Shown here in pieces: positions 1-57,161 of a stretch of DNA of 57,161 nt. The DNA lies in the NCBI GenBank assembly GCA_934446455.1, contig CAKSEE010000014.1, positions 1 to 57,161 of the forward strand, written 5' to 3'. Below the pieces are notes generated by a model that worked only from the letters and a program-made list of their open reading frames with translations, was not told where the DNA came from and did no database searches. Position numbers and translations under genes: made by a program. Source of the stretch: an uncultured Oscillospiraceae bacterium (GTDB lineage: Bacteria > Bacillota > Clostridia > Oscillospirales > Ruminococcaceae). Numbering within the stretch: the stretch's first letter is position 1; each line of letters begins with the position of its first letter.

Positions 1-48
1 TTTTCCCTTGCTTCGGAGATGAGCGTAAATCTTATGAAAGGATATGAT

Positions 49-816
49 ATGGGCTTAACTATATCATACAAGGACAAAATGTCAAAGCACCTTTTGATAG
101 GTTTTGCCGCAGCGCTTATTCTCGCGGTTTCGGCGGGAGCGGCATATGCGCAGACATCGGCGAACGCACAGCCCGCCGCCGTTGAAACGGCTGAACCCGC
201 AGCAGAGCAGGAAGCGCTCCCCGAGGCGGCTGAACCCGCAGCAGAGCAGGAAGCGCTCCCCGAGGCGGCTGAACCCGCAGCAGAGCAGGAAGCGCCCGCC
301 GAGGACGCGGGCATTGCAATGCCGCTGGACTGCATTCCCGCAGAATCGGGGCTTGCCGCAGATTCGGCGATACCCGAGGACGGCTACACGGGTACATATG
401 TATTCCCCGGCAAAAAGGGCGAGAGCGTTTACAGCATTATGGACGGAACGGTGGATTTCGCGGGGTGGTACTACGACTGGGGACTTATCGTCAGCATAGC
501 GCACACCGACGGCACCTACAGCTTCTACGCACATCTTGACGGCGCCGACGTTGAAGCGGGCGATACCGTTGCCAAGGGTCAGCGCATAGGCACGCTGGGC
601 TGCTCGGGGCGCACCGTATACAACGCCCTCATTTTCTTCCGCTCGACCGTTTCACGCCCGTGCAGTGCCGCAGAGGACAAGAGTGCGGTCTTTTCCGACA
701 AGAGCGCCTACGACCCCATACCCGGCGGGTTTTACGGTTATCACACCTTGAACGACGGCAAGCCGGACGGCTACATAACCGACGCGGACGGAAACGTAAC
801 TAACTGTTATCGATAA
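49..816 (+). CDS. Exported M23-peptidase-like protein lacking the zinc ligands
   Basis: About 255 residues from ATG 49, which has AAAGGA 7 nt upstream; in-frame ATGs at 19 and 79 are alternatives. Residues 11-35 form a signal peptide ending near AYAQ. Residues 48-86 are three 13-residue Ala/Glu/Pro repeats, probably a wall-spanning linker. Residues 118-200 follow the LytM/M23 beta-fold (MDGTV, FYAHLDG, GDTVAKGQRIG). The expected HxxxD motif before this region is absent, and the usual HLH near the end reads ALI (GRTVYNALIFF). A zinc endopeptidase activity is therefore unlikely. By analogy with EnvC/NlpD it may bind or activate another wall hydrolase, which is inference. A single His in YAHLD remains. 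Confidence 0.75.
   Translation: MGLTISYKDKMSKHLLIGFAAALILAVSAGAAYAQTSANAQPAAVETAEPAAEQEALPEAAEPAAEQEALPEAAEPAAEQEAPAEDAGIAMPLDCIPAESGLAADSAIPEDGYTGTYVFPGKKGESVYSIMDGTVDFAGWYYDWGLIVSIAHTDGTYSFYAHLDGADVEAGDTVAKGQRIGTLGCSGRTVYNALIFFRSTVSRPCSAAEDKSAVFSDKSAYDPIPGGFYGYHTLNDGKPDGYITDADGNVTNCYR
190..306 (+). repeat. Three 39-bp tandem repeats inside the M23-like gene
   Basis: Units lie at 190-228, 229-267 and 268-306. The first two are identical at the DNA level and the third differs only near its end. Each encodes AEPAAEQEALPEA or a close variant. DNA identity suggests recent slippage or duplication in a linker. Confidence 0.95.
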
Positions 817-849
817 AGGAACAACATGCCTTATCATCTCTGTGATGCC

Positions 850-880
850 TGCGGGAGAGCGACTGCCCTCCCGCATTTCT
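850..880 (+). terminator. Terminator of the M23-like gene
   Basis: 8-bp stem TGCGGGAG (850-857) with CTCCCGCA (868-875), followed by TTTCT. The T tract is short. Confidence 0.6.
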
Positions 881-883
881 GCG

Positions 884-912
884 CAAAAAAACGGGCGGCA
901 GTGCCACCCGTT
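884..912 (-). terminator. Terminator of the YjfB-like gene
   Basis: On the minus strand a 9-bp stem AACGGGTGG/CCGCCCGTT with a 5-nt loop is followed by seven Ts. It lies just after the small minus-strand gene. Confidence 0.85.
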
Positions 913-931
913 ACAGACTATAGAGCGTGCG

Positions 932-1117
932 TTATGCGCGCACGTTAAGCAGATTACCCCTGCCGTCGGGCGAGGGAATGCTGTCGAGCATTTTTGTGAA
1001 TGCCTCCATCGTCTGCTCGGTGGAGTCAATGCTCTTTTTCAGCATACTTGTGGAAACGCTGCTCCGGACGTTCTGCATAGCCATATTCATGGACAGCGCA
1101 GCAATTGATTCGATCAT
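932..1117 (-). CDS. YjfB-like small motility-associated protein
   Basis: 61 residues starting at ATG 1117, with a full AGGAGG box 8 nt upstream. The sequence starts MIESIAALSMNMAMQNV, followed by SVSTSMLKKSIDSTEQTMEA. This N-terminal pattern matches my memory of the YjfB/putative motility protein family, about 60 residues in Bacilli and Clostridia, often seen with flagellar or chemotaxis genes. Its biochemical role is unknown. It diverges from cheV with its own promoter and terminator, and a chemoreceptor follows, so a motility link is supported by context. No flagellar structural gene is in the window. Confidence 0.7.
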   Translation of the reverse strand: MIESIAALSMNMAMQNVRSSVSTSMLKKSIDSTEQTMEAFTKMLDSIPSPDGRGNLLNVRA

Positions 1118-1138
1118 GGCAAAGACCTCCTTTCCTAT

Positions 1139-1167
1139 AATATAGCACATATCAGTACGCTTGTCAA
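1139..1167 (-). promoter_or_regulatory. Sigma-A promoter of the YjfB-like gene
   Basis: Minus strand TTGACA (1162-1167), 17-bp spacer, TATATT (1139-1144). The predicted 5' leader is very short, beginning just before AGGAGG. Confidence 0.75.
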
Positions 1168-1220
1168 GCCCGCGTTTCGTAATTATTCTCAAAAATCTCG
1201 GGAAAATCTTACAAAGCATA

Positions 1221-1249
1221 TTGATTTTTTCTGAAAGATGTTGTATAAT
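1221..1249 (+). promoter_or_regulatory. Sigma-A promoter of cheV
   Basis: TTGATT (1221-1226), 17-bp spacer, perfect TATAAT (1244-1249), about 60 nt before the cheV start. Confidence 0.8.
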
Positions 1250-1316
1250 GTAACATATGGTAACACCGCGCGTTATCGCGCGATACCTCCACCAAAAACG
1301 AAAAGGGGTTTTTAAT

Positions 1317-2210
1317 ATGGAAAACAATATCCTTCTCGAAAGCGGAACTAACGAGCTTGAGGTGCTTGAGTTCGTTGTCGGAGAGCAGAGCTTCGGAATC
1401 AACATCGCCAAGGTTATTGAAATAATGCACTATCAGCCGATGATTCCCGTTCCCGATTCGCCGCCCGAGTTTGAGGGCGTGTTCACCCCGCGCGACAAAG
1501 TCATTTCCGTTATAGACCTGCACAAGGTCCTCCATAAGGAGAGCGCCGACCCTGAGCATGACCTGCTGATAATCTGCCACTTCAACCAGATGGACGTGGG
1601 CTTCCACGTTTCCTCTGTAAAGGGCATTCAGCGCATTTCGTGGGAGGACATCGAGAAGCCTCCGCGCATTTCGGGCGACGGAACGAACAACATTGCCACG
1701 GGTATCGCAAAGTTCAAGGACAGGATCATACTTATCCTTGACTTTGAGAAAATAGTTTCCGACATAAACAAGACTGCCGTGCTTGACCCGTCGGGCATTT
1801 CAGCCGCCGATGAAAGCAAGGCTTCAAAGCACATCGTTATCGCAGAGGACTCGCCGTTCCTTAATACGCTTATCGTAAATACCCTGCACGACGCAGGCTA
1901 CAGGAACGTCATCTCCTTCGACAACGGCAAGGACGCATGGGAGTACATATCGGGTCACAAGGCGCTCGGCGGAGATATCCTCGAACAGGTTTCCTGCCTT
2001 ATAAGCGACATTGAAATGCCGCAGATGGACGGTCACCGTCTCACAAAGCTCATCAAGGACGACGAGGTGCTTCACAGAATACCCGTGCTGCTGTTCTCGT
2101 CGCTCATAAACGAGCAGATGCGCAAGAAGGGCGAGAGCGTCGGCGCGGACGCGCAGTTCTCCAAGCCCCAGATAGGCAGCCTTATCACGCACCTTAACGA
2201 GTATATCTGA
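1317..2210 (+). CDS. cheV: Chemotaxis protein CheV (CheW-receiver fusion)
   Basis: 297 residues from ATG 1317 (upstream AAGGGG). Residues 13-150 are a CheW-like coupling domain that would bind receptors and CheA. Residues 171-297 are a response-regulator receiver with acidic pair E177/D178, phospho-acceptor D231 (in LISDIEMPQMDG), Ser261/262 and K283 in SKP. The length matches Bacillus CheV at about 300 residues. CheV links receptors to CheA, and phosphorylation adjusts the gain (adaptation). It is monocistronic between its own promoter and a strong terminator, next to a chemoreceptor gene that is a likely partner. cheA and cheW are not in the window. Confidence 0.95.
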   Translation: MENNILLESGTNELEVLEFVVGEQSFGINIAKVIEIMHYQPMIPVPDSPPEFEGVFTPRDKVISVIDLHKVLHKESADPEHDLLIICHFNQMDVGFHVSSVKGIQRISWEDIEKPPRISGDGTNNIATGIAKFKDRIILILDFEKIVSDINKTAVLDPSGISAADESKASKHIVIAEDSPFLNTLIVNTLHDAGYRNVISFDNGKDAWEYISGHKALGGDILEQVSCLISDIEMPQMDGHRLTKLIKDDEVLHRIPVLLFSSLINEQMRKKGESVGADAQFSKPQIGSLITHLNEYI

Positions 2211-2225
2211 GCGTAACAATTATAT

Positions 2226-2257
2226 AAGGGGGACGCAGGCTCCCCCTTTTCTTTTTT
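2226..2257 (+). terminator. Terminator of cheV
   Basis: 8-bp stem AAGGGGGA/TCCCCCTT with a 7-nt loop, followed by TTTTCTTTTTT. Confidence 0.92.
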
Positions 2258-2342
2258 CAGATATTGCTTTGCCTCCCTTTGGCAGTTATGATTATAAAAT
2301 TTGTTGATTTTGCACAAATTTTTCGCAAAAAACCGCTCCATC

Positions 2343-2371
2343 TTGAAAAAATCGACCGATGATGTTATAAT
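2343..2371 (+). promoter_or_regulatory. Sigma-A promoter of the chemoreceptor gene
   Basis: TTGAAA (2343-2348), 17-bp spacer, TATAAT (2366-2371), 72 bp before the ATG. Confidence 0.85.
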
Positions 2372-2443
2372 ATAAAATAGAGAGAAAATACCCCGCAGAC
2401 TGCCGCTTTTTATGCGGCGTAGACATAAAGGAGGGGCGACCCT

Positions 2444-4798
2444 ATGAAAAAGACAAACAACGTACCCGAAAACAACGAGCTTGACATTGTCAGAACTGCC
2501 GCGGATAACGATTCTGCACCCGCTGAAAGCGCAGAGCCTGCCGAGGACGTCACCGGGCTTACGCTGAACGAGGAGCAGGACGCCTGCGAGAATGCTGCCG
2601 ATTCCGTGCAGACCGACAAAGAGACCGCCGAGGAGGAGCTTGCGCAGGAACTTGCCGAAGACCCTCCCGCAGGCGAGGTCATGCAGGAGGAAATGTCAGC
2701 CGAACCCGAGGTAGACGAGCCGCCAGCTGATGACGCAGAGCCCGCTCAGGAGTCCTTTGCGGACAAATACGCGAAAAAACACCGCGTGCGCAGGGAGAAA
2801 GTGAAAAAGGCGGCTAAGGCCGTGCGCGCCAAGGGACAGACCTCCATAAAATTAAGGATACTGCGCATAAGCATTCTGAGCGTGTGCGCAGCCGTGCTTG
2901 CCATGCAGATACTTACCGTGGTAAGCACCGTCGTGTCGTACAGCAGCTCCTATCAGACGCAGGCGGAGGCGCTCACCACGTCCTACATACAGCTGCTGCA
3001 GACCAAGATAAAGTCCCTCACGCTTGAGCTTGAGGGCGTGCGCAGCAATACCAACATGATGATGGTAATAGACGAGTCCTACCAGATGAGTACGCGCAAG
3101 GCAAAGCTGAGCGAACTGTGCAACTCTACCATGTTCAAGGACATTACGCTTGCGGACGAAAACGGCGACACCTACAACGAAACCAACATCGCCGACCGCT
3201 CCTACTTCCGGCGCGCGCTGGAGGGCATAAACACCATGTCCTCGCCGCTTATCAGGCGAACGAACAACGACGCGCAGGCAATCAAGAACGAGCTTGTGAT
3301 GTTTATGGCGGTGCGCTACAAGAACGCGCTCTTCCACGGCGTGCTTGTCGGCGCGGTAGAGCCGTCGTTCATGTCGCAGGGACTTGACGCCATGGCGGGC
3401 GGCACGGTAGTGGTGCTTGACAAAGAAGGCAACGTTGTTGCGGGCTCCGACCTTACGCAGGTAGTAAACGGCGTAAATTATTCGGACTGCGGCGACCATG
3501 GTCTTGAAAAGCTTGCTTCTGCAATGCTCACGCAGGAAGCGGGCAGCGTAAAGTACACAAGCAACGGCACGCGCTATGTCGCTTCGTACAGCCCTATCGA
3601 GCTTACCGACGGCTGGACGATAGCCGTGAGCCTTGACTACACCTCCATAAAGCAGAATATTCTGATAAACCTCGCCGTGGCGCTTGCAATAGGCGTGACG
3701 CTTATAGTTGGCATTACGCTTATCGGCGCAAAGCTCGCCGACAGGATAGCGCACCCCGTTATAATGTCCGCGGAACGCCTTCGCAGGCTGTCCGAGGGCG
3801 ATATCTCCGAGGACTTCTACGTTCCTGCAAAGAAGGACGAAACGCGCGTTCTCGCAGATTCCCTCACCGAAACGATACACGAGCTGGGCAGATACATAAA
3901 CGATATCAAGGACGTGCTTGCAGCTATAGCAAGCGGCGACCTCACAGCGCATTCTTCCATAGAGTACAAGGGCGACTTTACCGCGATAAGCGCTTCGCTT
4001 GACAGCATAACCGCTTCGCTCAACGAGTCCATCTCAGCTGTAAAGGAGAGCGTTGGCAGTATCCGCGACGGCTCCGCGGAAGTGGCGGACGGCTCAAGGA
4101 CGCTTTCCGAGGCCGCCGCGCAGGAAGAAGCGGCAGTTGACGGTATCATGCGCACTATCGACGACATAAGGGACGGCGCGGATAAGACCGCGGAAATCTC
4201 CGCAAAGGTGCTTGCCGTAACAAAGGAAGCCGCGGACAACGCAAGCGGCGGCGGCGAACTTATGAAGGAGCTTTCTGCGGCGATAAACAACATCAACGAG
4301 AAGTCCGAAGCGATAAGCGCTGTCATCAAGACGATAGACAGCATTGCGTTCCAGACGAATATCCTTGCAATAAACGCTGCCATAGAAGCTGCGCGCGCAG
4401 GCGAAGCGGGACGCGGGTTCGCCGTTGTCGCAGAGGAGGTAGGCAACCTTGCTTCCATGTCGGCTGACGCAGTTAAACAGACTGCGGCGCTCATCACGGA
4501 TTCCACAAACGCCGTAAAGCAGGGCACTGCCATTGCAGGCAGAGCGGAAACTGCAATACACGCTATCGTTCAGGACGTAAACAAGGTAGCGAAGCACATG
4601 GGCAGCATCGTAGAAGCGGCAGACGAGCAGAAGAGCGCGGCAGCCGCCATCACGGAGAGCATGAAGAAGATAGACGACGGAATGCACTCCACCACAGGCA
4701 CGGCAGAGCGCTCCGCACGTTCGAGCGAGCAGCTTTCCGAGCTTGCCGTATCGCTTGCCGCAAAGGTTGAACGCTTTAAGACGGACAGCAAATCGTAA
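2444..4798 (+). CDS. Methyl-accepting chemotaxis protein with a long acidic N-terminal extension
   Basis: 784 residues; AAGGAGGGG precedes ATG 2444. Order: residues 1-105, acidic low-complexity cytoplasmic segment; 106-136, strongly basic; 137-166, TM1; 167-405, extracellular dCache-like sensor ([22 protein letters not shown], then [15 protein letters not shown]); 406-428, TM2; about 430-485, HAMP; then a signalling coiled coil whose hairpin tip is [20 protein letters not shown] (about 636-655). It senses a ligand outside the cell and controls CheA. Most receptors of this class start with TM1 within the first 20-30 residues, so the 136-residue leader is unusual. The only start with a good ribosome site is the one used here. 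Confidence 0.95.
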
Positions 4799-4812
4799 AT
4801 TGGCACAAAAAA

Positions 4813-4836
4813 GGGGGGGCTGTAAATCAGTCCCCC
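4813..4836 (+). terminator. Weak hairpin after the chemoreceptor gene
   Basis: GGGGGGCTG/CAGTCCCCC stem with a TAAAT loop, about 15 bp after the stop codon. It is followed only by TTAGTCTG, so it may be a helper to the stronger hairpin downstream. Confidence 0.5.
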
Positions 4837-4867
4837 TTAGTCTGTCGAAAAAAGAGTCTCGTCAGCT

Positions 4868-4919
4868 TGCATAATAAAGCCGCCATTTCACTTTCGTGAT
4901 TTGGCGGCTTTATTATGCG
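4868..4919. terminator. Bidirectional terminator between convergent genes
   Basis: A 16-bp perfect inverted repeat (4870-4885 with 4902-4917) with an inner TCAC/GTGA. The outer arms are A/T-rich, giving a U-rich 3' side in both directions. It separates the plus-strand receptor gene from the minus-strand CYTH gene. Confidence 0.88.
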
Positions 4920-4928
4920 TTAGCGTTT

Positions 4929-5489
4929 TTACCTGCGCTTTCCGTACTCCTCGAGGAACCTGCGCACCTTTCCCGGGCAGACGTCGCCGCTCTCGGGCAG
5001 GTCTGCAAGCTCCCTCAGCTGCCGCAGAAGCCCGCGCGCCGCTGCTTCGTCCGTAAACTCCAGCTCAAGCTCGTAGTCCGTGCGTGAGAAATAGTCGCTT
5101 CTGTCAAGGTCAAGCTCCACGCCCTCAAAGCGCTTTACGCGGCGCTGCGTGGTAAGCTCCCCCAGACGTACAGCGTCGGGCAGGGAGTCCATGTAGTCGC
5201 GCACAAGCCCGCTCAGAAGCTCAGAGGAAAGCTGCTGCGGCACGTCGGGCAGCTTCTGCTCAAGCTCCACACGCGAGAAGCCCTCGCCGCCGTACGGAAA
5301 CTTTATCTGAAGCGCCGCGCCATCCCCTGTCGTGCGCACGCGGCAGGTCATATGCCGCTGAGAAAAATCAAGCGAGGGCGTGTCATAGTAATGGTTGGTC
5401 TGGGTAATCACCCTGTCCCACTCAAACGCCGCGCATAGCCGCTCATACTGCGCGGGCGTCAGCATTATCTTGAACTCGTTCTCTATCAT
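4929..5489 (-). CDS. CYTH-domain (triphosphate tunnel) protein, YjbK-like
   Basis: 186 residues. The family signature ExExK is E3, E5, K7 (MIENEFKIML). Alternating charged strands follow, with RVRTTGDGAALQIKFP, VELDLDRSDYF and YELELEF, as expected for the eight-stranded tunnel that binds metal and a triphosphate. Related proteins are inorganic triphosphatases, thiamine triphosphatases or class IV adenylate cyclases; the exact substrate cannot be read here. It is the last gene of a minus operon, 12 bp after the biotin ligase gene. The length is normal for Firmicute YjbK homologues. Confidence 0.85.
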   Translation of the reverse strand: MIENEFKIMLTPAQYERLCAAFEWDRVITQTNHYYDTPSLDFSQRHMTCRVRTTGDGAALQIKFPYGGEGFSRVELEQKLPDVPQQLSSELLSGLVRDYMDSLPDAVRLGELTTQRRVKRFEGVELDLDRSDYFSRTDYELELEFTDEAAARGLLRQLRELADLPESGDVCPGKVRRFLEEYGKRR

Positions 5490-5501
5490 ACCGCACCGTC
5501 C

Positions 5502-6227
5502 TTACACATACCCGAGAAGCCCGCGCACGCTGACCTCTCCTGAATTCACCTCGAACACGCCGCTCTCGTCGCGGCATATCAGAAAGCCGTTTTCCGCAAT
5601 GTCCTGCGCAAACGCCCTGCGCTCGCCGTTTTCCGACACAATGCGCACCTCGCGCCCCAAAGTCAGGCAGAGCCCGGCGTACTCGCTGCGTATCTCGCTG
5701 AAATCCTTTTTGCAAAGCTCGCGCAGGCGGCTTACTATGTCAAGCGCAAGCGCGTTCCTGTCGGGCGTAATCCCCGAAAGCTCCTTTACGGAAGCCGCGT
5801 GCGGCAGTCCTATCGCGTCAAAATGCGCGCGCGTCTGCGAAAGATTCACGCCTATACCGCAAATTATGTCGAACCTGTCACCAAAGCAAAGGCTCTCGCA
5901 TAGAATACCACAGACCTTGAAGCCGCCCACGATTATATCGTTGGGCCACTTTATCCCCGTTTCGGGGAAGTCAGCTGAAAGCGCCTTAAGCGCCCTGCAC
6001 ACCGCAACGCCCGCGCAGAGCGTTACCGCCGCGGGATACGGCGGGCGGCGCAGCAGCACCGAAAGCGGCAGCATTTCCCTGTCGGGCGCCCACGAATGCC
6101 CGCGTCTGCCCCGCCCTGCGGTCTGCAAAAGCGCGGTCACCGCGTCGCCGTCGGAAAGCTCGCTTAAATGCGCGCGAATATAACTGTTGGTGGAATCAGT
6201 TTCTTCAAGAGTTATGAGCCTGCTCAT
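5502..6227 (-). CDS. birA: Biotin--[acetyl-CoA-carboxylase] ligase, short form
   Basis: 241 residues. Catalytic-domain motifs: GRGRRGHSW (biotinyl-AMP loop), IKWPNDIIV with the catalytic Lys, KVCGILCE and GIGVNLSQ. It activates biotin with ATP and attaches it to biotin carrier proteins. The usual N-terminal winged-helix DNA-binding domain of bifunctional BirA is missing, so this is a group I ligase without repressor function. The start overlaps the stop of the upstream phosphoesterase gene by 4 bp (ATGA), indicating translational coupling. Confidence 0.93.
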   Translation of the reverse strand: MSRLITLEETDSTNSYIRAHLSELSDGDAVTALLQTAGRGRRGHSWAPDREMLPLSVLLRRPPYPAAVTLCAGVAVCRALKALSADFPETGIKWPNDIIVGGFKVCGILCESLCFGDRFDIICGIGVNLSQTRAHFDAIGLPHAASVKELSGITPDRNALALDIVSRLRELCKKDFSEIRSEYAGLCLTLGREVRIVSENGERRAFAQDIAENGFLICRDESGVFEVNSGEVSVRGLLGYV

Positions 6228-6709
6228 TTCTTGTCTGCCTCGATTATCTTCATGCCTATCTCGCCGCTGCTGGTAAGCTCTATCACGCCGTAGGTGGGCG
6301 CGTTATGATTGCGCGGCGAATCAAGGCTGCCGGGGTTCATAACAAACACGCCGTCGATGTTCTCCGTGCGGTAAAGGTGCGTATGCCCGTAAAGCGCAAT
6401 GCGGCAGTCGTTGAGCTTCGCCTCGGCTACAAGCCTGTCAAGCCCGCTGTGAACGTCCTGCAAATGCCCGTGGGTGCAGAATATCCTGAAACCGCAGGCA
6501 TTTACAATGTGAAAGGGCTTGTGCGTGCCGAAATCGCAGTTGCCCTGTACATATATCATCGCCTTATCCGGGTGCAGATTGTGAACGTCGCGCGCCTCGT
6601 TTTCGCCGTCGCCTAAGTGTATAAACAAATCGGCGTCGAGATTCTTCTGCACGGTATCCTCAAGCACCGCAAAATTCTTGTGGGTGTCAGCCACTACTAC
6701 TATCTTCAT
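6224..6709 (-). CDS. YfcE/MJ0936-type metallophosphoesterase
   Basis: 161 residues from ATG 6709, chosen because AAAGG lies 8 nt upstream and MKIVVVADTH is the canonical start of the family. Motifs: DTH (residues 8-10), GDGEN, GNCD, THGH and GHTH, the full dinuclear-metal calcineurin-like set. Small proteins of this family hydrolyse phosphodiesters in vitro, and the cellular substrate is uncertain. It is the first gene of the phosphoesterase-birA-CYTH operon. Confidence 0.9.
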   Translation of the reverse strand: MKIVVVADTHKNFAVLEDTVQKNLDADLFIHLGDGENEARDVHNLHPDKAMIYVQGNCDFGTHKPFHIVNACGFRIFCTHGHLQDVHSGLDRLVAEAKLNDCRIALYGHTHLYRTENIDGVFVMNPGSLDSPRNHNAPTYGVIELTSSGEIGMKIIEADKK

Positions 6710-6810
6710 AATTCTACCTTTCCCTGCACAGTGTGCGTGCAGACAAACGCGCCGCCCGCTGCGCGGCATATCTTCTTTTACGCATAACTTACCGAATGCA
6801 TATTTGTATT

Positions 6811-6839
6811 ATTATAGCACATCTGAATATATATTAAAA
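6811..6839 (-). promoter_or_regulatory. Probable promoter of the phosphoesterase-birA-CYTH operon
   Basis: Minus strand perfect TATAAT (6811-6816), 17-bp spacer, but a poor -35 (TTTTAA). In the same 250-bp gap an extended -10 on the plus strand (TGTGATAAT, 6893-6901) may serve the small-protein genes at 6961; it also lacks a good -35. Confidence 0.4.
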
Positions 6840-6960
6840 GGGGTTTTCTGATGTTTTACGGCAGGCACGGCGGTTTCATTCCATATTATTCCTGTGATAA
6901 TACACGGCGGGCGCTCCCGGGCGTTCTGCCCTGAAAACAATACACAAGGAGGACATCACC

Positions 6961-7197
6961 ATGAACGAAAACAGATATGAAGCCCTGTTGCAGGCAGCAA
7001 GCAAGAAGCTGGGCACAACGCCCGACAAGCTGCGCAGCGCCCTCGGCAGCGGCGACCTTGCAGCGCTCTCCGCGAACCTCTCGCGCGAGGACAAGGAGAA
7101 GCTGCGCGCAGTGCTTGCCAACAAGGAACTCATGCAAAGGCTGAGGAAAGCCTCCGCGCCCGAGGACATAATAAAGATACTGGGCAATAACGGCTGA
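6961..7197 (+). CDS. Small unrecognised protein, first of a three-gene cluster
   Basis: 78 residues with a strong AAGGAGG 9 nt before ATG. It is highly charged and predicted all-helical, without signal peptide or membrane segment (for example LSREDKEKLRAVLANKELMQ). The pattern KLGTTPDKLRSALGSGDL suggests short helices, and the C-terminal part resembles small helical proteins annotated as hypothetical in Clostridia. Two more small genes follow at 28 and 12 bp on the same strand, so an operon is likely. I do not recognise the function. Confidence 0.8.
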   Translation: MNENRYEALLQAASKKLGTTPDKLRSALGSGDLAALSANLSREDKEKLRAVLANKELMQRLRKASAPEDIIKILGNNG

Positions 7198-7225
7198 CGC
7201 CGCACAGAAAGGGGGACGGCATGGC

Positions 7226-7543
7226 ATGGATAACATCGAGGACATACTCCGCGCGCTTGCCGACTCCCCCGACAGCGAGAGCGGAGAGAGCGAACCGAAC
7301 GAGGGGAAGCAGGGCGAAAAGCACGGCGGGCTGTTCGACGGGCTTGACCCCGAAATGCTGCTGGGGCTTATGTCGGCGTTTGACGCGCTGTCGAAAACGG
7401 ACGACAACGAGCGGTTTCTGATGTCGCTCAAGCCGCTTCTGCGCGAGGAAAACCGCGCAAAAGTGGACACGGCGGTAAAGTTGCTCAAGCTGCTTTCCCT
7501 GCTGCCCCTGCTAAAGGACAGCGGGCTGCTGAAGCTGCTTTAA
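7226..7543 (+). CDS. Small unrecognised clostridial protein, second of the cluster
   Basis: 105 residues from ATG 7226 (AGGGGG about 11 nt upstream). A disordered acidic segment (residues 12-35) is followed by FDGLDPEMLLGLMSAF, then LMSLKPLLREENRAKVDTAV and a Leu-rich end LLKLLSLLPLLKDSGLLKLL. From memory, Clostridia commonly carry short proteins of this LKPLL-(S/R)-EE-R-x-KVD-A type beside a Pro-rich small membrane protein, as here, but I know no assigned role. The hydrophobic C-terminus could be amphipathic and peripheral to a membrane. Confidence 0.8.
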   Translation: MDNIEDILRALADSPDSESGESEPNEGKQGEKHGGLFDGLDPEMLLGLMSAFDALSKTDDNERFLMSLKPLLREENRAKVDTAVKLLKLLSLLPLLKDSGLLKLL

Positions 7544-7555
7544 GGAGGCGTTATT

Positions 7556-8041
7556 ATGGTTTGGAGAAATGCCCGCGAGGAGCTTTACAACGCTGTTGCG
7601 CGCAATAATTCGGGGGTTCTCACCCCGCCCGACGCCGCAGTTGTGGTAAAAAGAGAGCCGTCCGCGCCGCCGCAGGCTTCGGGCGGGAACGCTCCCCGAA
7701 ACGCGCCGCCGCAGACTTTGGGCGGGAACGCCCCCCGAAACGCGCCGCCGCAAGCTTTGGGCGGGAACGCCCCCCGAAATGCACAGCCGCAGGCTTCGGG
7801 CGGGAACGCTCCCCGAAACGCGCCGCCGCAAGGCTCGGGCGGGAACGCCCCCCGAAACGCGCCGCCGCAGGGCTCGGGCTGGAACGCTCCACGCAGCGCA
7901 CAGCACCCGCCCGCAGACCCGATACGGGCGCTGCTGTCGGACAGGGACGCCCTTATACTTATCGCCCTGATACTGCTTTTGCTGCACGAAAAAGCCGATA
8001 TCAAGCTTATAGGCGCGCTTGCTTTTGTGCTGCTGGCATAA
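7556..8041 (+). CDS. Repeat-containing small membrane protein, third of the cluster
   Basis: 161 residues; AAGGAGG precedes the ATG. Residues 1-36 are a short N-terminal region (WRNAREELYNAVARN), residues 37-114 are six tandem 13-residue units (APPQASGGNAPRN type), and residues 120-161 are hydrophobic (ALILIALILLLL, then ADIKLIGALAFVLLA), consistent with one hairpin or two short membrane segments. No export signal is seen. The repeats look like a flexible basic spacer. The coupling to the two upstream small genes suggests a joint membrane-associated function; none is known to me. Confidence 0.8.
   Translation: MVWRNAREELYNAVARNNSGVLTPPDAAVVVKREPSAPPQASGGNAPRNAPPQTLGGNAPRNAPPQALGGNAPRNAQPQASGGNAPRNAPPQGSGGNAPRNAPPQGSGWNAPRSAQHPPADPIRALLSDRDALILIALILLLLHEKADIKLIGALAFVLLA
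7664..7897 (+). repeat. Six 39-bp tandem repeats
   Basis: In-frame tandem array encoding PPQ-x2-GGNAPRNA-type units. Units differ by a few bases. The GC-rich array also opens long non-coding frames on other strands. Confidence 0.93.
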
Positions 8042-8068
8042 TTTTTTCAAAAAAACTTGCTCAACCAC

Positions 8069-8097
8069 TTGCAAAATCCTGCGGAATGATATATAAT
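8069..8097 (+). promoter_or_regulatory. Sigma-A promoter of the cysE-cysS leader
   Basis: TTGCAA (8069-8074), 17-bp spacer, TATAAT (8092-8097). Confidence 0.82.
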
Positions 8098-8104
8098 ATA
8101 CTAA

Positions 8105-8360
8105 ATATGAATATTGAGGATTATCCTCACTAAAGGCGATGAACGGTCAGAGTAGCCGCGTTGCTGCCGCACAGAGAGCCGCGCACATGGTGCGAGCGCG
8201 GAGGGCAGGCACGGTGAAGTGCGGCCGCGAGCCGACGGGGTGAAGCGCGTTTATAGCCCTATCCGTTTTCCGCGTTAAGGAGTTTGAGGGGCGTTATGCC
8301 CGAAGCGAAGTGGGACCGCGTATCAGTTACGCCTTCGCGCCGTCGGCGCGGAGGTTTTTT
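8105..8360 (+). promoter_or_regulatory. T-box leader, probably tRNA-Cys responsive
   Basis: A roughly 250-nt untranslated leader precedes cysE. It contains the AGTA of the stem I base (near 8153), an AGAGAG segment, an apical-loop-like GGTGCGAG (8190-8197), a candidate specifier TGC (8220-8222, after GTGAAG), and the T-box proper GAAGTGGGACCGCG (8307-8320). A terminator follows at 8332-8360. Uncharged tRNA-Cys would pair with the specifier and the T-box bulge and favour the antiterminator. The downstream genes (Ser acetyltransferase and Cys-tRNA ligase) support the assignment. The bulge reads UGGG where pairing to a U73 discriminator would give UGGA. Confidence 0.9.
8332..8360 (+). terminator. 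T-box regulated terminator
   Basis: 10-bp stem CCTTCGCGCC/GGCGCGGAGG with a GTC loop and six Ts, directly after the T-box sequence. Confidence 0.9.
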
Positions 8361-8421
8361 CGTGCCAAACATTAGGGCATACCGCCGTTTTCGCGGCTGC
8401 CCTGACTGAACGGAGGTTTCT

Positions 8422-9093
8422 ATGTTCGACAGGCTCAGAGAGGAAATTGCTTCCATTAAAGCCCGCGACCCCGCCGTGCGCTCAGCGTGGGAGGTCATGT
8501 TCCTGTACCCGTCATTCAAGGCGGTGAGAAGCTACCGCCGCGCTCACTGGTTCTACGAAAGGGGCTTCTTTTTCATTGCAAGGTGGATCTCGCAGCGCAG
8601 CAGGAACAAAACGGGCATTGAGATACACCCCGGCGCCAAGATAGGCAAGGGGCTTTTCATCGACCACGGCGCAGGCGTTGTAATAGGCGAAACGACCGAG
8701 ATAGGCGACAACTGTACGCTCTATCAGAACGTGACACTCGGCGGCACGGGCAAGGACATCGGAAAGCGCCACCCCACGCTCGGCGATAACGTGCTTGTGG
8801 GCGCGGGCGCGAGGGTGCTGGGGCCTTTTAGGATAGGCGACAACTCAAAGATAGCCGCAAATGCGGTAGTGCTTGAGGAGGTGCCGCCCAACTGTACCGC
8901 AGTGGGCGTTCCCGCAAGGGTTGTAAAGCGCGACGGCGTGAGAGTCGGCAACAGCGACCTTGATCAGATACACATTCCCGACCCCGTTTCTCAGCTTCTG
9001 TGCGAGCACAGAATGTACATCGACAGGCTGAACGATGAGATAAAAGAGCTTAAGGAAGAAATAAACAGGCTGAACAAAGGAGAAGAAAAATGA
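8422..9093 (+). CDS. cysE: Serine O-acetyltransferase
   Basis: 223 residues, CGGAGG 8 nt upstream. An N-terminal helical domain is followed by the left-handed beta-helix of hexapeptide repeats (from about residue 64: IEIHPGAKIGKGLFIDHGAG). D81/H82 match the catalytic Asp-His, and the Gly-rich GGTGKDIGKRHPTLGDNVL segment is the substrate/acetyl-CoA loop. It makes O-acetylserine from serine and acetyl-CoA for cysteine synthesis. The C-terminal end (DRLNDEIKELKEEINRL) is a short coiled coil. It overlaps cysS by 4 bp and is controlled by the T-box leader. Confidence 0.96.
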   Translation: MFDRLREEIASIKARDPAVRSAWEVMFLYPSFKAVRSYRRAHWFYERGFFFIARWISQRSRNKTGIEIHPGAKIGKGLFIDHGAGVVIGETTEIGDNCTLYQNVTLGGTGKDIGKRHPTLGDNVLVGAGARVLGPFRIGDNSKIAANAVVLEEVPPNCTAVGVPARVVKRDGVRVGNSDLDQIHIPDPVSQLLCEHRMYIDRLNDEIKELKEEINRLNKGEEK

Positions 9094-10481
9094 AAATCTA
9101 CAACACCATGACCCGACAGAAAGAGGAGCTCAAGCCCATAACCGACGGCATTGTAAAGATTTACTGCTGCGGTCCCACGGTATACAACCTCATTCACATA
9201 GGAAACGCGCGCGCGCTGTGCGTGTTCGACACGCTGCGCCGCTACCTTGAGTTCCGCGGCTACAAGGTGCTTTACGTGCAGAATTTCACGGACGTAGACG
9301 ACAAGATAATCAAGAAGGCAAACGAGCTTGGCAGGACCGCGTCCGAGGTGAGCGAGAACGCTATTAAGGAATACTTCGTTGACGCGCAGGGACTGAACGT
9401 CAGAAAGGCTGACATTCACCCCAAGGTAACCGAGAACATGGGCATAATAATCGACATAGTAAAGACCCTTATAGACAAGGGCTACGCCTATGAAGCGGAC
9501 GGCGACGTTTACTTTGAAACAAAGAAGTTCCCCGAATACGGAAAGCTGTCGCATATGCCGCTTGAGGACCTTCAGGCGGGCGCGCGCATAGAAGTCGGCG
9601 AGAAGAAGCGCGACCCCATGGACTTTGCGGTGTGGAAGGCTGCAAAGCCCGGCGAGCCCTACTGGGATTCCCCCTTTGGCAAGGGACGCCCCGGCTGGCA
9701 CATTGAGTGCTCCGCCATGTCCCGCCACTACATCGGCGACACGATAGACATTCACGGCGGCGGCTCCGACCTTATCTTCCCGCACCACGAGAACGAGATA
9801 GCGCAGAGCGAGTGCGCAACGGGCTCTCCCCTTGCAAACATATGGATGCACAACGGAATGCTCAACGTTGACAACAAGAAGATGTCCAAATCTGCGGGCA
9901 ACTTCTTTATGGTTCGCGACCTGTCCGACAAGTACGGCTATGAGCCTATCCGCTTCATGCTGCTTTCCGTGCATTACAGAAGCCAGCTCAACTACACCAT
10001 CGAGGTAATAGAGTCCTGCAAGGCGGCTCTCCAGCGCCTTTACACCTGCCGCGACGCCATGGAGCGCGTAAAGTCCGCCGCAAAGGACGGTGAAGCCTGC
10101 GCGCAGACGCTTGAAGCGGTAAAGACCGCCCGCGCGGACTTCATCGCCGCAATGGACGATGACTTTAACACCGCGGACGGCATTTCCGTACTGTTCGAGC
10201 TTGTAAGGAAGATAAATTCCGCGCTCGCCTCTCCCGATGTTACCAAGGGAGACGTTGCGGCGTATAGCGACGAATTTTCGGCATTGACAAACGTGCTCGG
10301 ATTGTTGTATAATAAAGAGAATGACGAGATTCCCGCAGAGGTCGCAGAGCTTGTCGAGCAGCGCAGGGCTGCGCGCAAGGCAAAGGACTTCGCGCTTGCA
10401 GACGAACTCAGGGACAGGATAACCGCGCTCGGCTACACGGTTGAGGAAACGCGTCAGGGTACTATCGTTAAAAAGGCGTGA
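9090..10481 (+). CDS. cysS: Cysteinyl-tRNA synthetase
   Basis: 463 residues. Class I motifs HIGN (36-39) and KMSKS (in NKKMSKSAGN). Zinc/cysteine-binding residues are visible: C27 in CCGPTVY, C in WHIECSAM and the HH in FPHHENE. The C-terminal DALR helical domain and anticodon region are complete and the length is typical. It charges tRNA-Cys. Translationally coupled to cysE by an ATGA overlap and co-regulated by the T-box. Confidence 0.98.
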   Translation: MKIYNTMTRQKEELKPITDGIVKIYCCGPTVYNLIHIGNARALCVFDTLRRYLEFRGYKVLYVQNFTDVDDKIIKKANELGRTASEVSENAIKEYFVDAQGLNVRKADIHPKVTENMGIIIDIVKTLIDKGYAYEADGDVYFETKKFPEYGKLSHMPLEDLQAGARIEVGEKKRDPMDFAVWKAAKPGEPYWDSPFGKGRPGWHIECSAMSRHYIGDTIDIHGGGSDLIFPHHENEIAQSECATGSPLANIWMHNGMLNVDNKKMSKSAGNFFMVRDLSDKYGYEPIRFMLLSVHYRSQLNYTIEVIESCKAALQRLYTCRDAMERVKSAAKDGEACAQTLEAVKTARADFIAAMDDDFNTADGISVLFELVRKINSALASPDVTKGDVAAYSDEFSALTNVLGLLYNKENDEIPAEVAELVEQRRAARKAKDFALADELRDRITALGYTVEETRQGTIVKKA

Positions 10482-10540
10482 CAGCAAACGGCGCGTTACG
10501 CACAAATGGCGTGACAGCGCAAACTGAAAGGACAGGGCAT

Positions 10541-11290
10541 TTGAAAAAGATACTTGCCGCCGTCTGCGCAGCGGGAGCGCTTCTGCTCTCGGGCTGCTCG
10601 GACAGGGGCTACAACGCAATGGCGACCTACGACTTCGCCGAAATGGACACAGATTTTATTCAGCTTAAAGCCCCGCAGGAGGGCGACACTATCGCCATTA
10701 TCGACACCGAATACGGCGAGATACGCGCGGTGATATACGATGAACTCTGCCCTGATACGGCGCAGGCGTTCATTAACCACGCCAACAACGGCGACTACGA
10801 CAACAAACCCGTTTACGGCGTTATGCAGGACTGCTACTTCTTAACGGGCGGCTTTGAGAACGAAAAGGGCGTGTACACCGGCAGAAACAGCGACGACGAG
10901 CTTGTCGCGGCGGAATGCACCACGGCGCTCTGGCCGTTCAAGGGCGCGCTTATGGCGTTTTCGGAGAGGGGCGGCTACAGCGACGCGCGCTGGTTCATGT
11001 GCAACGACGACAAGGAGTCGCTGACCGAGGATGCGATAAACGACCTTAAGCAGAAGGCTATGGAGGGCGACGAGGACGAGCGCGATAACCTCATAACGCT
11101 CTTTGACACATTCTACAGCGTGCGCGGCGTTTTCGGGCTTGCGGGCGTGTACACGGTATTCGGGCAGGCGTACGAGGGGCTGGACGTAATCGAACAGCTC
11201 TGTGCTATCCCGTCGGAGGACAACTTCAGGGCGAAAGAGGACGTCATGATAAACAGCGTGACGATATCGCAGTATAAAGCGGAGGAATGA
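10541..11290 (+). CDS. Cyclophilin-like lipoprotein, catalytically degenerate (paralogue 1)
   Basis: 249 residues from TTG 10541, chosen because AAAGGACAGGGCAT precedes it and LKKILAAVCAAGALLLSGC is a lipoprotein signal with lipobox Cys 19. The cyclophilin fold is recognisable (IAIIDTEYGEIRAVIYDELC, then VFGQAYEGLDVIEQL). The catalytic HR-V-x3-FMMQGG motif of its neighbours is YGVMQDCYFLTGG here: the active-site Arg and the Gln are lost. The STQFYIVNN segment is replaced by SDARWFMCND. A folding or binding role without isomerase activity is inferred. It follows cysS by 59 bp and may share its transcript. Confidence 0.8.
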   Translation: MKKILAAVCAAGALLLSGCSDRGYNAMATYDFAEMDTDFIQLKAPQEGDTIAIIDTEYGEIRAVIYDELCPDTAQAFINHANNGDYDNKPVYGVMQDCYFLTGGFENEKGVYTGRNSDDELVAAECTTALWPFKGALMAFSERGGYSDARWFMCNDDKESLTEDAINDLKQKAMEGDEDERDNLITLFDTFYSVRGVFGLAGVYTVFGQAYEGLDVIEQLCAIPSEDNFRAKEDVMINSVTISQYKAEE

Positions 11291-11294
11291 GCGC

Positions 11295-12161
11295 ATGAAA
11301 ATATGGAGCAGGATTTTTGCGGGGATACTCGCAGCGGGCATGGCGTTTGCCGCGTGCGGGTGCAGCAAGGAAATGAGCATGAAAGACCTGGCGGCGGGGC
11401 TTACGGTAGTCGAGGGCGAGTCCTCAAAGGGTAACGTGGGCGAGCTTACGCTTGCAGAGGGCGACCTGCTTGCGGTATTCGACATAAAGGGCTACGGCAC
11501 GATCAAGGCAAAGCTCTTCCCCGAGATTGCACCCATGGGAGTTGACAACTTCGTTAAGCTTGCGGAGAGCGGCTACTACGAGGGACTTTCGGTTCACCGC
11601 GTGGTAAAGGACTTCATGATGCAGGGAGGCTCGCTCAACGGGGACGGCACAGGCGGCGACGCTCTTGTGGAGGATGGCTCGTTCGGCATTGAAACCGACC
11701 TCGACGAGGCGCGGCACTTCTATGGCGCGCTGTGCTATGCAAACGCCATGGGCAGGAACTCCACGCAGTTCTACATTGTAAACAACAACAAGCCGCAGGC
11801 GCTTTCGGACACCCAGGTGGACGCTGTGCTTTCATATGCGGAACAGTACGCGCAGGCGGCGCAGGAAGCAACCGACGAGGACGAAGCGGCGTACTACGCG
11901 TTCTGGGCGGACTACTACAACACAATGGCGCAGGCGGTAACGGGCGCTTCCGATGAAACCTCGGCGAAATACGCCGAAGTGGGCGGCACGCCCTCCCTCG
12001 ATGGAAATTACACCGTTTTCGGGCAGGTTTACGACGGGTTTGACGTTATCGACAAGATAGCTGCCGTGGAAGTCGGCGACAACGGCAGCGGCGAGCAGTC
12101 CAAGCCTGCAAAGGATATCACGATAAGCTCTGTAAAGGTCTATGAATACACCGCAGAATAA
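11295..12161 (+). CDS. Cyclophilin-type peptidyl-prolyl isomerase lipoprotein (paralogue 2)
   Basis: 288 residues. Lipoprotein signal MKIWSRIFAGILAAGMAFAAC. The cyclophilin domain (about 60-285) has IKAKLFPEIAPMGVDNFVKL, the catalytic VHRVVKDFMMQGG with the active-site Arg, and NSTQFYIVNN. An insertion of roughly 50 residues (about 180-230), rich in Ala/Glu/Tyr, sits before GNYTVFGQVYDGFDVID. Anchored outside the membrane, it would help proline-limited folding of exported proteins. It lies 4 bp after paralogue 1 and 30 bp before paralogue 3. Confidence 0.92.
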   Translation: MKIWSRIFAGILAAGMAFAACGCSKEMSMKDLAAGLTVVEGESSKGNVGELTLAEGDLLAVFDIKGYGTIKAKLFPEIAPMGVDNFVKLAESGYYEGLSVHRVVKDFMMQGGSLNGDGTGGDALVEDGSFGIETDLDEARHFYGALCYANAMGRNSTQFYIVNNNKPQALSDTQVDAVLSYAEQYAQAAQEATDEDEAAYYAFWADYYNTMAQAVTGASDETSAKYAEVGGTPSLDGNYTVFGQVYDGFDVIDKIAAVEVGDNGSGEQSKPAKDITISSVKVYEYTAE

Positions 12162-12191
12162 TGCGGCAGAAAAATCATGGAGGACGTTCTA

Positions 12192-13193
12192 ATGAAAATA
12201 CGCAGAATCATAAGCACCATAGCTGCGGCGGCGCTTGCGTTGAGCCTGAGCGCCTGCTCGCTGTTCAACAGGTCAAAGCCCGGAAATATCGACGATATCG
12301 TGCTTGCGGACGGCGACCTTATTGCGGAGATAACCATTGAGGGCTACGGCACGGTTAAGGCAAAGCTCTTCCCCGACCTTGCGCCTAAAGCTGTTGAGAA
12401 CTTCAGGCGCCTTTGCGAGGAGGACTACTACAACGGGTTGAAAATACACCGTGTAGCGCCCGATTCCATGATGCAGGGCGGCTCGCTCAACGGCGACGGC
12501 ACGGGCGGCACGGCTGTGCTTGACAACAACGAATCCTTTGGCATTGAAACAAGCGACAAGGCGCGCAACTTCTACGGAGCGCTGGGCTATGCCAACACCA
12601 ATGGCGAAAACACCACGCAGTTCTACATAGTAAACAACAAAACGCCTGTCGACATCACGCAGTACGACCCTGCAAAGTTCACCGCAAAGGCGGACGAGCT
12701 TGCGGCGGAAAAGGCGAATCTCGACTCCTCCCTGCCCGAGTACAAGCGCGTAAGCGCGCAGGAAACGCACTACAGGAATCTTGCGACGATGTTCAAGGGA
12801 GCTACTGACGCGGTTAAGGAGAAATACGCCAAAACGGGCGGCTATCCGTTCTGGGACGGCGGCTACACGGTGTTCGGGCAGGTGTTTGAGGGATTTGACG
12901 TTATTGACAGCATTGCCAAAACCGAGCTTACCACCAACAACCTCGGCGAAATGACAAAGCCCGTAACCGACATCATAATCGTCTCGGCTGTCGTATACAC
13001 CTACGAATCGCCCTCCACCACCGAGGAAACGGGCACAGCCGCAACGTCCGAGGCTTCAGCGCCGAACGCTGGCAGCGCCGCGGATAACTCGCAGACCCGG
13101 CAGACCGCCGGAAGCGCCACTGCCGAAAGCGCGCAGAACGCAGAATCCGCCGAGCCGTTCTCTACGATAGAAACAGCCGACAGCGCAGCGTAA
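12192..13193 (+). CDS. Cyclophilin-type peptidyl-prolyl isomerase lipoprotein (paralogue 3)
   Basis: 333 residues from ATG 12192; GGAGG at 12179-12183 favours it over ATG 12177. Lipobox LSLSAC with Cys 22. Active-site segment IHRVAPDSMMQGG keeps the Arg, and TTQFYIVNNKT follows. An inserted helical segment of about 50 residues is present, as in paralogue 2. The last 65 residues are a Ser/Thr/Ala-rich tail (TEETGTAATSEASAPNAGSA), probably a flexible extension into the wall. It is the last gene of the run, followed by a terminator. Confidence 0.92.
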   Translation: MKIRRIISTIAAAALALSLSACSLFNRSKPGNIDDIVLADGDLIAEITIEGYGTVKAKLFPDLAPKAVENFRRLCEEDYYNGLKIHRVAPDSMMQGGSLNGDGTGGTAVLDNNESFGIETSDKARNFYGALGYANTNGENTTQFYIVNNKTPVDITQYDPAKFTAKADELAAEKANLDSSLPEYKRVSAQETHYRNLATMFKGATDAVKEKYAKTGGYPFWDGGYTVFGQVFEGFDVIDSIAKTELTTNNLGEMTKPVTDIIIVSAVVYTYESPSTTEETGTAATSEASAPNAGSAADNSQTRQTAGSATAESAQNAESAEPFSTIETADSAA

Positions 13194-13205
13194 CCACATA
13201 CAAGC

Positions 13206-13234
13206 AAAGGGACGACTTAGATAGCCGTCCCTTT
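13206..13234 (+). terminator. Terminator of the cysES-cyclophilin region
   Basis: Stem AAAGGGACG/CGTCCCTTT followed by AATGTT; modest T tract. Confidence 0.75.
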
Positions 13235-13247
13235 AATGTTATAACGC

Positions 13248-13279
13248 AAAAAACGCGGCAGAACCAAAGTCCTGCCGCG
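13248..13279 (-). terminator. Terminator of the SCP2 fusion gene
   Basis: Minus strand 8-bp stem CGCGGCAG/CTGCCGCG with a 10-nt loop and TTTTTTG. Confidence 0.88.
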
Positions 13280-13292
13280 CCTGCTTTATTTA

Positions 13293-13901
13293 TCAGAAAA
13301 TGCCTGCCAGTCTGAGCGCTGCGCCTACGTTGCCGTTTGCGTTGAGCTTGCCTGCCGCGAGAGCGTCTGCCAGCGAAAGCTTTCCGTCAAGGAACGCCAT
13401 AGCGTCTGCAAAACAGATGTGCGCCTTGAGCGTGCAGTCTATGTAGTCGTACGGCTCTACCCTTACCTTGCCGTCGAGTACCTCAACGAACAGGTGCTTG
13501 TTGGTGCCGTCCTCCCAGCCCCAGATTTCAACGTCTGCCGCAACAAGGTCCTTGATTTTTGCAGCCTTGGTCTTGTCAATCTTCTTGTAGAGCTTTGCGC
13601 AGATGTCGCCTATCATAACGGGTCTGGGCTTTCTGCCGCCCTTCTTCTTGGGCTCGGCAGGCGCTGCCTTGGCAGCCTTGGCAGCGGGCTTCTTTGCTGC
13701 GGGCTTTGCCTCCTTTGCGGGAGCGGGCTTCTTTGCTGCCTTAGCGGCTGCCTTAACGGGCGCTGCCTTTACCTCAGGCTTGGCTTCCTTTACGGGAGCG
13801 GGCTTAGCCTCAACAGGCGCTGTCGCCTTTGCGGGAGCGGCCGCCTTTTCGGTCTTAATGGCTTCTGCCGTTTTTTTAGCGGGATTCTTTGCCATAGTCA
13901 T
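13293..13901 (-). CDS. Histone-H1-like Lys/Ala/Pro tail fused to an SCP2-like domain
   Basis: 202 residues from ATG 13901, with GAAAGGA 6 nt upstream. Residues 1-95 are almost only Lys, Ala, Pro, Glu and Val in PAKK/AAKAAKK patterns like bacterial histone-H1-like tails, ending KKKGGRKPRPV. Residues 96-202 look like a sterol-carrier-protein-2 fold (VEPYDYIDCTLKAHICFADA, then GKLSLADALAAGKLNANGN). SCP2 domains bind lipids; the basic tail could bind nucleic acid or acidic surfaces. The combination is unusual and the function is unknown. It is monocistronic, with a good promoter and terminator, suggesting a well-expressed protein. Confidence 0.85.
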   Translation of the reverse strand: MTMAKNPAKKTAEAIKTEKAAAPAKATAPVEAKPAPVKEAKPEVKAAPVKAAAKAAKKPAPAKEAKPAAKKPAAKAAKAAPAEPKKKGGRKPRPVMIGDICAKLYKKIDKTKAAKIKDLVAADVEIWGWEDGTNKHLFVEVLDGKVRVEPYDYIDCTLKAHICFADAMAFLDGKLSLADALAAGKLNANGNVGAALRLAGIF

Positions 13902-13980
13902 CAGATTCCTTTCAAAAAATACTTCTGCCGTAAGGCAGCATGATGGCGGGTATTCTCCGCCGTCTTCCTTTACACTTTTC

Positions 13981-14009
13981 ATTTTAACATATTTTCAGCA
14001 TTTTTTCAA
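13981..14009 (-). promoter_or_regulatory. Sigma-A promoter of the SCP2 fusion gene
   Basis: Minus strand TTGAAA (14004-14009), 17-bp spacer, TAAAAT (13981-13986). Confidence 0.8.
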
Positions 14010-14049
14010 CCATTTTCACAAAAATAAATAGCCTTTTTTCATTTTTTCC

Positions 14050-14086
14050 GCAAAACAAGGGGAAGCGCCCGTTCGGAACGCTTCCC
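14050..14086 (-). terminator. Terminator of the amidase operon
   Basis: Minus strand stem GGGAAGCG/CGCTTCCC, 11-nt loop, then CTTGTTTTG. Confidence 0.8.
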
Positions 14087-14097
14087 ATGCCGTGTTA

Positions 14098-17000
14098 TTA
14101 CCCTACGTGAATGCCGCCGGGTCTTTGCTGCGACTCCTCGGTGCTTTCTGCGGATTCCTCCGTCTGCGCGGACTCCTGCGTTTCGGAAGATTCGTCCCCG
14201 CCGCCGGCGGTTTCGGTTTCAGCGGACTCCTCGGTTTCGGGAGGGTCAGTATCCTCGGGAGGAGCCGTTTCTTCGGGCTTTGTATCATCGGGTTTCGGCT
14301 CGTCGGGCTTTACGTCGGGAACCTCAGCGCCCGAGCTGCCGCTGCCGCTGTAGCTGAGGCCGCTGCGCGCGAAATACGCGTATACGCCGTTCGCTATCGC
14401 CTGCGCCATTCCCTGCTGATAGGTGTTGTTCGCCATGGTCATGCACTCTCGCTCGTTGCTTATAAAGCCCATCTCCACAAGCACCGAGGGGAAGTCCTGC
14501 TGAAGCGTTACCCAGTAGTAGCTGTATTTTGCGCCGCGGCTGCTCTGCGTGCCGTCCGCGTACACTTCATTGTCGTAATAGCCTGAAAGCTGCGAATTTA
14601 TCGCGGCTGCAAGCGGCTGCGAGAACGGCGTGAAATAGTACACCTCTACGCCGTGCGCGCTCTCGTTGTTCTCAACGCTGTTGCAGTGCAGCGACACATA
14701 CATATCCGCGCCGTATGTTCTTGCGACTGCAGGGCGGGTGCTTGTGAGTATAAATTCGCTTTCGGTCTTAAGGCGCACCACTGTAGCGCCCATTGCGGTG
14801 AGCTTCTTTTCAAGCTCCTTTGCCACCGCAAGGTTTACGGACTGCTCCGTAACGTTGCCGATAGCGCCGGGGTCAAGCTTATCGGGCACCTTGCCGTAGC
14901 CGTGTCCGGGGTCTATTACGATTACCTTGCCCGAAAGGGTCGCAGTCGGCACGGCGAACGTCAGCATAAGGTCGCCGTCCGCGTTGTAGCGCGCCGCGCA
15001 CCCGCTGTAGATTCCCGCCTGCCGCAGCGTAAGCACCAGCCTGAACTTAGGCACGCCGTTCTCGGTCGCCGTTTCCCACCTGCCCGCGCTGAACAGCGAG
15101 CAGTAGTCGAAGCTCGGCAGGCTTGTAACGCTCGTTATGTTGTCGAACGTTATGTACACATACTGCGCGTCGTAGTTCGTTACGCCGTACTCGCCCGATA
15201 CCTCCTCGTGGTATTCCACGGGAGTGGTTACGTTGAAGCTTGACTTATAGTCGAGGTGCAGCTTTATGAAGCTTCTGCCCGAAGCGTTGCCTATCTCCTT
15301 TACGAAAAGGCTGTTATAGCCGAGTCCCGTATCCGTGAACGTTGTAACGGCGCCCTGCTCAAACCGCTTACCCGAGGTGGTGGAGATATACCCGCCCGAA
15401 GCGCTCTTGTAATAATCGAGCGTGCCTGCGGGCAGCTGCGAGAAGAGCGGCGTTTCAATGTCGCCCGTGGTGCGGCTGTCGTACACTATCGTAAAGTCGT
15501 TGAGCACCTTTACATACTGCACCGATTCCGACGAGCTTACGACAGGCTCGATGGTACCAACGACCTCGCCGCTGCCAACGCTGCTCTGGTCGGGGTTTAT
15601 CTCAGCCACTATGTCCCTTGGCGGCTCGGGCGCGGCCTCTATTGTAACGCTGCCGCCCGTCATGGTTTCCTCTATCCCCTTGTAGGAGGCGTAGTAGCTT
15701 ATATTTCCGAGATACTGCTTCTGTCCTACTATCTCGTCGCCAACGGTGTAGTAGCCCACAAACTTTGCATAGGAGCTGTTTGCGTCGAGCTCCTCTGCGC
15801 TGCCGGATTTTTCCTTGAGCGTTACCGTCTTTCCGCCTATCGTGGCGCTCACCTTTGAGCCGCTGTACGCCACCGCCACAAGCGACAGGCGCGTTCCGCC
15901 CTCTACAATAATGTCTTTCTCCTGCCCTATCGAGCGCAGCACGTCCACGCGCCGCTCTATTGAATACTTGTACTGCCTGCCCTTGTGCTCGAACGTGAAG
16001 CTGTTCCAGCCCACGTCAAGCTCCTTCTGGAAGTAGAAGTTGCCCGCCTCGTTGAGCTTTATCTTCTCGCCGTCAAAGTACACGTCAAAGTTCTCGTCAA
16101 ACGTTCCCATGAACTTAACGGAATTATCGTATGTAACGAAGCTAAGCGACGAGGGCGAGAGCATGGTGAGGTCCTCAAAGATGGTGTCGGTATTTATGCG
16201 CTTTGCGAAGTAGTCGAGAAGCGTGTCCGTAGTGCCGAGGGGATCCGCGCGAAGCGAGGACAGCGAGTTGAACGCGCTGCCGCCTGTGCCGTCGTAGTCC
16301 TCCATAACCGTAAGCTGGCGCAGCAGCTGGTCCTCATACCACCCCGCGTACTGCCCGATACGCTCGTTCATATGGAGCATATAGAGCTTTGCGCCCGCGC
16401 TCTGCGTAAGCTCATTCCACCATGAAAGCACGCTTTCAAAGTTGAGCGCCGCGTCCGACGTAGACCCGTACGCCTGCACAAGCGCAAAATCCGCGTACCC
16501 GCGCTCGATATAGCGCTTTGTGTCACAATGCCCGTCGTAAAGCGCCTGCACCGTGTCAGCCGTTGCAGAGCCCGCCTCGTTTGAGGCGCTGTTCGCCCAC
16601 ATATCCGATATAAGCAGCCCCACGGCAATCGTGTTGTTGGTTTTGCGTATCACCTGCGACATGGTGCGGATAAGGTACTCGTTCGTTTCGTAGAGCCAGT
16701 TTTCGTACCCTATGCCCGAGCCGCTGCAAAGGTACTGCGCGTACATCTCGGGCGTGTCGTAGGTGTAGTAGCCGCTCAGGATAATACCCTCGCACGGGTA
16801 TTTCATCGCGAACCTGTGCACAAGCGCTGAGAAGCCCTCCTTAAGCGAGCCGCCCTGCGCGATATGCCGCCGCAGCATCTCGCCTGCGTCCAGCACGACG
16901 TAGCTGTAAAGCCCCGCGCTGCGCGCGGCAGAGAGCGCGGCAGAGAGTGCGCCGCCGCCGTTTTCCACGTCGTAAAACGCGCATTCTTCGGTGGAAGCTT

Positions 17001-17334
17001 CCACCATTACCGCGTTCATGCCGTAGCCCGCTATCTCATCAAAAAGCGCCGCAAGCTCCTGCGCAGAGGCGCTGCCGCTCTCGTCAACGGTAAAGTCAAC
17101 CGAGGGCGTGAGCCGCACCGCGCGCATATTATCCTGCAAATAGAGCGTGTATTCCTGCTGCGGCATGGGCTGCGCCGATTCCTGCGGCTGCTGCGCCGTA
17201 AAGCTCTCCCCGGACGGCTGCGCAAACGCCGCTCCGCCAGAAAAAGCCGAGCACGCGATTACCGCCGCCATTGCCGCGCCAAGCGCCCGCCGCCCGAAGC
17301 GCGCGAGCCGTTCCCCAAAGATGTTTGTTTTCAT
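14098..17334 (-). CDS. Exported N-acetylmuramoyl-L-alanine amidase with an N-terminal barrel-like domain
   Basis: 1078 residues. Signal peptide 1-39 (ending AAFAQ). Residues about 60-390 resemble the GHL10/DUF187 TIM-barrel family (DEIAGYGMNAVMVEAS, then YPCEGIILSGYYTYDTPEMY). Residues about 400-780 are beta-rich (SH3/Ig-like repeats are possible). Residues 800-985 are an Amidase_3 domain: VIVIDPGHG with zinc His 811, Glu in VTEQSVNLA, His in SLHCNS, and catalytic Glu in VEMGFIS. The end is a Glu/Asp/Pro/Thr-rich tail of about 80 residues. It cleaves the lactyl-peptide bond of peptidoglycan outside the cell. It lies 24 bp after a GHL10 lipoprotein gene, so the two form an operon. Confidence 0.92.
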   Translation of the reverse strand: MKTNIFGERLARFGRRALGAAMAAVIACSAFSGGAAFAQPSGESFTAQQPQESAQPMPQQEYTLYLQDNMRAVRLTPSVDFTVDESGSASAQELAALFDEIAGYGMNAVMVEASTEECAFYDVENGGGALSAALSAARSAGLYSYVVLDAGEMLRRHIAQGGSLKEGFSALVHRFAMKYPCEGIILSGYYTYDTPEMYAQYLCSGSGIGYENWLYETNEYLIRTMSQVIRKTNNTIAVGLLISDMWANSASNEAGSATADTVQALYDGHCDTKRYIERGYADFALVQAYGSTSDAALNFESVLSWWNELTQSAGAKLYMLHMNERIGQYAGWYEDQLLRQLTVMEDYDGTGGSAFNSLSSLRADPLGTTDTLLDYFAKRINTDTIFEDLTMLSPSSLSFVTYDNSVKFMGTFDENFDVYFDGEKIKLNEAGNFYFQKELDVGWNSFTFEHKGRQYKYSIERRVDVLRSIGQEKDIIVEGGTRLSLVAVAYSGSKVSATIGGKTVTLKEKSGSAEELDANSSYAKFVGYYTVGDEIVGQKQYLGNISYYASYKGIEETMTGGSVTIEAAPEPPRDIVAEINPDQSSVGSGEVVGTIEPVVSSSESVQYVKVLNDFTIVYDSRTTGDIETPLFSQLPAGTLDYYKSASGGYISTTSGKRFEQGAVTTFTDTGLGYNSLFVKEIGNASGRSFIKLHLDYKSSFNVTTPVEYHEEVSGEYGVTNYDAQYVYITFDNITSVTSLPSFDYCSLFSAGRWETATENGVPKFRLVLTLRQAGIYSGCAARYNADGDLMLTFAVPTATLSGKVIVIDPGHGYGKVPDKLDPGAIGNVTEQSVNLAVAKELEKKLTAMGATVVRLKTESEFILTSTRPAVARTYGADMYVSLHCNSVENNESAHGVEVYYFTPFSQPLAAAINSQLSGYYDNEVYADGTQSSRGAKYSYYWVTLQQDFPSVLVEMGFISNERECMTMANNTYQQGMAQAIANGVYAYFARSGLSYSGSGSSGAEVPDVKPDEPKPDDTKPEETAPPEDTDPPETEESAETETAGGGDESSETQESAQTEESAESTEESQQRPGGIHVG

Positions 17335-17358
17335 TTTTGTTTCCCCGTGTTTATGTCT

Positions 17359-18924
17359 TTATCCGAAAAGCGCCTTAAGCGCCTTTATTTCTTTGTCAAC
17401 CTGCGCCTTTACCGAGCTTTCGGGCGCGAAAACGCTGCGGTAGCTGTACAGGCACACGCCGCCGTAGGACTGCTGCTCCGCCGCGTAAGTGAACTGCCTC
17501 GGGATAATGTCGCCGTCGGTTATCCACTCGCGCTTGCCTGCGCCCGCCCACGTATCCTCCATGCCGAGCTTTGACACCGAAAGCCCCACGATAAGCGGCT
17601 TTCCGCCCGACACCGCAAGCGCGTCCCACGTGGAAACGCAGGTTTTATACGGCTGCGCGGAGTTATCGAAGCCGTAGTAAATCTGCGGCATGATGTAGTC
17701 GAGATAGCCGTCCGCGGTCGTCCACTTTTTAACGTCCGCGTACATCTGGTTGTAGTTGTTTTCAAGGCTTCCCTGACAGCTCACCCCGAAAAGCGCGGAG
17801 CTGTTCGCACCCTTTACCGCGCCGTAGAGCGCGCTTACAAGCCTGTCGCAGTTTGCAAAGCGAAACGCAGAGAGCGTGTCGTAAGCGCTTTCGGCATACG
17901 CCGCGCTGTCGAACGACGCGTCGGTCGTCGGGTAAAAATAGTCGTCTATGTGAACGCCGTCCACGTCGTAATTCGCGGCTATCTCAGCAGCGCCCGCCGC
18001 AATAAGGTCCGTTACCTCGCTGTAGGCGGGGTTGAGATAATACGTGCCGCTCACGTTTACAATGTACGTCCCCGAGCGCTTCTTCGCCCATTCGCCGATT
18101 ATCGTGCCGTCCGCGCCCGATATTTCGGATACCGCGCAGCACCGCAGCGGGTTTATCCATGCGTGTATCGACAGCCCGCGCGCGTGCGCCTGCTCCGTCA
18201 TTATTTCAAGCGGGTCGAAGTCCGCCTTCTTCCCGAGCGTACCCGTAACGTACTTTGACTGCGGGAAAAGGTCGCTGTCATAGTATGCGTCCCCGTGCGA
18301 GCGCGCATGGACGTACACCGTGTTAAGCCCGAGCGCCGCGCAGTTATCGAATGCCGCGCCTATTGCCTGCGTGAACTGCGCCGCCGTTTTCCCCGTGAGC
18401 ATTTCCGCAAGCTCGATGTAGGAAATCCACACGCCGCGCACCTCGCTGTGGTTAAGCGCGCTATAGCTGTTCGTGCCATATGAAGGCTGCACGGCGGGCT
18501 TTTCTTCGGGCTCGGTTTGAGCAGTGGTCGTGGTCTGCGCCGTTGTCTGCTCGGGGTCGGGCTTGGACTCCGCGGCAGGCGCGGACTCTGCGGGCTTCTC
18601 CGTTTCCGCAGGTGCAGGCGCGGGCTCTGCGGGCTTCTCCGTTTCTACAGGAGCCGCGGGCTCTGCGGGAGTGAATACGGATTCCGAAGGCTTCTCCGTT
18701 TCCGCAGGTTCTGTCGGAGTGTGCGTGGATTTCACGGGCTCTGCGCTTGTAGTCTGCGGCTGCTCCTGCCGCGCGTCGTGCGCTTGCCCGTCCGACGCGC
18801 TTTCCGCGCGGCTGACTGCGCCCGCGTCTATAATGCTGATGTTCTGCGCTTCCCTGCTGCCGCAGCCGCTTAAAATGCAAAGCGCCGCCAGCAAGCACAG
18901 CGCGCCCCTGTACTTTTTTCTCAT
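17359..18924 (-). CDS. GHL10 (DUF187)-family glycosyl-hydrolase-like lipoprotein
   Basis: 521 residues from ATG 18924, with AGGGGA upstream. Lipobox ILSGC, Cys 21. Residues 30-160 are a Pro/Glu/Thr/Ala-rich linker with repeats (AEPAPAPAETEKPAES), suited to spanning the wall. Residues about 165-521 are the GHL10 TIM barrel: VRGVWISYIEL, GLNTVYVHAR, FDPLEIMTEQAHARGLSIHAW, DYDVDGVHIDDYFYP-like acidic strand end and LDYIMPQIYYGF. Family members are predicted peptidoglycan or polysaccharide hydrolases. Paired with the amidase it may trim wall glycans, which is inference. Confidence 0.9.
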   Translation of the reverse strand: MRKKYRGALCLLAALCILSGCGSREAQNISIIDAGAVSRAESASDGQAHDARQEQPQTTSAEPVKSTHTPTEPAETEKPSESVFTPAEPAAPVETEKPAEPAPAPAETEKPAESAPAAESKPDPEQTTAQTTTTAQTEPEEKPAVQPSYGTNSYSALNHSEVRGVWISYIELAEMLTGKTAAQFTQAIGAAFDNCAALGLNTVYVHARSHGDAYYDSDLFPQSKYVTGTLGKKADFDPLEIMTEQAHARGLSIHAWINPLRCCAVSEISGADGTIIGEWAKKRSGTYIVNVSGTYYLNPAYSEVTDLIAAGAAEIAANYDVDGVHIDDYFYPTTDASFDSAAYAESAYDTLSAFRFANCDRLVSALYGAVKGANSSALFGVSCQGSLENNYNQMYADVKKWTTADGYLDYIMPQIYYGFDNSAQPYKTCVSTWDALAVSGGKPLIVGLSVSKLGMEDTWAGAGKREWITDGDIIPRQFTYAAEQQSYGGVCLYSYRSVFAPESSVKAQVDKEIKALKALFG

Positions 18925-18997
18925 GCTTTTCCCCTGTGATGTCCGATTTATCATGCGGCATATATCTCTTGTAAGCCGCATATAATTATTCATTATT

Positions 18998-19026
18998 ATT
19001 ATAACAGGTATTCTCCGCTATGTCAA
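18998..19026 (-). promoter_or_regulatory. Consensus promoter of the GHL10-amidase operon
   Basis: Minus strand TTGACA (19021-19026), 17-bp spacer, TATAAT (18998-19003), a full consensus. The leader contains a hairpin ATGCGGC/GCCGCAT at about 18953-18981. Confidence 0.9.
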
Positions 19027-19091
19027 TAGGCGGCAATGCGCAGATTGTAAAAAAATGAACGTAAAAGTGTATCCTAACGCAAAAAAACTTG

Positions 19092-19120
19092 TTGAAAAAA
19101 ACAAAAAAATGTGTTAAAAT
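19092..19120 (+). promoter_or_regulatory. Promoter of the diguanylate cyclase gene
   Basis: TTGAAA (19092-19097), 17-bp spacer, TAAAAT (19115-19120), in an A/T-rich divergent intergenic region. Confidence 0.8.
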
Positions 19121-19200
19121 AAACATAAAGCAATACAACATAAACCTTTATCGGCATGCGCGGATCTGCGCCATACCCAAAAATTCCCGGAGGTCAAGAA

Positions 19201-20292
19201 ATGAAGCACGACCTGTCTACGCTCGAAATTAACAGTATTGTAAAATACAGGGTGATGTTTTTCAGCGGAGCCCTTATGCACTGCACATTCCTGATAATCT
19301 TTCTGATAACGCACGTTTACCTGATGATGCTGTTCAACTTCCTGAGCGTTGCCTTCTACCTTGTGGCGGGGCTGCTTATCGGTACGGACATCATCGAAAA
19401 ACACCCGCTGACATGGACTGTCATTCTGTACACGGAGGTTACGCTGCACGGCGTTCTCGCGACGCTTACAACAGGATGGGACAGCGCGTTTTACCTATAT
19501 ATGATGGTAATTCTGGCGCTCGCTCCGTATATGATGTTCATCACCTGCTCTGAACGGGTGTTCTGGCGCACCACGTTCATTATGGGCGGAGTTACCTGCG
19601 CGCTGTATCTGGCGCTCATATTCGTGCTTAATTTCCACGGGCAGTTCATGAGCGTTGAGAGCGGGGAGCTTACCCCCACGTCGGTGGTGGTAATGCGCGG
19701 CGTCAACATATTCTTCAACACGGGCATAATCTTCCTGTTCACGCTAATCTTCATTCTGGAGATTTCCGCGCTTATCCGCAAGCTGAACCTCACAAACGCA
19801 CAGCTTGAGTACACCGCCTCGCACGACGCTCTCACGGGTCTTTACAACCGCAACAGCCTGCGCGGCTTTCTTGCGCAGCTGAAAAGCAGCAACGAAAGCT
19901 ACTGCGTGGCAATGGGCGACCTCGACGACTTCAAGAAGATAAACGACACCTTCGGTCACGACTGCGGCGACGCGGTGCTGCGCTCCGTTGCGGAGGTAAT
20001 CGTTACGATGACGGGCGACCGCGACCTTGCCTGCCGCTGGGGCGGCGAGGAGATACTCATAATCATGTACGGCACGCGCGAGGAATGCCTGTCGCTCATA
20101 ACCGGACTTAAGGAGCAGATAAACAACCTTGGCATAGAAAGCGGAGGAACGCCCGTAAAAACGTCCATGACGTTCGGTTTTGCAGACTACACCGAGGACG
20201 GCGAGGACAACATAGAGCGGCTTATCTCCCTTGTCGACAGCCGCCTTTACATCGGCAAGAAAAGCGGGAAAAATGTCGTTATTTCTCGGTAA
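19201..20292 (+). CDS. Membrane diguanylate cyclase (GGDEF)
   Basis: 363 residues from ATG 19201 (CGGAGG upstream). Residues 15-195 contain about six membrane segments forming a sensor domain. The GGDEF domain spans about 205-363: ASHDALTGLYNRNSL, MGDLDDFKKINDTFGHDCGD and the active-site loop GGEEI (281-285). It should make cyclic di-GMP from two GTP. The allosteric I-site RxxD is not intact: positions 272-275 read GDRD, so product inhibition may be absent. An exopolysaccharide-acylation-type operon lies directly downstream with a separate promoter, a plausible but unproven target. Confidence 0.94.
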   Translation: MKHDLSTLEINSIVKYRVMFFSGALMHCTFLIIFLITHVYLMMLFNFLSVAFYLVAGLLIGTDIIEKHPLTWTVILYTEVTLHGVLATLTTGWDSAFYLYMMVILALAPYMMFITCSERVFWRTTFIMGGVTCALYLALIFVLNFHGQFMSVESGELTPTSVVVMRGVNIFFNTGIIFLFTLIFILEISALIRKLNLTNAQLEYTASHDALTGLYNRNSLRGFLAQLKSSNESYCVAMGDLDDFKKINDTFGHDCGDAVLRSVAEVIVTMTGDRDLACRWGGEEILIIMYGTREECLSLITGLKEQINNLGIESGGTPVKTSMTFGFADYTEDGEDNIERLISLVDSRLYIGKKSGKNVVISR

Positions 20293-20309
20293 AATATACA
20301 TAATGGCGC

Positions 20310-20338
20310 TTGACAGAGCCGTTTTATGGTGATATAAT
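20310..20338 (+). promoter_or_regulatory. Consensus promoter of the acyltransferase operon
   Basis: TTGACA (20310-20315), exactly 17 bp, TATAAT (20333-20338): a full sigma-A consensus. Confidence 0.92.
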
Positions 20339-20478
20339 CATATTATGGGGAACGCGCACGGCGCGTAAAATATAAAGAAATATCCGTTTTCCTGTACGCC
20401 CGAGGTATGTCCGATGGTCGGAAAGCTGCGGCGCGCGGGATTTTTTTGACGGAAAGCATTCATGCAGAGGGGCTTTTC
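20339..20478 (+). promoter_or_regulatory. Structured 140-nt leader of the acyltransferase operon
   Basis: Contains hairpin ACGCGC/GCGCGT (20354-20368 region), hairpin TCCGA/TCGGA (about 20409-20421), and a GC-rich stretch GGCGCGCGGG followed by seven Ts (about 20432-20447), which looks like an intrinsic terminator just before the ribosome site AGAGGGG. This suggests attenuation. It does not match the cyclic-di-GMP riboswitch motifs I know. Confidence 0.5.
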
Positions 20479-21948
20479 ATGGTATTTTCAGATTTATTCT
20501 TTCTATACGTCTTTATTCCTGCCGTGATGATTTGCTACGCGCTTGCCCGCTGCGCCGACAGGGCGTATGCAGGGGGCTTTGACGGCGGGCGCTACGCAAT
20601 GCCTGCCAACACCGCGCCCTACTCAAACGCGGTGCTTGTCGTTTTTTCGCTCATATTCTACGCATGGGGAGAGCCTGTTTATGTCTTTCTCATGCTTGGC
20701 AGCGTGCTGATGAACTACGTTGTCGGGCTGTGCATTGACTGCGGAAAGCGTAAGTCAAAGGCGGCGCTTGCGGTGGGCGTTACGCTCAACGTCGCTATGA
20801 TAGCCGTGTTCAAGTACGCGGGCTTTCTCGCGGGGATAGTCGCGGCGCTCGGCGTCCCGCTGCCGATACCCGACATTGCGCTGCCTATCGGCATAAGCTT
20901 CTACACGTTCCAGTCGATTTCCTACCTGGCCGACGTTTACAGGGGTGAAGTCCCCGCGCAGCGCAGCTTCTGGTCGCTGCTGCTTTACATCTCAATGTTC
21001 CCGCAGCTTGTCGCGGGACCTATCGTGCGCTACTCCACCATTTCCGCAGAAATAAACGAGCGGCATGTCACCTTCAACGACCTTGCCGAGGGTTCCTTCC
21101 GCTTCCTTATAGGACTTGGCAAAAAGGTTATTCTCGCAAACGAGCTTTCCGAGCTTTCGGGGCAGTTCCTTGACGGCGACCTCGGCGCGCTCACAACGGG
21201 CGGCGCGTGGCTCGGTATAATCGCGTTCACGTTTCAGATCTACTTCGACTTCTCGGGCTACTCCGACATGGCTATCGGCATGGGGCGATGCCTCGGCTTC
21301 CACTTTGACGAGAACTTTGAGTACCCCTATGTTTCCTGCACGATAACGGAGTTCTGGCGCAGATGGCACATCTCGCTCGGCAGCTTCTTCCGCGACTACG
21401 TGTATATCCCCATGGGCGGCAACAGAAAGCATCAGCCGCTCAACATAATGGTGGTTTGGTTCCTTACGGGGCTGTGGCACGGCGCAAGCTGGAATTTCGT
21501 GCTCTGGGGCGTGTATTTCGGCGTAATAATAATGCTTGAGAAATACACAATAATCAAGGTGCGCTATAAAATTCCATCGTTTATACTGCACATTTACAGC
21601 CTGTTCCTTATCGTGTTCGGGTGGGTTATATTCTACTTTGACGACTTTACGCGCCTTGGCGGGTTTATAAAGGTGCTGTTCGGGTTCGCAGGGGCGGGCG
21701 GCGGCGACCTTATGCTCAAAAACACGCTCTTTACAAACCTGTGGCTGATTATCGCGGCGGCGGTGTTCAGTATGCCCGTGGGGAAGCTTGTGCGCAGCCT
21801 TTACGACAAGGCGTGCCGCGCGGAGAGCGCAGCGCCTCTCGCCCTTATGACGTTCGGAAAGATATGCTGCGCGTGCCTTATCCTTGCGACAAGCACGCTT
21901 CTGCTGATAGGCGACACAACGAACGCGTTCCTTTACACGAGATTCTGA
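20479..21948 (+). CDS. MBOAT-family O-acyltransferase, AlgI-like
   Basis: 489 residues from ATG 20479, with AGAGGGG 8 nt upstream. About ten membrane segments. Signature sequences: FYTFQSISYLADVYRGE, PQLVAGPIVRY, FWRRWHISLGSFFRDYVYIP and GLWHGASWNF with catalytic His 334. AlgI-like proteins pass acyl (usually acetyl) groups across the membrane for O-acylation of exopolysaccharide or wall polymers. The next gene encodes the usual AlgJ/DHHW partner 10 bp downstream. The real acceptor polymer is not shown by the sequence. Confidence 0.95.
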   Translation: MVFSDLFFLYVFIPAVMICYALARCADRAYAGGFDGGRYAMPANTAPYSNAVLVVFSLIFYAWGEPVYVFLMLGSVLMNYVVGLCIDCGKRKSKAALAVGVTLNVAMIAVFKYAGFLAGIVAALGVPLPIPDIALPIGISFYTFQSISYLADVYRGEVPAQRSFWSLLLYISMFPQLVAGPIVRYSTISAEINERHVTFNDLAEGSFRFLIGLGKKVILANELSELSGQFLDGDLGALTTGGAWLGIIAFTFQIYFDFSGYSDMAIGMGRCLGFHFDENFEYPYVSCTITEFWRRWHISLGSFFRDYVYIPMGGNRKHQPLNIMVVWFLTGLWHGASWNFVLWGVYFGVIIMLEKYTIIKVRYKIPSFILHIYSLFLIVFGWVIFYFDDFTRLGGFIKVLFGFAGAGGGDLMLKNTLFTNLWLIIAAAVFSMPVGKLVRSLYDKACRAESAAPLALMTFGKICCACLILATSTLLLIGDTTNAFLYTRF

Positions 21949-21958
21949 GAGGTGTAAG

Positions 21959-23407
21959 ATGAAACCGAAAAACACAAAGAAATACAAGCTGCCTAAGCCC
22001 ACGAGAAAGCAGCGCGTGATGAACGCGGTGTACCTCGCATTTGCGCTTGTGGCGTTTGAAACGATAGGGCTTATGTTCGTTATATTTCCGCGCACGACCT
22101 ACAGCGAAAGCGAGAAGCGCGAGCTTAAGCAGTTCCCCGAGCTTACCGCGCAGAGCTGGTTCAGCGGCGAGTTTGCAAGCGACGTGAGCGAGTGGTTCAG
22201 CGACACCGTACCCATGCGCGACACGCTTACGGAAATGTCCGTGAGCCTGCGCGAAATGCGCGGGTTCAGGCAGTCGGGCATAAAGCTGCACGGCGTTACC
22301 ACGCCAAAGCCACAGGAAAGCAAGCCCGAGCCCGCAGCGACCACTGCCCCCGCAACAACCGCGCTCGAGCCCGCAAAGCCCGACGAATCCACCCCGCAGC
22401 CCGAGCAGACAACGCAGACCACCACGCAGGGCAACCACGAAATAGACGCTGTCGAGCAGCCCATTGACGCGGACGACAACCGCACGATTATCAACAACGG
22501 CATTGCAGTTGTGGGAACGCGCGCGCTCATGCTCTACGGCGGCAACTTCTCCGTCGGCAAGGAGTACGCCGAGGTGATAAACAAGTACAAGGAAGCGCTC
22601 GGGGACGTCAACGTGTACAGCATGATAATCCCGACGTCCTGCGAATTCTATTCCCCCGCCGAGGTGCGCGCCTACTGCGGCAGCGAACTTGACAACATCA
22701 ACTACGTTATTGAGAATCTGCGCGACGACGTGCGCGCGGTGGACGTATACACAACCCTCGCCAACCACACCAAGGAGGCCATTTACCTGCGCACCGACCA
22801 CCACTGGGCTCCGCTCGGCGCATATTATGCCGCAAAGGAGTTCGCAGCGGCGGCGGACGTGCCTTTCCTCGATATTTCGGAGTACGAGGAGCGCGTGGTG
22901 CACGACTATGTGGGTACGATGTACGCCTACAGCGAGGATATCGTGATAAAGAATAACCCCGAGGATTTCGTGTACTACGTGCCGAAAAACGTCGAGTACA
23001 CCACCACCTACTACGAGTACCAGCTTACCGACGGCAAGATAACGGGAGCCGCCGCCCCCGAAACGGGCAACTTCTTCATTAAGTACAAGGACGGCAGCTC
23101 AATGGCGTACTGCACGTTCATGGGCGGCGACTCAAAGATAGTGCACGTTGAAACCAAAGCGGGCACGGGGCGCAGCCTGCTTATACTTAAGGACAGTTAC
23201 GGCAACGCGCTTCCCGGGTACCTGTTCGGGTCGTTCGACAATATTTACGTTGTGGATATGCGCTACTTCACGCACAACATCGTTGACTATATCAATGACA
23301 ACGGCGTAACGGACGTGCTTTTCGCGAACAACGCGTTCCACGCCGCGACTGCCTCCACGGTAACGTATTACAACAACTTCCTCACACAGCAGGACTGGGG
23401 CTACTAA
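21959..23407 (+). CDS. DHHW/AlgJ-like extracytoplasmic acyl-transfer partner
   Basis: 482 residues. One N-terminal membrane anchor (about residues 22-43), then an extracytoplasmic domain with a Thr/Pro/Glu-rich insert (about 117-160). The motif TDHHWAPLGAYYAAK carries Asp280, His281, His282 and Trp283, the DHHW signature of SGNH-like AlgJ/AlgX-type proteins. A later LLILKDSYGNALPGYL matches the Ser block of that fold. It would take the acyl group delivered by the MBOAT protein and transfer it to the polymer. It overlaps functionally with its neighbour and ends before a terminator. Confidence 0.93.
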   Translation: MKPKNTKKYKLPKPTRKQRVMNAVYLAFALVAFETIGLMFVIFPRTTYSESEKRELKQFPELTAQSWFSGEFASDVSEWFSDTVPMRDTLTEMSVSLREMRGFRQSGIKLHGVTTPKPQESKPEPAATTAPATTALEPAKPDESTPQPEQTTQTTTQGNHEIDAVEQPIDADDNRTIINNGIAVVGTRALMLYGGNFSVGKEYAEVINKYKEALGDVNVYSMIIPTSCEFYSPAEVRAYCGSELDNINYVIENLRDDVRAVDVYTTLANHTKEAIYLRTDHHWAPLGAYYAAKEFAAAADVPFLDISEYEERVVHDYVGTMYAYSEDIVIKNNPEDFVYYVPKNVEYTTTYYEYQLTDGKITGAAAPETGNFFIKYKDGSSMAYCTFMGGDSKIVHVETKAGTGRSLLILKDSYGNALPGYLFGSFDNIYVVDMRYFTHNIVDYINDNGVTDVLFANNAFHAATASTVTYYNNFLTQQDWGY

Positions 23408-23426
23408 GCTCTGTATAATAACAAAA

Positions 23427-23450
23427 ATCCCCCTGTTTTCGCAGGGGGAT
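23427..23450. terminator. Terminator between the acyltransferase and purine operons
   Basis: 9-bp stem ATCCCCCTG/CAGGGGGAT with a TTTTCG loop. On the minus strand it is followed by TTTTTGTTATT, so it may act in both directions. Confidence 0.88.
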
Positions 23451-23469
23451 TATCTATCGGGAAAGTATC

Positions 23470-23600
23470 CTTAATAGGCTTACGAGCCACCTAAATTCGG
23501 GCGAGGAGCGTTCAGATTCTAGGAATCAAAACAACGGCAAGGCAAAGGTTGCCCTTAGCTGCCCAGCTTTGGGACAAACGCCAAAAAGCCCTCATAGCCT
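23470..23600 (+). repeat. Intergenic repeat, partial copy 1
   Basis: GGCTTACGAGCCACC, AAATTCGGGCGAGGAGCGTT and CAGATTCTAGGAATC align with the left half of copy 2 located about 115 bp downstream, but the right arm is missing. It is probably a decayed or truncated copy. Confidence 0.8.
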
Positions 23601-23719
23601 TACGAGCAACCCAAATTCGGGTGAGAAGCGTTCAGCTTCTAGGAAACGGTATTTCGGCAAGGCTTTGTGCCTGCCGAAATACCGTTGACGACGAAGATGA
23701 GCGCTTATCGCCCGAATTT
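23590..23719 (+). repeat. Intergenic palindromic repeat, copy 2
   Basis: Imperfect palindrome with arms of about 47 nt (23613-23659 and 23672-23719). The outer arms are AAATTCGGG-type. The inner arm pair AACGGTATTTCGGCA/TGCCGAAATACCGTT is perfect. An internal loop (TAGGA against GACGAC) lies between the outer CTTC/GAAG pair and the inner stem. The element ends in seven Ts and abuts the purH stop codon. Confidence 0.88.
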
Positions 23720-23721
23720 TT

Positions 23722-24900
23722 TTAGTGGTGGAATAGGCGGATTCCCGTAAATGCCATTGCTATGTTGTATTTGTCGCAGGTTTCGATAACGTTGTCGTCG
23801 CGGATAGAGCCGCCGGGCTGCGCGATGTATTCAACGCCGCTGCGGTGCGCTCTCTCTATGTTGTCGCCGAACGGGAAGAACGCGTCGGAGCCGAGCGAAA
23901 CGCCCTTCATGGTGTCGAGCCATGCGCGCTTCTCCTCGCGGGTGAATATCTCGGGCTTTACCTTGAAGAGCCTCTGCCATGCGCCCTCGGCAAGCACGTC
24001 CATGTAGTCCTCGCCGATGTAGTTGTCGATAGCGTTGTCGCGGTCTGCGCGGCGGATATCATCAACAAACTGAAGATCCATTACCCTGGGGGACTGGCGC
24101 AGATACCAGTTGTCAGCCTTCTGCCCTGCAAGGCGCGTGCAGTGAATGCGCGACTGCTGTCCCGCGCCGATACCGATAGCCTGCCCGCCGCAAGCGTACG
24201 CCACAGAGTTGGACTGCGTGTACTTAAGCGTGATAAGCGCTATTGCGAGGTCGTGCTGCGCGGAAAGCGGTATCTCCTTGTTCTTTGTGGGGCGGTTTGC
24301 GAAAAGCTCATCGTTTATTACAAGCTCGTTTCTGCCCTGCTCAAAGGTTATGCCGTATACCTGCTTGCGCTCGATGGGGTCGGGCGTGTAGTTCGGGTCT
24401 ATCTTGATTATGTTGTAGGTTCCCCTGCGCTTGGACTTGAGTATCTCGAGCGCCTCGTCGTCGTAGCCGGGGGCGATTATGCCGTCGGATACCTCGCGCT
24501 GTATAATTCTCGCGGTGGAAGCGTCGCACACATCGGACAGCGCGATAAAGTCGCCGTAGCTGCTCATTCTGTCTGCGCCGCGCGCCCTTGCGTATGCGCA
24601 CGCAAGCGGGGACAACTCGCCGAGGTCGTCTACCCAGTAAATTTTAGCAAGCGTTTCTGAAAGCGGCAGACCTATTGCAGCGCCTGCGGGCGATACGTGC
24701 TTGAAGGAGGTCGCGGCGGGATAACCCGTAGCTGCCTTAAGCTCCTTTACAAGCTGCCAGCCGTTGAAGGCGTCCATAAAGTTGATGTAGCCGGGTTTGC
24801 CGTTAAGCACCTCAATGGGAAGGTCTGCGCCGTTCGCCATAAAAATGCGCGAGGGCTTCTGGTTGGGGTTGCAGCCGTACTTTAACTCTAGCTCGTTCAT
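23722..24900 (-). CDS. purH: AICAR transformylase, stand-alone (PurH C-terminal part)
   Basis: 392 residues, AAAGGAG upstream. It corresponds only to the AICAR-formyltransferase half of bifunctional PurH: LKYGCNPNQKPSRIF at the start, GKPGYINFMDAFNGWQLV, SFKHVSPAGAAIG (catalytic Lys-His), SNSVAYACGGQAIGIGAGQQSR, and SGVEYIAQPGGSIRDDNVI at the end. The N-terminal IMP cyclohydrolase half is absent; that step is supplied by the PurO-type gene 13 bp upstream. It uses 10-formyl-THF to make FAICAR. Last gene of the pur operon. Confidence 0.95.
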   Translation of the reverse strand: MNELELKYGCNPNQKPSRIFMANGADLPIEVLNGKPGYINFMDAFNGWQLVKELKAATGYPAATSFKHVSPAGAAIGLPLSETLAKIYWVDDLGELSPLACAYARARGADRMSSYGDFIALSDVCDASTARIIQREVSDGIIAPGYDDEALEILKSKRRGTYNIIKIDPNYTPDPIERKQVYGITFEQGRNELVINDELFANRPTKNKEIPLSAQHDLAIALITLKYTQSNSVAYACGGQAIGIGAGQQSRIHCTRLAGQKADNWYLRQSPRVMDLQFVDDIRRADRDNAIDNYIGEDYMDVLAEGAWQRLFKVKPEIFTREEKRAWLDTMKGVSLGSDAFFPFGDNIERAHRSGVEYIAQPGGSIRDDNVIETCDKYNIAMAFTGIRLFHH

Positions 24901-24913
24901 CGTTCGTTCTCCT

Positions 24914-25648
24914 TTACACGTTCTTGTTTACTATGCGGGATTCGTACCTGCCTGTTTCAAGGTCGATATAGCGCGTGAAAAGCGACACCTTGTTGTCCGC
25001 ATTCAGGTTGTCCCACACAAAGGCGGTGAATACGTCTATGTCCATGTCGGGGATAAGCACGTTCTTCGGCTCGCCCTCAAAGCTCGGCAGCCTGCGAACG
25101 CCGCCGCACTCGCACTCATCGCCTGCGTAGGTGTGGATAAAGCTGCCCTTTCCGCTTACGGGGTCGCTGTAGGCAAATGTGTATCTGCGGCAGGAGGAGG
25201 GGTCGCCGTCGGCGCTCTTGAGTATCGACATGGCGTAGTTCATGCCGCCCTTTTCCGCGTGGACTATACCCGAAATGCGTGGGGTGAAGTTGGGGCAGTC
25301 GTCCTCAAACTCGCGCGTGCGCAGCGACTGCTCAAAGGTGAGCTGCCTGTCCATGCACTCGTAAATAGTGTCGGTCTGGTCGCCGTTGGTGACTATCGTC
25401 TTGTTGCCGAGAACGCGCACGGGCGCGTATATGATAAGGTGCGGGTCTACCATTTTCGTCGGGTCGAACGCCTGCGTGCGGATTCCCTCGCCGTCCTCAA
25501 CGAAAACGCGGTTGCGGCTGTTCTCGCTTCTGCCCATGATGAAGTAGGCGATAACGGCCTTTTTCCCGTCCGCAGACCTGCCGATAACTATTCCCCTGCC
25601 GTGGTATGCAAGGGAATTAAGCTCCTTGTCAAGTGTGATGTACTCCAT
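24914..25648 (-). CDS. purO: IMP cyclohydrolase, PurO type
   Basis: 244 residues, AGGAGG 8 nt upstream. Matches the PurO-like IMP cyclohydrolase family seen in archaea and Clostridia: YHGRGIVIGRSADGKKAVIAYF, MGRSENSRNRVF, YAPVRVLGN, DYPNFTPRIS-like DCPNFTPRIS and TFVWDNLN-like FTAFVWDNLN. It closes the ring of FAICAR to IMP. Together with the neighbouring stand-alone AICAR transformylase it replaces fused PurH. Confidence 0.92.
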   Translation of the reverse strand: MEYITLDKELNSLAYHGRGIVIGRSADGKKAVIAYFIMGRSENSRNRVFVEDGEGIRTQAFDPTKMVDPHLIIYAPVRVLGNKTIVTNGDQTDTIYECMDRQLTFEQSLRTREFEDDCPNFTPRISGIVHAEKGGMNYAMSILKSADGDPSSCRRYTFAYSDPVSGKGSFIHTYAGDECECGGVRRLPSFEGEPKNVLIPDMDIDVFTAFVWDNLNADNKVSLFTRYIDLETGRYESRIVNKNV

Positions 25649-25660
25649 TTTGTCCTCCTG

Positions 25661-25807
25661 TTATACTGTGCCGAGATAACATCTCGGGATATTCGGCACG
25701 GTTATCATTCCGTCCTTGCTGTATCTGTCGGAAAGCTCCGAAAGCACCGCGCACAGCGGCTCGTAATTTTCCTCGCCCTGCCGCTGAACATTTCCTCGTT
25801 CACGTCA
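25661..25807 (-). other. In-frame continuation of purN beyond a UGA codon
   Basis: After the UGA (25805-25807) the frame encodes 47 residues including GEENYEPLCAVLSELSDRYS and MITVPNIPRCYLGTV, then TAA at 25661-25663. The composition is protein-like. The spacing of that TAA to the next start (12 bp) matches the tight 13-bp gap between purO and purH. Immediately 3' of the UGA a stem CGUGAAC/GUUC-A-GCG with an 8-nt loop can form. Confidence 0.65.
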
Positions 25808-26914
25808 CGCCCACGCGTAGTTGCCGCTTTTTTTGCGCAGGCGGTCGTTCCACGGCGACACGTCAAGGTACTCGCCGACATACACCGCCTCGTTATCACG
25901 CACAGCCCACTCCACGGACAGGTCGGGCACGTCCGTAAAGGTGAGCCTTACGCTGTACGCTGCGGGCGCTTCCTCGTCGGGCAGCAGGTCGTGCGCGTAC
26001 GCCGTGAGCGCCGCGGGCTGCAAATGCTCCCGCACGTTTTCGGGCGTTATCTCGCACTCAATGTCGAATGCGTTCGCGTTTTCCGCGATAACGTCGCGCA
26101 GGTACTCCGCCGAAGCCGCATAAAGCCCGCGCAGCAGCTCATCGGGCAGCCGCTCGAAGCTTTCAGCGCAGCGCCTCAGCAGCTCCTCGCCCGTTTTCTT
26201 GCCGAGAAGCTCAACGCCGCACCCGTATCTCTCGGAATAAAGCGTGCCGCCAAGCGCGCCGTAATAACCGCTCTCGGTTATCTCCACCCTGCTTTTTATC
26301 ACGGTCACGCCGTTCTCAACGGCTATCCTGTCCTCGCAGAAAAGCGACACCGCCTGTGGAAGTATCTTCCACTCTGCCTGCTCCATAATGCGCCGCTGAA
26401 GCGTTTCGGGCGTGTCGCCCTGCTCAACCGCAACCGCCTTTTGCAGGATTATCGGTCCCGCGTCGCACTCCGCCGTGACAAAATGCACCGTTGCGCCCGA
26501 TACCTTAACGCCCTTTGCAAGCGCCGCTTCATGCACGTGCAGCCCGTAGAAGCCCTTGCCGCAGAAGCTCGGGATAAGCGCGGGGTGAACGTTTATCATC
26601 CTGTTCGGGAACGCGCTGCACACCTGCTCGTCGAGTATCGTCATAAAGCCCGCGTACACCACAAGGTCCGCGCGCTCCTCAAGCAGCGTGCCGCGCATTG
26701 CCGCGCTGTACGCCGCCGCGTCCGCATAGTCCTTTCTCGGCAGAACGCGCGTTCTTATGCCGTTGTTTGCCGCCCGCGTGAGCGCGTAGGCGTCCGCCTT
26801 TGAGGAGATAACGCAGGTTATCCTGCCGCCGTTTATCTCCCCGCGCTTCTGCGCGTCAATGAGCGCCTGTAGATTCGTGCCGCCGCCCGACACCAGCACA
26901 ACGATGTTTTTCAT
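25805..26914 (-). CDS. purN: Phosphoribosylglycinamide formyltransferase fused to an unknown C-terminal domain
   Basis: 369 residues to the first stop. Residues 1-195 are PurN: VVLVSGGGTNLQALID, VISSKADAYAL, GFMTILDEQV, MINVHPALIPSF (catalytic Asn/His) and GATVHFVTAECDAGPIILQ. Normal PurN ends near 200. Residues 200-369 form an extra domain I do not recognise (TFTDVPDLSVEWAVRDNEAV, VGEYLDVSPWNDRL). The stop is a UGA followed by C, after which the same frame stays open for 47 codons and ends TAA 12 bp before purO. The real product may thus be longer, or the gene may carry a recent nonsense change. Confidence 0.88.
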   Translation of the reverse strand: MKNIVVLVSGGGTNLQALIDAQKRGEINGGRITCVISSKADAYALTRAANNGIRTRVLPRKDYADAAAYSAAMRGTLLEERADLVVYAGFMTILDEQVCSAFPNRMINVHPALIPSFCGKGFYGLHVHEAALAKGVKVSGATVHFVTAECDAGPIILQKAVAVEQGDTPETLQRRIMEQAEWKILPQAVSLFCEDRIAVENGVTVIKSRVEITESGYYGALGGTLYSERYGCGVELLGKKTGEELLRRCAESFERLPDELLRGLYAASAEYLRDVIAENANAFDIECEITPENVREHLQPAALTAYAHDLLPDEEAPAAYSVRLTFTDVPDLSVEWAVRDNEAVYVGEYLDVSPWNDRLRKKSGNYAWA

Positions 26915-26936
26915 TGCCGCCCCTCCGTTAAAACCG

Positions 26937-26971
26937 CACAGCCGCCCGCGGTATGCCCGTATGCGGCTGTG
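26937..26971 (-). other. Hairpin between purM and purN
   Basis: 9-bp perfect stem CACAGCCGC/GCGGCTGTG with a 17-nt loop, in the 65-bp gap. A short TTTT follows on the minus strand. It may be a processing or partial termination site within the operon. Confidence 0.55.
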
Positions 26972-26979
26972 GTGTGGAT

Positions 26980-28014
26980 TTATCCGATGATAACGCCCTC
27001 GCTGCTCTCGACCGTTTCGCCGATGACGCAGGCGTTCTCGCCGTTTGCCCTGAGTATCTCAACCGTTCTCTGCGCGTCAGCCTTGTCAACTACAAGCGCC
27101 ATGCCTATGCCCATGTTGAACGTGTTGTACATATCGTGCTCGGGAATCTCGCCCTCGCGCTGAATGAGCCTGAATATCGCGGGAACCTCGTAGCTCGACC
27201 TGTCTATCTTCGCTGCAATGCCCTCGGGCAGCGCGCGCGGAATATTCTCATAGAAGCCGCCGCCCGTGATGTGCGAGATGGACTTTACGTCTACCTTGGA
27301 AAGCAGGTCGAGAACGGGCTTTACATATATCTTTGTGGGCGTAAGGAGCGACTCGCCGAGCGACATTCCGAGCTCGGGGTAGAAGCTCTTGAGGTTCTGC
27401 TCGTTGATGTTGAACACCTTTCTCACAAGCGAGAAGCCGTTGGAATGAACGCCGCTCGAGGCAATGCCGACGATAGCGTCGCCGGCCTTTATTTTACTGC
27501 TGTCGAGTATCTTGTCCTTGTCTACAATGCCCGTTGCATAGCCTGCAACGTCGTATTCGTCAACGGGATAAAAGCCCGGCATTTCTGCGGTTTCGCCGCC
27601 GACGAGCGCGCAGCCCGCCTGCACGCAGCCCTCCGCAACGCCGCTTACGATATCCGCGACAAGCTCGGGCACGTTCTTGCCGAGCGCTATGTAGTCGAGG
27701 AAGATAAGGGGCTTTGCGCCGCAGCAGATTATGTCGTTTACGCACATCGCAACGGCGTCAATGCCGATGGTGTTGTGCTTGTTCATCAGGAACGCAAGCT
27801 TTAGCTTGGTGCCGACGCCGTCCGTGCCGCTTACGAGAACGGGGTGCTTTATCCCCGTCAGGTCAGGCTCGAACAGACCGCCAAAGCCGCCTATCCCCGA
27901 AATGCACCCGGGTATCTCGGTGCGCTTTATGTGCTTTTTCATGAGGCGTACACCCTCATAGCCTGCGGTAACGTCAACGCCCGCCGCCTTGTAGCTTTCG
28001 CTGAAACTTTTCAT
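26980..28014 (-). CDS. purM: Phosphoribosylformylglycinamidine cyclo-ligase (AIR synthetase)
   Basis: 344 residues; AAGGAAGG precedes ATG. Characteristic sequences: [78 protein letters not shown] and [16 protein letters not shown]. It closes FGAM to aminoimidazole ribotide with ATP in the cytoplasm. The length is typical. It lies between purF (59 bp) and purN (65 bp) in the pur operon. Confidence 0.97.
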
Positions 28015-28073
28015 GATAAACCTTCCTTGTGATTATTCTGCCCTGTAAAGCCGCCCGTAAGCGCGCGGCGCCC

Positions 28074-29498
28074 TTATTCGTCGAACTTCATTTCAAACTT
28101 GTCCTTGGGTATCTCGCGCGGCACCTCTATCGGGTAACTTCCCGTAAAGCACCCCGTGCAGAACCCGCACGAAGCGTTCTCCGCAAGCTTTACAACGCTC
28201 TCGGTGCTTAAGAAGCCGAGGGAATCCACGCCGATTATCTGCGCTATCTCCTCAACCGTGTGCTTGTTTGCAATGAGGTTCTCCTTGCTGTCTATGTCCG
28301 TGCCGAAAAAGCACTCGCTTATAAACGGCGGCGAGGATATCCTCATGTGTATCTCTTTCGCGCCCGCGTGCCGAAGCAGCTTTACCACCTTTGCGGAGGT
28401 AGTGCCGCGCACAATGCTGTCGTCAACGAGAACCACGCGCTTGCCCTCTACCGTTTCGCGCAGGGCGTTGAGCTTTATGCGCACGGAGTTTTCGCGCATA
28501 CCCTGCGAGGGCTGTATGAAAGTTCTGCCGATGTAGCGGTTCTTCACAAAGCCTATGCCGTACGGAATGCCGCTCGTCTGCGCAAAGCCGAGCGCCGCGT
28601 CCAGCCCGCTGTCGGGGCAGCCGATAACAACGTCCGCCTGCACGGGGTGCTCAAGCGCCAGAAAGTTGCCCGCGCGGATACGCGCCCTGTGTACGCTCGC
28701 GCCCTCGATAACGCTGTCGGGTCGCGCGAAATATATGTACTCGAACACGCACATGGAGCTCTTCTGCCCGCAGTGCGTGCGAATGCTCTGCAAACCCTTG
28801 TCGTCGATGACGAGAATCTCGCCGGGCTCGATATCGCGCACGAACTCTGCGCCTATGCTGTCAAGCGCGCAGGTTTCGCTCGCAATAACGTAGCCCTCAC
28901 CCTCGGGAAGCTCCCCGAGGACGAGCGGACGGAAGCCCTGCGGGTCGCGCGCGGCAATAAGCTTCTTCGGCGACATTATGCAAAGCGAGTAAGCCCCGCG
29001 AATGCGGTTCATCGCCTTTTCCACCGCCTCCTGTATCGAGCCGCTGTGAATGCGCTCGTGCGTTATGGCGTAGGAAATTACCTCCGTGTCGCTTGTGCTG
29101 TGGAAAATCGCGCCCTGCATCTCAAACTCGCGGCGCAGGTCGGGCGCGTTTATAAGGTTGCCGTTATGCGCAATGGCAAGCGCGCCCTTCATATGGCGCA
29201 CAACCATCGGCTGGCAGTTTGCGGTGTTAACGTTGCCTGTGGTGGAATAGCGGACATGTCCTACCGCTATTCTGCCGTCCGCGAACTCGTCGAGAACGCG
29301 CTTTGTGAACACCTCGTTCACCAGTCCCAGTCCCTTGTGAGTCTGAAAGACCCCGCGGTCGTTCACAACGATGCCGCAGCTTTCCTGACCCCTGTGCTGA
29401 AGCGCATAGAGCCCGAAATAAACCGACGAGGCAACGTTGCAGGGCTTGTTTGTATATATGCCAAAAACGCCGCATTCTTCATGGATACTGTTAAGCAT
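28074..29498 (-). CDS. purF: Amidophosphoribosyltransferase
   Basis: 474 residues; AAAGGGG upstream. The nucleophile Cys 9 (HEECGVFGIY) would become N-terminal after removal of a short propeptide. The glutaminase domain has LQHRGQESCGI, GHVRYSTTG and AIAHNGNLINA. The PRPP site is KRVVLVDDSIVRGTTSAK. C-terminal Cys residues (ASCGFCTGCFTG) and the central CGQKSSMC point to the iron-sulfur cluster of the Bacillus-type enzyme. It makes phosphoribosylamine from PRPP and glutamine, the first committed step of purine synthesis. Confidence 0.97.
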   Translation of the reverse strand: MLNSIHEECGVFGIYTNKPCNVASSVYFGLYALQHRGQESCGIVVNDRGVFQTHKGLGLVNEVFTKRVLDEFADGRIAVGHVRYSTTGNVNTANCQPMVVRHMKGALAIAHNGNLINAPDLRREFEMQGAIFHSTSDTEVISYAITHERIHSGSIQEAVEKAMNRIRGAYSLCIMSPKKLIAARDPQGFRPLVLGELPEGEGYVIASETCALDSIGAEFVRDIEPGEILVIDDKGLQSIRTHCGQKSSMCVFEYIYFARPDSVIEGASVHRARIRAGNFLALEHPVQADVVIGCPDSGLDAALGFAQTSGIPYGIGFVKNRYIGRTFIQPSQGMRENSVRIKLNALRETVEGKRVVLVDDSIVRGTTSAKVVKLLRHAGAKEIHMRISSPPFISECFFGTDIDSKENLIANKHTVEEIAQIIGVDSLGFLSTESVVKLAENASCGFCTGCFTGSYPIEVPREIPKDKFEMKFDE

Positions 29499-29519
29499 GC
29501 TGTCCCCTTTCTGACCGTA

Positions 29520-30230
29520 TCAGCCGAAAATGCGGTGCATGACCTCGTTGTATGCGTCCTCAACGCCGCCCATATCCCTGCGGAAGCGGTCCTTGTCGAG
29601 CTTCTCGTGCGTGGTGGAATCCCAGAAGCGGCAGGTGTCGGGGGAAATCTCGTCTGCAAGGAGAATCTGCCCGTGGAAGCGGCCGAACTCTATCTTGAAG
29701 TCGATAAGATCGATATTGAGCTTCTTGAAGAAGCCGAGCATGAACTCGTTTACCTTGAACGCGTACCCGGATATGGTGTCTATCTCCTCCTGCGTTGCAA
29801 GCCCTAAGCCCAGCGCGTAGTAGCTGTTGATGAACGGGTCGCCCAGCTCGTCGCACTTGTAGCTGAACTCGAGCGTGGGGGTCTTGAGCGGCGTGCCCTC
29901 CGCAATGCCGAGCTTCTTGGAGAAGCTGCCTGCCGCAACGTTTCTTACTATAACCTCGAGCGGTACTATCTCGACTTTCTTGACGAGCGTTTCGCGGTCG
30001 TTAAGCTCCTTTACAAGGTGGGTGGGAACGCCCTCCTTTTCGAGAAGCCCGAACATATAGTTCGTCATTCTGTTGTTGATAACGCCCTTGCCCGTGATGG
30101 TGCCCTTCTTCTCGCCGTTGAACGCCGTTGCGTCGTCCTTGTAGGATACGATAACGTAGTCGGGGTTTTCAGTAGCGAAAACCTTCTTTGCCTTGCCCTC
30201 GTAAAGCTGCTCGCACTTTGTGTACTCCAT
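29520..30230 (-). CDS. purC: SAICAR synthetase
   Basis: 236 residues from ATG 30230, with AAAGGAG upstream. Family sequences: [69 protein letters not shown] and [15 protein letters not shown]. It joins aspartate to CAIR with ATP. Second gene of the operon, between purE (61 bp) and purF (21 bp). Confidence 0.97.
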
Positions 30231-30291
30231 GATGTGTTCTCCTTTGCTCTGTTGTATCATTGCACAGCCGTTTAACGGTCTGCGTTATTGG

Positions 30292-30795
30292 TCAGATTTC
30301 CTTTGCGGTCTGCTGCATTTTCCTGTCAGCTTCAAGATTCTTCTCGTTCTGCCTGCGCCTGAAATCGGCAAGCTTCTGCGTGAGCTCCGCGTCGCCGAGC
30401 GCCAGTATCTGCGCGGCGAGGTGTCCCGCGTTTGCCGCGCCGTCAATGCCGACTGTCGCCACAGGCACACCCGGGGGCATCATAACCGACGACAGCAGCG
30501 CGTCAACGCCCTCGAGCGCCTTTGCCTTAACGGGTATTGCAATAACGGGAAGCGTTGTATTTCCCGCAATGGCGCCCGCAAGGTGCGCCGCCATTCCCGC
30601 AGCGGCAATGATAACGCCGAAGCCGTTGTCTGCGGCGCTGCGCGCAAACTCCGCCACCTGCACGGGCGAGCGGTGCGCGGACAGCACGCGCATCTCAAAC
30701 GGTATGCCGAACTCCTTAAGCACCTCCCCCGCTTTTCTTACAACGGGGAAATCGCTGTCGCTGCCCATTATGACTGCGACCTTTTTCTGTGACAT
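30292..30795 (-). CDS. purE: N5-carboxyaminoimidazole ribonucleotide mutase
   Basis: 167 residues from ATG 30795, with AAAGGA 9 nt upstream; ATG 30804 would overlap the ribosome site. Motifs: VAVIMGSDSDFPVV (phosphate loop), LSAHRSP (catalytic His), AAAGMAAHLAG and SSVMMPPGVPVATVGIDGA. It converts N5-CAIR to CAIR. First gene of the pur operon, preceded by a leader with an attenuator. purK, purD, purL, purB and purA are not in the window. Confidence 0.97.
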   Translation of the reverse strand: MSQKKVAVIMGSDSDFPVVRKAGEVLKEFGIPFEMRVLSAHRSPVQVAEFARSAADNGFGVIIAAAGMAAHLAGAIAGNTTLPVIAIPVKAKALEGVDALLSSVMMPPGVPVATVGIDGAANAGHLAAQILALGDAELTQKLADFRRRQNEKNLEADRKMQQTAKEI

Positions 30796-30810
30796 ATCGA
30801 CCATTCCTTT

Positions 30811-30842
30811 CAAATAAAAAATAGCTGTATGGGTATACAGCT
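30811..30842 (-). terminator. Attenuator-like terminator before purE
   Basis: Minus strand 8-bp perfect stem AGCTGTAT/ATACAGCT with an ACCC loop, then ATTTTTTATTT, ending 15 bp before the purE start. Its place inside the leader, ahead of the first gene, implies regulated termination. Confidence 0.88.
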
Positions 30843-30981
30843 AAAAAATCACAGATTGAACCTATATGCACTTATTCCGTAAAAAACAGACGACCTCTTA
30901 TCTGAAAGTAAAGCATGATTTAACAAAAACATCATATCTGCTCCAATCGGTTTTATACGAAACTTTCCGTGCAAACATCAC
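30843..30981 (-). promoter_or_regulatory. Unclassified leader RNA of the purine operon
   Basis: About 140 nt between the predicted start site and the attenuator. A possible stem AGC-(AGAT)-ATGAT/ATCAT-GCT lies at about 30913-30943, and a CAGA/TCTG pairing precedes TTTTTT. It has none of the conserved blocks of the guanine, PRPP or ZTP riboswitches that I can recognise. Confidence 0.45.
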
Positions 30982-30987
30982 TATTTC

Positions 30988-31016
30988 ATTTTACAACATT
31001 CCGCGCGCAATTGCAA
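30988..31016 (-). promoter_or_regulatory. Promoter of the purine operon
   Basis: Minus strand TTGCAA (31011-31016), 17-bp spacer, TAAAAT (30988-30993). Confidence 0.72.
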
Positions 31017-31113
31017 GTGCTTTTGAGAAATTTCAACAATTTATCTCAAACGCGTGGAAAAATTCCCGCCAAAACCGTCAATATCTACATATTGTATAGC
31101 GGCGGATACTCAC

Positions 31114-31806
31114 TTACAGAATACGCGAGTTATTGATGACAAGCCCGAAGCGCAGCCCGAGGAAGCCCGCCGCCGCGCGGCACAGGTCCATTCTTGTCAG
31201 GAATATCTCGAAGTATTCCATAACGGGGCTTATCGCCGTGTCTATCTCAAGGAAAAGCACCAGCTCCTTCTTGTCGTCCGAAAACGCAAGGCGCGAGCTT
31301 TTCGCGGCGTAATTCACGCGGTCGTGGATATCCCGCGCGAGGTTCTCGCTGCTGGGCACGAACGCCGAGCCGTCCTTTGCGCGCACGCGCGAACGCCGCA
31401 CGTCGCTCTTGTCCGCGAGGATAAGAGCCGCAGCTATTGGCGTTACGGGCTTTGCGGTGTTCTCGTCGTGGTTGCCTATGGCGCTTACTATCTGCGCTGT
31501 CTCCTCTGCGGGCATGCCCATGTTGTCAAGCAGCCTGAACGCCATTACAGCGCCGCTCTGCGCGTGGTCTATGCGGTTTATCACGTTGCCGATGTCGTGC
31601 ATATACGCGGCTATCTGCGCAAGCTCGCAGGTGCGCGCGTCGTAGCCCAGCGTGTCCAGTATCTCAAAGGCTACCGCAGCCGCGCGCTCAACGTGCGCGT
31701 TTGAATGCTCCGTGTATCCGATAGTGCTCAGAACCGCGTCCGCGTAGTTGATGTAGGTCTGTATATCCTTGTTGCGGCGGATATACTCGTAGGTTACATT
31801 GCTCAT
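31114..31806 (-). CDS. HD-domain metal-dependent phosphohydrolase
   Basis: 230 residues from ATG 31806, with AGGAG upstream. HD motif residues: H38 (or H34), H70-D71 (AAYMHDIGNVINRIDH), H81, H113/D114 (IGNHDEN) and D132 (LILADKSDV). This pattern fits HD proteins acting on phosphomonoesters or nucleotides. The C-terminal half has an added domain (KELVLFLEIDTAISPVMEYF). The substrate is unknown. Last gene of a minus run, 17 bp after the GH16 gene. Confidence 0.88.
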   Translation of the reverse strand: MSNVTYEYIRRNKDIQTYINYADAVLSTIGYTEHSNAHVERAAAVAFEILDTLGYDARTCELAQIAAYMHDIGNVINRIDHAQSGAVMAFRLLDNMGMPAEETAQIVSAIGNHDENTAKPVTPIAAALILADKSDVRRSRVRAKDGSAFVPSSENLARDIHDRVNYAAKSSRLAFSDDKKELVLFLEIDTAISPVMEYFEIFLTRMDLCRAAAGFLGLRFGLVINNSRIL

Positions 31807-31823
31807 TTCTTTCTCCTGTTCTT

Positions 31824-32609
31824 TCAGTCCATAAGGGCGTAGGCGCGCACATAGTCTATCTTTATCCTGTCGCGCAGGTTCTTCTTGTCCAGTTTGTCGT
31901 ACGTCCACGAGCCTGTTTCTGCGGAAATTATCATGTAGAGCGGCACCTCGCACGTGCCTCCCGCCTCGCGGGCGTCCGTGCGCCATGTTTCAGCGCCGTC
32001 AACATAGAACACATACTCCGCGGGCGTCCACAGCACGCCGAATGTGTGATACCCGCCGTCGTATTCAAGCGGCACGGTCGTTCCAAGCATACGGTGCGCC
32101 GCGGTGTAGCCGTCCCAGTGAAGCGTGTGCTGCACAAGCCCCTCGTCGTGATAAGCGCTTTCGTACACGTCTATCTCCGTACCGTCCCTGCCGCCGTTCT
32201 CCTCGCTCATAACGTCGTCGGTAATAAGCCAGAACGCCGTCCAGTAGCCCGGCACGGTGTTAAGCGTGGTGCGTATCTCATAGTAGCCGTAGGTCTGCTC
32301 GAATATCCCCTTTGTCCACACCGCTCCCGTCAGAATGTTTCCGGAATCCCTGTCGGTGCGCGCGGATATGATAAGCTCTCCCCTGCCGTTAAGGTACGCC
32401 ATGGAGTCGTCCCAGTAGTTCTCCATGTCCTGCCGCTTCATCTCGGCGGCGCGCGTCCACTTCGCGGGGTCAAGCTCCGCGCCGTCAAAGTCGTCCTCAA
32501 ACGTAAGCGCAAGCCTGCGCCCGTCCACCACAAGGTCCGCGCTCTCGCGCTCCGCCGCCGCAGGCAGCGCCGCAACAAACGCCATAAGCGCCGCTATTAT
32601 GCCTTTCAT
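31824..32609 (-). CDS. Exported GH16-family glycoside hydrolase
   Basis: 261 residues. Signal peptide 1-19 (MKGIIAALMAFVAALPAAAE). The GH16 catalytic motif ExDxxE is Glu145-Asp147-Glu150 (GTEIDVYES), and family strands WTKGIFEQTYGYYEIR and PGYWTAFWLI are clear. GH16 enzymes cut beta-1,3/1,4-glucans (laminarinase, lichenase) or related galactans; the exact substrate cannot be told. No carbohydrate-binding module. The start overlaps the stop of the transporter gene by 4 bp. Confidence 0.93.
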   Translation of the reverse strand: MKGIIAALMAFVAALPAAAERESADLVVDGRRLALTFEDDFDGAELDPAKWTRAAEMKRQDMENYWDDSMAYLNGRGELIISARTDRDSGNILTGAVWTKGIFEQTYGYYEIRTTLNTVPGYWTAFWLITDDVMSEENGGRDGTEIDVYESAYHDEGLVQHTLHWDGYTAAHRMLGTTVPLEYDGGYHTFGVLWTPAEYVFYVDGAETWRTDAREAGGTCEVPLYMIISAETGSWTYDKLDKKNLRDRIKIDYVRAYALMD

Positions 32610-33508
32610 TGCTTCTCCTTATCCGTGTGCGGGCAGTTGTTGTAAATAAACATCGCAAGCGCCGCTGCGAAGATTATCCCGTAGCCCAGAAAGCTCCACC
32701 CGTCGGGCACCTGCCGCATGAATATGAACCCCAGCAGCGCCGCAAAGCCTATCTGCGAGTAGTCGTAGATAGACACCTCTTTCGCGGGGGCGAACGTATA
32801 CGCCGCCGTTATGGAGAACTGCCCGCCCGCAGCGCTCAGCCCCGCGCCCACAAGCGCCAGCAGCTGCGCCGCCGTCATCGGCGAAAACTGCGCTATCGTG
32901 AGCGGCAGCGCCGCAAGCGTGGAGAACGCCGAGAAGAAGAACACGACGTAATATCCCTTAACGCCCTTGCCCGTAGCCTTGCGCACGAACGTGTAGGCAA
33001 GCCCCGCGAACATTCCCCCCGCAAGACCCGCAACAGAGGCCGCAAGGTCTGCGTTCCGGAACGTTGGCTTTATAACGAAAAGCGCCCCCGCGAACGCCGT
33101 GAGTATCATCGCCCACTGAAAGCCGTTCGCGCGCTCCTTTAATATTATCGCAGAGAATATCATCGCGAAGAACGGCGACATCTTGTTGAGAAGCGAGGCG
33201 TCGGAGATGTTGAGGTGCGAGATAGCGTAGAAATTGCACACCACCCCGAGGTAGCCGAACGCGCCGCGCATGAAAAGCTCCGCGCGCGCCCCCTTCGGCG
33301 GGATAACGCTGCACCTGTTCTTTATAAGCGCGCCCGACGCGATTATGAGCGCGAAAAAGTTGCGGAAGAACGTTTTCTGCACCGTGGGGACGTCCCCCGA
33401 AAGCGACACAAAAAGATTCATAAGCGCAAAGAAGAACGCCGCGCACAGTATGCACAGCACCGCCTTGTTCTTCTGCGGGATTTTAGCCGCAAGTTCCCTT
33501 ATCTTCAT
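32606..33508 (-). CDS. EamA/DMT-family transporter
   Basis: 300 residues with ten predicted membrane segments in two EamA repeats (VLCILCAAFFFALMNLFVSL in the first; AGGMFAGLAYTFVRKATGKG in the second). TFFRNFFALIIASG is the usual first-repeat pattern. It exports or exchanges small metabolites, and the substrate is unknown. GGAAG ahead of ATG is weak. Overlaps the GH16 gene by 4 bp and follows the pyridoxine kinase gene by 30 bp. Confidence 0.9.
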   Translation of the reverse strand: MKIRELAAKIPQKNKAVLCILCAAFFFALMNLFVSLSGDVPTVQKTFFRNFFALIIASGALIKNRCSVIPPKGARAELFMRGAFGYLGVVCNFYAISHLNISDASLLNKMSPFFAMIFSAIILKERANGFQWAMILTAFAGALFVIKPTFRNADLAASVAGLAGGMFAGLAYTFVRKATGKGVKGYYVVFFFSAFSTLAALPLTIAQFSPMTAAQLLALVGAGLSAAGGQFSITAAYTFAPAKEVSIYDYSQIGFAALLGFIFMRQVPDGWSFLGYGIIFAAALAMFIYNNCPHTDKEKQ

Positions 33509-33538
33509 TTCTTCCGTTCATCTCTTTATCTGTATATT

Positions 33539-34372
33539 TTATCCGCCGAGAAGCTCTATATAATAAGGCAGCGCCTCCTCGAAATTCACGCCGTATTCGC
33601 GGCGGCAGGGGTCGGCCTTTGTAAGCTCCACGGCGCGGTAGGTGAACTTTACCGCCGTACCTGCCGCCTGCGTGAGGTTCTGCCCGCGCATATACGCGCC
33701 AAGCAGCGCAGACGCGAACAGGTCGCCCGTGCCGCTGCACGAGATGTCCTCCCTCGGCGTGAACGTCCCGAAGAACTCCCCGCCGTCAAGCCCCATAACG
33801 CCCGTAAGGTCGCGCCTGTCCTCGGGGAAGGCGCCCGTTATCACCGCGCGGCGGGCGCCAAGCTCCGCAAGGTCCTTCAGCAGCAGCCTGAAGTCGTCGC
33901 CGCTCGGGCGCTCCGTATAGGCTCTGCCCGTAAGCATACACGCCTCGGTAAAGTTTGGCGCGATTATGTCCGCGCGTGCGCACAATGCCCGCATTTTCTC
34001 AGGGTAATCGGGCGTGAGAGCGGCGTACAGCCTGCCGTCGTCCCCCATAACGGGGTCAACGAAAACAAGCGCGCCGTTACCCGCAAAGCGCTCAATAAAG
34101 CCGCATATCATCTCCATTTGCGCGCTTGACGCCATGTAGCCCGTGTAGAGCGCGTCAAACGTTATGCCAAGCTGTGCCAGCATATCGCTTATGGGCGCTA
34201 TCTCCCCGGTGAGGTCGCGCGAGTAGAAGCTGCTGAACCCCGTGTGGTTCGACAGCACCGCCGTGGGAATGCCGCAGCACTCAACGCCCGCCGCGGATAT
34301 CACGGGCAGCGCCGCCGTGAGCGAGCACCTCCCCACGCACGAAAAATCCTGTATCGTGACGATGCGCTTCAT
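33539..34372 (-). CDS. pdxK: Pyridoxine/pyridoxal/pyridoxamine kinase
   Basis: 277 residues. Ribokinase fold: IQDFSCVGRCSLTAALPVI near the start, ALVFVDPVMGDDGRLY, IIAPNFTEACMLTGR and the catalytic anion hole CSGTGDLFASALLGAY with Asp of GTGD. Resembles PdxY/PdxK-type kinases of Clostridia that phosphorylate vitamin B6 vitamers. The start overlaps the stop of the histidine kinase gene by 4 bp (ATGA). Confidence 0.92.
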   Translation of the reverse strand: MKRIVTIQDFSCVGRCSLTAALPVISAAGVECCGIPTAVLSNHTGFSSFYSRDLTGEIAPISDMLAQLGITFDALYTGYMASSAQMEMICGFIERFAGNGALVFVDPVMGDDGRLYAALTPDYPEKMRALCARADIIAPNFTEACMLTGRAYTERPSGDDFRLLLKDLAELGARRAVITGAFPEDRRDLTGVMGLDGGEFFGTFTPREDISCSGTGDLFASALLGAYMRGQNLTQAAGTAVKFTYRAVELTKADPCRREYGVNFEEALPYYIELLGG

Positions 34373-37257
34373 TCTCCGTCAGCACCTCTTCTCATGTCGC
34401 CAAAGTGGCGCACAAGCTCCGCGCAGAGCCCCGGTATCTCAATGGGCTTTGCGATATGCCCGTTCATGCCGCATTCAAGCGCCCTGTTTACGTCCTCGAT
34501 AAAGGCGTTGGCGGTCATTGCGACAACAGGCACGGAAGCGGCGTCAGGGCGGTTAAGCGCGCGTATCCTGCGCGTCGCCTCATAGCCGTCCATAACAGGC
34601 ATTTGTATATCCATAAAAATAAGGTCGTAATAGCCCACCGCAGACCGCGCGAAGCTCTTTACCGCCTCCTCGCCGTTTACGGCGTACTCCACGGCAAGTC
34701 CCGCCTCGCTTAAGAATTCGCCCGCTATCTCCGCGTTGAACGGCAGGTCCTCCGCAAGAAGCACGCGCTTTCCCTTGAAATCGTAGTCCGACATACGCAC
34801 GCGCTCGCGCACATGAAGCCGCGCGTTTTCCGAGCTTCTGCCCTCGCTGCCGTGCTTCAGGCACACCGCAACATCCACCGCAGACCCGCGCCCCGGCTCG
34901 CTTGATATCTTGATATCGCCGTTCATCATGCGCGCTATGTTCATTGCAATGGGCATGCCAAGCCCCGTTCCCTGCACGGTGCTTACGCGCTTTTCGTCCG
35001 CGCGCACAAACGGGTCGAACACCCTCTCCAGAAACTCCTGCGACATACCTATGCCGTTGTCCACCACCGTAAACAGGTAGCGGCTCACGTCCTGCCGTTC
35101 GGGTTCAAGCTCTACGGCGGTAAACGATATTTCGCCGCCGTCGGGCGTGTACTTAACGGCGTTGGAGAGGATATTCAGCAGAAGCTGCCGCAGCCTTGTG
35201 CTGTCGCCGATAACGTCGTCGCGCAGCTTTCCGACATTTGCAATAAGTCTGTGATGCTTTTTGTCCGCGAGCGGCTTTACTATGCTTATAAGGTCGCCGA
35301 TGAACGCCACAAGGCTGAACGTTTCCTGCGCCAGCACGAACTTTCCGCTTTCAATCGCGCTGAGGTCAAGCACATTGTTGATAAGCTCCAGCAGGTGATG
35401 TCCCGCGCTGTCTATCTTCTCCATGCAGTCGCTCACGCGGTCGGCGTCGTTTATGTGCTCGCGCGCTATCGCGGACATTCCGAGAATGGAGTTCAGCGGG
35501 GTGCGTATGTCGTGGCTCATCTGCGACATGAACACGGACTTTGCACGGTTGGCGTTGTTCGCCTGGTTGAACGCATCGCGCAGGGTCTGCTCTATGCGCT
35601 TTGACTCGCTGCGCTCAAACGTGACGTTGCGCACGATGGTAAGACCCCAGACCTCATTCGTTTCAAGGTCCTGCGTCAGCAGCACCTGCTCGCGGAACAC
35701 TCCGCGCCGCCCCTCTATCTCAAACTCGTACTCCGTGTCAAAGGTGAAGCGCTTGGAGTTGAACATATCCAGCAGCGTCTGCGTGCAGAACGTGCGGCGG
35801 AACACCTCCGCCTCCTGCTCGGTGGTGAAATACTTCGACTTACGCTCAATGTACTCGTTATACGAGCAGGGTATGCCGAGCTTAAGCAGCGGGAGAAGCG
35901 GCTGCGTATCGTCCTCCTCTATCGCTTCCTCAAAAATGGTGTCGGTGGTTACATTATAAGTATAAACAGCCATCGCAGAGGACAATATAGCCTTTCTGTA
36001 CTGCCGCTCAGAGCGCAGCGCGAACTCAAGCGCCTGCTTGCTGCGCAGCTCCTTTTCCTTCTCGTCGTTTATCGGCATTACGGACACTATCGCCATGTAG
36101 GGACTGCGCTCTTCGTCCGCTGCGGACTGGAACGCCTGCACTCTCACCCACTCGTAGGCGCCGTTTGGCGAAACCCTGTGGCGCACCTCCGCTTCAAGCA
36201 GGCTCTCGCCGTTGATGAAGCTCTTGCAGAGGCTGCGCGTCCTGAATCTGCCGAGAAGCTCAAGCCGCTGCGCGTCGTCAAGCTCGCATTCGCTCAGGTA
36301 CACGCTCATCCTGTCGTCAAAGCTGCCCATTTCCTCAAACCACTCGGCATACTCCCCCTGCCTTGACTTTGAGGAGTACATCATGCCCGTCTTGAGGTTC
36401 ACAAGGTCGAGCTCGCGGTACGGCAGGGCTATGCCGTCGAGCAGCCTGCGGCGCAGTTCTTCCTTGAACGCCTGCTGTTTTCTGTATTCAACCTCGGTGA
36501 GTATCACCATAAGGTCGTATTTGCCCGCAATGGGTTCGAGCAGGTGTACGTAATGCTGCTTCATCACGCTCTGCCTGCCGGTTTTGGGGTGGGTGTAATG
36601 TATCTCAAGCGCCATTTCGCCGTGGTGGCTGTCGAGGTAGCGCCTTATCGTCTGGCGCGCGGTAAAGCGCCTGAACTCGTCCGCGTCGTCGGGCAGAACA
36701 CACTGCAGGGCAAGCTCGCGCCAGCCGTCGTAGGTTATCTTCTTGCCAACAAGCCCGGGGGACACATAGTCGCGCAGGACGAGAATGCTGTTGGTGTCAA
36801 TGCCCGCAAGCGCGAAAAACGAGAACGACTCGAGCATTATGTCCATCGCCACGGCCTTGTAAAGCGACAGATCCTTCTGCTGAACATCCGTCTGCAAATG
36901 CACGGGCAGTATCTTGAAGAAGCCCTTTATCTGCGCGTGCTTTCCGTCGTTCTCAACAAGCACGCCCGTACATGAAACATTCGTAAGCCCCACGGTTTCG
37001 TGCCGCCAGCGGAAGCGCACCTCCGCCTGAAGCCCGCCTATACAGCTAGAAACGGCGTGCGCTATGGCAGCCCTGTCCTCGGGGAGAACACGCTCCATCC
37101 ATTCGTTAAAGGTACGCTCGGGGCTTGCACTGTGATTCAGCGCAAGCTTTTCAAGCACCTCGTCATCCATTTCAAGGGCGACTGCCCTGCCGTTTTCGGT
37201 GGTCAAGGTGTAAACTCCCGTCATTCCCGAGTTTACACTGCCGCGCGATTGTTTCAT
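34369..37257 (-). CDS. Soluble hybrid sensor histidine kinase with C-terminal receiver
   Basis: 962 residues from ATG 37257; GGAGG 8 nt upstream excludes the TTG at 37272. No membrane segment. Several PAS-like domains occupy residues 1-560. Then HisKA SHDIRTPLNSILGMSAIA with His582, HATPase (LLNILSNAVKYTPDGGEISF, DNGIGM, GTGLGMPIAMNIA), and a receiver (LLAEDLPFNAEIA, phospho-acceptor Asp883 in IFMDIQMPVMDGYEATRR). It would pass phosphate internally His-Asp, with an unknown final output. A perfect inverted repeat lies in its first codons. Confidence 0.94.
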   Translation of the reverse strand: MKQSRGSVNSGMTGVYTLTTENGRAVALEMDDEVLEKLALNHSASPERTFNEWMERVLPEDRAAIAHAVSSCIGGLQAEVRFRWRHETVGLTNVSCTGVLVENDGKHAQIKGFFKILPVHLQTDVQQKDLSLYKAVAMDIMLESFSFFALAGIDTNSILVLRDYVSPGLVGKKITYDGWRELALQCVLPDDADEFRRFTARQTIRRYLDSHHGEMALEIHYTHPKTGRQSVMKQHYVHLLEPIAGKYDLMVILTEVEYRKQQAFKEELRRRLLDGIALPYRELDLVNLKTGMMYSSKSRQGEYAEWFEEMGSFDDRMSVYLSECELDDAQRLELLGRFRTRSLCKSFINGESLLEAEVRHRVSPNGAYEWVRVQAFQSAADEERSPYMAIVSVMPINDEKEKELRSKQALEFALRSERQYRKAILSSAMAVYTYNVTTDTIFEEAIEEDDTQPLLPLLKLGIPCSYNEYIERKSKYFTTEQEAEVFRRTFCTQTLLDMFNSKRFTFDTEYEFEIEGRRGVFREQVLLTQDLETNEVWGLTIVRNVTFERSESKRIEQTLRDAFNQANNANRAKSVFMSQMSHDIRTPLNSILGMSAIAREHINDADRVSDCMEKIDSAGHHLLELINNVLDLSAIESGKFVLAQETFSLVAFIGDLISIVKPLADKKHHRLIANVGKLRDDVIGDSTRLRQLLLNILSNAVKYTPDGGEISFTAVELEPERQDVSRYLFTVVDNGIGMSQEFLERVFDPFVRADEKRVSTVQGTGLGMPIAMNIARMMNGDIKISSEPGRGSAVDVAVCLKHGSEGRSSENARLHVRERVRMSDYDFKGKRVLLAEDLPFNAEIAGEFLSEAGLAVEYAVNGEEAVKSFARSAVGYYDLIFMDIQMPVMDGYEATRRIRALNRPDAASVPVVAMTANAFIEDVNRALECGMNGHIAKPIEIPGLCAELVRHFGDMRRGADGE
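37208..37238. promoter_or_regulatory. 10-bp inverted repeat at the 5' end of the kinase gene
   Basis: GTGTAAACTC (37208-37217) and GAGTTTACAC (37229-37238) are exact inverses with an 11-bp spacer, centre-to-centre 21 bp. It lies in codons 7-17 of the kinase gene and could be an operator or an mRNA hairpin. Confidence 0.5.
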
Positions 37258-37327
37258 GTGATGTACCTCCAAAAGGAAATGAAAGCCCGCGGGAATGCCG
37301 GCTTACCCCAACGTCATGCGCCGCGCC

Positions 37328-38515
37328 TCAGTCCCTGCTGTAAAGGTCGCGGGTGTAAACCTTGCCGGAAACGTCCGAAAGCTCCGCGCTGCGGCGGTTG
37401 GCAATGATAACGTCGGAAATGCGCTTGAACTCCTCAAAGTCCCCGCATATCTCATAATTGAAGAAGCCCTGCCCCTTTTTAAGCGTGGGCTCATACACGA
37501 CAACGCGCAGCCCCTTTGCGGAAAGGCGCTTCATAATGCCCTGTATCGAGCTCTGGCGGAAGTTGTCGGAGTTGGATTTCATTGTAAGGCGGTATACGCC
37601 CACAGTCTTAACGCCGAGGGAGGCTATGTGGTCTGCAATATAGTCCTTGCGGGTGGCGTTCGCGGAAACTATCGCGGTTATGATATCGTTCGGCACGTCC
37701 GCAAAATTAGCGAGAAGCTGCTTTGTGTCCTTTGGCAGGCAGTAGCCGCCGTAACCGAACGAGGGGTTGTTGTAATGCCCGCCGATACGCGGGTCAAGGC
37801 ATACGCCGTCGATAATCTGGCGCGCGTTCAGCCCCTTCATTTCAGCGTAGGTGTCAAGCTCGTTGAAATACGCCACGCGCAGCGCAAGGTAAGTGTTGGA
37901 GAAGAGCTTGACCGCCTCCGCCTCGGTAGGGTCGGTGTAAAGCACGGGGATATCCTGCTTTATCGCGCCCTCGCACAGCAGCCCCGCAAACAGCTTTGCG
38001 GCCTCGAACGCCTGCGCGTCGTCATGCGGCGCGCCTACGATTATGCGGGAGGGATAGAGGTTATCGTAAAGCGCCTGCCCCTCGCGCAGAAACTCGGGCG
38101 AAAATATTATCCTGCCGCAGCCGAACTGCTTTCTGATACCCATGGTGTAGCCCACGGGAACGGTGGATTTTATAACTATCACCGCCCTGTCGTTTACGCC
38201 CAGTATCTGCTCTATTACGCTCTCAACGGAGCTTGTGTCAAAATAGTTCTTTTCTGTGTCGTAATTCGTGGGGGTGGCGATAATTACAACGTCGGCGCTC
38301 GTGTAGGCGCTGCGCCAGTCCGTTGTGGCGGTAAGGTCAAGCTCCTTTTCCGCAAGGTACTTTTCAATGTACTCGTCGGCTATCGGCGAGCGGCGTTCGT
38401 TGAGAAGCCTTACCTTTTCCTCGATGATATCCACCGTTGTTACGCTGTGGTGCTGAGAAAGCAGCACAGCATTTGAAAGCCCGACATATCCCGTTCCTGC
38501 GACTGTTATCTTCAT
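37328..38515 (-). CDS. ugd: UDP-glucose 6-dehydrogenase
   Basis: 395 residues. NAD-binding start [48 protein letters not shown], and the catalytic Cys in [18 protein letters not shown] (about residue 260). It oxidises UDP-glucose to UDP-glucuronate with two NAD, for acidic polysaccharides. The upstream sequence holds a full consensus promoter and AAGGGG ribosome site. The kinase gene follows after 70 bp, so read-through into that cluster is possible. Confidence 0.96.
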
Positions 38516-38592
38516 CTTATTCTATCCCCTTATGTGAGTTTTGTGGTATTGTGTTATATTCTGCCCGAAAAGCGGGCGCAGCTGTACACTTT

Positions 38593-38621
38593 ATTATATA
38601 ACGTTATTCGCTTTTTGTCAA
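38593..38621 (-). promoter_or_regulatory. Consensus promoter of ugd
   Basis: Minus strand TTGACA (38616-38621), 17 bp, TATAAT (38593-38598). The leader has a small hairpin GCCCG/CGGGC at about 38561-38576. Confidence 0.92.
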
Positions 38622-38687
38622 GATATACGCAAAATTATCGCGCGGCGGCAGTCGGTGGGAATTTATGCGCGGAAATTGCGAAAGCTG

Positions 38688-38716
38688 TTGAAATCGGACG
38701 GAAACTGTGGTATACT
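38688..38716 (+). promoter_or_regulatory. Promoter of the AraC regulator gene
   Basis: TTGAAA (38688-38693), 17-bp spacer, TATACT (38711-38716). Confidence 0.8.
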
Positions 38717-38743
38717 AGTTCTATATGAGAGGGGGGCTTGTCG

Positions 38744-39568
38744 TTGATAAACGCCGTGTATCCCGCGCCGATAAACCAGACGGTGCTGCCGTTTTACCTG
38801 ACAGGCGCAGGCGTGTGCGACCCCGAATACGACGTCTGCCGCGAAACGGGGCTCGCCTCGCACCAGCTGCTGTATACCGAAAACGGCTGCGGCGTGCTGG
38901 AAGTCGGCGGGCAGACCTTTAAGCAGGGCGCGGGGAGCCTGTTTTACTTAGCGCCTGGGGTACCGCACCGCTACCGCCCCGAAAACGGCGGGTGGCGAAC
39001 GTGCTGGGCGGTATTCCGCGGGCGGGAGCTTGGCGAGATAATGCCGCGCCTTGGCTTTAACGGCTATGCAAGCGCCGAAAACGCCGTGACGGACGAAATG
39101 CGCGCGCTCTTCACGCGGGTGCTTGCAGCGGCTTCCGACCCGCTGGGCAGGGAGAAATGCTCGCTGCTTATATACGAGTACGTGCTTGCCGCGCGGCGGG
39201 CGCTGTTCTTCCCTGCCGCGCGCAGCAGCGAGCCCGTGCAGCGCGTGCTTGTGTTTGTGGACGAGCATTACGGCGAGGACATCACGCTCTCGCAGCTGAC
39301 TGAGCTATGGGCGGGCGGGCGCGCTGTAACGCCGCAGCACTTCTGCCGCGTGTTCAGAAGCGCCACGGGTATGCGCCCCATGGAATACATAGCCCGAAAG
39401 CGCATAGCGCGCGCAAAGCTCATGCTGTGGAACACCGAAAGCACCGCAGCGGAAATAGGGCGGCTGTGCGGCTACACCGACCCCACATATTTCGGCGCGG
39501 TATTCCGCAGGTACGAGGGTATCTCCCCCGGAGAATACCGCAGAAAAAAAGGCGCGGACATAATCTGA
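38744..39568 (+). CDS. AraC-family transcriptional regulator
   Basis: 274 residues from TTG 38744, chosen because AGAGGGGGG ends 7 nt upstream; TTG 38738 is too close. Residues 1-105 are a cupin-like effector domain (GCGVLEVGGQTFKQGAGSLFYLAPGVPHRY). Residues about 170-274 are two helix-turn-helix units (DITLSQLTELWAGG, VTPQHFCRVFRSATGMRPMEYI, STAAEIGRLCGYTDPTYFGAVFRR). Such regulators often respond to sugars and control neighbouring glycoside hydrolase genes; the GH25 and GH3 genes follow on the same strand. Inference only for the ligand. Confidence 0.93.
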   Translation: MINAVYPAPINQTVLPFYLTGAGVCDPEYDVCRETGLASHQLLYTENGCGVLEVGGQTFKQGAGSLFYLAPGVPHRYRPENGGWRTCWAVFRGRELGEIMPRLGFNGYASAENAVTDEMRALFTRVLAAASDPLGREKCSLLIYEYVLAARRALFFPAARSSEPVQRVLVFVDEHYGEDITLSQLTELWAGGRAVTPQHFCRVFRSATGMRPMEYIARKRIARAKLMLWNTESTAAEIGRLCGYTDPTYFGAVFRRYEGISPGEYRRKKGADII

Positions 39569-39611
39569 AAACAAATCGTTGCACGATACCGAACACATTC
39601 AAGGGGATAAT

Positions 39612-40547
39612 ATGGCTAAATATACGGAAAACTACACTAAACGAGGGAAGATAATATGCGCGGCGCTCGCGGTGCTGTGCGGCGCAGGAATAGTGACGTC
39701 GGCGGCGCTTGGCGTGGAGAACGCCCGCCTTAAGGCGCATATCTCGCGGCTGACGCACGAATACGAGCCTTTTACCGGGGAAACGGACGAGCCGGCGGAA
39801 AGCGCTCCCGACGGGGACGCGGGCAGCGTTGACAAATACCCGATGATACACGGCGCGGCGCTAAACACACGCAATATGTCGCGTCTGATAAAGGGCATGG
39901 ACGGGCGCTTTACGCTCTACGGACAGGACGGCGCGCGCAAAAGCAGGCTCGGCGTGGATGTTTCCTCTCATCAGGGGAAAATCGACTGGGAGGCGGCTGC
40001 CGCGGACGGAATAGAGTTCGCGTTCATTCGCGCGGGCTACCGCGGGTACGAAACGGGGCGGCTGGCGGAGGATTCCCGCTTTATCGAGAACGCCGAGGGC
40101 GCTTACGCTGCGGGAATAGACGTCGGGCTGTACTTCTACTCGCAGGCGCTTACCGAGCCGGAGGCGCGCGAGGAAGCGGAGTACCTCGTATCCTGCATAG
40201 AGGAGCTCAGCGCCGAGATAACGCTGCCGCTCGTGTTCGACTGGGAGCTGCCCGAGGGCGAGAACGTGCGCACCGAGGAGCTCAGCGGCGAGGAGCAGAC
40301 CCGCTGCTGCGAGGCGTTCTGCGCGGCAGTACGCGAGGCGGGATATGAAGCGGCGTACTATTCGTCCGTGAACACCGCGATATTCCGCTACGACTTAGCG
40401 GCGCTGCACGATGAAACGCTCTGGCTCGCGCAGTACACCGACGAGCCCGACTTCCCCTACCGCCACGACATATGGCAATTCACCTGCTTTGGCAGGGTAG
40501 ACGGCATAGACACCTACACCGACCTTAATCTTATGTATATCGACTAA
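39612..40547 (+). CDS. Membrane-anchored GH25 lysozyme-like protein
   Basis: 311 residues from ATG 39612, with AAGGGG upstream. A single N-terminal membrane anchor (IICAALAVLCGAGIVTSAAL) and a coiled linker precede the GH25 domain from about residue 113: LGVDVSSHQGKIDWEAAAAD, FIRAGYRG, VGLYFYSQALTEPEA, LVFDWELPEG with the catalytic Asp/Glu of DWE, and HDIWQFT. It cleaves beta-1,4 glycosidic bonds of peptidoglycan. It lies 43 bp after the regulator and 12 bp before the GH3 gene. Confidence 0.93.
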   Translation: MAKYTENYTKRGKIICAALAVLCGAGIVTSAALGVENARLKAHISRLTHEYEPFTGETDEPAESAPDGDAGSVDKYPMIHGAALNTRNMSRLIKGMDGRFTLYGQDGARKSRLGVDVSSHQGKIDWEAAAADGIEFAFIRAGYRGYETGRLAEDSRFIENAEGAYAAGIDVGLYFYSQALTEPEAREEAEYLVSCIEELSAEITLPLVFDWELPEGENVRTEELSGEEQTRCCEAFCAAVREAGYEAAYYSSVNTAIFRYDLAALHDETLWLAQYTDEPDFPYRHDIWQFTCFGRVDGIDTYTDLNLMYID

Positions 40548-40559
40548 CGGAGGCACAGC

Positions 40560-43313
40560 ATGGAACAGATGAAACTGGATTGGAACGAATACCTTGAAAC
40601 CGCGCGGCAGGCTGCCGCAGAGGGCATGGTGCTGCTTGAGAACAACGGCGCGCTGCCCCTTAAAAAGGAAGAAACGCTCGCGGTTTTCGGGCGGATACAG
40701 GAGCATTATTATAAGAGCGGCACAGGCTCGGGCGGGCTTGTAAACGTGACAAAGGTTTGGAACATCACCGAGGGGCTGGAAGAATGCGGCATTACCCTTG
40801 AGCCGACCCTGCGCGCCGTTTACGCCGCATGGGAGGCCGAAAACCCGATAGACAAGGGCGTGGGCTGGGGCGGCGAGCCATGGTCGCAGCGCGAAATGCC
40901 GCTTTCTGACGAGGTTTGCGCCACAGCGGCACAGGCAGCGCCCGCCGCACTCTGCATAATCGGAAGGACCGCAGGCGAGGAGCAGGATCAGAGCGAAAGC
41001 GGCGGATCCTACCTGCTGTCGGATACGGAGCTTGAAATGCTGCGCACTGTACGCCGCCACTTTGCAAAAATGACCGTCGTGCTGAACGTCGGCGGCATTA
41101 TCGACATGAAGTGGGTTGCTGAAATCTCCCCAGACGCCGTGCTGTACGCATGGCAGGGCGGCATGGTGGGCGGGCTTGCCACGGCGGACGTCCTCACGGG
41201 CAGGGTTTCCCCCTGCGGAAAGCTTACGGACACCATTGCCCGCAGCATTTCCGACTACCCCTCCGCGCCCTACTTCGGCGACAGTCTGCGCAACTTCTAC
41301 AGCGAGGATATTTACGTCGGCTACCGCTGGTTTGAAACGTTCGCGCCCGAAAATGTGCTTTACCCGTTCGGCTTCGGACTGTCGTACACGCGCTTTGAGA
41401 TAAAGCCGCGCGCGGTCGTTCATACAGGGGGGACGCTCGCGGAGATAACCGCTGACGTTACCAACACGGGCGCCGCGCACGGCAGGGAGGTCGTCTGCGC
41501 GTATGTGAGCGCGCCGCAGGGACGGCTCGGCAAGCCCGCGCGCGTGCTGTGCGCCTTTGAAAAAACGCGCGTTCTCGCCCCGAACGAAACGCAGACCCTC
41601 ACCCTGCGCGCAGACCTCGCGCACGTTTCTTCCTACGACGACGGCGGCGTTACGGGCGAGCGCTTCTGCTATATCCTCGAGGAGGGGCGCTACGCGTTCT
41701 ATGTCGGCACGGACGTAAGAAGCGCAGCTCCCGCAGGGGACGTCGAGCTTCCGCAGACCGTGTCTGCCCGCTGCAAAACGGCGTGCGCGCCCGTGCTGCC
41801 GTTTGAGCGCATTGTAAATAAAAACGGCTTCCCCGTTAAGGAAGCAACGCCACTTTGCACAAAGGACATGGACGAGCGCCGCGCGGAGGAGCTTCCCGCA
41901 GAAATACCGCAGACGGGAGAGCACGGCATTAAGCTTTGCGACGTTGCAAGCGGCGCGCACACGATGTCGGAGTTCATAGCGCAGCTTTCCGACGAGGAGC
42001 TGAGCTGCATAGTCCGCGGCGAGGGCATGGGCAGCCCGCTTGTTACGGCGGGAACGGCAAGCGCGTTCGGCGGCGTTACCGAATCGCTGCGCGAAAAGGG
42101 CATTCCCTGCGGCTGCTGCGACGACGGTCCCTCGGGTATGCGCCTTGACTGCGGCACAAAGGCGTTTTCGCTGCCCAACGGCACCATGCTTGCGTGCACG
42201 TTCAACCCCGCGCTTGTGGAGCGGCTGTACGCGCTTGCGGGCGTGGAAGTCGCCGCAAACAAGGTGGAGTGCCTGCTGGGTCCCGGCATGAACATTCACC
42301 GCCACCCGCTCAACGGCCGCAACTTCGAGTATTTCAGCGAGGACCCGCTTGTAACGGGAAAGACCGCCGCCGCGCAGGTAAGAGGACTTCACAGCGCGGG
42401 CGTTTCGGGGACGATAAAGCACTACTGCGCGAACAATCAGGAAACGGGGCGGCACGTTATAGACTCCGTTGTGTCCGAAAGGGCGCTGCGCGAGATATAC
42501 CTGCGCGGCTTTGAGATAGCCGTGAAAGAGGGCGGCGCAGACAGCGTAATGACGACCTACGGCTCGCTCAACGGCCTTTGGACGGCGGGAAACTACGACC
42601 TTTGCACAACCATACTGCGCGGAGAGTGGGGCTTCAACGGCATGGTGATGACCGATTGGTGGGCGGACATCAACGAGCGCGGCACGCCGCAGGGCAAAAC
42701 GAACTTCGCGCAGATGGTGCGCGCGCAGAACGATGTTTACATGGTATGCGCCGACAGCGCCCGCAACAACGACAACACGCTGTCCTCCCTTGCGGAGGGG
42801 CTGCTTACGCGCGGGGAGCTTCAGCGCTGCGCCGCTAACATCTGCGCTTTTGCCGCGCTCAGCAACGCAATGCGCCGCCTGTGCGGCACAATGCCCGAAA
42901 TCACGATACTGAACCGCCCCGAAGACGAGGGCGCGGAGCAGAGCGGCGACGTTGTATTCCACAAGCTGGACGGCGCGGCGGTGATACCGCTCGAGGGCGT
43001 GCCAACCGAGCGCGGCAGCAGCTACGTGTTTGCGCTGGACGTGCAGAAGCTCGGCAATTACCGCCTTACGCTCACCGCGAAAAGCTCGCTGTCGCACACG
43101 GCGCAGCTGCCCGTAACGTTCTTTAAGACAGGCTTCCCCGAGTGCGTGTTCACGTTCAGCGGCACTGACGGCAAGTGGGCGCAGATAGAGCGCAGCGCGA
43201 TATTCTATTCCCGCTTCATCACGTGCAGGCTCTACTTCGCGCAGGGCGGTCTGGAGCTTAAGGAGCTGTCGTTCGACTTTCTGAGCGAAATGGCAGGCGG
43301 ACAGATGAGCTGA
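40560..43313 (+). CDS. Circularly permuted GH3 beta-glucosidase-like enzyme
   Basis: 917 residues; CGGAGG upstream. Domain order is reversed from most GH3 proteins: residues 1-280 are the alpha/beta sandwich (AAEGMVLLENNGALPLKK, VGYRWFETF), about 280-390 a fibronectin-III-like domain (GREVVCAYVSAP), and about 470-840 the (alpha/beta)8 catalytic domain: DDGPSGMR, LGPGMNIHRHPLNGRNFEYF, VSGTIKHYCANNQE and GMVMTDWWAD with nucleophile Asp699. The last 100 residues are a beta-rich extra. No signal peptide, so cytoplasmic. This permutation is known from Ruminococcus albus-type enzymes. Confidence 0.95.
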   Translation: MEQMKLDWNEYLETARQAAAEGMVLLENNGALPLKKEETLAVFGRIQEHYYKSGTGSGGLVNVTKVWNITEGLEECGITLEPTLRAVYAAWEAENPIDKGVGWGGEPWSQREMPLSDEVCATAAQAAPAALCIIGRTAGEEQDQSESGGSYLLSDTELEMLRTVRRHFAKMTVVLNVGGIIDMKWVAEISPDAVLYAWQGGMVGGLATADVLTGRVSPCGKLTDTIARSISDYPSAPYFGDSLRNFYSEDIYVGYRWFETFAPENVLYPFGFGLSYTRFEIKPRAVVHTGGTLAEITADVTNTGAAHGREVVCAYVSAPQGRLGKPARVLCAFEKTRVLAPNETQTLTLRADLAHVSSYDDGGVTGERFCYILEEGRYAFYVGTDVRSAAPAGDVELPQTVSARCKTACAPVLPFERIVNKNGFPVKEATPLCTKDMDERRAEELPAEIPQTGEHGIKLCDVASGAHTMSEFIAQLSDEELSCIVRGEGMGSPLVTAGTASAFGGVTESLREKGIPCGCCDDGPSGMRLDCGTKAFSLPNGTMLACTFNPALVERLYALAGVEVAANKVECLLGPGMNIHRHPLNGRNFEYFSEDPLVTGKTAAAQVRGLHSAGVSGTIKHYCANNQETGRHVIDSVVSERALREIYLRGFEIAVKEGGADSVMTTYGSLNGLWTAGNYDLCTTILRGEWGFNGMVMTDWWADINERGTPQGKTNFAQMVRAQNDVYMVCADSARNNDNTLSSLAEGLLTRGELQRCAANICAFAALSNAMRRLCGTMPEITILNRPEDEGAEQSGDVVFHKLDGAAVIPLEGVPTERGSSYVFALDVQKLGNYRLTLTAKSSLSHTAQLPVTFFKTGFPECVFTFSGTDGKWAQIERSAIFYSRFITCRLYFAQGGLELKELSFDFLSEMAGGQMS

Positions 43314-43338
43314 GCGCGGTTATCTCTGAAAAATGAAT

Positions 43339-43364
43339 CTGCCTCCTTCGCACAAAGGGGGCAG
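43339..43364 (-). terminator. Terminator of the DHH gene
   Basis: Minus strand 10-bp stem CTGCCCCCTT/AAGGAGGCAG followed by ATTCATTTTTC. Confidence 0.7.
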
Positions 43365-43371
43365 AAAAATT

Positions 43372-43401
43372 ACGGGGCTGTCGCAAAACAGCCCCGTTTT
43401 T
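43372..43401 (+). terminator. Terminator of the GH25-GH3 operon
   Basis: 10-bp perfect stem ACGGGGCTGT/ACAGCCCCGT, 6-nt loop, then TTTTTAT. Confidence 0.92.
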
Positions 43402-43406
43402 ATGTA

Positions 43407-44345
43407 TCATGTGTGCGGGTAATACTTGTCGTAGTGAACCAGCTCGTCAAGCAGCATAGGAACCATTTCCTTTGCGTTTTCGTCGTTGAACTGGCACGTG
43501 CCTACCGCCATGTGACCGCCGCCGCCGTATTTCAGCATAAGGCTGCCGACGTTTACGCGGCTTGTGCGGTTGAGGATAGAATAGCCCACCGCGCACGAGC
43601 AGCCCTTTCCGCCCTTGCCGTCAACTATCCAGCAGGAGATGTTCTGCTCGGGATAAAGCGAATAAATAAGGAAGCGGTTGCCCGTGTAAATCGGCGAAAC
43701 GCCGCGCAGGTCGGTGATGATAACATCGCCCTCAACGCGCGTGTACTTGTGCACCATCTGCTTGAAAAGCTCGGTCTGCTCGTTGTAGAGCTTTATGCGC
43801 TCCTGTATGTCGGGCATGGCGAGAATCTCGTCGGTGCTCATGTAAGCGCAGCACTTAAGCAGCTTTTCCATAAGCTGGTAGTTGCTTATCGTGAAGTTTC
43901 TGAATCTGCCAAGACCCGTTCTGGGGTCCATAAGAAAGCCTATAAGAATCCAGCCCGTGGGGTGGAGTATTTCCTCACGCGTGAGGTTGCCGCTGTCAAC
44001 CTTGTCTACGGCCTCCATAAGGTCGTCAAAGTTCGGAAAGCGCTCCCTGCCGCCGTAGTATTCATATATGATACGCGCGCAGCTCGGGGTGATACGGCTC
44101 TCGCCCTTGTATTTGCCCTTGTACTTTTTGCGCTCCTCTTCGCTTGAGTGATGGTCGAACCACAGCCCTGCACCCTCAACGAACGGAACGTTTGCAAGGC
44201 AATCGTTCTCAGTCACGGGAACAAGACCGTCCTGAAGATCCTTAGGGTGGGCAAATGTCCATGAATCGACAACACCCGCGCACAAAAGCAGCGCGCCGCA
44301 GGCAAGTCCGTCAAAATCCGAACGCGTAATAAGTCGCATAGCCAT
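43407..44345 (-). CDS. DHH-family phosphoesterase
   Basis: 312 residues from ATG 44345, with GAGAGG upstream. Motifs: ITRSDFDGLACGALLL (DxD metal ligands), GLWFDHHSSEEE (DHH) and YGGGGHMAVGTCQF (DHHA1 GGGH). The family includes NrnA-like nano-RNases and cyclic dinucleotide or oligonucleotide phosphodiesterases; this subtype's substrate is not evident. It is isolated, ending at a terminator, 144 bp after the transglutaminase gene. Confidence 0.93.
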   Translation of the reverse strand: MAMRLITRSDFDGLACGALLLCAGVVDSWTFAHPKDLQDGLVPVTENDCLANVPFVEGAGLWFDHHSSEEERKKYKGKYKGESRITPSCARIIYEYYGGRERFPNFDDLMEAVDKVDSGNLTREEILHPTGWILIGFLMDPRTGLGRFRNFTISNYQLMEKLLKCCAYMSTDEILAMPDIQERIKLYNEQTELFKQMVHKYTRVEGDVIITDLRGVSPIYTGNRFLIYSLYPEQNISCWIVDGKGGKGCSCAVGYSILNRTSRVNVGSLMLKYGGGGHMAVGTCQFNDENAKEMVPMLLDELVHYDKYYPHT

Positions 44346-44467
44346 TGCTGAGTACCTCTCTCTGTGTGGTGATTGCCCAAAGCGCATGCCATGGGCGGAA
44401 CGCCCCGCCTTAACGGCTCAGGTGCTCCATATCTACATTATAGCAAATCCGCAGACAAAAATCAACA

Positions 44468-44501
44468 GCATTTTCAAAAAAATAAACGTTTATTTTTTGG
44501 A
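44468..44501 (-). terminator. A/T-rich palindrome over the transglutaminase stop codon
   Basis: On the minus strand AAAAAATAAACGTTTATTTTTTT spans the TAA stop and its end is a T tract; may end the nitrilase-tubulin-transglutaminase transcript. The stem is A/T-only apart from the centre. Confidence 0.5.
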
Positions 44502-47108
44502 CATAATTTTCCAGAGTCCGACCCTGCGCAGCCCTGCCGCCTTTTGTGCCCCGGCATAAAGCTCGCAAAGCAGCCCGTGCAGAACGCTCCGCTGTTCCTC
44601 GTCCGCGCTTTCGCCGCCGAAAGCCGCCTGCTGAAGCGCGTCCGCCTGCTTTGCAAGCCCCGTGCCGAAGCGGCTGTCGCACCGTGCGAAGAACGCCGCG
44701 GGAAGCTCGCCGTTGGCGGGCGTCATCTTGAGAAACGCCAGAATGTCCGTTATCGCCGTGTAGATGTCGCGCGCGCTCTCGCCCGCGTCGCCTGCGCCAA
44801 GGTTTGCAATGGAGCGCTCTGCGCGCTTTTTAAGCCCGTAAAGCGCGTACACCGCGCACGCCGCCGCAATGATAAATACGGCTGCCGCTCCCGCTATGGC
44901 AAGGATAAGCGTGATATTCACGCGGGTTCCTGCGGGCGCAGGCGTGGGCGCAGTGGTCTGCACGGGTGCGCCGCCTTGCGTGGCGGCGGACGTAACCGGC
45001 GCGGGACGCGTTGTCGCGAACGACGCTGTAGTCCTGATCGCAGGCTGCGGGGGCGCGGAATTTGCCGCCGAACTTGTCGGGTCGAACGTCACCCAGCCGT
45101 ACTGGTCAAGGTATACCTCCGTCCACGCGTGGAGATTCTTCGCGCGAAGCGTTACCGTATCGCCGAGCGATGGATCCGCCACGAAGCCGGTGCAGTAGCG
45201 CGCAGGTATGCCGCACTCGCGCAGCAGCAGCGTGAGCGCGCTTGCATAAAGCGAGCAGTGCCCGCTCCGGGTTCTTGTCAGAAAGCTCATCACGGGGTCG
45301 GCAGCGCCGTTGTCCATTGTAAGCGAGTAGGTATAGTTGTCGCGCAGATAGTCGCTTATAAGCTGCGCGCAGGCGTATCGGGAGTAAGCCCTGTTGCTTA
45401 CGTTATTGCTCCACGGCTTGTCCTCCAGAAGCTCGGAAAGCTGCTCGGAAAGACCCGTTTCCCACAGGAAATCGTCAAGCCTGCCCGCCATTCCGTCCGG
45501 GACGCCGCTGTAAACGTCGCTTACATATTCAGAATATTCCGTAAGCACCGCGCCCTCATTCATTTCCGGCACAACCACGCTGAAAATGCTGTTGGGCGAC
45601 ACCTTCCATTCCTCAAAGCACATCAGCACGGTTTTGAGGAACTGCGTCCCGTCGCCGCTGCTGTCCGTCGAGGTGTACGCAGGCACAAGCGCGGTGCACT
45701 GCACGGTGTTCACGTTGTCAAAGCTGCCGTTTACGCGCACCACATAGTCGCCGTAAACGTCGAACAGCTCGCTTGCGTAGTAGGAGAACTCCGACGTATA
45801 CGCGGGCAGGAACACAACGGACGTGTCGCACAGGTAATCTATCGTAACATCGGCAACGGAAACTATGCTGTCCGCTTCATACCCGCCTGAGAGCAGCATT
45901 GAGTGGATAACGCGCGCCTCGCACGGGCGGTAATCCCTGTCAAGGCGGAGCTTATCGCCGCTGCGCCATGCCTTTGGCTCGTTGTTCACGGGAGAGGACC
46001 ACGACGTACCCGTAAATTCCATGCCGATATCGCCGCGCAGGTACACAGGGGCGCTTCCGCTTACCGAAACGCGCAGTATCTCCTCGTCGCCCGTGCCCGG
46101 GGACACGACGTTAAGCGAGCTTTTGCGCCCGTCCCCCTGCGGCGTTGTGAAATATTCCGACAGCGTGCCGCCGTCGAACGGAGAGGCGGTGATACCCTGC
46201 TCCCCGCCAAAGCCAGTTACAAACTCGTAAACAGCGCTGTAGTCTATGCTGCTGCCCCTGCCGAAAGCCGCCGAGGCGACAACGCCCGCGCAGCCGAAAA
46301 GCGCCGCGCAGTACATTCCCACCGAAAAATACTTTGAATAGTACACCGCCGACATACTTACGCGCCTCGGGTAGTCCGCCCTTGCCATGCCGCGGCGGAA
46401 CTCCCGCTCCTCAAAAGCGGCAGCCCTGCGGTAGTCCGCGCCGCCGCCGCGCACGGGGGCAAGCCCTCCGCGAAAGCAGACGTTCACCGCAGCCGCAGCC
46501 GCGGCAAGCGCCGCAAACGGCAGCAGCCACGCATTGAACTCCAGGCGCTCCGCCGCAAACAGCGGAACCGCCATTACAATAAGGCAGCAGACTGGCGACA
46601 AAAACGAAGGCTTGCGCGCAAACGCCGCCGCGCACACCAGCGCGAACAGCACGCACATAAGCCCGAAGCCAAGCTCCACCCCGCCGACATAGTCCGCGTT
46701 AAGCTCCGTCAGCAGCTGCGGGTCGTTGAACAGCAGCCCCTGCGGGTTGAAAAATCGCCCCTGCGCGCTTTGCATTATGGCGTCCGCAAAATACGCGAGC
46801 CGCGCGCGCGCCTCGTCCGAGCAGGTAAACGCAGCCCATGCCGCGCCCGCGGCTATCACGGGCAGCGCTATCCCGCGCCTTACAAACGCAAACACAAGCG
46901 AGAAGCCCGCCGCCGCAGCGGCGCACACCGCGCCCATCACCCAAAGCCGAACGGGCAGCTCGTATTCCGTCAGCAGAAACATCATTCCGCAGACTGCCAA
47001 CGCGCAGCACCATAGCAGCTTTTTAAGCACCAGCAGCGGCGCTTTCGGCTTCTCGCCGTAATATCTGTCATAAACCAGCACCCCGCAGGGCGCGTTTCTT
47101 TTACTCAT
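44490..47108 (-). CDS. Membrane transglutaminase-like protein (TgpA type)
   Basis: 872 residues. Residues 30-210 have about five or six membrane segments, one more lies near 260-280, then an extracellular region. The transglutaminase core is at about 590-680: RSGHCSLYASALTLLLRECG with Cys618, HAWTEVYLDQYGW with His660, and Asp676 in TFDPTSS, a complete triad. A Thr/Pro/Ala-rich linker and a final membrane segment (NITLILAIAGAAAVFIIAAA) lead to a cytoplasmic C-terminal domain. Such proteins act on wall or surface proteins as proteases or transamidases. It lies 33 bp after the tubulin-like gene, in one operon. Confidence 0.92.
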   Translation of the reverse strand: MSKRNAPCGVLVYDRYYGEKPKAPLLVLKKLLWCCALAVCGMMFLLTEYELPVRLWVMGAVCAAAAAGFSLVFAFVRRGIALPVIAAGAAWAAFTCSDEARARLAYFADAIMQSAQGRFFNPQGLLFNDPQLLTELNADYVGGVELGFGLMCVLFALVCAAAFARKPSFLSPVCCLIVMAVPLFAAERLEFNAWLLPFAALAAAAAAVNVCFRGGLAPVRGGGADYRRAAAFEEREFRRGMARADYPRRVSMSAVYYSKYFSVGMYCAALFGCAGVVASAAFGRGSSIDYSAVYEFVTGFGGEQGITASPFDGGTLSEYFTTPQGDGRKSSLNVVSPGTGDEEILRVSVSGSAPVYLRGDIGMEFTGTSWSSPVNNEPKAWRSGDKLRLDRDYRPCEARVIHSMLLSGGYEADSIVSVADVTIDYLCDTSVVFLPAYTSEFSYYASELFDVYGDYVVRVNGSFDNVNTVQCTALVPAYTSTDSSGDGTQFLKTVLMCFEEWKVSPNSIFSVVVPEMNEGAVLTEYSEYVSDVYSGVPDGMAGRLDDFLWETGLSEQLSELLEDKPWSNNVSNRAYSRYACAQLISDYLRDNYTYSLTMDNGAADPVMSFLTRTRSGHCSLYASALTLLLRECGIPARYCTGFVADPSLGDTVTLRAKNLHAWTEVYLDQYGWVTFDPTSSAANSAPPQPAIRTTASFATTRPAPVTSAATQGGAPVQTTAPTPAPAGTRVNITLILAIAGAAAVFIIAAACAVYALYGLKKRAERSIANLGAGDAGESARDIYTAITDILAFLKMTPANGELPAAFFARCDSRFGTGLAKQADALQQAAFGGESADEEQRSVLHGLLCELYAGAQKAAGLRRVGLWKIMSKK

Positions 47109-47141
47109 GAATGTTCTTATTCCCTGATAAAGCTCATGCCG

Positions 47142-49430
47142 TTACTGTGTGAATATGTGTATACCGTGTTTTTTCAGCGAATCGTTGATGTAAGCGTAGT
47201 GCATATTCTCCCATTGCTGATAGTCCCTGAAGCCCTCGAGCTGAACGCCGCCCTTTATCTGCGTCACAACAGCCGCCCTGCCGAGCGTCGAGCCGTTCCA
47301 GATGTAGTTCATGCCCTTGTGCGACGCGCGCAGAGCCGCTATCTCGTCCTGCCGCGTGTATTTCGGGCATATCACCCTGTCAAGCGTGAAATCGTCCTGC
47401 GCGGGCGCTGCGGTGCTTACCCCGCTCAGGCACTCCTCAAGAGAGGGCGCAATGCCGCCCACGCCGAAAAACGCGCATATCTCAGAAAAGTTCATGGAAA
47501 GCAGCGTGTTGAAGCACTTTGCAACGATGTTCACCATCGCCCGTGCAAGCCCGCTTTCGTCGTCGTCGGGTATCTCAAGCATTCCCGATGCTTTGAACGC
47601 CCGCGACAGCACCTCATCGGGCAGCTTTTCCACAAGCTCGTCAAGCTTTGCGGACACAGCGGGGTCGGACACGGAAAACGCGTCGCGCGCGCACTCGTCC
47701 TCGTTCTCGCGGGATATCTGCTCAATTATCGAAGCGCGGTTCATCGCAATGTTCTCGAATGCCTCCGCAGCCTTTGCAAGCGTCCCCTCGAGATAGTCGC
47801 CCAGCGTGTCGTACTCCTGCCTGTAAAACTCGCGCATGGTAGCCGAGGTCTTGAGCCTGCGCGAATACTCCGCGTAGTCGCGCAGCTCGAAGATATACTG
47901 CTCCACCGCCTTTCCCACGAAAAGCGCGGAGGTCTTTACCTTCATATACGCGCCGCTTACAAGGCTGCGCGCACGCTCCACCTGCTCCTCCATATCGGAG
48001 TATTCCGAGTTTTCCTTTGCAATGGCGACGCGCAAATCCGCAAGGCACTTCTTCACTATCTCTATGGCGTAAAAGGGTCCCTTTTCCATATCGGTCTTGG
48101 CAGCCTCGCAGGTGGAGATTATCTCGTCCACTATCTCCTTGCCGCATACCTCCGCGCCCTTTTTGGTAAGGTCGGACATCTTCTGCGCCCAGTCGTCAAC
48201 ATACCCCTGCGAGCCGTCAGAGCTTATCTTCAGCGCACGCGGCGAAAACGTGGGGTTCAGCCGCTCGTCAAACTCCAGCTCGGGCAGTGCGCCCGCCTTT
48301 GAAGCCAGCAGCATTCCGTCGGGCGTTACCCTGCTGCCGAACTGCCCCAGCTGCATCTGTCCCACAGAGTTGGCGTTGAGCCTGCGGTTAAGCAGCGTGA
48401 ACACTCTCACGGACAGGTAGGACACTATCTTGCCCATGGGCACCTCGCGCACGCTCACGCCGTAGGTCAGCCAGCGGAAGTCGTGCGGCTCGTGGGGCTT
48501 GAGCATATTGTAGGACATTATGCGCTCCGCGTCATCGTCCCTGCCGAACACCATTTCCGCGCGCGAAAGTATCTTCTCCGCCGCGGTGTCCACCGTAAGC
48601 GCATAGCTTGCAAGCGCGGGCAGTATCTGTACTGAATTGAACGGTGCCTTATCCGACTTCACCTCAAACGAAGCGGAGTACCTCTGTGAAAACGGCTTTT
48701 TGTGGTACTGGAACAGGTCGAGCTCGTTTCTGGTTATCATGGTGTTGGCGTAGTAGTTGCCAAGCTCGCGCTGGTCCTCCTCAAAAAGCGCCGCCGTGTC
48801 CGCCGCGAAAAGCGAAGCGTTGATTTTTACGGGGTACGACGCGTCCTCGAAAAGCGAGTGCAGAATGTACGCCATGTCGATGAACATTCCCCCGAAGAAC
48901 ACGTCGCCCATGTTGCCCGTTATCACTATCTCAAGCGAATCCGAAGTTCCCGCGAAAGCCGCTATCGCCTCCCCCAGGCGCTTAAGCAGTTGCTTGATGC
49001 AGTGGAAGAGCGCCACGCGCCCGCACTGCCGCTTTGTAAGGCCGTAGGTCGGCGTTGCGGGGGAGTAATTCTTAAGTCCCGTGTCGAACCAGTCGAGCGC
49101 ATACTGCGGCAGCCGCGCAGGACTGTTAAGGTACTTGTATATCGCTTCCTCGGGTACTATCGGCAGGCACTCCGACGGCGCAAGCCCCGTCCCCTCGCAC
49201 GCCGCATTTTCAAGCAGCCTATCCTCGCCTATCGCAAAGAACCGCACCGCCTTGTCGTCCGTGCCGAAACGGCGCTCGGTCAGGTGCTTGCAGCGAAGCA
49301 GGCAGTCAACGCCGTTCCTGCCTATGCCGATGACGAACAGGCGGTTGCTGCCGAACGCGTCCTTATGCCCGTCATATAGCTTCAGAATACGCTCGGGACT
49401 GAGCCATGCTGTTTTTCTTTCTATTTCCAT
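47142..49430 (-). CDS. Tubulin-like (Tubulin_2-type) protein
   Basis: 762 residues, no signal or membrane segment. The start NRLFVIGIGRNGVDCLLRCK (residues 29-48) fits the first Rossmann Gly-rich loop of tubulin-like family proteins (Pfam Tubulin_2), and EIVITGNMGDVFFGGMFIDM (167-186) stands where the FtsZ/tubulin GTP-binding signature should be. That loop lacks the GGGTGTG pattern, so GTP binding is uncertain. The C-terminal 350 residues are helical, with coiled-coil character (AEAFENIAMNRASIIEQISR). It is operonic with a transglutaminase and a nitrilase. Assignment rests on local motifs and size. Confidence 0.6.
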   Translation of the reverse strand: MEIERKTAWLSPERILKLYDGHKDAFGSNRLFVIGIGRNGVDCLLRCKHLTERRFGTDDKAVRFFAIGEDRLLENAACEGTGLAPSECLPIVPEEAIYKYLNSPARLPQYALDWFDTGLKNYSPATPTYGLTKRQCGRVALFHCIKQLLKRLGEAIAAFAGTSDSLEIVITGNMGDVFFGGMFIDMAYILHSLFEDASYPVKINASLFAADTAALFEEDQRELGNYYANTMITRNELDLFQYHKKPFSQRYSASFEVKSDKAPFNSVQILPALASYALTVDTAAEKILSRAEMVFGRDDDAERIMSYNMLKPHEPHDFRWLTYGVSVREVPMGKIVSYLSVRVFTLLNRRLNANSVGQMQLGQFGSRVTPDGMLLASKAGALPELEFDERLNPTFSPRALKISSDGSQGYVDDWAQKMSDLTKKGAEVCGKEIVDEIISTCEAAKTDMEKGPFYAIEIVKKCLADLRVAIAKENSEYSDMEEQVERARSLVSGAYMKVKTSALFVGKAVEQYIFELRDYAEYSRRLKTSATMREFYRQEYDTLGDYLEGTLAKAAEAFENIAMNRASIIEQISRENEDECARDAFSVSDPAVSAKLDELVEKLPDEVLSRAFKASGMLEIPDDDESGLARAMVNIVAKCFNTLLSMNFSEICAFFGVGGIAPSLEECLSGVSTAAPAQDDFTLDRVICPKYTRQDEIAALRASHKGMNYIWNGSTLGRAAVVTQIKGGVQLEGFRDYQQWENMHYAYINDSLKKHGIHIFTQ

Positions 49431-49467
49431 GATAACACCCCTGAAATCGCTTGTATGTCAGGCAGCC

Positions 49468-50235
49468 CTATTCGTAAAAGCTGCGGTAAAGTTCCGTTCT
49501 GCGGTCAGCCGCCACGGGAAACGCCGCACGCGCCGCAAAAGCGTCGCTCGGGTCGATTTCGGCGAAAACCGCCTGCTGTGAAGCGCCCTGCGCCGCCGCC
49601 ACGGTTTCTCCGAGCGGCGAGTAGACCGCCGTGCCGCCGTCGTAGACCACTCCTCCGCCCGTACCCGTGCGGTTGCACAGGATAACGAACGACTGCGTTT
49701 CTATGGCGCGCGCCCTTGCAAGCGCGTCAAGCTGTGCGCGGCGGGAAGCGGGCCAGTTCGCCGCGCACACTATCACGCCGCATTCGCGCGAGAGCCGCTG
49801 ATAAAGCTCGGGAAAGCGCAGGTCGTAGCAAATCGTAAGCCCCGCGCGCACTCCCGCGATATCCGCGCACACAGCGCGTTCTCCCGCGGAAAACGCCTCG
49901 CCGCCTATGGTAAACGGGTGCAGCTTGTCGTACTGCGCCACGACGTCTCCGTGCGCGCACACGCACATTCTGTTGAACAGCCTGCCGCCCTCCCGCGCGC
50001 CGTAGCCGAAGCACACAGCGCTCTCAGACCCGCGCGTAAGCTCCCTGAAGAACCCCACCGTGCCGCCGCCTGCGTCCTCGCACAGCGAAAGCTCCTGCGA
50101 GAAGCCCGTAAGCGAAAGCTCGGGAAACACAACAAGGACGCAGCCCGCAGCCTGTTCGTAAAAACTGCGGCAAAGCGCCATGTTCGCCTGTTTGTCCTCC
50201 CATACGGTATCCGTCTGAACGGCGCATACCCTCAC
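49468..50235 (-). CDS. Nitrilase-superfamily carbon-nitrogen hydrolase
   Basis: 255 residues from GTG 50235; GGAGG ends 9 nt upstream and VRVCAVQTDTVWEDKQANM is the normal family start. The catalytic triad is complete: Glu39 (FPELSLTGF), Lys104 (YDKLHPF) and Cys136 (TICYDLRFPE). Closest in style to omega-amidase/YafV-like enzymes that hydrolyse amides such as alpha-ketoglutaramate. First gene after a consensus promoter; the tubulin-like gene follows at 37 bp. Confidence 0.93.
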   Translation of the reverse strand: MRVCAVQTDTVWEDKQANMALCRSFYEQAAGCVLVVFPELSLTGFSQELSLCEDAGGGTVGFFRELTRGSESAVCFGYGAREGGRLFNRMCVCAHGDVVAQYDKLHPFTIGGEAFSAGERAVCADIAGVRAGLTICYDLRFPELYQRLSRECGVIVCAANWPASRRAQLDALARARAIETQSFVILCNRTGTGGGVVYDGGTAVYSPLGETVAAAQGASQQAVFAEIDPSDAFAARAAFPVAADRRTELYRSFYE

Positions 50236-50268
50236 CGAAACGCACCTCCGATACTTTTCCTTATCTAT

Positions 50269-50297
50269 ATTATATAACGATTCCGCAATATTGTCAA
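50269..50297 (-). promoter_or_regulatory. Consensus promoter of the nitrilase-tubulin-transglutaminase operon
   Basis: Minus strand TTGACA (50292-50297), 17-bp spacer, TATAAT (50269-50274). Confidence 0.92.
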
Positions 50298-50368
50298 CAC
50301 AAAAATGTAAAAAACGCATAAAAACAAAAGGCAAATCAAGGATAATTTGCTTTATAATAAACAAAAAA

Positions 50369-50393
50369 TGCGGACGCTTGACAACCGTCCGCA
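50369..50393 (-). terminator. Orphan terminator-like palindrome overlapping a plus-strand promoter
   Basis: TGCGGACG/CGTCCGCA, 8 bp with a 9-nt loop; on the minus strand followed by TTTTTTGTTTATT, a classical terminator. No minus-strand gene ends here. It encloses the -35 box of the promoter at 50378, so it could instead be an operator. Confidence 0.6.
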
Positions 50394-50406
50394 AAAGTGC
50401 TATGAT
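50378..50406 (+). promoter_or_regulatory. Promoter ahead of the STAS-like remnant and GNAT gene
   Basis: TTGACA (50378-50383), 17-bp spacer, TATGAT (50401-50406). The following 70 nt can form CCGG-CT-GCAT/ATGC-CA-CCGG (about 50422-50449). Confidence 0.8.
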
Positions 50407-50480
50407 ATTCACGGAAAGACCGGCTGCATAAAGTCAATGCCACCGGAATAACAGGAAACCCGATGAGCTGCCCGGCATAA

Positions 50481-50825
50481 GAAAAAACGTTTATTCTTCC
50501 CTTTGCGGGCGGAGAAATATGGCTTGAGCGTCCGGATGGGATATATCAGTATACTGCGCCTGCCATTGAAAGGCTCCGCACGGATACTGTGATATTCCGC
50601 CGCCCGTCCTCTCCGGGACATATCACATTCGTACCCGACGAAACGCATATTACGGAAGAGTTGATTTCCGGGATAACAGACGCGCTCATAAGCCCCGGCA
50701 AAAGGTTTATGCGCGCAGCCCTTGTCGGGGCGGACGCGCCCTCCCGCAGAAAGCTGAAATTGCTTTTATACGGACACGGCTTTGCAGTCAGTTTTTTTGG
50801 CGGCATTGAACCTGCAAAAGAATAG
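50481..50825 (+). pseudogene. Remnant of a small gene without a start codon
   Basis: Open from after the TAA at 50478 to the TAG at 50823, about 114 codons: TFILPFAGGEIWLERPDGIY, HITFVPDETHITEELISGIT, PGKRFMRAALVGADAPSRRK and LLLYGHGFAVSFFGGIEPAK. The sequence has protein-like composition and resembles small clostridial STAS-like proteins. No ATG with a ribosome site is present before codon 37 (GTG 50589, without a clear site). Either the 5' end is lost or an unusual start is used. It overlaps nothing on its strand and lies 37 bp before the GNAT gene. Confidence 0.55.
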
Positions 50826-50862
50826 CTCCCGGACGAGCAGAATATCTGAAAGAGTGACAGAC

Positions 50863-51351
50863 ATGACAGTAAGGGCATACAACATTTCGGACATACCGCG
50901 CATGGCGCAGATATGGAACGAGGTCGTGGAACAGGGCGAGGCGTTCCCGCAGACCGAAAAGCTGAGCGAAGAAGCCGCGCGCGAGTTCTTTGCCGCGCAG
51001 AGCCATTGCGGCGTATGCGAGGACGATGGCGGGCTCGTGGGGCTTTATATCCTCCACCCGAACAATGTCGGCCGCTGCGGGCATATAGCCAACGCAAGCT
51101 ACGCGGTGCGCACGGATATGCGCGGGCGCCATATAGGCGAGCTGCTTGTGAGCGACTGCATAAAAATGTGCGGTGAGCTTGGCTTCGGCATACTGCAGTT
51201 CAACGCGGTCGTAAGCACCAACACGCCCGCGCTCAGGCTCTACAAAAAGCTCGGGTTCACGCAGCTCGGCACAATACCGCACGGCTTCAGGCGCGACGAC
51301 GGCACATATACCGACATTATCCCGCACTATATTGAGATAATAAAGCGCTGA
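50863..51351 (+). CDS. GNAT-family N-acetyltransferase
   Basis: 162 residues from ATG 50863. GNAT fold: TVRAYNISDIPRMAQIWNEV at the start, ASYAVRTDMRGRHIGELLV carrying the acetyl-CoA loop (RGRHIG), and FNAVVSTNTPALRLYKKLGF in motif B. It transfers acetyl from acetyl-CoA to an amine, with an unknown substrate. The ribosome site (GAAAGAG) is modest. Probably transcribed from the promoter at 50378 and ended by the hairpin at 51393. Confidence 0.92.
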   Translation: MTVRAYNISDIPRMAQIWNEVVEQGEAFPQTEKLSEEAAREFFAAQSHCGVCEDDGGLVGLYILHPNNVGRCGHIANASYAVRTDMRGRHIGELLVSDCIKMCGELGFGILQFNAVVSTNTPALRLYKKLGFTQLGTIPHGFRRDDGTYTDIIPHYIEIIKR

Positions 51352-51392
51352 ACGCGGCGCGAAAATTCCCGCGTAACATATGCACGCAAAAT

Positions 51393-51427
51393 CTCCCGCA
51401 GACATCAAACGCCTGCGGGAGCTTTTA
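51393..51427 (+). terminator. Terminator after the GNAT gene
   Basis: 9-bp stem CTCCCGCAG/CTGCGGGAG with an 11-nt loop, then CTTTTATC. Faces the convergent hydrolase gene. Confidence 0.85.
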
Positions 51428-51470
51428 TCTGTTCAGTGAGCATGGCAGAAAGCCGCGCAGCACTCCTTAT

Positions 51471-52421
51471 CTAGCCGACAAACTGCCTGAGTTCCCTGCT
51501 TATCTCCTCAAACTCATAATCATGGACATAGTGTGGGCAGTCCAGTTCAATATACCTTGCGTTGTCAGCACCCGAAATGTATTTCTTTGAAATACTCCTC
51601 CATTCTTCCTCGGTAAAGCCCGTTCCGCCCGAGCCGTCGGAGATAAACAGCAGCATAGGCACCTGCGGAATGCCATTTTCCTTTACAACCCCCGCGTTGT
51701 CCTTTACAGCGCAGGCTTCGTTTATCATTGTTACGGTCGGCGTCCGCCGGTAGAATAAGGCTCTGTATATCTCCTTTTCCCTGTCGGTCAGCGTTCCATG
51801 CTTAACAGCTTCGCTTTCAGCAAGGCTCGGAATCCACCTTGTAACGCCAAGCGCTGCACCGTATTGCCCGAGCTTCAGTAACGGCAGGCTGATTTTCATT
51901 TCATCGTAATAGTCAGGCACAACCATATCCAGCCCTACGATTGCCTCGACCTCCTCGGGGTACTTCTGCGCCCAGTATAAAGCCTCCAGCCCCGACATTG
52001 AATGCGGGCATAGTACATACGGCGCTTCGACTCCCGCTTTTTCAAGCGCCGTTCTCGTCTGGCTCAATATCGCGTCTATATCTCTGCTTTCATCAACAAC
52101 ATCGCTGAACCCGTATCCGAGCTTTTCCACTACCGCGATTTTATACTCGTTGCTCAGCAGCGAATAGAGCGACTTAAAATCCAGTATCGGCGAGCAAGTC
52201 CCCGCGCCCGACATGAACACAAGAGTTTTGTCGCCGCTGCCCTGCGTGTATACGCTCATGTTATGGCCGTTTACTTCTACCAGCTCGCCCAAAGGCGACA
52301 GCAGGTCCTTTTCGTCGGCGCTGCATATTTTATGCCGAACGAACGAAACCGCAGCGAACAGCACGATAATCGCGACAAATATCAGGAGCGACTTTAATGC
52401 TATGTTCAATACTTTTTTCAT
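51471..52421 (-). CDS. Membrane-anchored alpha/beta hydrolase
   Basis: 316 residues from ATG 52421. One N-terminal membrane segment (SLLIFVAIIVLFAAVSFV), then an extracellular alpha/beta-hydrolase domain: TLVFMSGAGTCSP (oxyanion region), VVEKLGYGFSD, VLCPHSMSGLEALYWAQ with the nucleophile Ser in HSMSG (normally GHSMGG), and C-terminal LDCPHYVHDYEFEEI with the catalytic His. Substrate unknown. The start region is duplicated (see the repeat at 52417). Confidence 0.9.
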   Translation of the reverse strand: MKKVLNIALKSLLIFVAIIVLFAAVSFVRHKICSADEKDLLSPLGELVEVNGHNMSVYTQGSGDKTLVFMSGAGTCSPILDFKSLYSLLSNEYKIAVVEKLGYGFSDVVDESRDIDAILSQTRTALEKAGVEAPYVLCPHSMSGLEALYWAQKYPEEVEAIVGLDMVVPDYYDEMKISLPLLKLGQYGAALGVTRWIPSLAESEAVKHGTLTDREKEIYRALFYRRTPTVTMINEACAVKDNAGVVKENGIPQVPMLLFISDGSGGTGFTEEEWRSISKKYISGADNARYIELDCPHYVHDYEFEEISRELRQFVG

Positions 52422-52456
52422 GCAATACAACTACCTTTCATGCAATACAACTACCT
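52417..52456 (-). repeat. 20-bp tandem duplication of the start region
   Basis: Units 52417-52436 and 52437-52456 are identical and each holds AAGGTAG or AGGTAG and ATG on the minus strand. The upstream copy creates an eight-codon frame (MKGSCIA-stop) whose TGA overlaps the hydrolase ATG as ATGA. Confidence 0.9.
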
Positions 52457-52475
52457 AAAAACAGATTACCCCCAG

Positions 52476-53888
52476 TTACTCTATCATCGCCGACAAATCC
52501 GCCGCCGCGCGCTCGAATGCGGGAGCCTCCTGCGCAACAAGCTCCTCCCACGGCGTCTCCTGCGAGGACAGCGCCGCGAACGCCGCCTGCGCGCCCGGGT
52601 CGAACGCGGTGTAGTCTATAACCACGCGGAAGCGCTCAGCGTGCGTGAACCGCTCCATGTACGCGTACTCCTCCTCGGTATAGCCGTTCTTCTTCATTAC
52701 GCGGGATTTTTCCGCCTCTGACGGCTCGCCCGCCTCGGCTATGCGGCAGCTGTTTATAAAGCAGCACGCGCCGACAACGTTCTTCGCGCCCTTGGGCACG
52801 AGATACCCGAACGTTTCCACCGAATAGGCGCCCTCGCCGCTTTCATCGGGGAACGGCACGTTCCACATATCGTACTCCGCGTAATCGCGGCAGTAGCGCG
52901 AAAATTCGCCCTCGTCAGCCGCCCTGAACGCCGCAAGTCCTATTGCTGCGGGCATTGCAGAATCGCTGTCGTAACCCGCGCAGGCGCTTGTTATCAGCCC
53001 CTGCGAACGCAGACTATCGAGCCGCTCCATTGCGCGAGCAATCTCCTGCGAGCCGATATTGCTCACAAACTTGCCGCCTTCGTCTCTGCCTATAAGCGCC
53101 GTCCCCGTTGACAGGGCAAACCCCTGCGCGGGGTCGTCGCCGCATATGCCCACAGCGCCGTCAACCGCTTCGGTAAAAGCCTCCAGAGCCGCGAAAAGCG
53201 CGTCCCACGTCCACTCGCCAGCGCTCCATTGCTCCGCAGGGTCGGGAATACTGTACTGCTCAAACAGCGTGCGGTTGTAGTAGAGCCGCTCTGCCGCCAC
53301 ATTGAAGCGGCACGGGTAGTAATACCGCTTCGAGCCTATCCCGAACGCGTTTATATACTCCCCGAGCTGCGCCCACTGCGGCGCGGACATATCCATGTAG
53401 GGAGAGATGTCCTCGTACATATTGCGCGACATCTGATACGGGAAAGAATCCGCCTGCACGTCCACAAGGTCGGGTGAATCGTCCGCCTGAATGCGCGCGG
53501 TAAGCGTCTCGTTTATCCTGCGGGCGCTCACCACCTCGCTTACTATCAGCTTGTCGCCGCTTTCGGGGAAAAAGTATTTGCCCGTGGACTTGTCGAAATA
53601 CTCTGCGGCATAGGTTGCAAGGTAAGCCGCGCGCGCTTCGGCGGCGTCCTCGTCCGCGCCGAGGTCGTAGCTGCCGAGATAACGCAGCACGGGCGTTTCA
53701 AGGCTTACCGCCGCAGGCTCTGCGGGGGCGCTTACGTCTGTCGTAACGGCTTCGTCCGTTGCTTTCACCGCGCCGTTTGAAGCGACGCTGCTCTCGCCTG
53801 CCCCGCCGCTGCACCCGCACAGCGCAATCACCGCGCCCGCGAGTATGCCGCACGCGGCTTTCCTTGCCGCGCCGAATACGCTCCTCAT
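52476..53888 (-). CDS. Extracellular solute-binding lipoprotein (family 1)
   Basis: 470 residues. Lipobox ALCGC with Cys 26. The domain architecture fits ABC sugar-binding proteins: QADDSPDLVDVQADSFPYQM, ERLYYNRTLFEQYSIPDPAE, WTWDALFAALEAFTE and NVVGACCFINSCRIAE. It captures a sugar or oligosaccharide for an ABC importer whose permeases are not in the window. It is related to the protein at the right edge. A perfect cre-type operator downstream of its promoter points to carbon catabolite control. Confidence 0.92.
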   Translation of the reverse strand: MRSVFGAARKAACGILAGAVIALCGCSGGAGESSVASNGAVKATDEAVTTDVSAPAEPAAVSLETPVLRYLGSYDLGADEDAAEARAAYLATYAAEYFDKSTGKYFFPESGDKLIVSEVVSARRINETLTARIQADDSPDLVDVQADSFPYQMSRNMYEDISPYMDMSAPQWAQLGEYINAFGIGSKRYYYPCRFNVAAERLYYNRTLFEQYSIPDPAEQWSAGEWTWDALFAALEAFTEAVDGAVGICGDDPAQGFALSTGTALIGRDEGGKFVSNIGSQEIARAMERLDSLRSQGLITSACAGYDSDSAMPAAIGLAAFRAADEGEFSRYCRDYAEYDMWNVPFPDESGEGAYSVETFGYLVPKGAKNVVGACCFINSCRIAEAGEPSEAEKSRVMKKNGYTEEEYAYMERFTHAERFRVVIDYTAFDPGAQAAFAALSSQETPWEELVAQEAPAFERAAADLSAMIE

Positions 53889-53923
53889 CGCCCGTCACCC
53901 CTGTTCCGCAGTTTTCGCATTGC

Positions 53924-53937
53924 TGCAAACGTTTACA
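53924..53937 (-). promoter_or_regulatory. cre-type operator (CcpA/LacI family)
   Basis: TGTAAACGTTTGCA on the minus strand fits the cre consensus TGNAANCGNWNNCA at every position. It lies about 14 bp after the -10 box, a position suited to repression. Confidence 0.8.
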
Positions 53938-53950
53938 GCTTTACAGTATA

Positions 53951-53979
53951 ATTGTACCACAAATTTCCCGCTACGTCAA
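53951..53979 (-). promoter_or_regulatory. Promoter of the solute-binding protein gene
   Basis: Minus strand TTGACG (53974-53979), 17-bp spacer, TACAAT (53951-53956). Confidence 0.78.
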
Positions 53980-54110
53980 TCAGCAATATTTAACCAACTC
54001 CTGTTCTGATTTTTGTAGCATATGCACAATTCTTGCAAAACGGGGCAATACTTCACTTTATGTAACTTAATTTTGCGTTAGGAAACGGCGCGCCGTGCCT
54101 GTCAGCGCGT

Positions 54111-54653
54111 TCAGTCGTTCTTGTCCTCACGCAGACGCTCGTCCGTCCGCAGACGGTTTTCCTCCTGCAGGCGCTTATTCTCGCGCCTGCACATAATAAG
54201 CATGACAATCCCGAGAACCATTGCTTCAGCGGTGGCAATCAAGCACACAAAATCATCGGACAGCACGCCGTCAACAAATATGGGGTGTTCTTCGTCGGGA
54301 AAATACATTACGCTGAACAATACGCTGTACACGCACATCATGATAGCGGTGTATTTCATTGCGCGCGTTCCCTTAACGTCAAACAGCGCGCCCTTTACCG
54401 CGCAGAGGATATAGAAAAGCGCCGCGCATATCGGAACGAAAAGCACAAACGGCGCAAAGGCGCTCTCGCACCATTTAAGCCCGCACTCCATAAGCAGCGT
54501 GTTCAAAAACGTCAGCCCCGAGTACGTCCCGAGCGCTATCACGCCGTTTCGCAGCCTTATCACTTTCTGCCGCTCGTCGAATATCGCCTTATCCTGCATG
54601 GGCTCGCCCGTTATTATCCACTCGCAGAATTTGTCAAAGCTCTTCATGCTCAT
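54111..54653 (-). CDS. Four-helix membrane protein, partner of an XRE regulator
   Basis: 180 residues; GGGAGG upstream. A cytoplasmic N-terminus (MSMKSFDKFCEWII, ending DERQKVIRLRNG) leads to four membrane segments (VIALGTYSGLTFLNTLL, FAPFVLFVPICAALFYILCA, MKYTAIMMCVYSVLFSVMYF, FVCLIATAEAMVLGIVMLIM), then a charged tail (CRRENKRLQEENRLRTDERL). Such proteins are often encoded after a small XRE regulator in Firmicutes, as here (12-bp gap). Function unknown. Confidence 0.85.
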   Translation of the reverse strand: MSMKSFDKFCEWIITGEPMQDKAIFDERQKVIRLRNGVIALGTYSGLTFLNTLLMECGLKWCESAFAPFVLFVPICAALFYILCAVKGALFDVKGTRAMKYTAIMMCVYSVLFSVMYFPDEEHPIFVDGVLSDDFVCLIATAEAMVLGIVMLIMCRRENKRLQEENRLRTDERLREDKND

Positions 54654-54665
54654 AATAATACCTCC

Positions 54666-54860
54666 CTATTCCCAGAACAGCTCGTCAAGCGTTTTGCCGA
54701 GCGCCCTGCATATTGCCACGCACAGATTTATCGTCGGGTTGTAGTCGCCGTTTTCAACCGCGCTTATCGTCTGGCGCGTAACGCCCACCTTTTTCGCGAG
54801 CTGCTCCTGCGACAGGTCGAGAGCCGCGCGCGCCGCCTTGAGCTTAAGATTTTTCGCCAT
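54666..54860 (-). CDS. XRE-family helix-turn-helix regulator, short
   Basis: 64 residues; GAGGTGAG upstream. A single HTH_3: LKAARAALDLSQEQLAKKVG, VTRQTISAVENGDYNPTINL, ending ALGKTLDELFWE. This is the common YozG-like stand-alone regulator that represses itself and a following membrane-protein gene. The gene pair has its own promoter. Confidence 0.95.
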   Translation of the reverse strand: MAKNLKLKAARAALDLSQEQLAKKVGVTRQTISAVENGDYNPTINLCVAICRALGKTLDELFWE

Positions 54861-54877
54861 AATCTCACCTCAATTAT

Positions 54878-54906
54878 AGTGTAACACATTATTTCTGTTT
54901 TGTCAA
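54878..54906 (-). promoter_or_regulatory. Promoter of the XRE-membrane protein pair
   Basis: Minus strand TTGACA (54901-54906), 17-bp spacer, TACACT (54878-54883). The transcript would start near ATTGAGG. Confidence 0.72.
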
Positions 54907-54934
54907 GTATATTTTACATAATATCAAAAATATA

Positions 54935-54956
54935 AGGCGCAGATTTTTCTGCGCCT
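54935..54956 (-). terminator. Terminator-like hairpin downstream of spoVT
   Basis: 8-bp stem AGGCGCAG/CTGCGCCT, 6-nt loop, then TATATTTTTGAT on the minus strand. Confidence 0.72.
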
Positions 54957-54999
54957 CGGCTTATCATAGATATAGTATTACCCGACCGGGGAGAAAGGT

Positions 55000-55197
55000 G
55001 CAGCTGCTAGGAAACGGCATTTCGGCTAGGCTATTTGCCTGTTGCCTTTAGTTGCCTGACATCGTGTCAGACTTTTTGGGCAACTGCACAAACGTCCTGT
55101 TTGTGCCTGCCGAATATGCCGTTGACAACGCAGCAGGACGCTGCGAAGCGTAAGCCTAAGGCGCGGCACGGACGCCGCGCTAATAAGCTTACGCGTG
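55000..55197 (+). repeat. Intergenic palindromic repeat, copy 3
   Basis: Left part CTGCTAGGAAACGGCATTTC starts at 55005, and right part GCCGAATATGCCGTTGACAA starts at 55109. Between them is an insert of about 80 nt with its own hairpins (GTTGCC...GGCAAC and ACAAAC/GTTTGT). A second structure, GCGTAAGC/GCTTACGC with inner GCGCGGC/GCCGCGC, follows (about 55147-55194). Like copy 2 it sits just downstream of a minus-strand gene. Confidence 0.8.
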
Positions 55198-55239
55198 CAG
55201 ATGTGCCTTTATCGCCGGTCTGATACCTGTGACGCTCAG

Positions 55240-55782
55240 TCACTCCTCCATTTGCTTGCCGAAATACATAGCCGCCGCCTGTACCAGCGCGGACTGCTCG
55301 CCCGTCGCAACCTCGCTGCCCTCGCCCGCAAGCATTATAACAGCGCCGTTTACGTCCCCCTGCGCCAGAATCGGCGAGCAGGCGAGCGCGTATCTGTCAA
55401 CGCCCTCGATAGGCGCCAGGCGTTTGTCCTCCTTGTTCTTGCAGACATAGGACTTTCTCTGCTCGATAAGGTCCTCGAGAGAGCCGCTCACCCTGCGCTC
55501 GATGATCTCCTTCTTGCTCATGCCCGACACCGCGATAACGTGGTCGCGGTCGCATATGACCGCAGGGCAGCCGCCCACCTTGCTGAGCACGTCCGCGTAC
55601 TGCGAGGCGGTGCTGCTTATCTCCCCCACGGGCGAATACTTCTTGAATATCACCTCGCCCTCGGGGCTGGTGTATATCTCAAGCGGGTCGCCCTCGCGGA
55701 TACGCATGGTGCGGCGAATCTCCTTGGGGATAACTATGCGCCCGAGGTCGTCGATCCTGCGGACGATTCCTGTTGCTTTCAT
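55240..55782 (-). CDS. spoVT: Stage V sporulation protein T
   Basis: 180 residues. N-terminal SpoVT-AbrB DNA-binding domain (MKATGIVRRIDDLGRIVIPK, then EIRRTMRIREGDPLEIYTS) and a C-terminal GAF-like domain (SKVGGCPAVICDRDHVIAVS, AVIMLAGEGSEVATGEQSAL). Length equals the Bacillus protein (178). In Bacillus it tunes forespore sigma-G genes. Its presence indicates an endospore-forming lineage. Monocistronic. Confidence 0.95.
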   Translation of the reverse strand: MKATGIVRRIDDLGRIVIPKEIRRTMRIREGDPLEIYTSPEGEVIFKKYSPVGEISSTASQYADVLSKVGGCPAVICDRDHVIAVSGMSKKEIIERRVSGSLEDLIEQRKSYVCKNKEDKRLAPIEGVDRYALACSPILAQGDVNGAVIMLAGEGSEVATGEQSALVQAAAMYFGKQMEE

Positions 55783-55941
55783 ATATAAATTCCTCCGTTG
55801 TGTTTATTTAACAGCATTTCTGCCTGTGGTGGTATTGTCTGCTGTTTATGTGGATTTATTCATGCGGATTCGACAAAATTCTATGAATGGATATTAACCG
55901 CTTATCCGGTAAAATCCACAAAAAAATACGAAGTTTCGTTA

Positions 55942-55969
55942 TTTATAACGCCGTTTGGAGGTATTTCAA
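55942..55969 (-). promoter_or_regulatory. Candidate promoter of spoVT
   Basis: Minus strand TTGAAA (55964-55969), 16-bp spacer, TATAAA (55942-55947), about 160 bp before the start. No convincing sigma-G promoter was seen closer to the gene. A small palindrome ACGAA/TTCGT overlaps the start-site region. Confidence 0.35.
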
Positions 55970-55997
55970 TACACCTGTTACTTTCCGTCAAGTCAGA

Positions 55998-56025
55998 CAG
56001 GGGCACCGATTATTCGATGCCCCTG
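55998..56025 (-). terminator. Hairpin after the right-edge solute-binding protein gene
   Basis: 8-bp stem CAGGGGCA/TGCCCCTG with a 12-nt loop; the T tract on the minus strand is weak (TCTGACTTG). Confidence 0.6.
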
Positions 56026-56050
56026 CTTATATGGGAGGATTAACTGAAGA

Positions 56051-57161
56051 TCAATTGTTTATTTCAGCGAGCTTTTCGTTGGCAGAATCAAGCTCCGCCT
56101 GTACTGCTGCGCGAATCGTTTCGCGCGTCTGCGTCCAGCTTGCGCCGTTGTTGTACGCTTCCTTCATCGGGTTGTTGACGAGGTCCGCTACGTTTGAGGT
56201 AACGGCGTTGTACATCTCAATAACAGGGTGTTCAGCGGTCATCTGATTTACAAGGCGGTACATATCCCACTGCTCCTGCGTCCAGTTGTACTCCTCAAAT
56301 GCCTGGCGCTTTCCGATCTCGACAGCCGCTTCGCTGTCGCGGGTAGCCATTGCGCAGTTGAGGTAAGCGGCTACGCCCTCGGGGTTCTTCGCGCCTTTTA
56401 TCAGCGAGAATCCGGAAACTCTTGCAGGCAGGTAATATTCGTCGGCGTCGGTGCATTTCGGCATGGGGACGAACATTACATCTTCCTGGTTGTTTGCGAA
56501 ATCCTGAATGTAGTTGTTATAAGGATACATCGCGTACAGACCTACCGGATAGAACAGCGTCTTTCCATCAGCAAGACGCCTGGGCTGAACCTGCCAGTTG
56601 AACTGCGCCTTGGGGAATTGTAGGCTGTTCTTATTCATATTCAGCATAAAGTTCTGCGCCTTTTCGATCATGGCGTTGTCAAGATTCTGCACGATCTTTC
56701 CGTCGCTCATGCCGACATATGGAACGCCTGTAGTAAGGGAAAATCCGCTTTCAAACCACCAGCCGTCGGTGGCGTATTTTTCAGCGTCAACGTCGCAGAA
56801 TTTGGTCATCATATCCCAGAATGTTTCCCATGTCCAATTGCCCTCTGCGAGAAGTTCCGCCGGGTCGTCAAGGGAATTATCGCGGATAGTGTTCTTGTTG
56901 TAGAACATCACGCAGTCGCCTTCTACATCAACAGCGCCTACATAGTGGCTTCCGTTGAACGCAAACTGCTCATTTACCGCGCTCATGGGTGCCCACAGCT
57001 CGCTGCTGAAATCAACGTAATCATCAAGCGGGTCGAACATTCCGCTGATAGCGCCCTTGGGGAATACGTCCATGTCGCCTGCGCTGAACATATCCGGGGA
57101 ATCGTCCGCCTGCACCAGCACTGCAAGCTTGTCGTAACGGCTGTCCCACGGGGTGTTGATG
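56051..57161 (-). CDS. Extracellular solute-binding protein, partial
   Basis: About 370 C-terminal residues; the gene runs off the right edge. Features of family 1 sugar-binding proteins: QADDSPDMFSAGDMDVFPKG, GDCVMFYNKNTIRDNSLDDP, GNWTWETFWDMMTKFC, PVGLYAMYPYNNYIQDFANN and GFSLIKGAKNPEGVAAYLNC. The QADDSPD and W-TW blocks match the solute-binding protein at 52476, so the two are paralogues. The lipoprotein signal and start lie outside the window. Confidence 0.92.
   Translation of the reverse strand, partial: INTPWDSRYDKLAVLVQADDSPDMFSAGDMDVFPKGAISGMFDPLDDYVDFSSELWAPMSAVNEQFAFNGSHYVGAVDVEGDCVMFYNKNTIRDNSLDDPAELLAEGNWTWETFWDMMTKFCDVDAEKYATDGWWFESGFSLTTGVPYVGMSDGKIVQNLDNAMIEKAQNFMLNMNKNSLQFPKAQFNWQVQPRRLADGKTLFYPVGLYAMYPYNNYIQDFANNQEDVMFVPMPKCTDADEYYLPARVSGFSLIKGAKNPEGVAAYLNCAMATRDSEAAVEIGKRQAFEEYNWTQEQWDMYRLVNQMTAEHPVIEMYNAVTSNVADLVNNPMKEAYNNGASWTQTRETIRAAVQAELDSANEKLAEINN

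Follow-up and report, generated by a model that had tools for sequence, protein, structure and literature searches.

The locus considered here raises the question of what a tubulin-like protein does beside a membrane protein of the transglutaminase family. It lies in a 57,161-nucleotide stretch of DNA (the window) from an uncultured Oscillospiraceae bacterium. The initial annotation described an operon of nitrilase, tubulin-like protein (TUB) and transglutaminase (TGL), i.e. three minus-strand genes with gaps of 33–37 bp behind one full-consensus promoter. The open reading frames and a promoter-like site matching the consensus were found at those places (Table 1), and the intergenic distances were 37 bp (nitrilase/TUB) and 33 bp (TUB/TGL). 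We favor the reading, with a probability of roughly 0.55, that TUB is a Tubulin_2 (FtsZ-like) protein of divergent sequence and the fixed partner of the TgpA-type TGL, for which it would serve as a cytoplasmic scaffold.

Table 1. Features of the TUB–TGL locus, in window coordinates.
Feature	Positions	Strand	Basis or remark
Promoter-like site before nitrilase-TUB-TGL, TTGACA-17-TATAAT	50269..50297	minus	sigma-70-type, 12/12, consensus match only
Nitrilase-family (CN_hydrolase) gene, accessory	49468..50235	minus	255 aa from GTG behind promoter; PF00795, 130 bits
TUB, tubulin-like protein (Tubulin_2), core member	47142..49430	minus	762 aa
TUB T1 glycine loop, residues 35-40, G-x-G-x-x-G	49311..49328	minus	G35, G37, G40 in 84/84
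TUB T4 loop, residues 171-183, TGNMGDVFFGGMF, degenerate counterpart of GGTGSG	48882..48920	minus	hhalign to canonical Tubulin_2
TUB candidate T7 loop, residues 297-308, RDDDAERIMSYN	48507..48542	minus	assigned from secondary-structure order
TUB helical insertion, about residues 354-675, within the tubulin C-terminal domain, helix H9 before it and strand S8 after it	47406..48371	minus	model
TUB near-invariant C-terminal segment, residues 737-760	47151..47222	minus	
TGL, TgpA-like membrane protein of transglutaminase family, core member	44490..47108	minus	872 aa
TGL catalytic triad	45081..45257	minus	C618 (45255-45257), H660 (45129-45131), D676 (45081-45083)
TGL C-terminal helical domain, about residues 760-872	44493..44831	minus	predicted cytoplasmic; DUF4129-like by position
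Separate promoter-like site of DHH gene, TTGATT-17-TATAAT	44437..44465	minus	consensus match
PggH-like DHH phosphoesterase gene, frequent downstream neighbor	43407..44387	minus	conserved protein from about residue 15
Terminator-like stem after DHH gene	43372..43397	minus	11 pairs, 7 GC, then AATTTTTCTG; consensus match only

The three-gene unit survived comparison only in part. TUB adjoined TGL in 38/38 loci, so the pairing exceeds chance and extends beyond one strain. The nitrilase gene stood upstream of TUB in just 7 of the 31 loci whose upstream sequence reaches 1 kb or more, which rules it out as a core member; it is a lineage-specific accessory, and the conserved unit is TUB–TGL. The median TUB–TGL gap was 25 bp, with no excess of promoter-like sites, and the gene upstream of the pair varied. 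When the flanks were clustered (ORFs antisense to TUB, TGL and the downstream DHH gene being set aside), no further constant genes appeared around TUB-TGL-DHH, and outer gene clusters occurred in at most half of the 37–38 loci. Because the linkage was seen within a single genus, part of it may be inertia. That positional inertia without functional coupling accounts for all of it is improbable, even though a single genus accounts for all full-length TUB seen and the DHH gene also holds its place, despite a promoter-like site of its own. The order of TUB and TGL persisted although identity to the window's proteins drops to 29–45% for TGL and 38–65% for TUB, and the short gap, with no promoter excess, was kept while the upstream gene changed.

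TUB scored 51.2 bits against the Tubulin_2 Pfam profile (PF13809; curated cut-off 27), which was matched by all 26 TUB sequences (E <= 0.01). By hhalign, its N-terminal tubulin domain aligned with canonical Tubulin_2 proteins at E 1.1e-25. Direct sequence matching to solved structures gave none, the best hit being a flavin monooxygenase (E 0.21). The loop and element names used for TUB (T1, T4, T7, S7-H11) are presumed equivalences, that of T4 being backed by hhalign. The glycines of the loop proposed at residues 35-40 were found to be invariant. The degenerate tubulin-signature position noted at 171-183 proved to be a conserved T4 counterpart, aligned with the GGTGSG of canonical relatives and carrying G172, G175, D176 and G181 in all 84 aligned sequences. 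The canonical GGGTG(S/T)G signature itself is absent, and GNMGDxFFGG occupies the aligned position; TUB was therefore placed in a derived subfamily and not among the canonical FtsZl1 proteins. In the candidate T7 loop, D299, A301 and N308 were kept in 84/84 sequences, D298 in 82/84 and D300 in 80/84; nearby model elements are H276-292, H300-305 and E321-329. N229 was kept in 80/84. Ten residues of the C-terminal segment (Y737, W740, N742, Y745, A746, D750, L752, K753, K754 and G756) were found in 84/84, and the tail (751-762) is predicted to be disordered (pLDDT < 50). The tail of FtsZ is known for binding.

The predicted structure of TUB showed, by structural alignment, a two-domain tubulin/FtsZ fold, N-terminal domain included. 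The 50 listed alignments began at residue 28-29, ended at 749-758 and covered 301–323 residues. What had been annotated as a long helical C-terminus is, in the model, an insertion inside the fold (the flanking names H9 and S8 are our own assignments), and TUB as modeled has a tubulin fold whose C-terminal domain is split by it. The helical part from 405 to 675 is the most variable region (mean entropy 1.89 vs. 1.18). Foldseek superpositions were poor (CetZ1: TM 0.23 by query and 0.48 by target, rmsd 12.5), and the hits also included helical pore-forming toxins. From CetZ, TubZ, FtsZ and tubulin, TUB differs by an identity of 7–14% in the listed structural alignments, by the insertion of about 300 residues and by the degenerate T4 loop.

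With FtsZl1/Tubulin_2 proteins, as described in PMC2875224, TUB shares a homologous N-terminal tubulin domain, a helical extension, a predicted membrane role and occurrence alongside FtsZ. It is shorter (about 760 aa vs. 985–1301 aa for canonical homologues of this order uncut by the region end), and its T4 signature is degenerate. The published partners are vWA, GTPase, kinase or OmpA proteins (common, not universal), whereas that of TUB is a TgpA-like transglutaminase. Makarova and Koonin (2010, PMC2875224) found no resemblance between the FtsZl1 C-terminal domain and those of known FtsZ or tubulin proteins; in the TUB model, by contrast, the tubulin C-terminal domain is completed after the helical insertion. 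A TgpA partner for Tubulin_2 proteins in general was discarded: among 15 canonical Tubulin_2 regions, the TGL profile, which may miss weaker transglutaminases, matched in one (L080), and that match is a 355-aa transglutaminase-family protein, not a TgpA.

A separate FtsZ was encoded in 41/43 genomes of the TUB genus, and the FtsZ_C domain had no match in the window's TUB; these observations rule out TUB as the cell-division FtsZ. The separate FtsZ also makes a second tubulin-type system possible. TUB could then be an active cytomotive filament that binds and hydrolyzes GTP through a remodeled T4, treadmills at the membrane and moves TGL as FtsZ moves septal enzymes, which would accord with the T1 glycines, N229, the invariant acidic D299 of the candidate T7 and the two-domain fold of the model. 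The T4 loop of tubulin and FtsZ touches the nucleotide phosphates. With the GGTGSG signature replaced by G-D-x-F-F-G, a nucleotide-driven TUB polymer is doubtful, and we consider such a filament unlikely.

The complete Cys618/His660/Asp676 triad annotated in TGL was confirmed as an invariant part of Transglut_core (31/31 sequences). The TgpA periplasmic-domain fold was recognized in TGL. TgpA_N (DUF3488) was matched in 10/31 TGL sequences, the window's TGL not being among them; DUF4129 was matched in 0/31 at E <= 0.01, while the homologue L124 matches it in its C-terminal part. The C-terminal hydropathy peak of TGL lies at 744, and model helices follow within 779-871. Judged from sequence and model, TGL has the TgpA fold and an intact triad.

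As far as we know, the function is settled neither for FtsZl1/Tubulin_2 proteins nor for MoxR-DUF58-TgpA operons. PA2875 and PA2874 of P. aeruginosa are genes that we take to be MoxR and DUF58. They form an operon with tgpA, which was reported to be essential for growth (PMC3507681), and a bifidobacterial PFNA cluster has the order aaa-atp-duf58-tgm (PMC8430577). The present locus differs from such operons in that a tubulin-like gene precedes TGL and in that MoxR-DUF58 is unlinked in the TUB genus.

The carriers of TUB–TGL are uncultured gut bacteria of a single genus, in which TUB occurred in 41/43 species genomes; full-length TUB was not found outside that genus in the genome samples searched (the class-wide search scored at most two first-look candidates per genome). 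In genome G401, MoxR-DUF58 was found, and full-length TUB and TGL were both not found. In other genera of the family, MoxR and DUF58 lay directly upstream of TGL homologues in 14/15 regions fetched, these having been hand-picked among the stronger, longer matches (matches in 62/100 genomes; several others with similar scores were not fetched). The same arrangement was seen upstream of TUB-linked TGL in 0/38 TUB loci. All 20 genus genomes examined had a MoxR-DUF58 pair with no TgpA following it, unlinked from TUB–TGL and most related to the pair of the family's operon. One of these 20 pairs had a dapB-dapA-asd footprint, the three genes being inverted there. The trees of TGL (17/38 TUB-linked TGLs, all 15 family homologues, 12/15 second TgpAs), MoxR and DUF58 (both with 13/14 family pairs and 17/20 unlinked pairs) agreed. 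G303 and G079 were long branches, and the MoxR-tree support for joining G303 (90/81) was below the starred level. Phylogeny thus supports an origin of TGL as the third gene of a MoxR-DUF58-TgpA operon. Given the family's operon order, the retained MoxR-DUF58 pair and the agreeing trees, it appears that a known envelope module came apart and that a tubulin-like protein became the new partner of its transglutaminase.

TUB might instead have replaced MoxR-DUF58 in its role for TgpA, as a non-polymerizing conformational switch or adaptor for TGL. Its gene sits immediately before TGL in the operon, the slot taken by DUF58 in related genera, and in conflict systems GTPases, some with tubulin-family proteins, substitute for a MoxR-like ATPase (PMC7159879). 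Replacement is nevertheless distinctly unlikely, since the MoxR-DUF58 pair closest to the family operon was retained, which suggests addition and recoupling.

Distance correlations were 0.79 for TUB–TGL, 0.70 for TUB–second TgpA, 0.68 for TUB–MoxR and 0.63 for TGL–MoxR (10 genomes, 45 non-independent pairs). This test drew on 10/12 of the genomes G001-G012, and another distance test on 26/38 loci. With 0.79 standing against 0.70 for the second TgpA, co-evolution of TUB and TGL by this measure was treated as suggestive and not adopted.

Tubulin-family proteins with a C-terminal coiled coil also occur in GTPase-centered conflict systems of Firmicutes, which their authors call analogous to MoxR-centered ones (Kaur et al. 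2020, PMC7159879). TUB–TGL shares with them the tubulin-family protein, and it might likewise serve in conflict or defense, a role that has been proposed for other bacterial gene clusters with tubulin-family members. The partners in those systems are GTPase, vWA and FNIII proteins; among the four neighbors Pfam-scanned here (43407-51351), no vWA, GTPase, effector family, kinase, OmpA-like or FNIII domain was found. Presence in nearly all species genomes of the genus and the shared TGL/MoxR/DUF58 tree pattern resemble vertical descent, and a defense role is highly improbable.

The DHH protein matched PDB 7d62 (PggH) across profile positions 3-300 of 312, i.e. most of its length (E 6.3e-99), a profile match from which activity is only predicted. 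PggH of Vibrio cholerae is a pGpG-specific phosphodiesterase (PMC10600005); the gene here differs in being a neighbor of TUB–TGL with its own promoter-like site. It was the next gene after TGL in 35/35 loci of the set that extend far enough, and 33 of these 35 gaps contained a promoter-like site (12.5 expected), all 33 sharing TTGATT and TATAAT. In genome G400 another gene stands behind TGL, and 4/14 family genomes outside the TUB genus had a DHH gene. These facts argue against counting the DHH gene as a constant member of the unit, and it was retained as a frequent neighbor with a promoter-like site of its own.

The initial proposal of a cytoskeletal-type protein coupled to a transglutaminase is thus partly upheld, by the modeled tubulin fold and the constant gene pair; the organizing role is one that we infer. 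A pair apparently born from the split of an older three-gene machine suggests an internal scaffold that organizes cell-surface chemistry. In the scaffold reading favored here, TUB would polymerize or cluster in the cytoplasm by head-to-tail tubulin contact through T1 and T7 and, its T4 loop being degenerate, would bind nucleotide weakly if at all. Its near-invariant, disordered tail may dock on MoxR-DUF58, on the C-terminal domain that TGL is predicted to have in the cytoplasm, or on both, and TUB would thereby position or gate the extracytoplasmic transglutaminase or cysteine-protease domain of TGL. More tentatively, TUB, its canonical phosphate loop largely lost, could supply the cytoplasmic side of a cross-linking machine that spans the membrane and includes TGL and the unlinked MoxR-DUF58; cytoskeletal assembly would then set where or when an extracytoplasmic transglutaminase or protease acts on the envelope.

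No description of a tubulin-like/TgpA gene pair was found in the titles, abstracts and passages of the open-access papers searched. By joining Tubulin_2 to TgpA, this genus gives each a testable partner, and the pairing predicts a tubulin-like scaffold acting on a membrane transglutaminase. If confirmed, such a connection between the tubulin family and protein chemistry outside the cytoplasm would, as far as our searches show, be undescribed, and the split tubulin C-terminal domain would correct the notion that the C-terminal part of Tubulin_2 proteins is unrelated.

TUB, the tubulin-like (Tubulin_2) protein, was used to seed one scan of a genome collection, and 37 loci were obtained (38 with the window). 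In all 38, the gene for TGL, the membrane transglutaminase-family protein, was next after TUB on the same strand (median gap 25 bp, range -4 to 332); TUB was cut by the contig start in four, and TGL was in two pieces in one (L028). A DHH-type gene, encoding a PggH-like phosphoesterase, followed TGL in all 35 loci long enough to show it; the other three ended inside TGL. The initial annotation had proposed a three-gene unit that began with a nitrilase gene. Its TUB-TGL core was borne out, but the nitrilase gene was present in 7 of the 31 loci having at least 1 kb upstream.

Coordinates of the genes, sites and comparison regions discussed
Feature	Location	Strand	Remark
nitrilase	window 49468-50235	minus	first gene in transcription order
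TUB	window 47142-49430	minus	second gene; 762 aa
TGL	window 44490-47108	minus	third gene; 872 aa
DHH-type gene	window 43407-44387	minus	fourth gene
promoter-like site, TGL-DHH gap	window 44437-44465		
divergent promoter-like site	window 50378-50406	plus	11/12 match, with TG
GNAT acetyltransferase	window 50782-51351		
tubulin-transglutaminase neighbourhood	L080:16038-19901 (G092 C60)		
tandem MoxR arrangement	L124:5201-13385 (G079 C87)		
longer TUB	L031:2847-5471 (apparently G397 C63)		874 aa

The successive intergenic gaps in the window are 37, 33 and 102 bp. A perfect match to a sigma-70-type promoter lies ahead of the nitrilase gene, and 3' of the DHH gene is a terminator-like stem (11 pairs); both are consensus matches only. 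The divergent site stands next to the nitrilase promoter, in opposite orientation, and faces the GNAT gene. The site in the TGL-DHH gap was found in 33 of 35 such gaps (the window and 32 other loci); its hexamers (TTGATT, TATAAT) and 17-bp spacing were identical in all 33, which is unusually rigid. The DHH protein evolves slowly: in 14 loci it was 86-93% identical to that of the window, whereas TUB of the 37 loci was 38-65% identical. Outside the genus that carries TUB, it was patchy (4 of 14 genomes).

TUB was present in 41 of 43 species genomes of this one genus, and a TGL match was read by eye on the same contig in all 41. In G400, which lacks TUB, TGL begins 60 bp from the contig end and the gene behind it is not the DHH gene; in the other such genome, G401, neither full-length TUB nor full-length TGL was found. 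No full-length TUB was found outside the genus in the family, class or order samples (genomes of unstated completeness). TUB matches occurred in 5 of 197 genomes of the family sample (three full-length, all in the genus; two partial) and in 3 of 391 of the class sample (one full-length, in the genus), where scoring was limited to two candidates per genome. The Pfam model matched 16 of 197 genomes of the order sample: 14 with canonical Tubulin_2 proteins (best E 2.6e-42 to 1.8e-60), G003 itself, and G079 by its FtsZ only. TUB and TGL probably act together.

It is nearly certain that TUB has a tubulin fold. In the predicted structure, the N-terminal domain is followed by E321-329 and H332-353, helices as far as about residue 675, and then E683-688, H694-703, E709-714, E719-727 and H737-753; we take these elements to be S7-H9 and S8-H10-S9-S10-H11 of the tubulin C-terminal domain. 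As modelled, that domain is split: it is interrupted after H9 by a helical insertion and resumes at S8. The 50 structural alignments listed run from residue 28-29 to 749-758 with 301-323 residues aligned; they are known by end points and number aligned, not residue by residue, and both range and count are consistent with the insertion. Sequence variability is highest in the helical part, with a mean entropy of 1.89 at 405-675 compared with 1.18 in the N-terminal domain and 1.31 at 676-753. Alignment of the TUB family to 16 canonical Tubulin_2 proteins in hhalign (probability 99.7, E 1.1e-25, 690 columns) spanned nearly its whole length, so the split may be general across Tubulin_2. In the TUB of L031, about 100 additional in-frame residues lie within the last portion of the fold, close to residue 690.

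The T1 glycines were invariant in 84 of 84 aligned sequences. T4, which reads GGTGSG (or GGTGAG) in canonical relatives, is G-D-x-F-F-G-G in TUB, with G172, G175, D176 and G181 invariant. N229, kept in 80 of 84, aligns with an Asn of one canonical member; in the candidate T7 loop, D298 was kept in 82, D299 in 84, D300 in 80 and N308 in 84. Conserved loops with an altered T4 point, at the sequence level, to a conserved protein whose phosphate site is remodelled and perhaps lost. Although the final segment hardly varies, pLDDT is below 50 at residues 751-762; the model thus predicts a conserved flexible tail. FtsZ binds its membrane partners by a tail of this kind.

TGL is almost surely TgpA-like. 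Fifteen regions with TGL homologues from other genera of the family were hand-picked from the stronger, longer matches. The order MoxR-DUF58-TgpA was found in 14; in the fifteenth, the homologue begins 46 bp from the contig end. By Pfam, the G303 and G079 operons comprise AAA_3, DUF58 and Transglut_core. In G079, another MoxR gene comes straight after the operon, with two more genes behind it, in tandem (L124). Neither MoxR nor DUF58 was found at any of the 38 TUB loci (at most 10 kb each side, often less, for the 37 fetched). All 20 TUB-genus genomes examined had a MoxR-DUF58 pair without TgpA after it, and 19 of these, chosen from DUF58 hits, had no TGL-profile match within the stretch fetched around it; in G003, that stretch stops about 800 bp past DUF58, at the contig end. 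A second TgpA, distinct from TGL, was present in all 15 genus genomes fetched, adjoined by a DUF58 gene in at least 14; in G008 it lies 1.7 kb from the MoxR-DUF58 pair, on the opposite strand. In G303, asd-dapA-dapB follows the operon, and in G401 the unlinked pair adjoins the same three genes, inverted, as if TGL had left its old place; this footprint was seen at 1 of 20 unlinked pairs.

In the TGL tree, the 17 TUB-linked proteins included grouped as a single clade (100/100); G303 (97/89) was the next to join, followed by G079 (100/99). The 17 unlinked proteins included likewise formed single clades (100/100) in the MoxR tree (G303 90/81, then G079 96/95) and the DUF58 tree (98/93, then 97/93); G303 and G079 are flagged as long branches. 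Distance correlations (10 genomes, 45 dependent pairs) were 0.79-0.885 among TUB, TGL and unlinked DUF58, 0.57-0.70 where the second TgpA was one of the pair, and only 0.68 and 0.63 for unlinked MoxR with TUB and TGL. Over 26 loci, the value was 0.82 for TUB-TGL and about 0.62 for pairs that include DHH. These correlations are no more than suggestive. Apparently, an ancestral MoxR-DUF58-TgpA operon lost its third gene, now placed after the tubulin-like gene; we consider this split origin quite likely.

The 2010 description of FtsZl1/Tubulin_2 names vWA, GTPase, kinase and OmpA partners and recognises no C-terminal similarity to FtsZ (PMC2875224). Tubulin_2 proteins were set aside in a 2023 paper on evolution as divergent, with N/C-terminal extensions (PMC9871819). 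Phototaxis was impaired by disruption of sll0445, a Tubulin_2 gene of Synechocystis found in association with pilus assembly proteins (PMC9880817). An analogy to MoxR-centred systems has been drawn for GTPase-centred ones with tubulin-family proteins (PMC7159879), and cross-linking by a P. aeruginosa TgpA domain was reported in vitro (PMC3507681). In a different tubulin-transglutaminase neighbourhood, L080, a gene for a 355-aa transglutaminase-family protein (Transglut_core 90 bits, lipobox-like N-terminus) lies directly upstream of a canonical Tubulin_2 gene (gap 15 bp). No description of a Tubulin_2-TgpA pair was found in the open-access literature searched; we therefore regard TUB-TGL as a new and constant combination of known protein families.

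Since the MoxR-DUF58 pair has been kept, the most economical functional account is that the MoxR-DUF58-TgpA module gained TUB, which would organise TGL from the cytoplasm; cross-linking and proteolysis are both candidates for TGL action. This putative scaffold role is tentative; to the explanation as a whole, we assign a probability of roughly 0.55.
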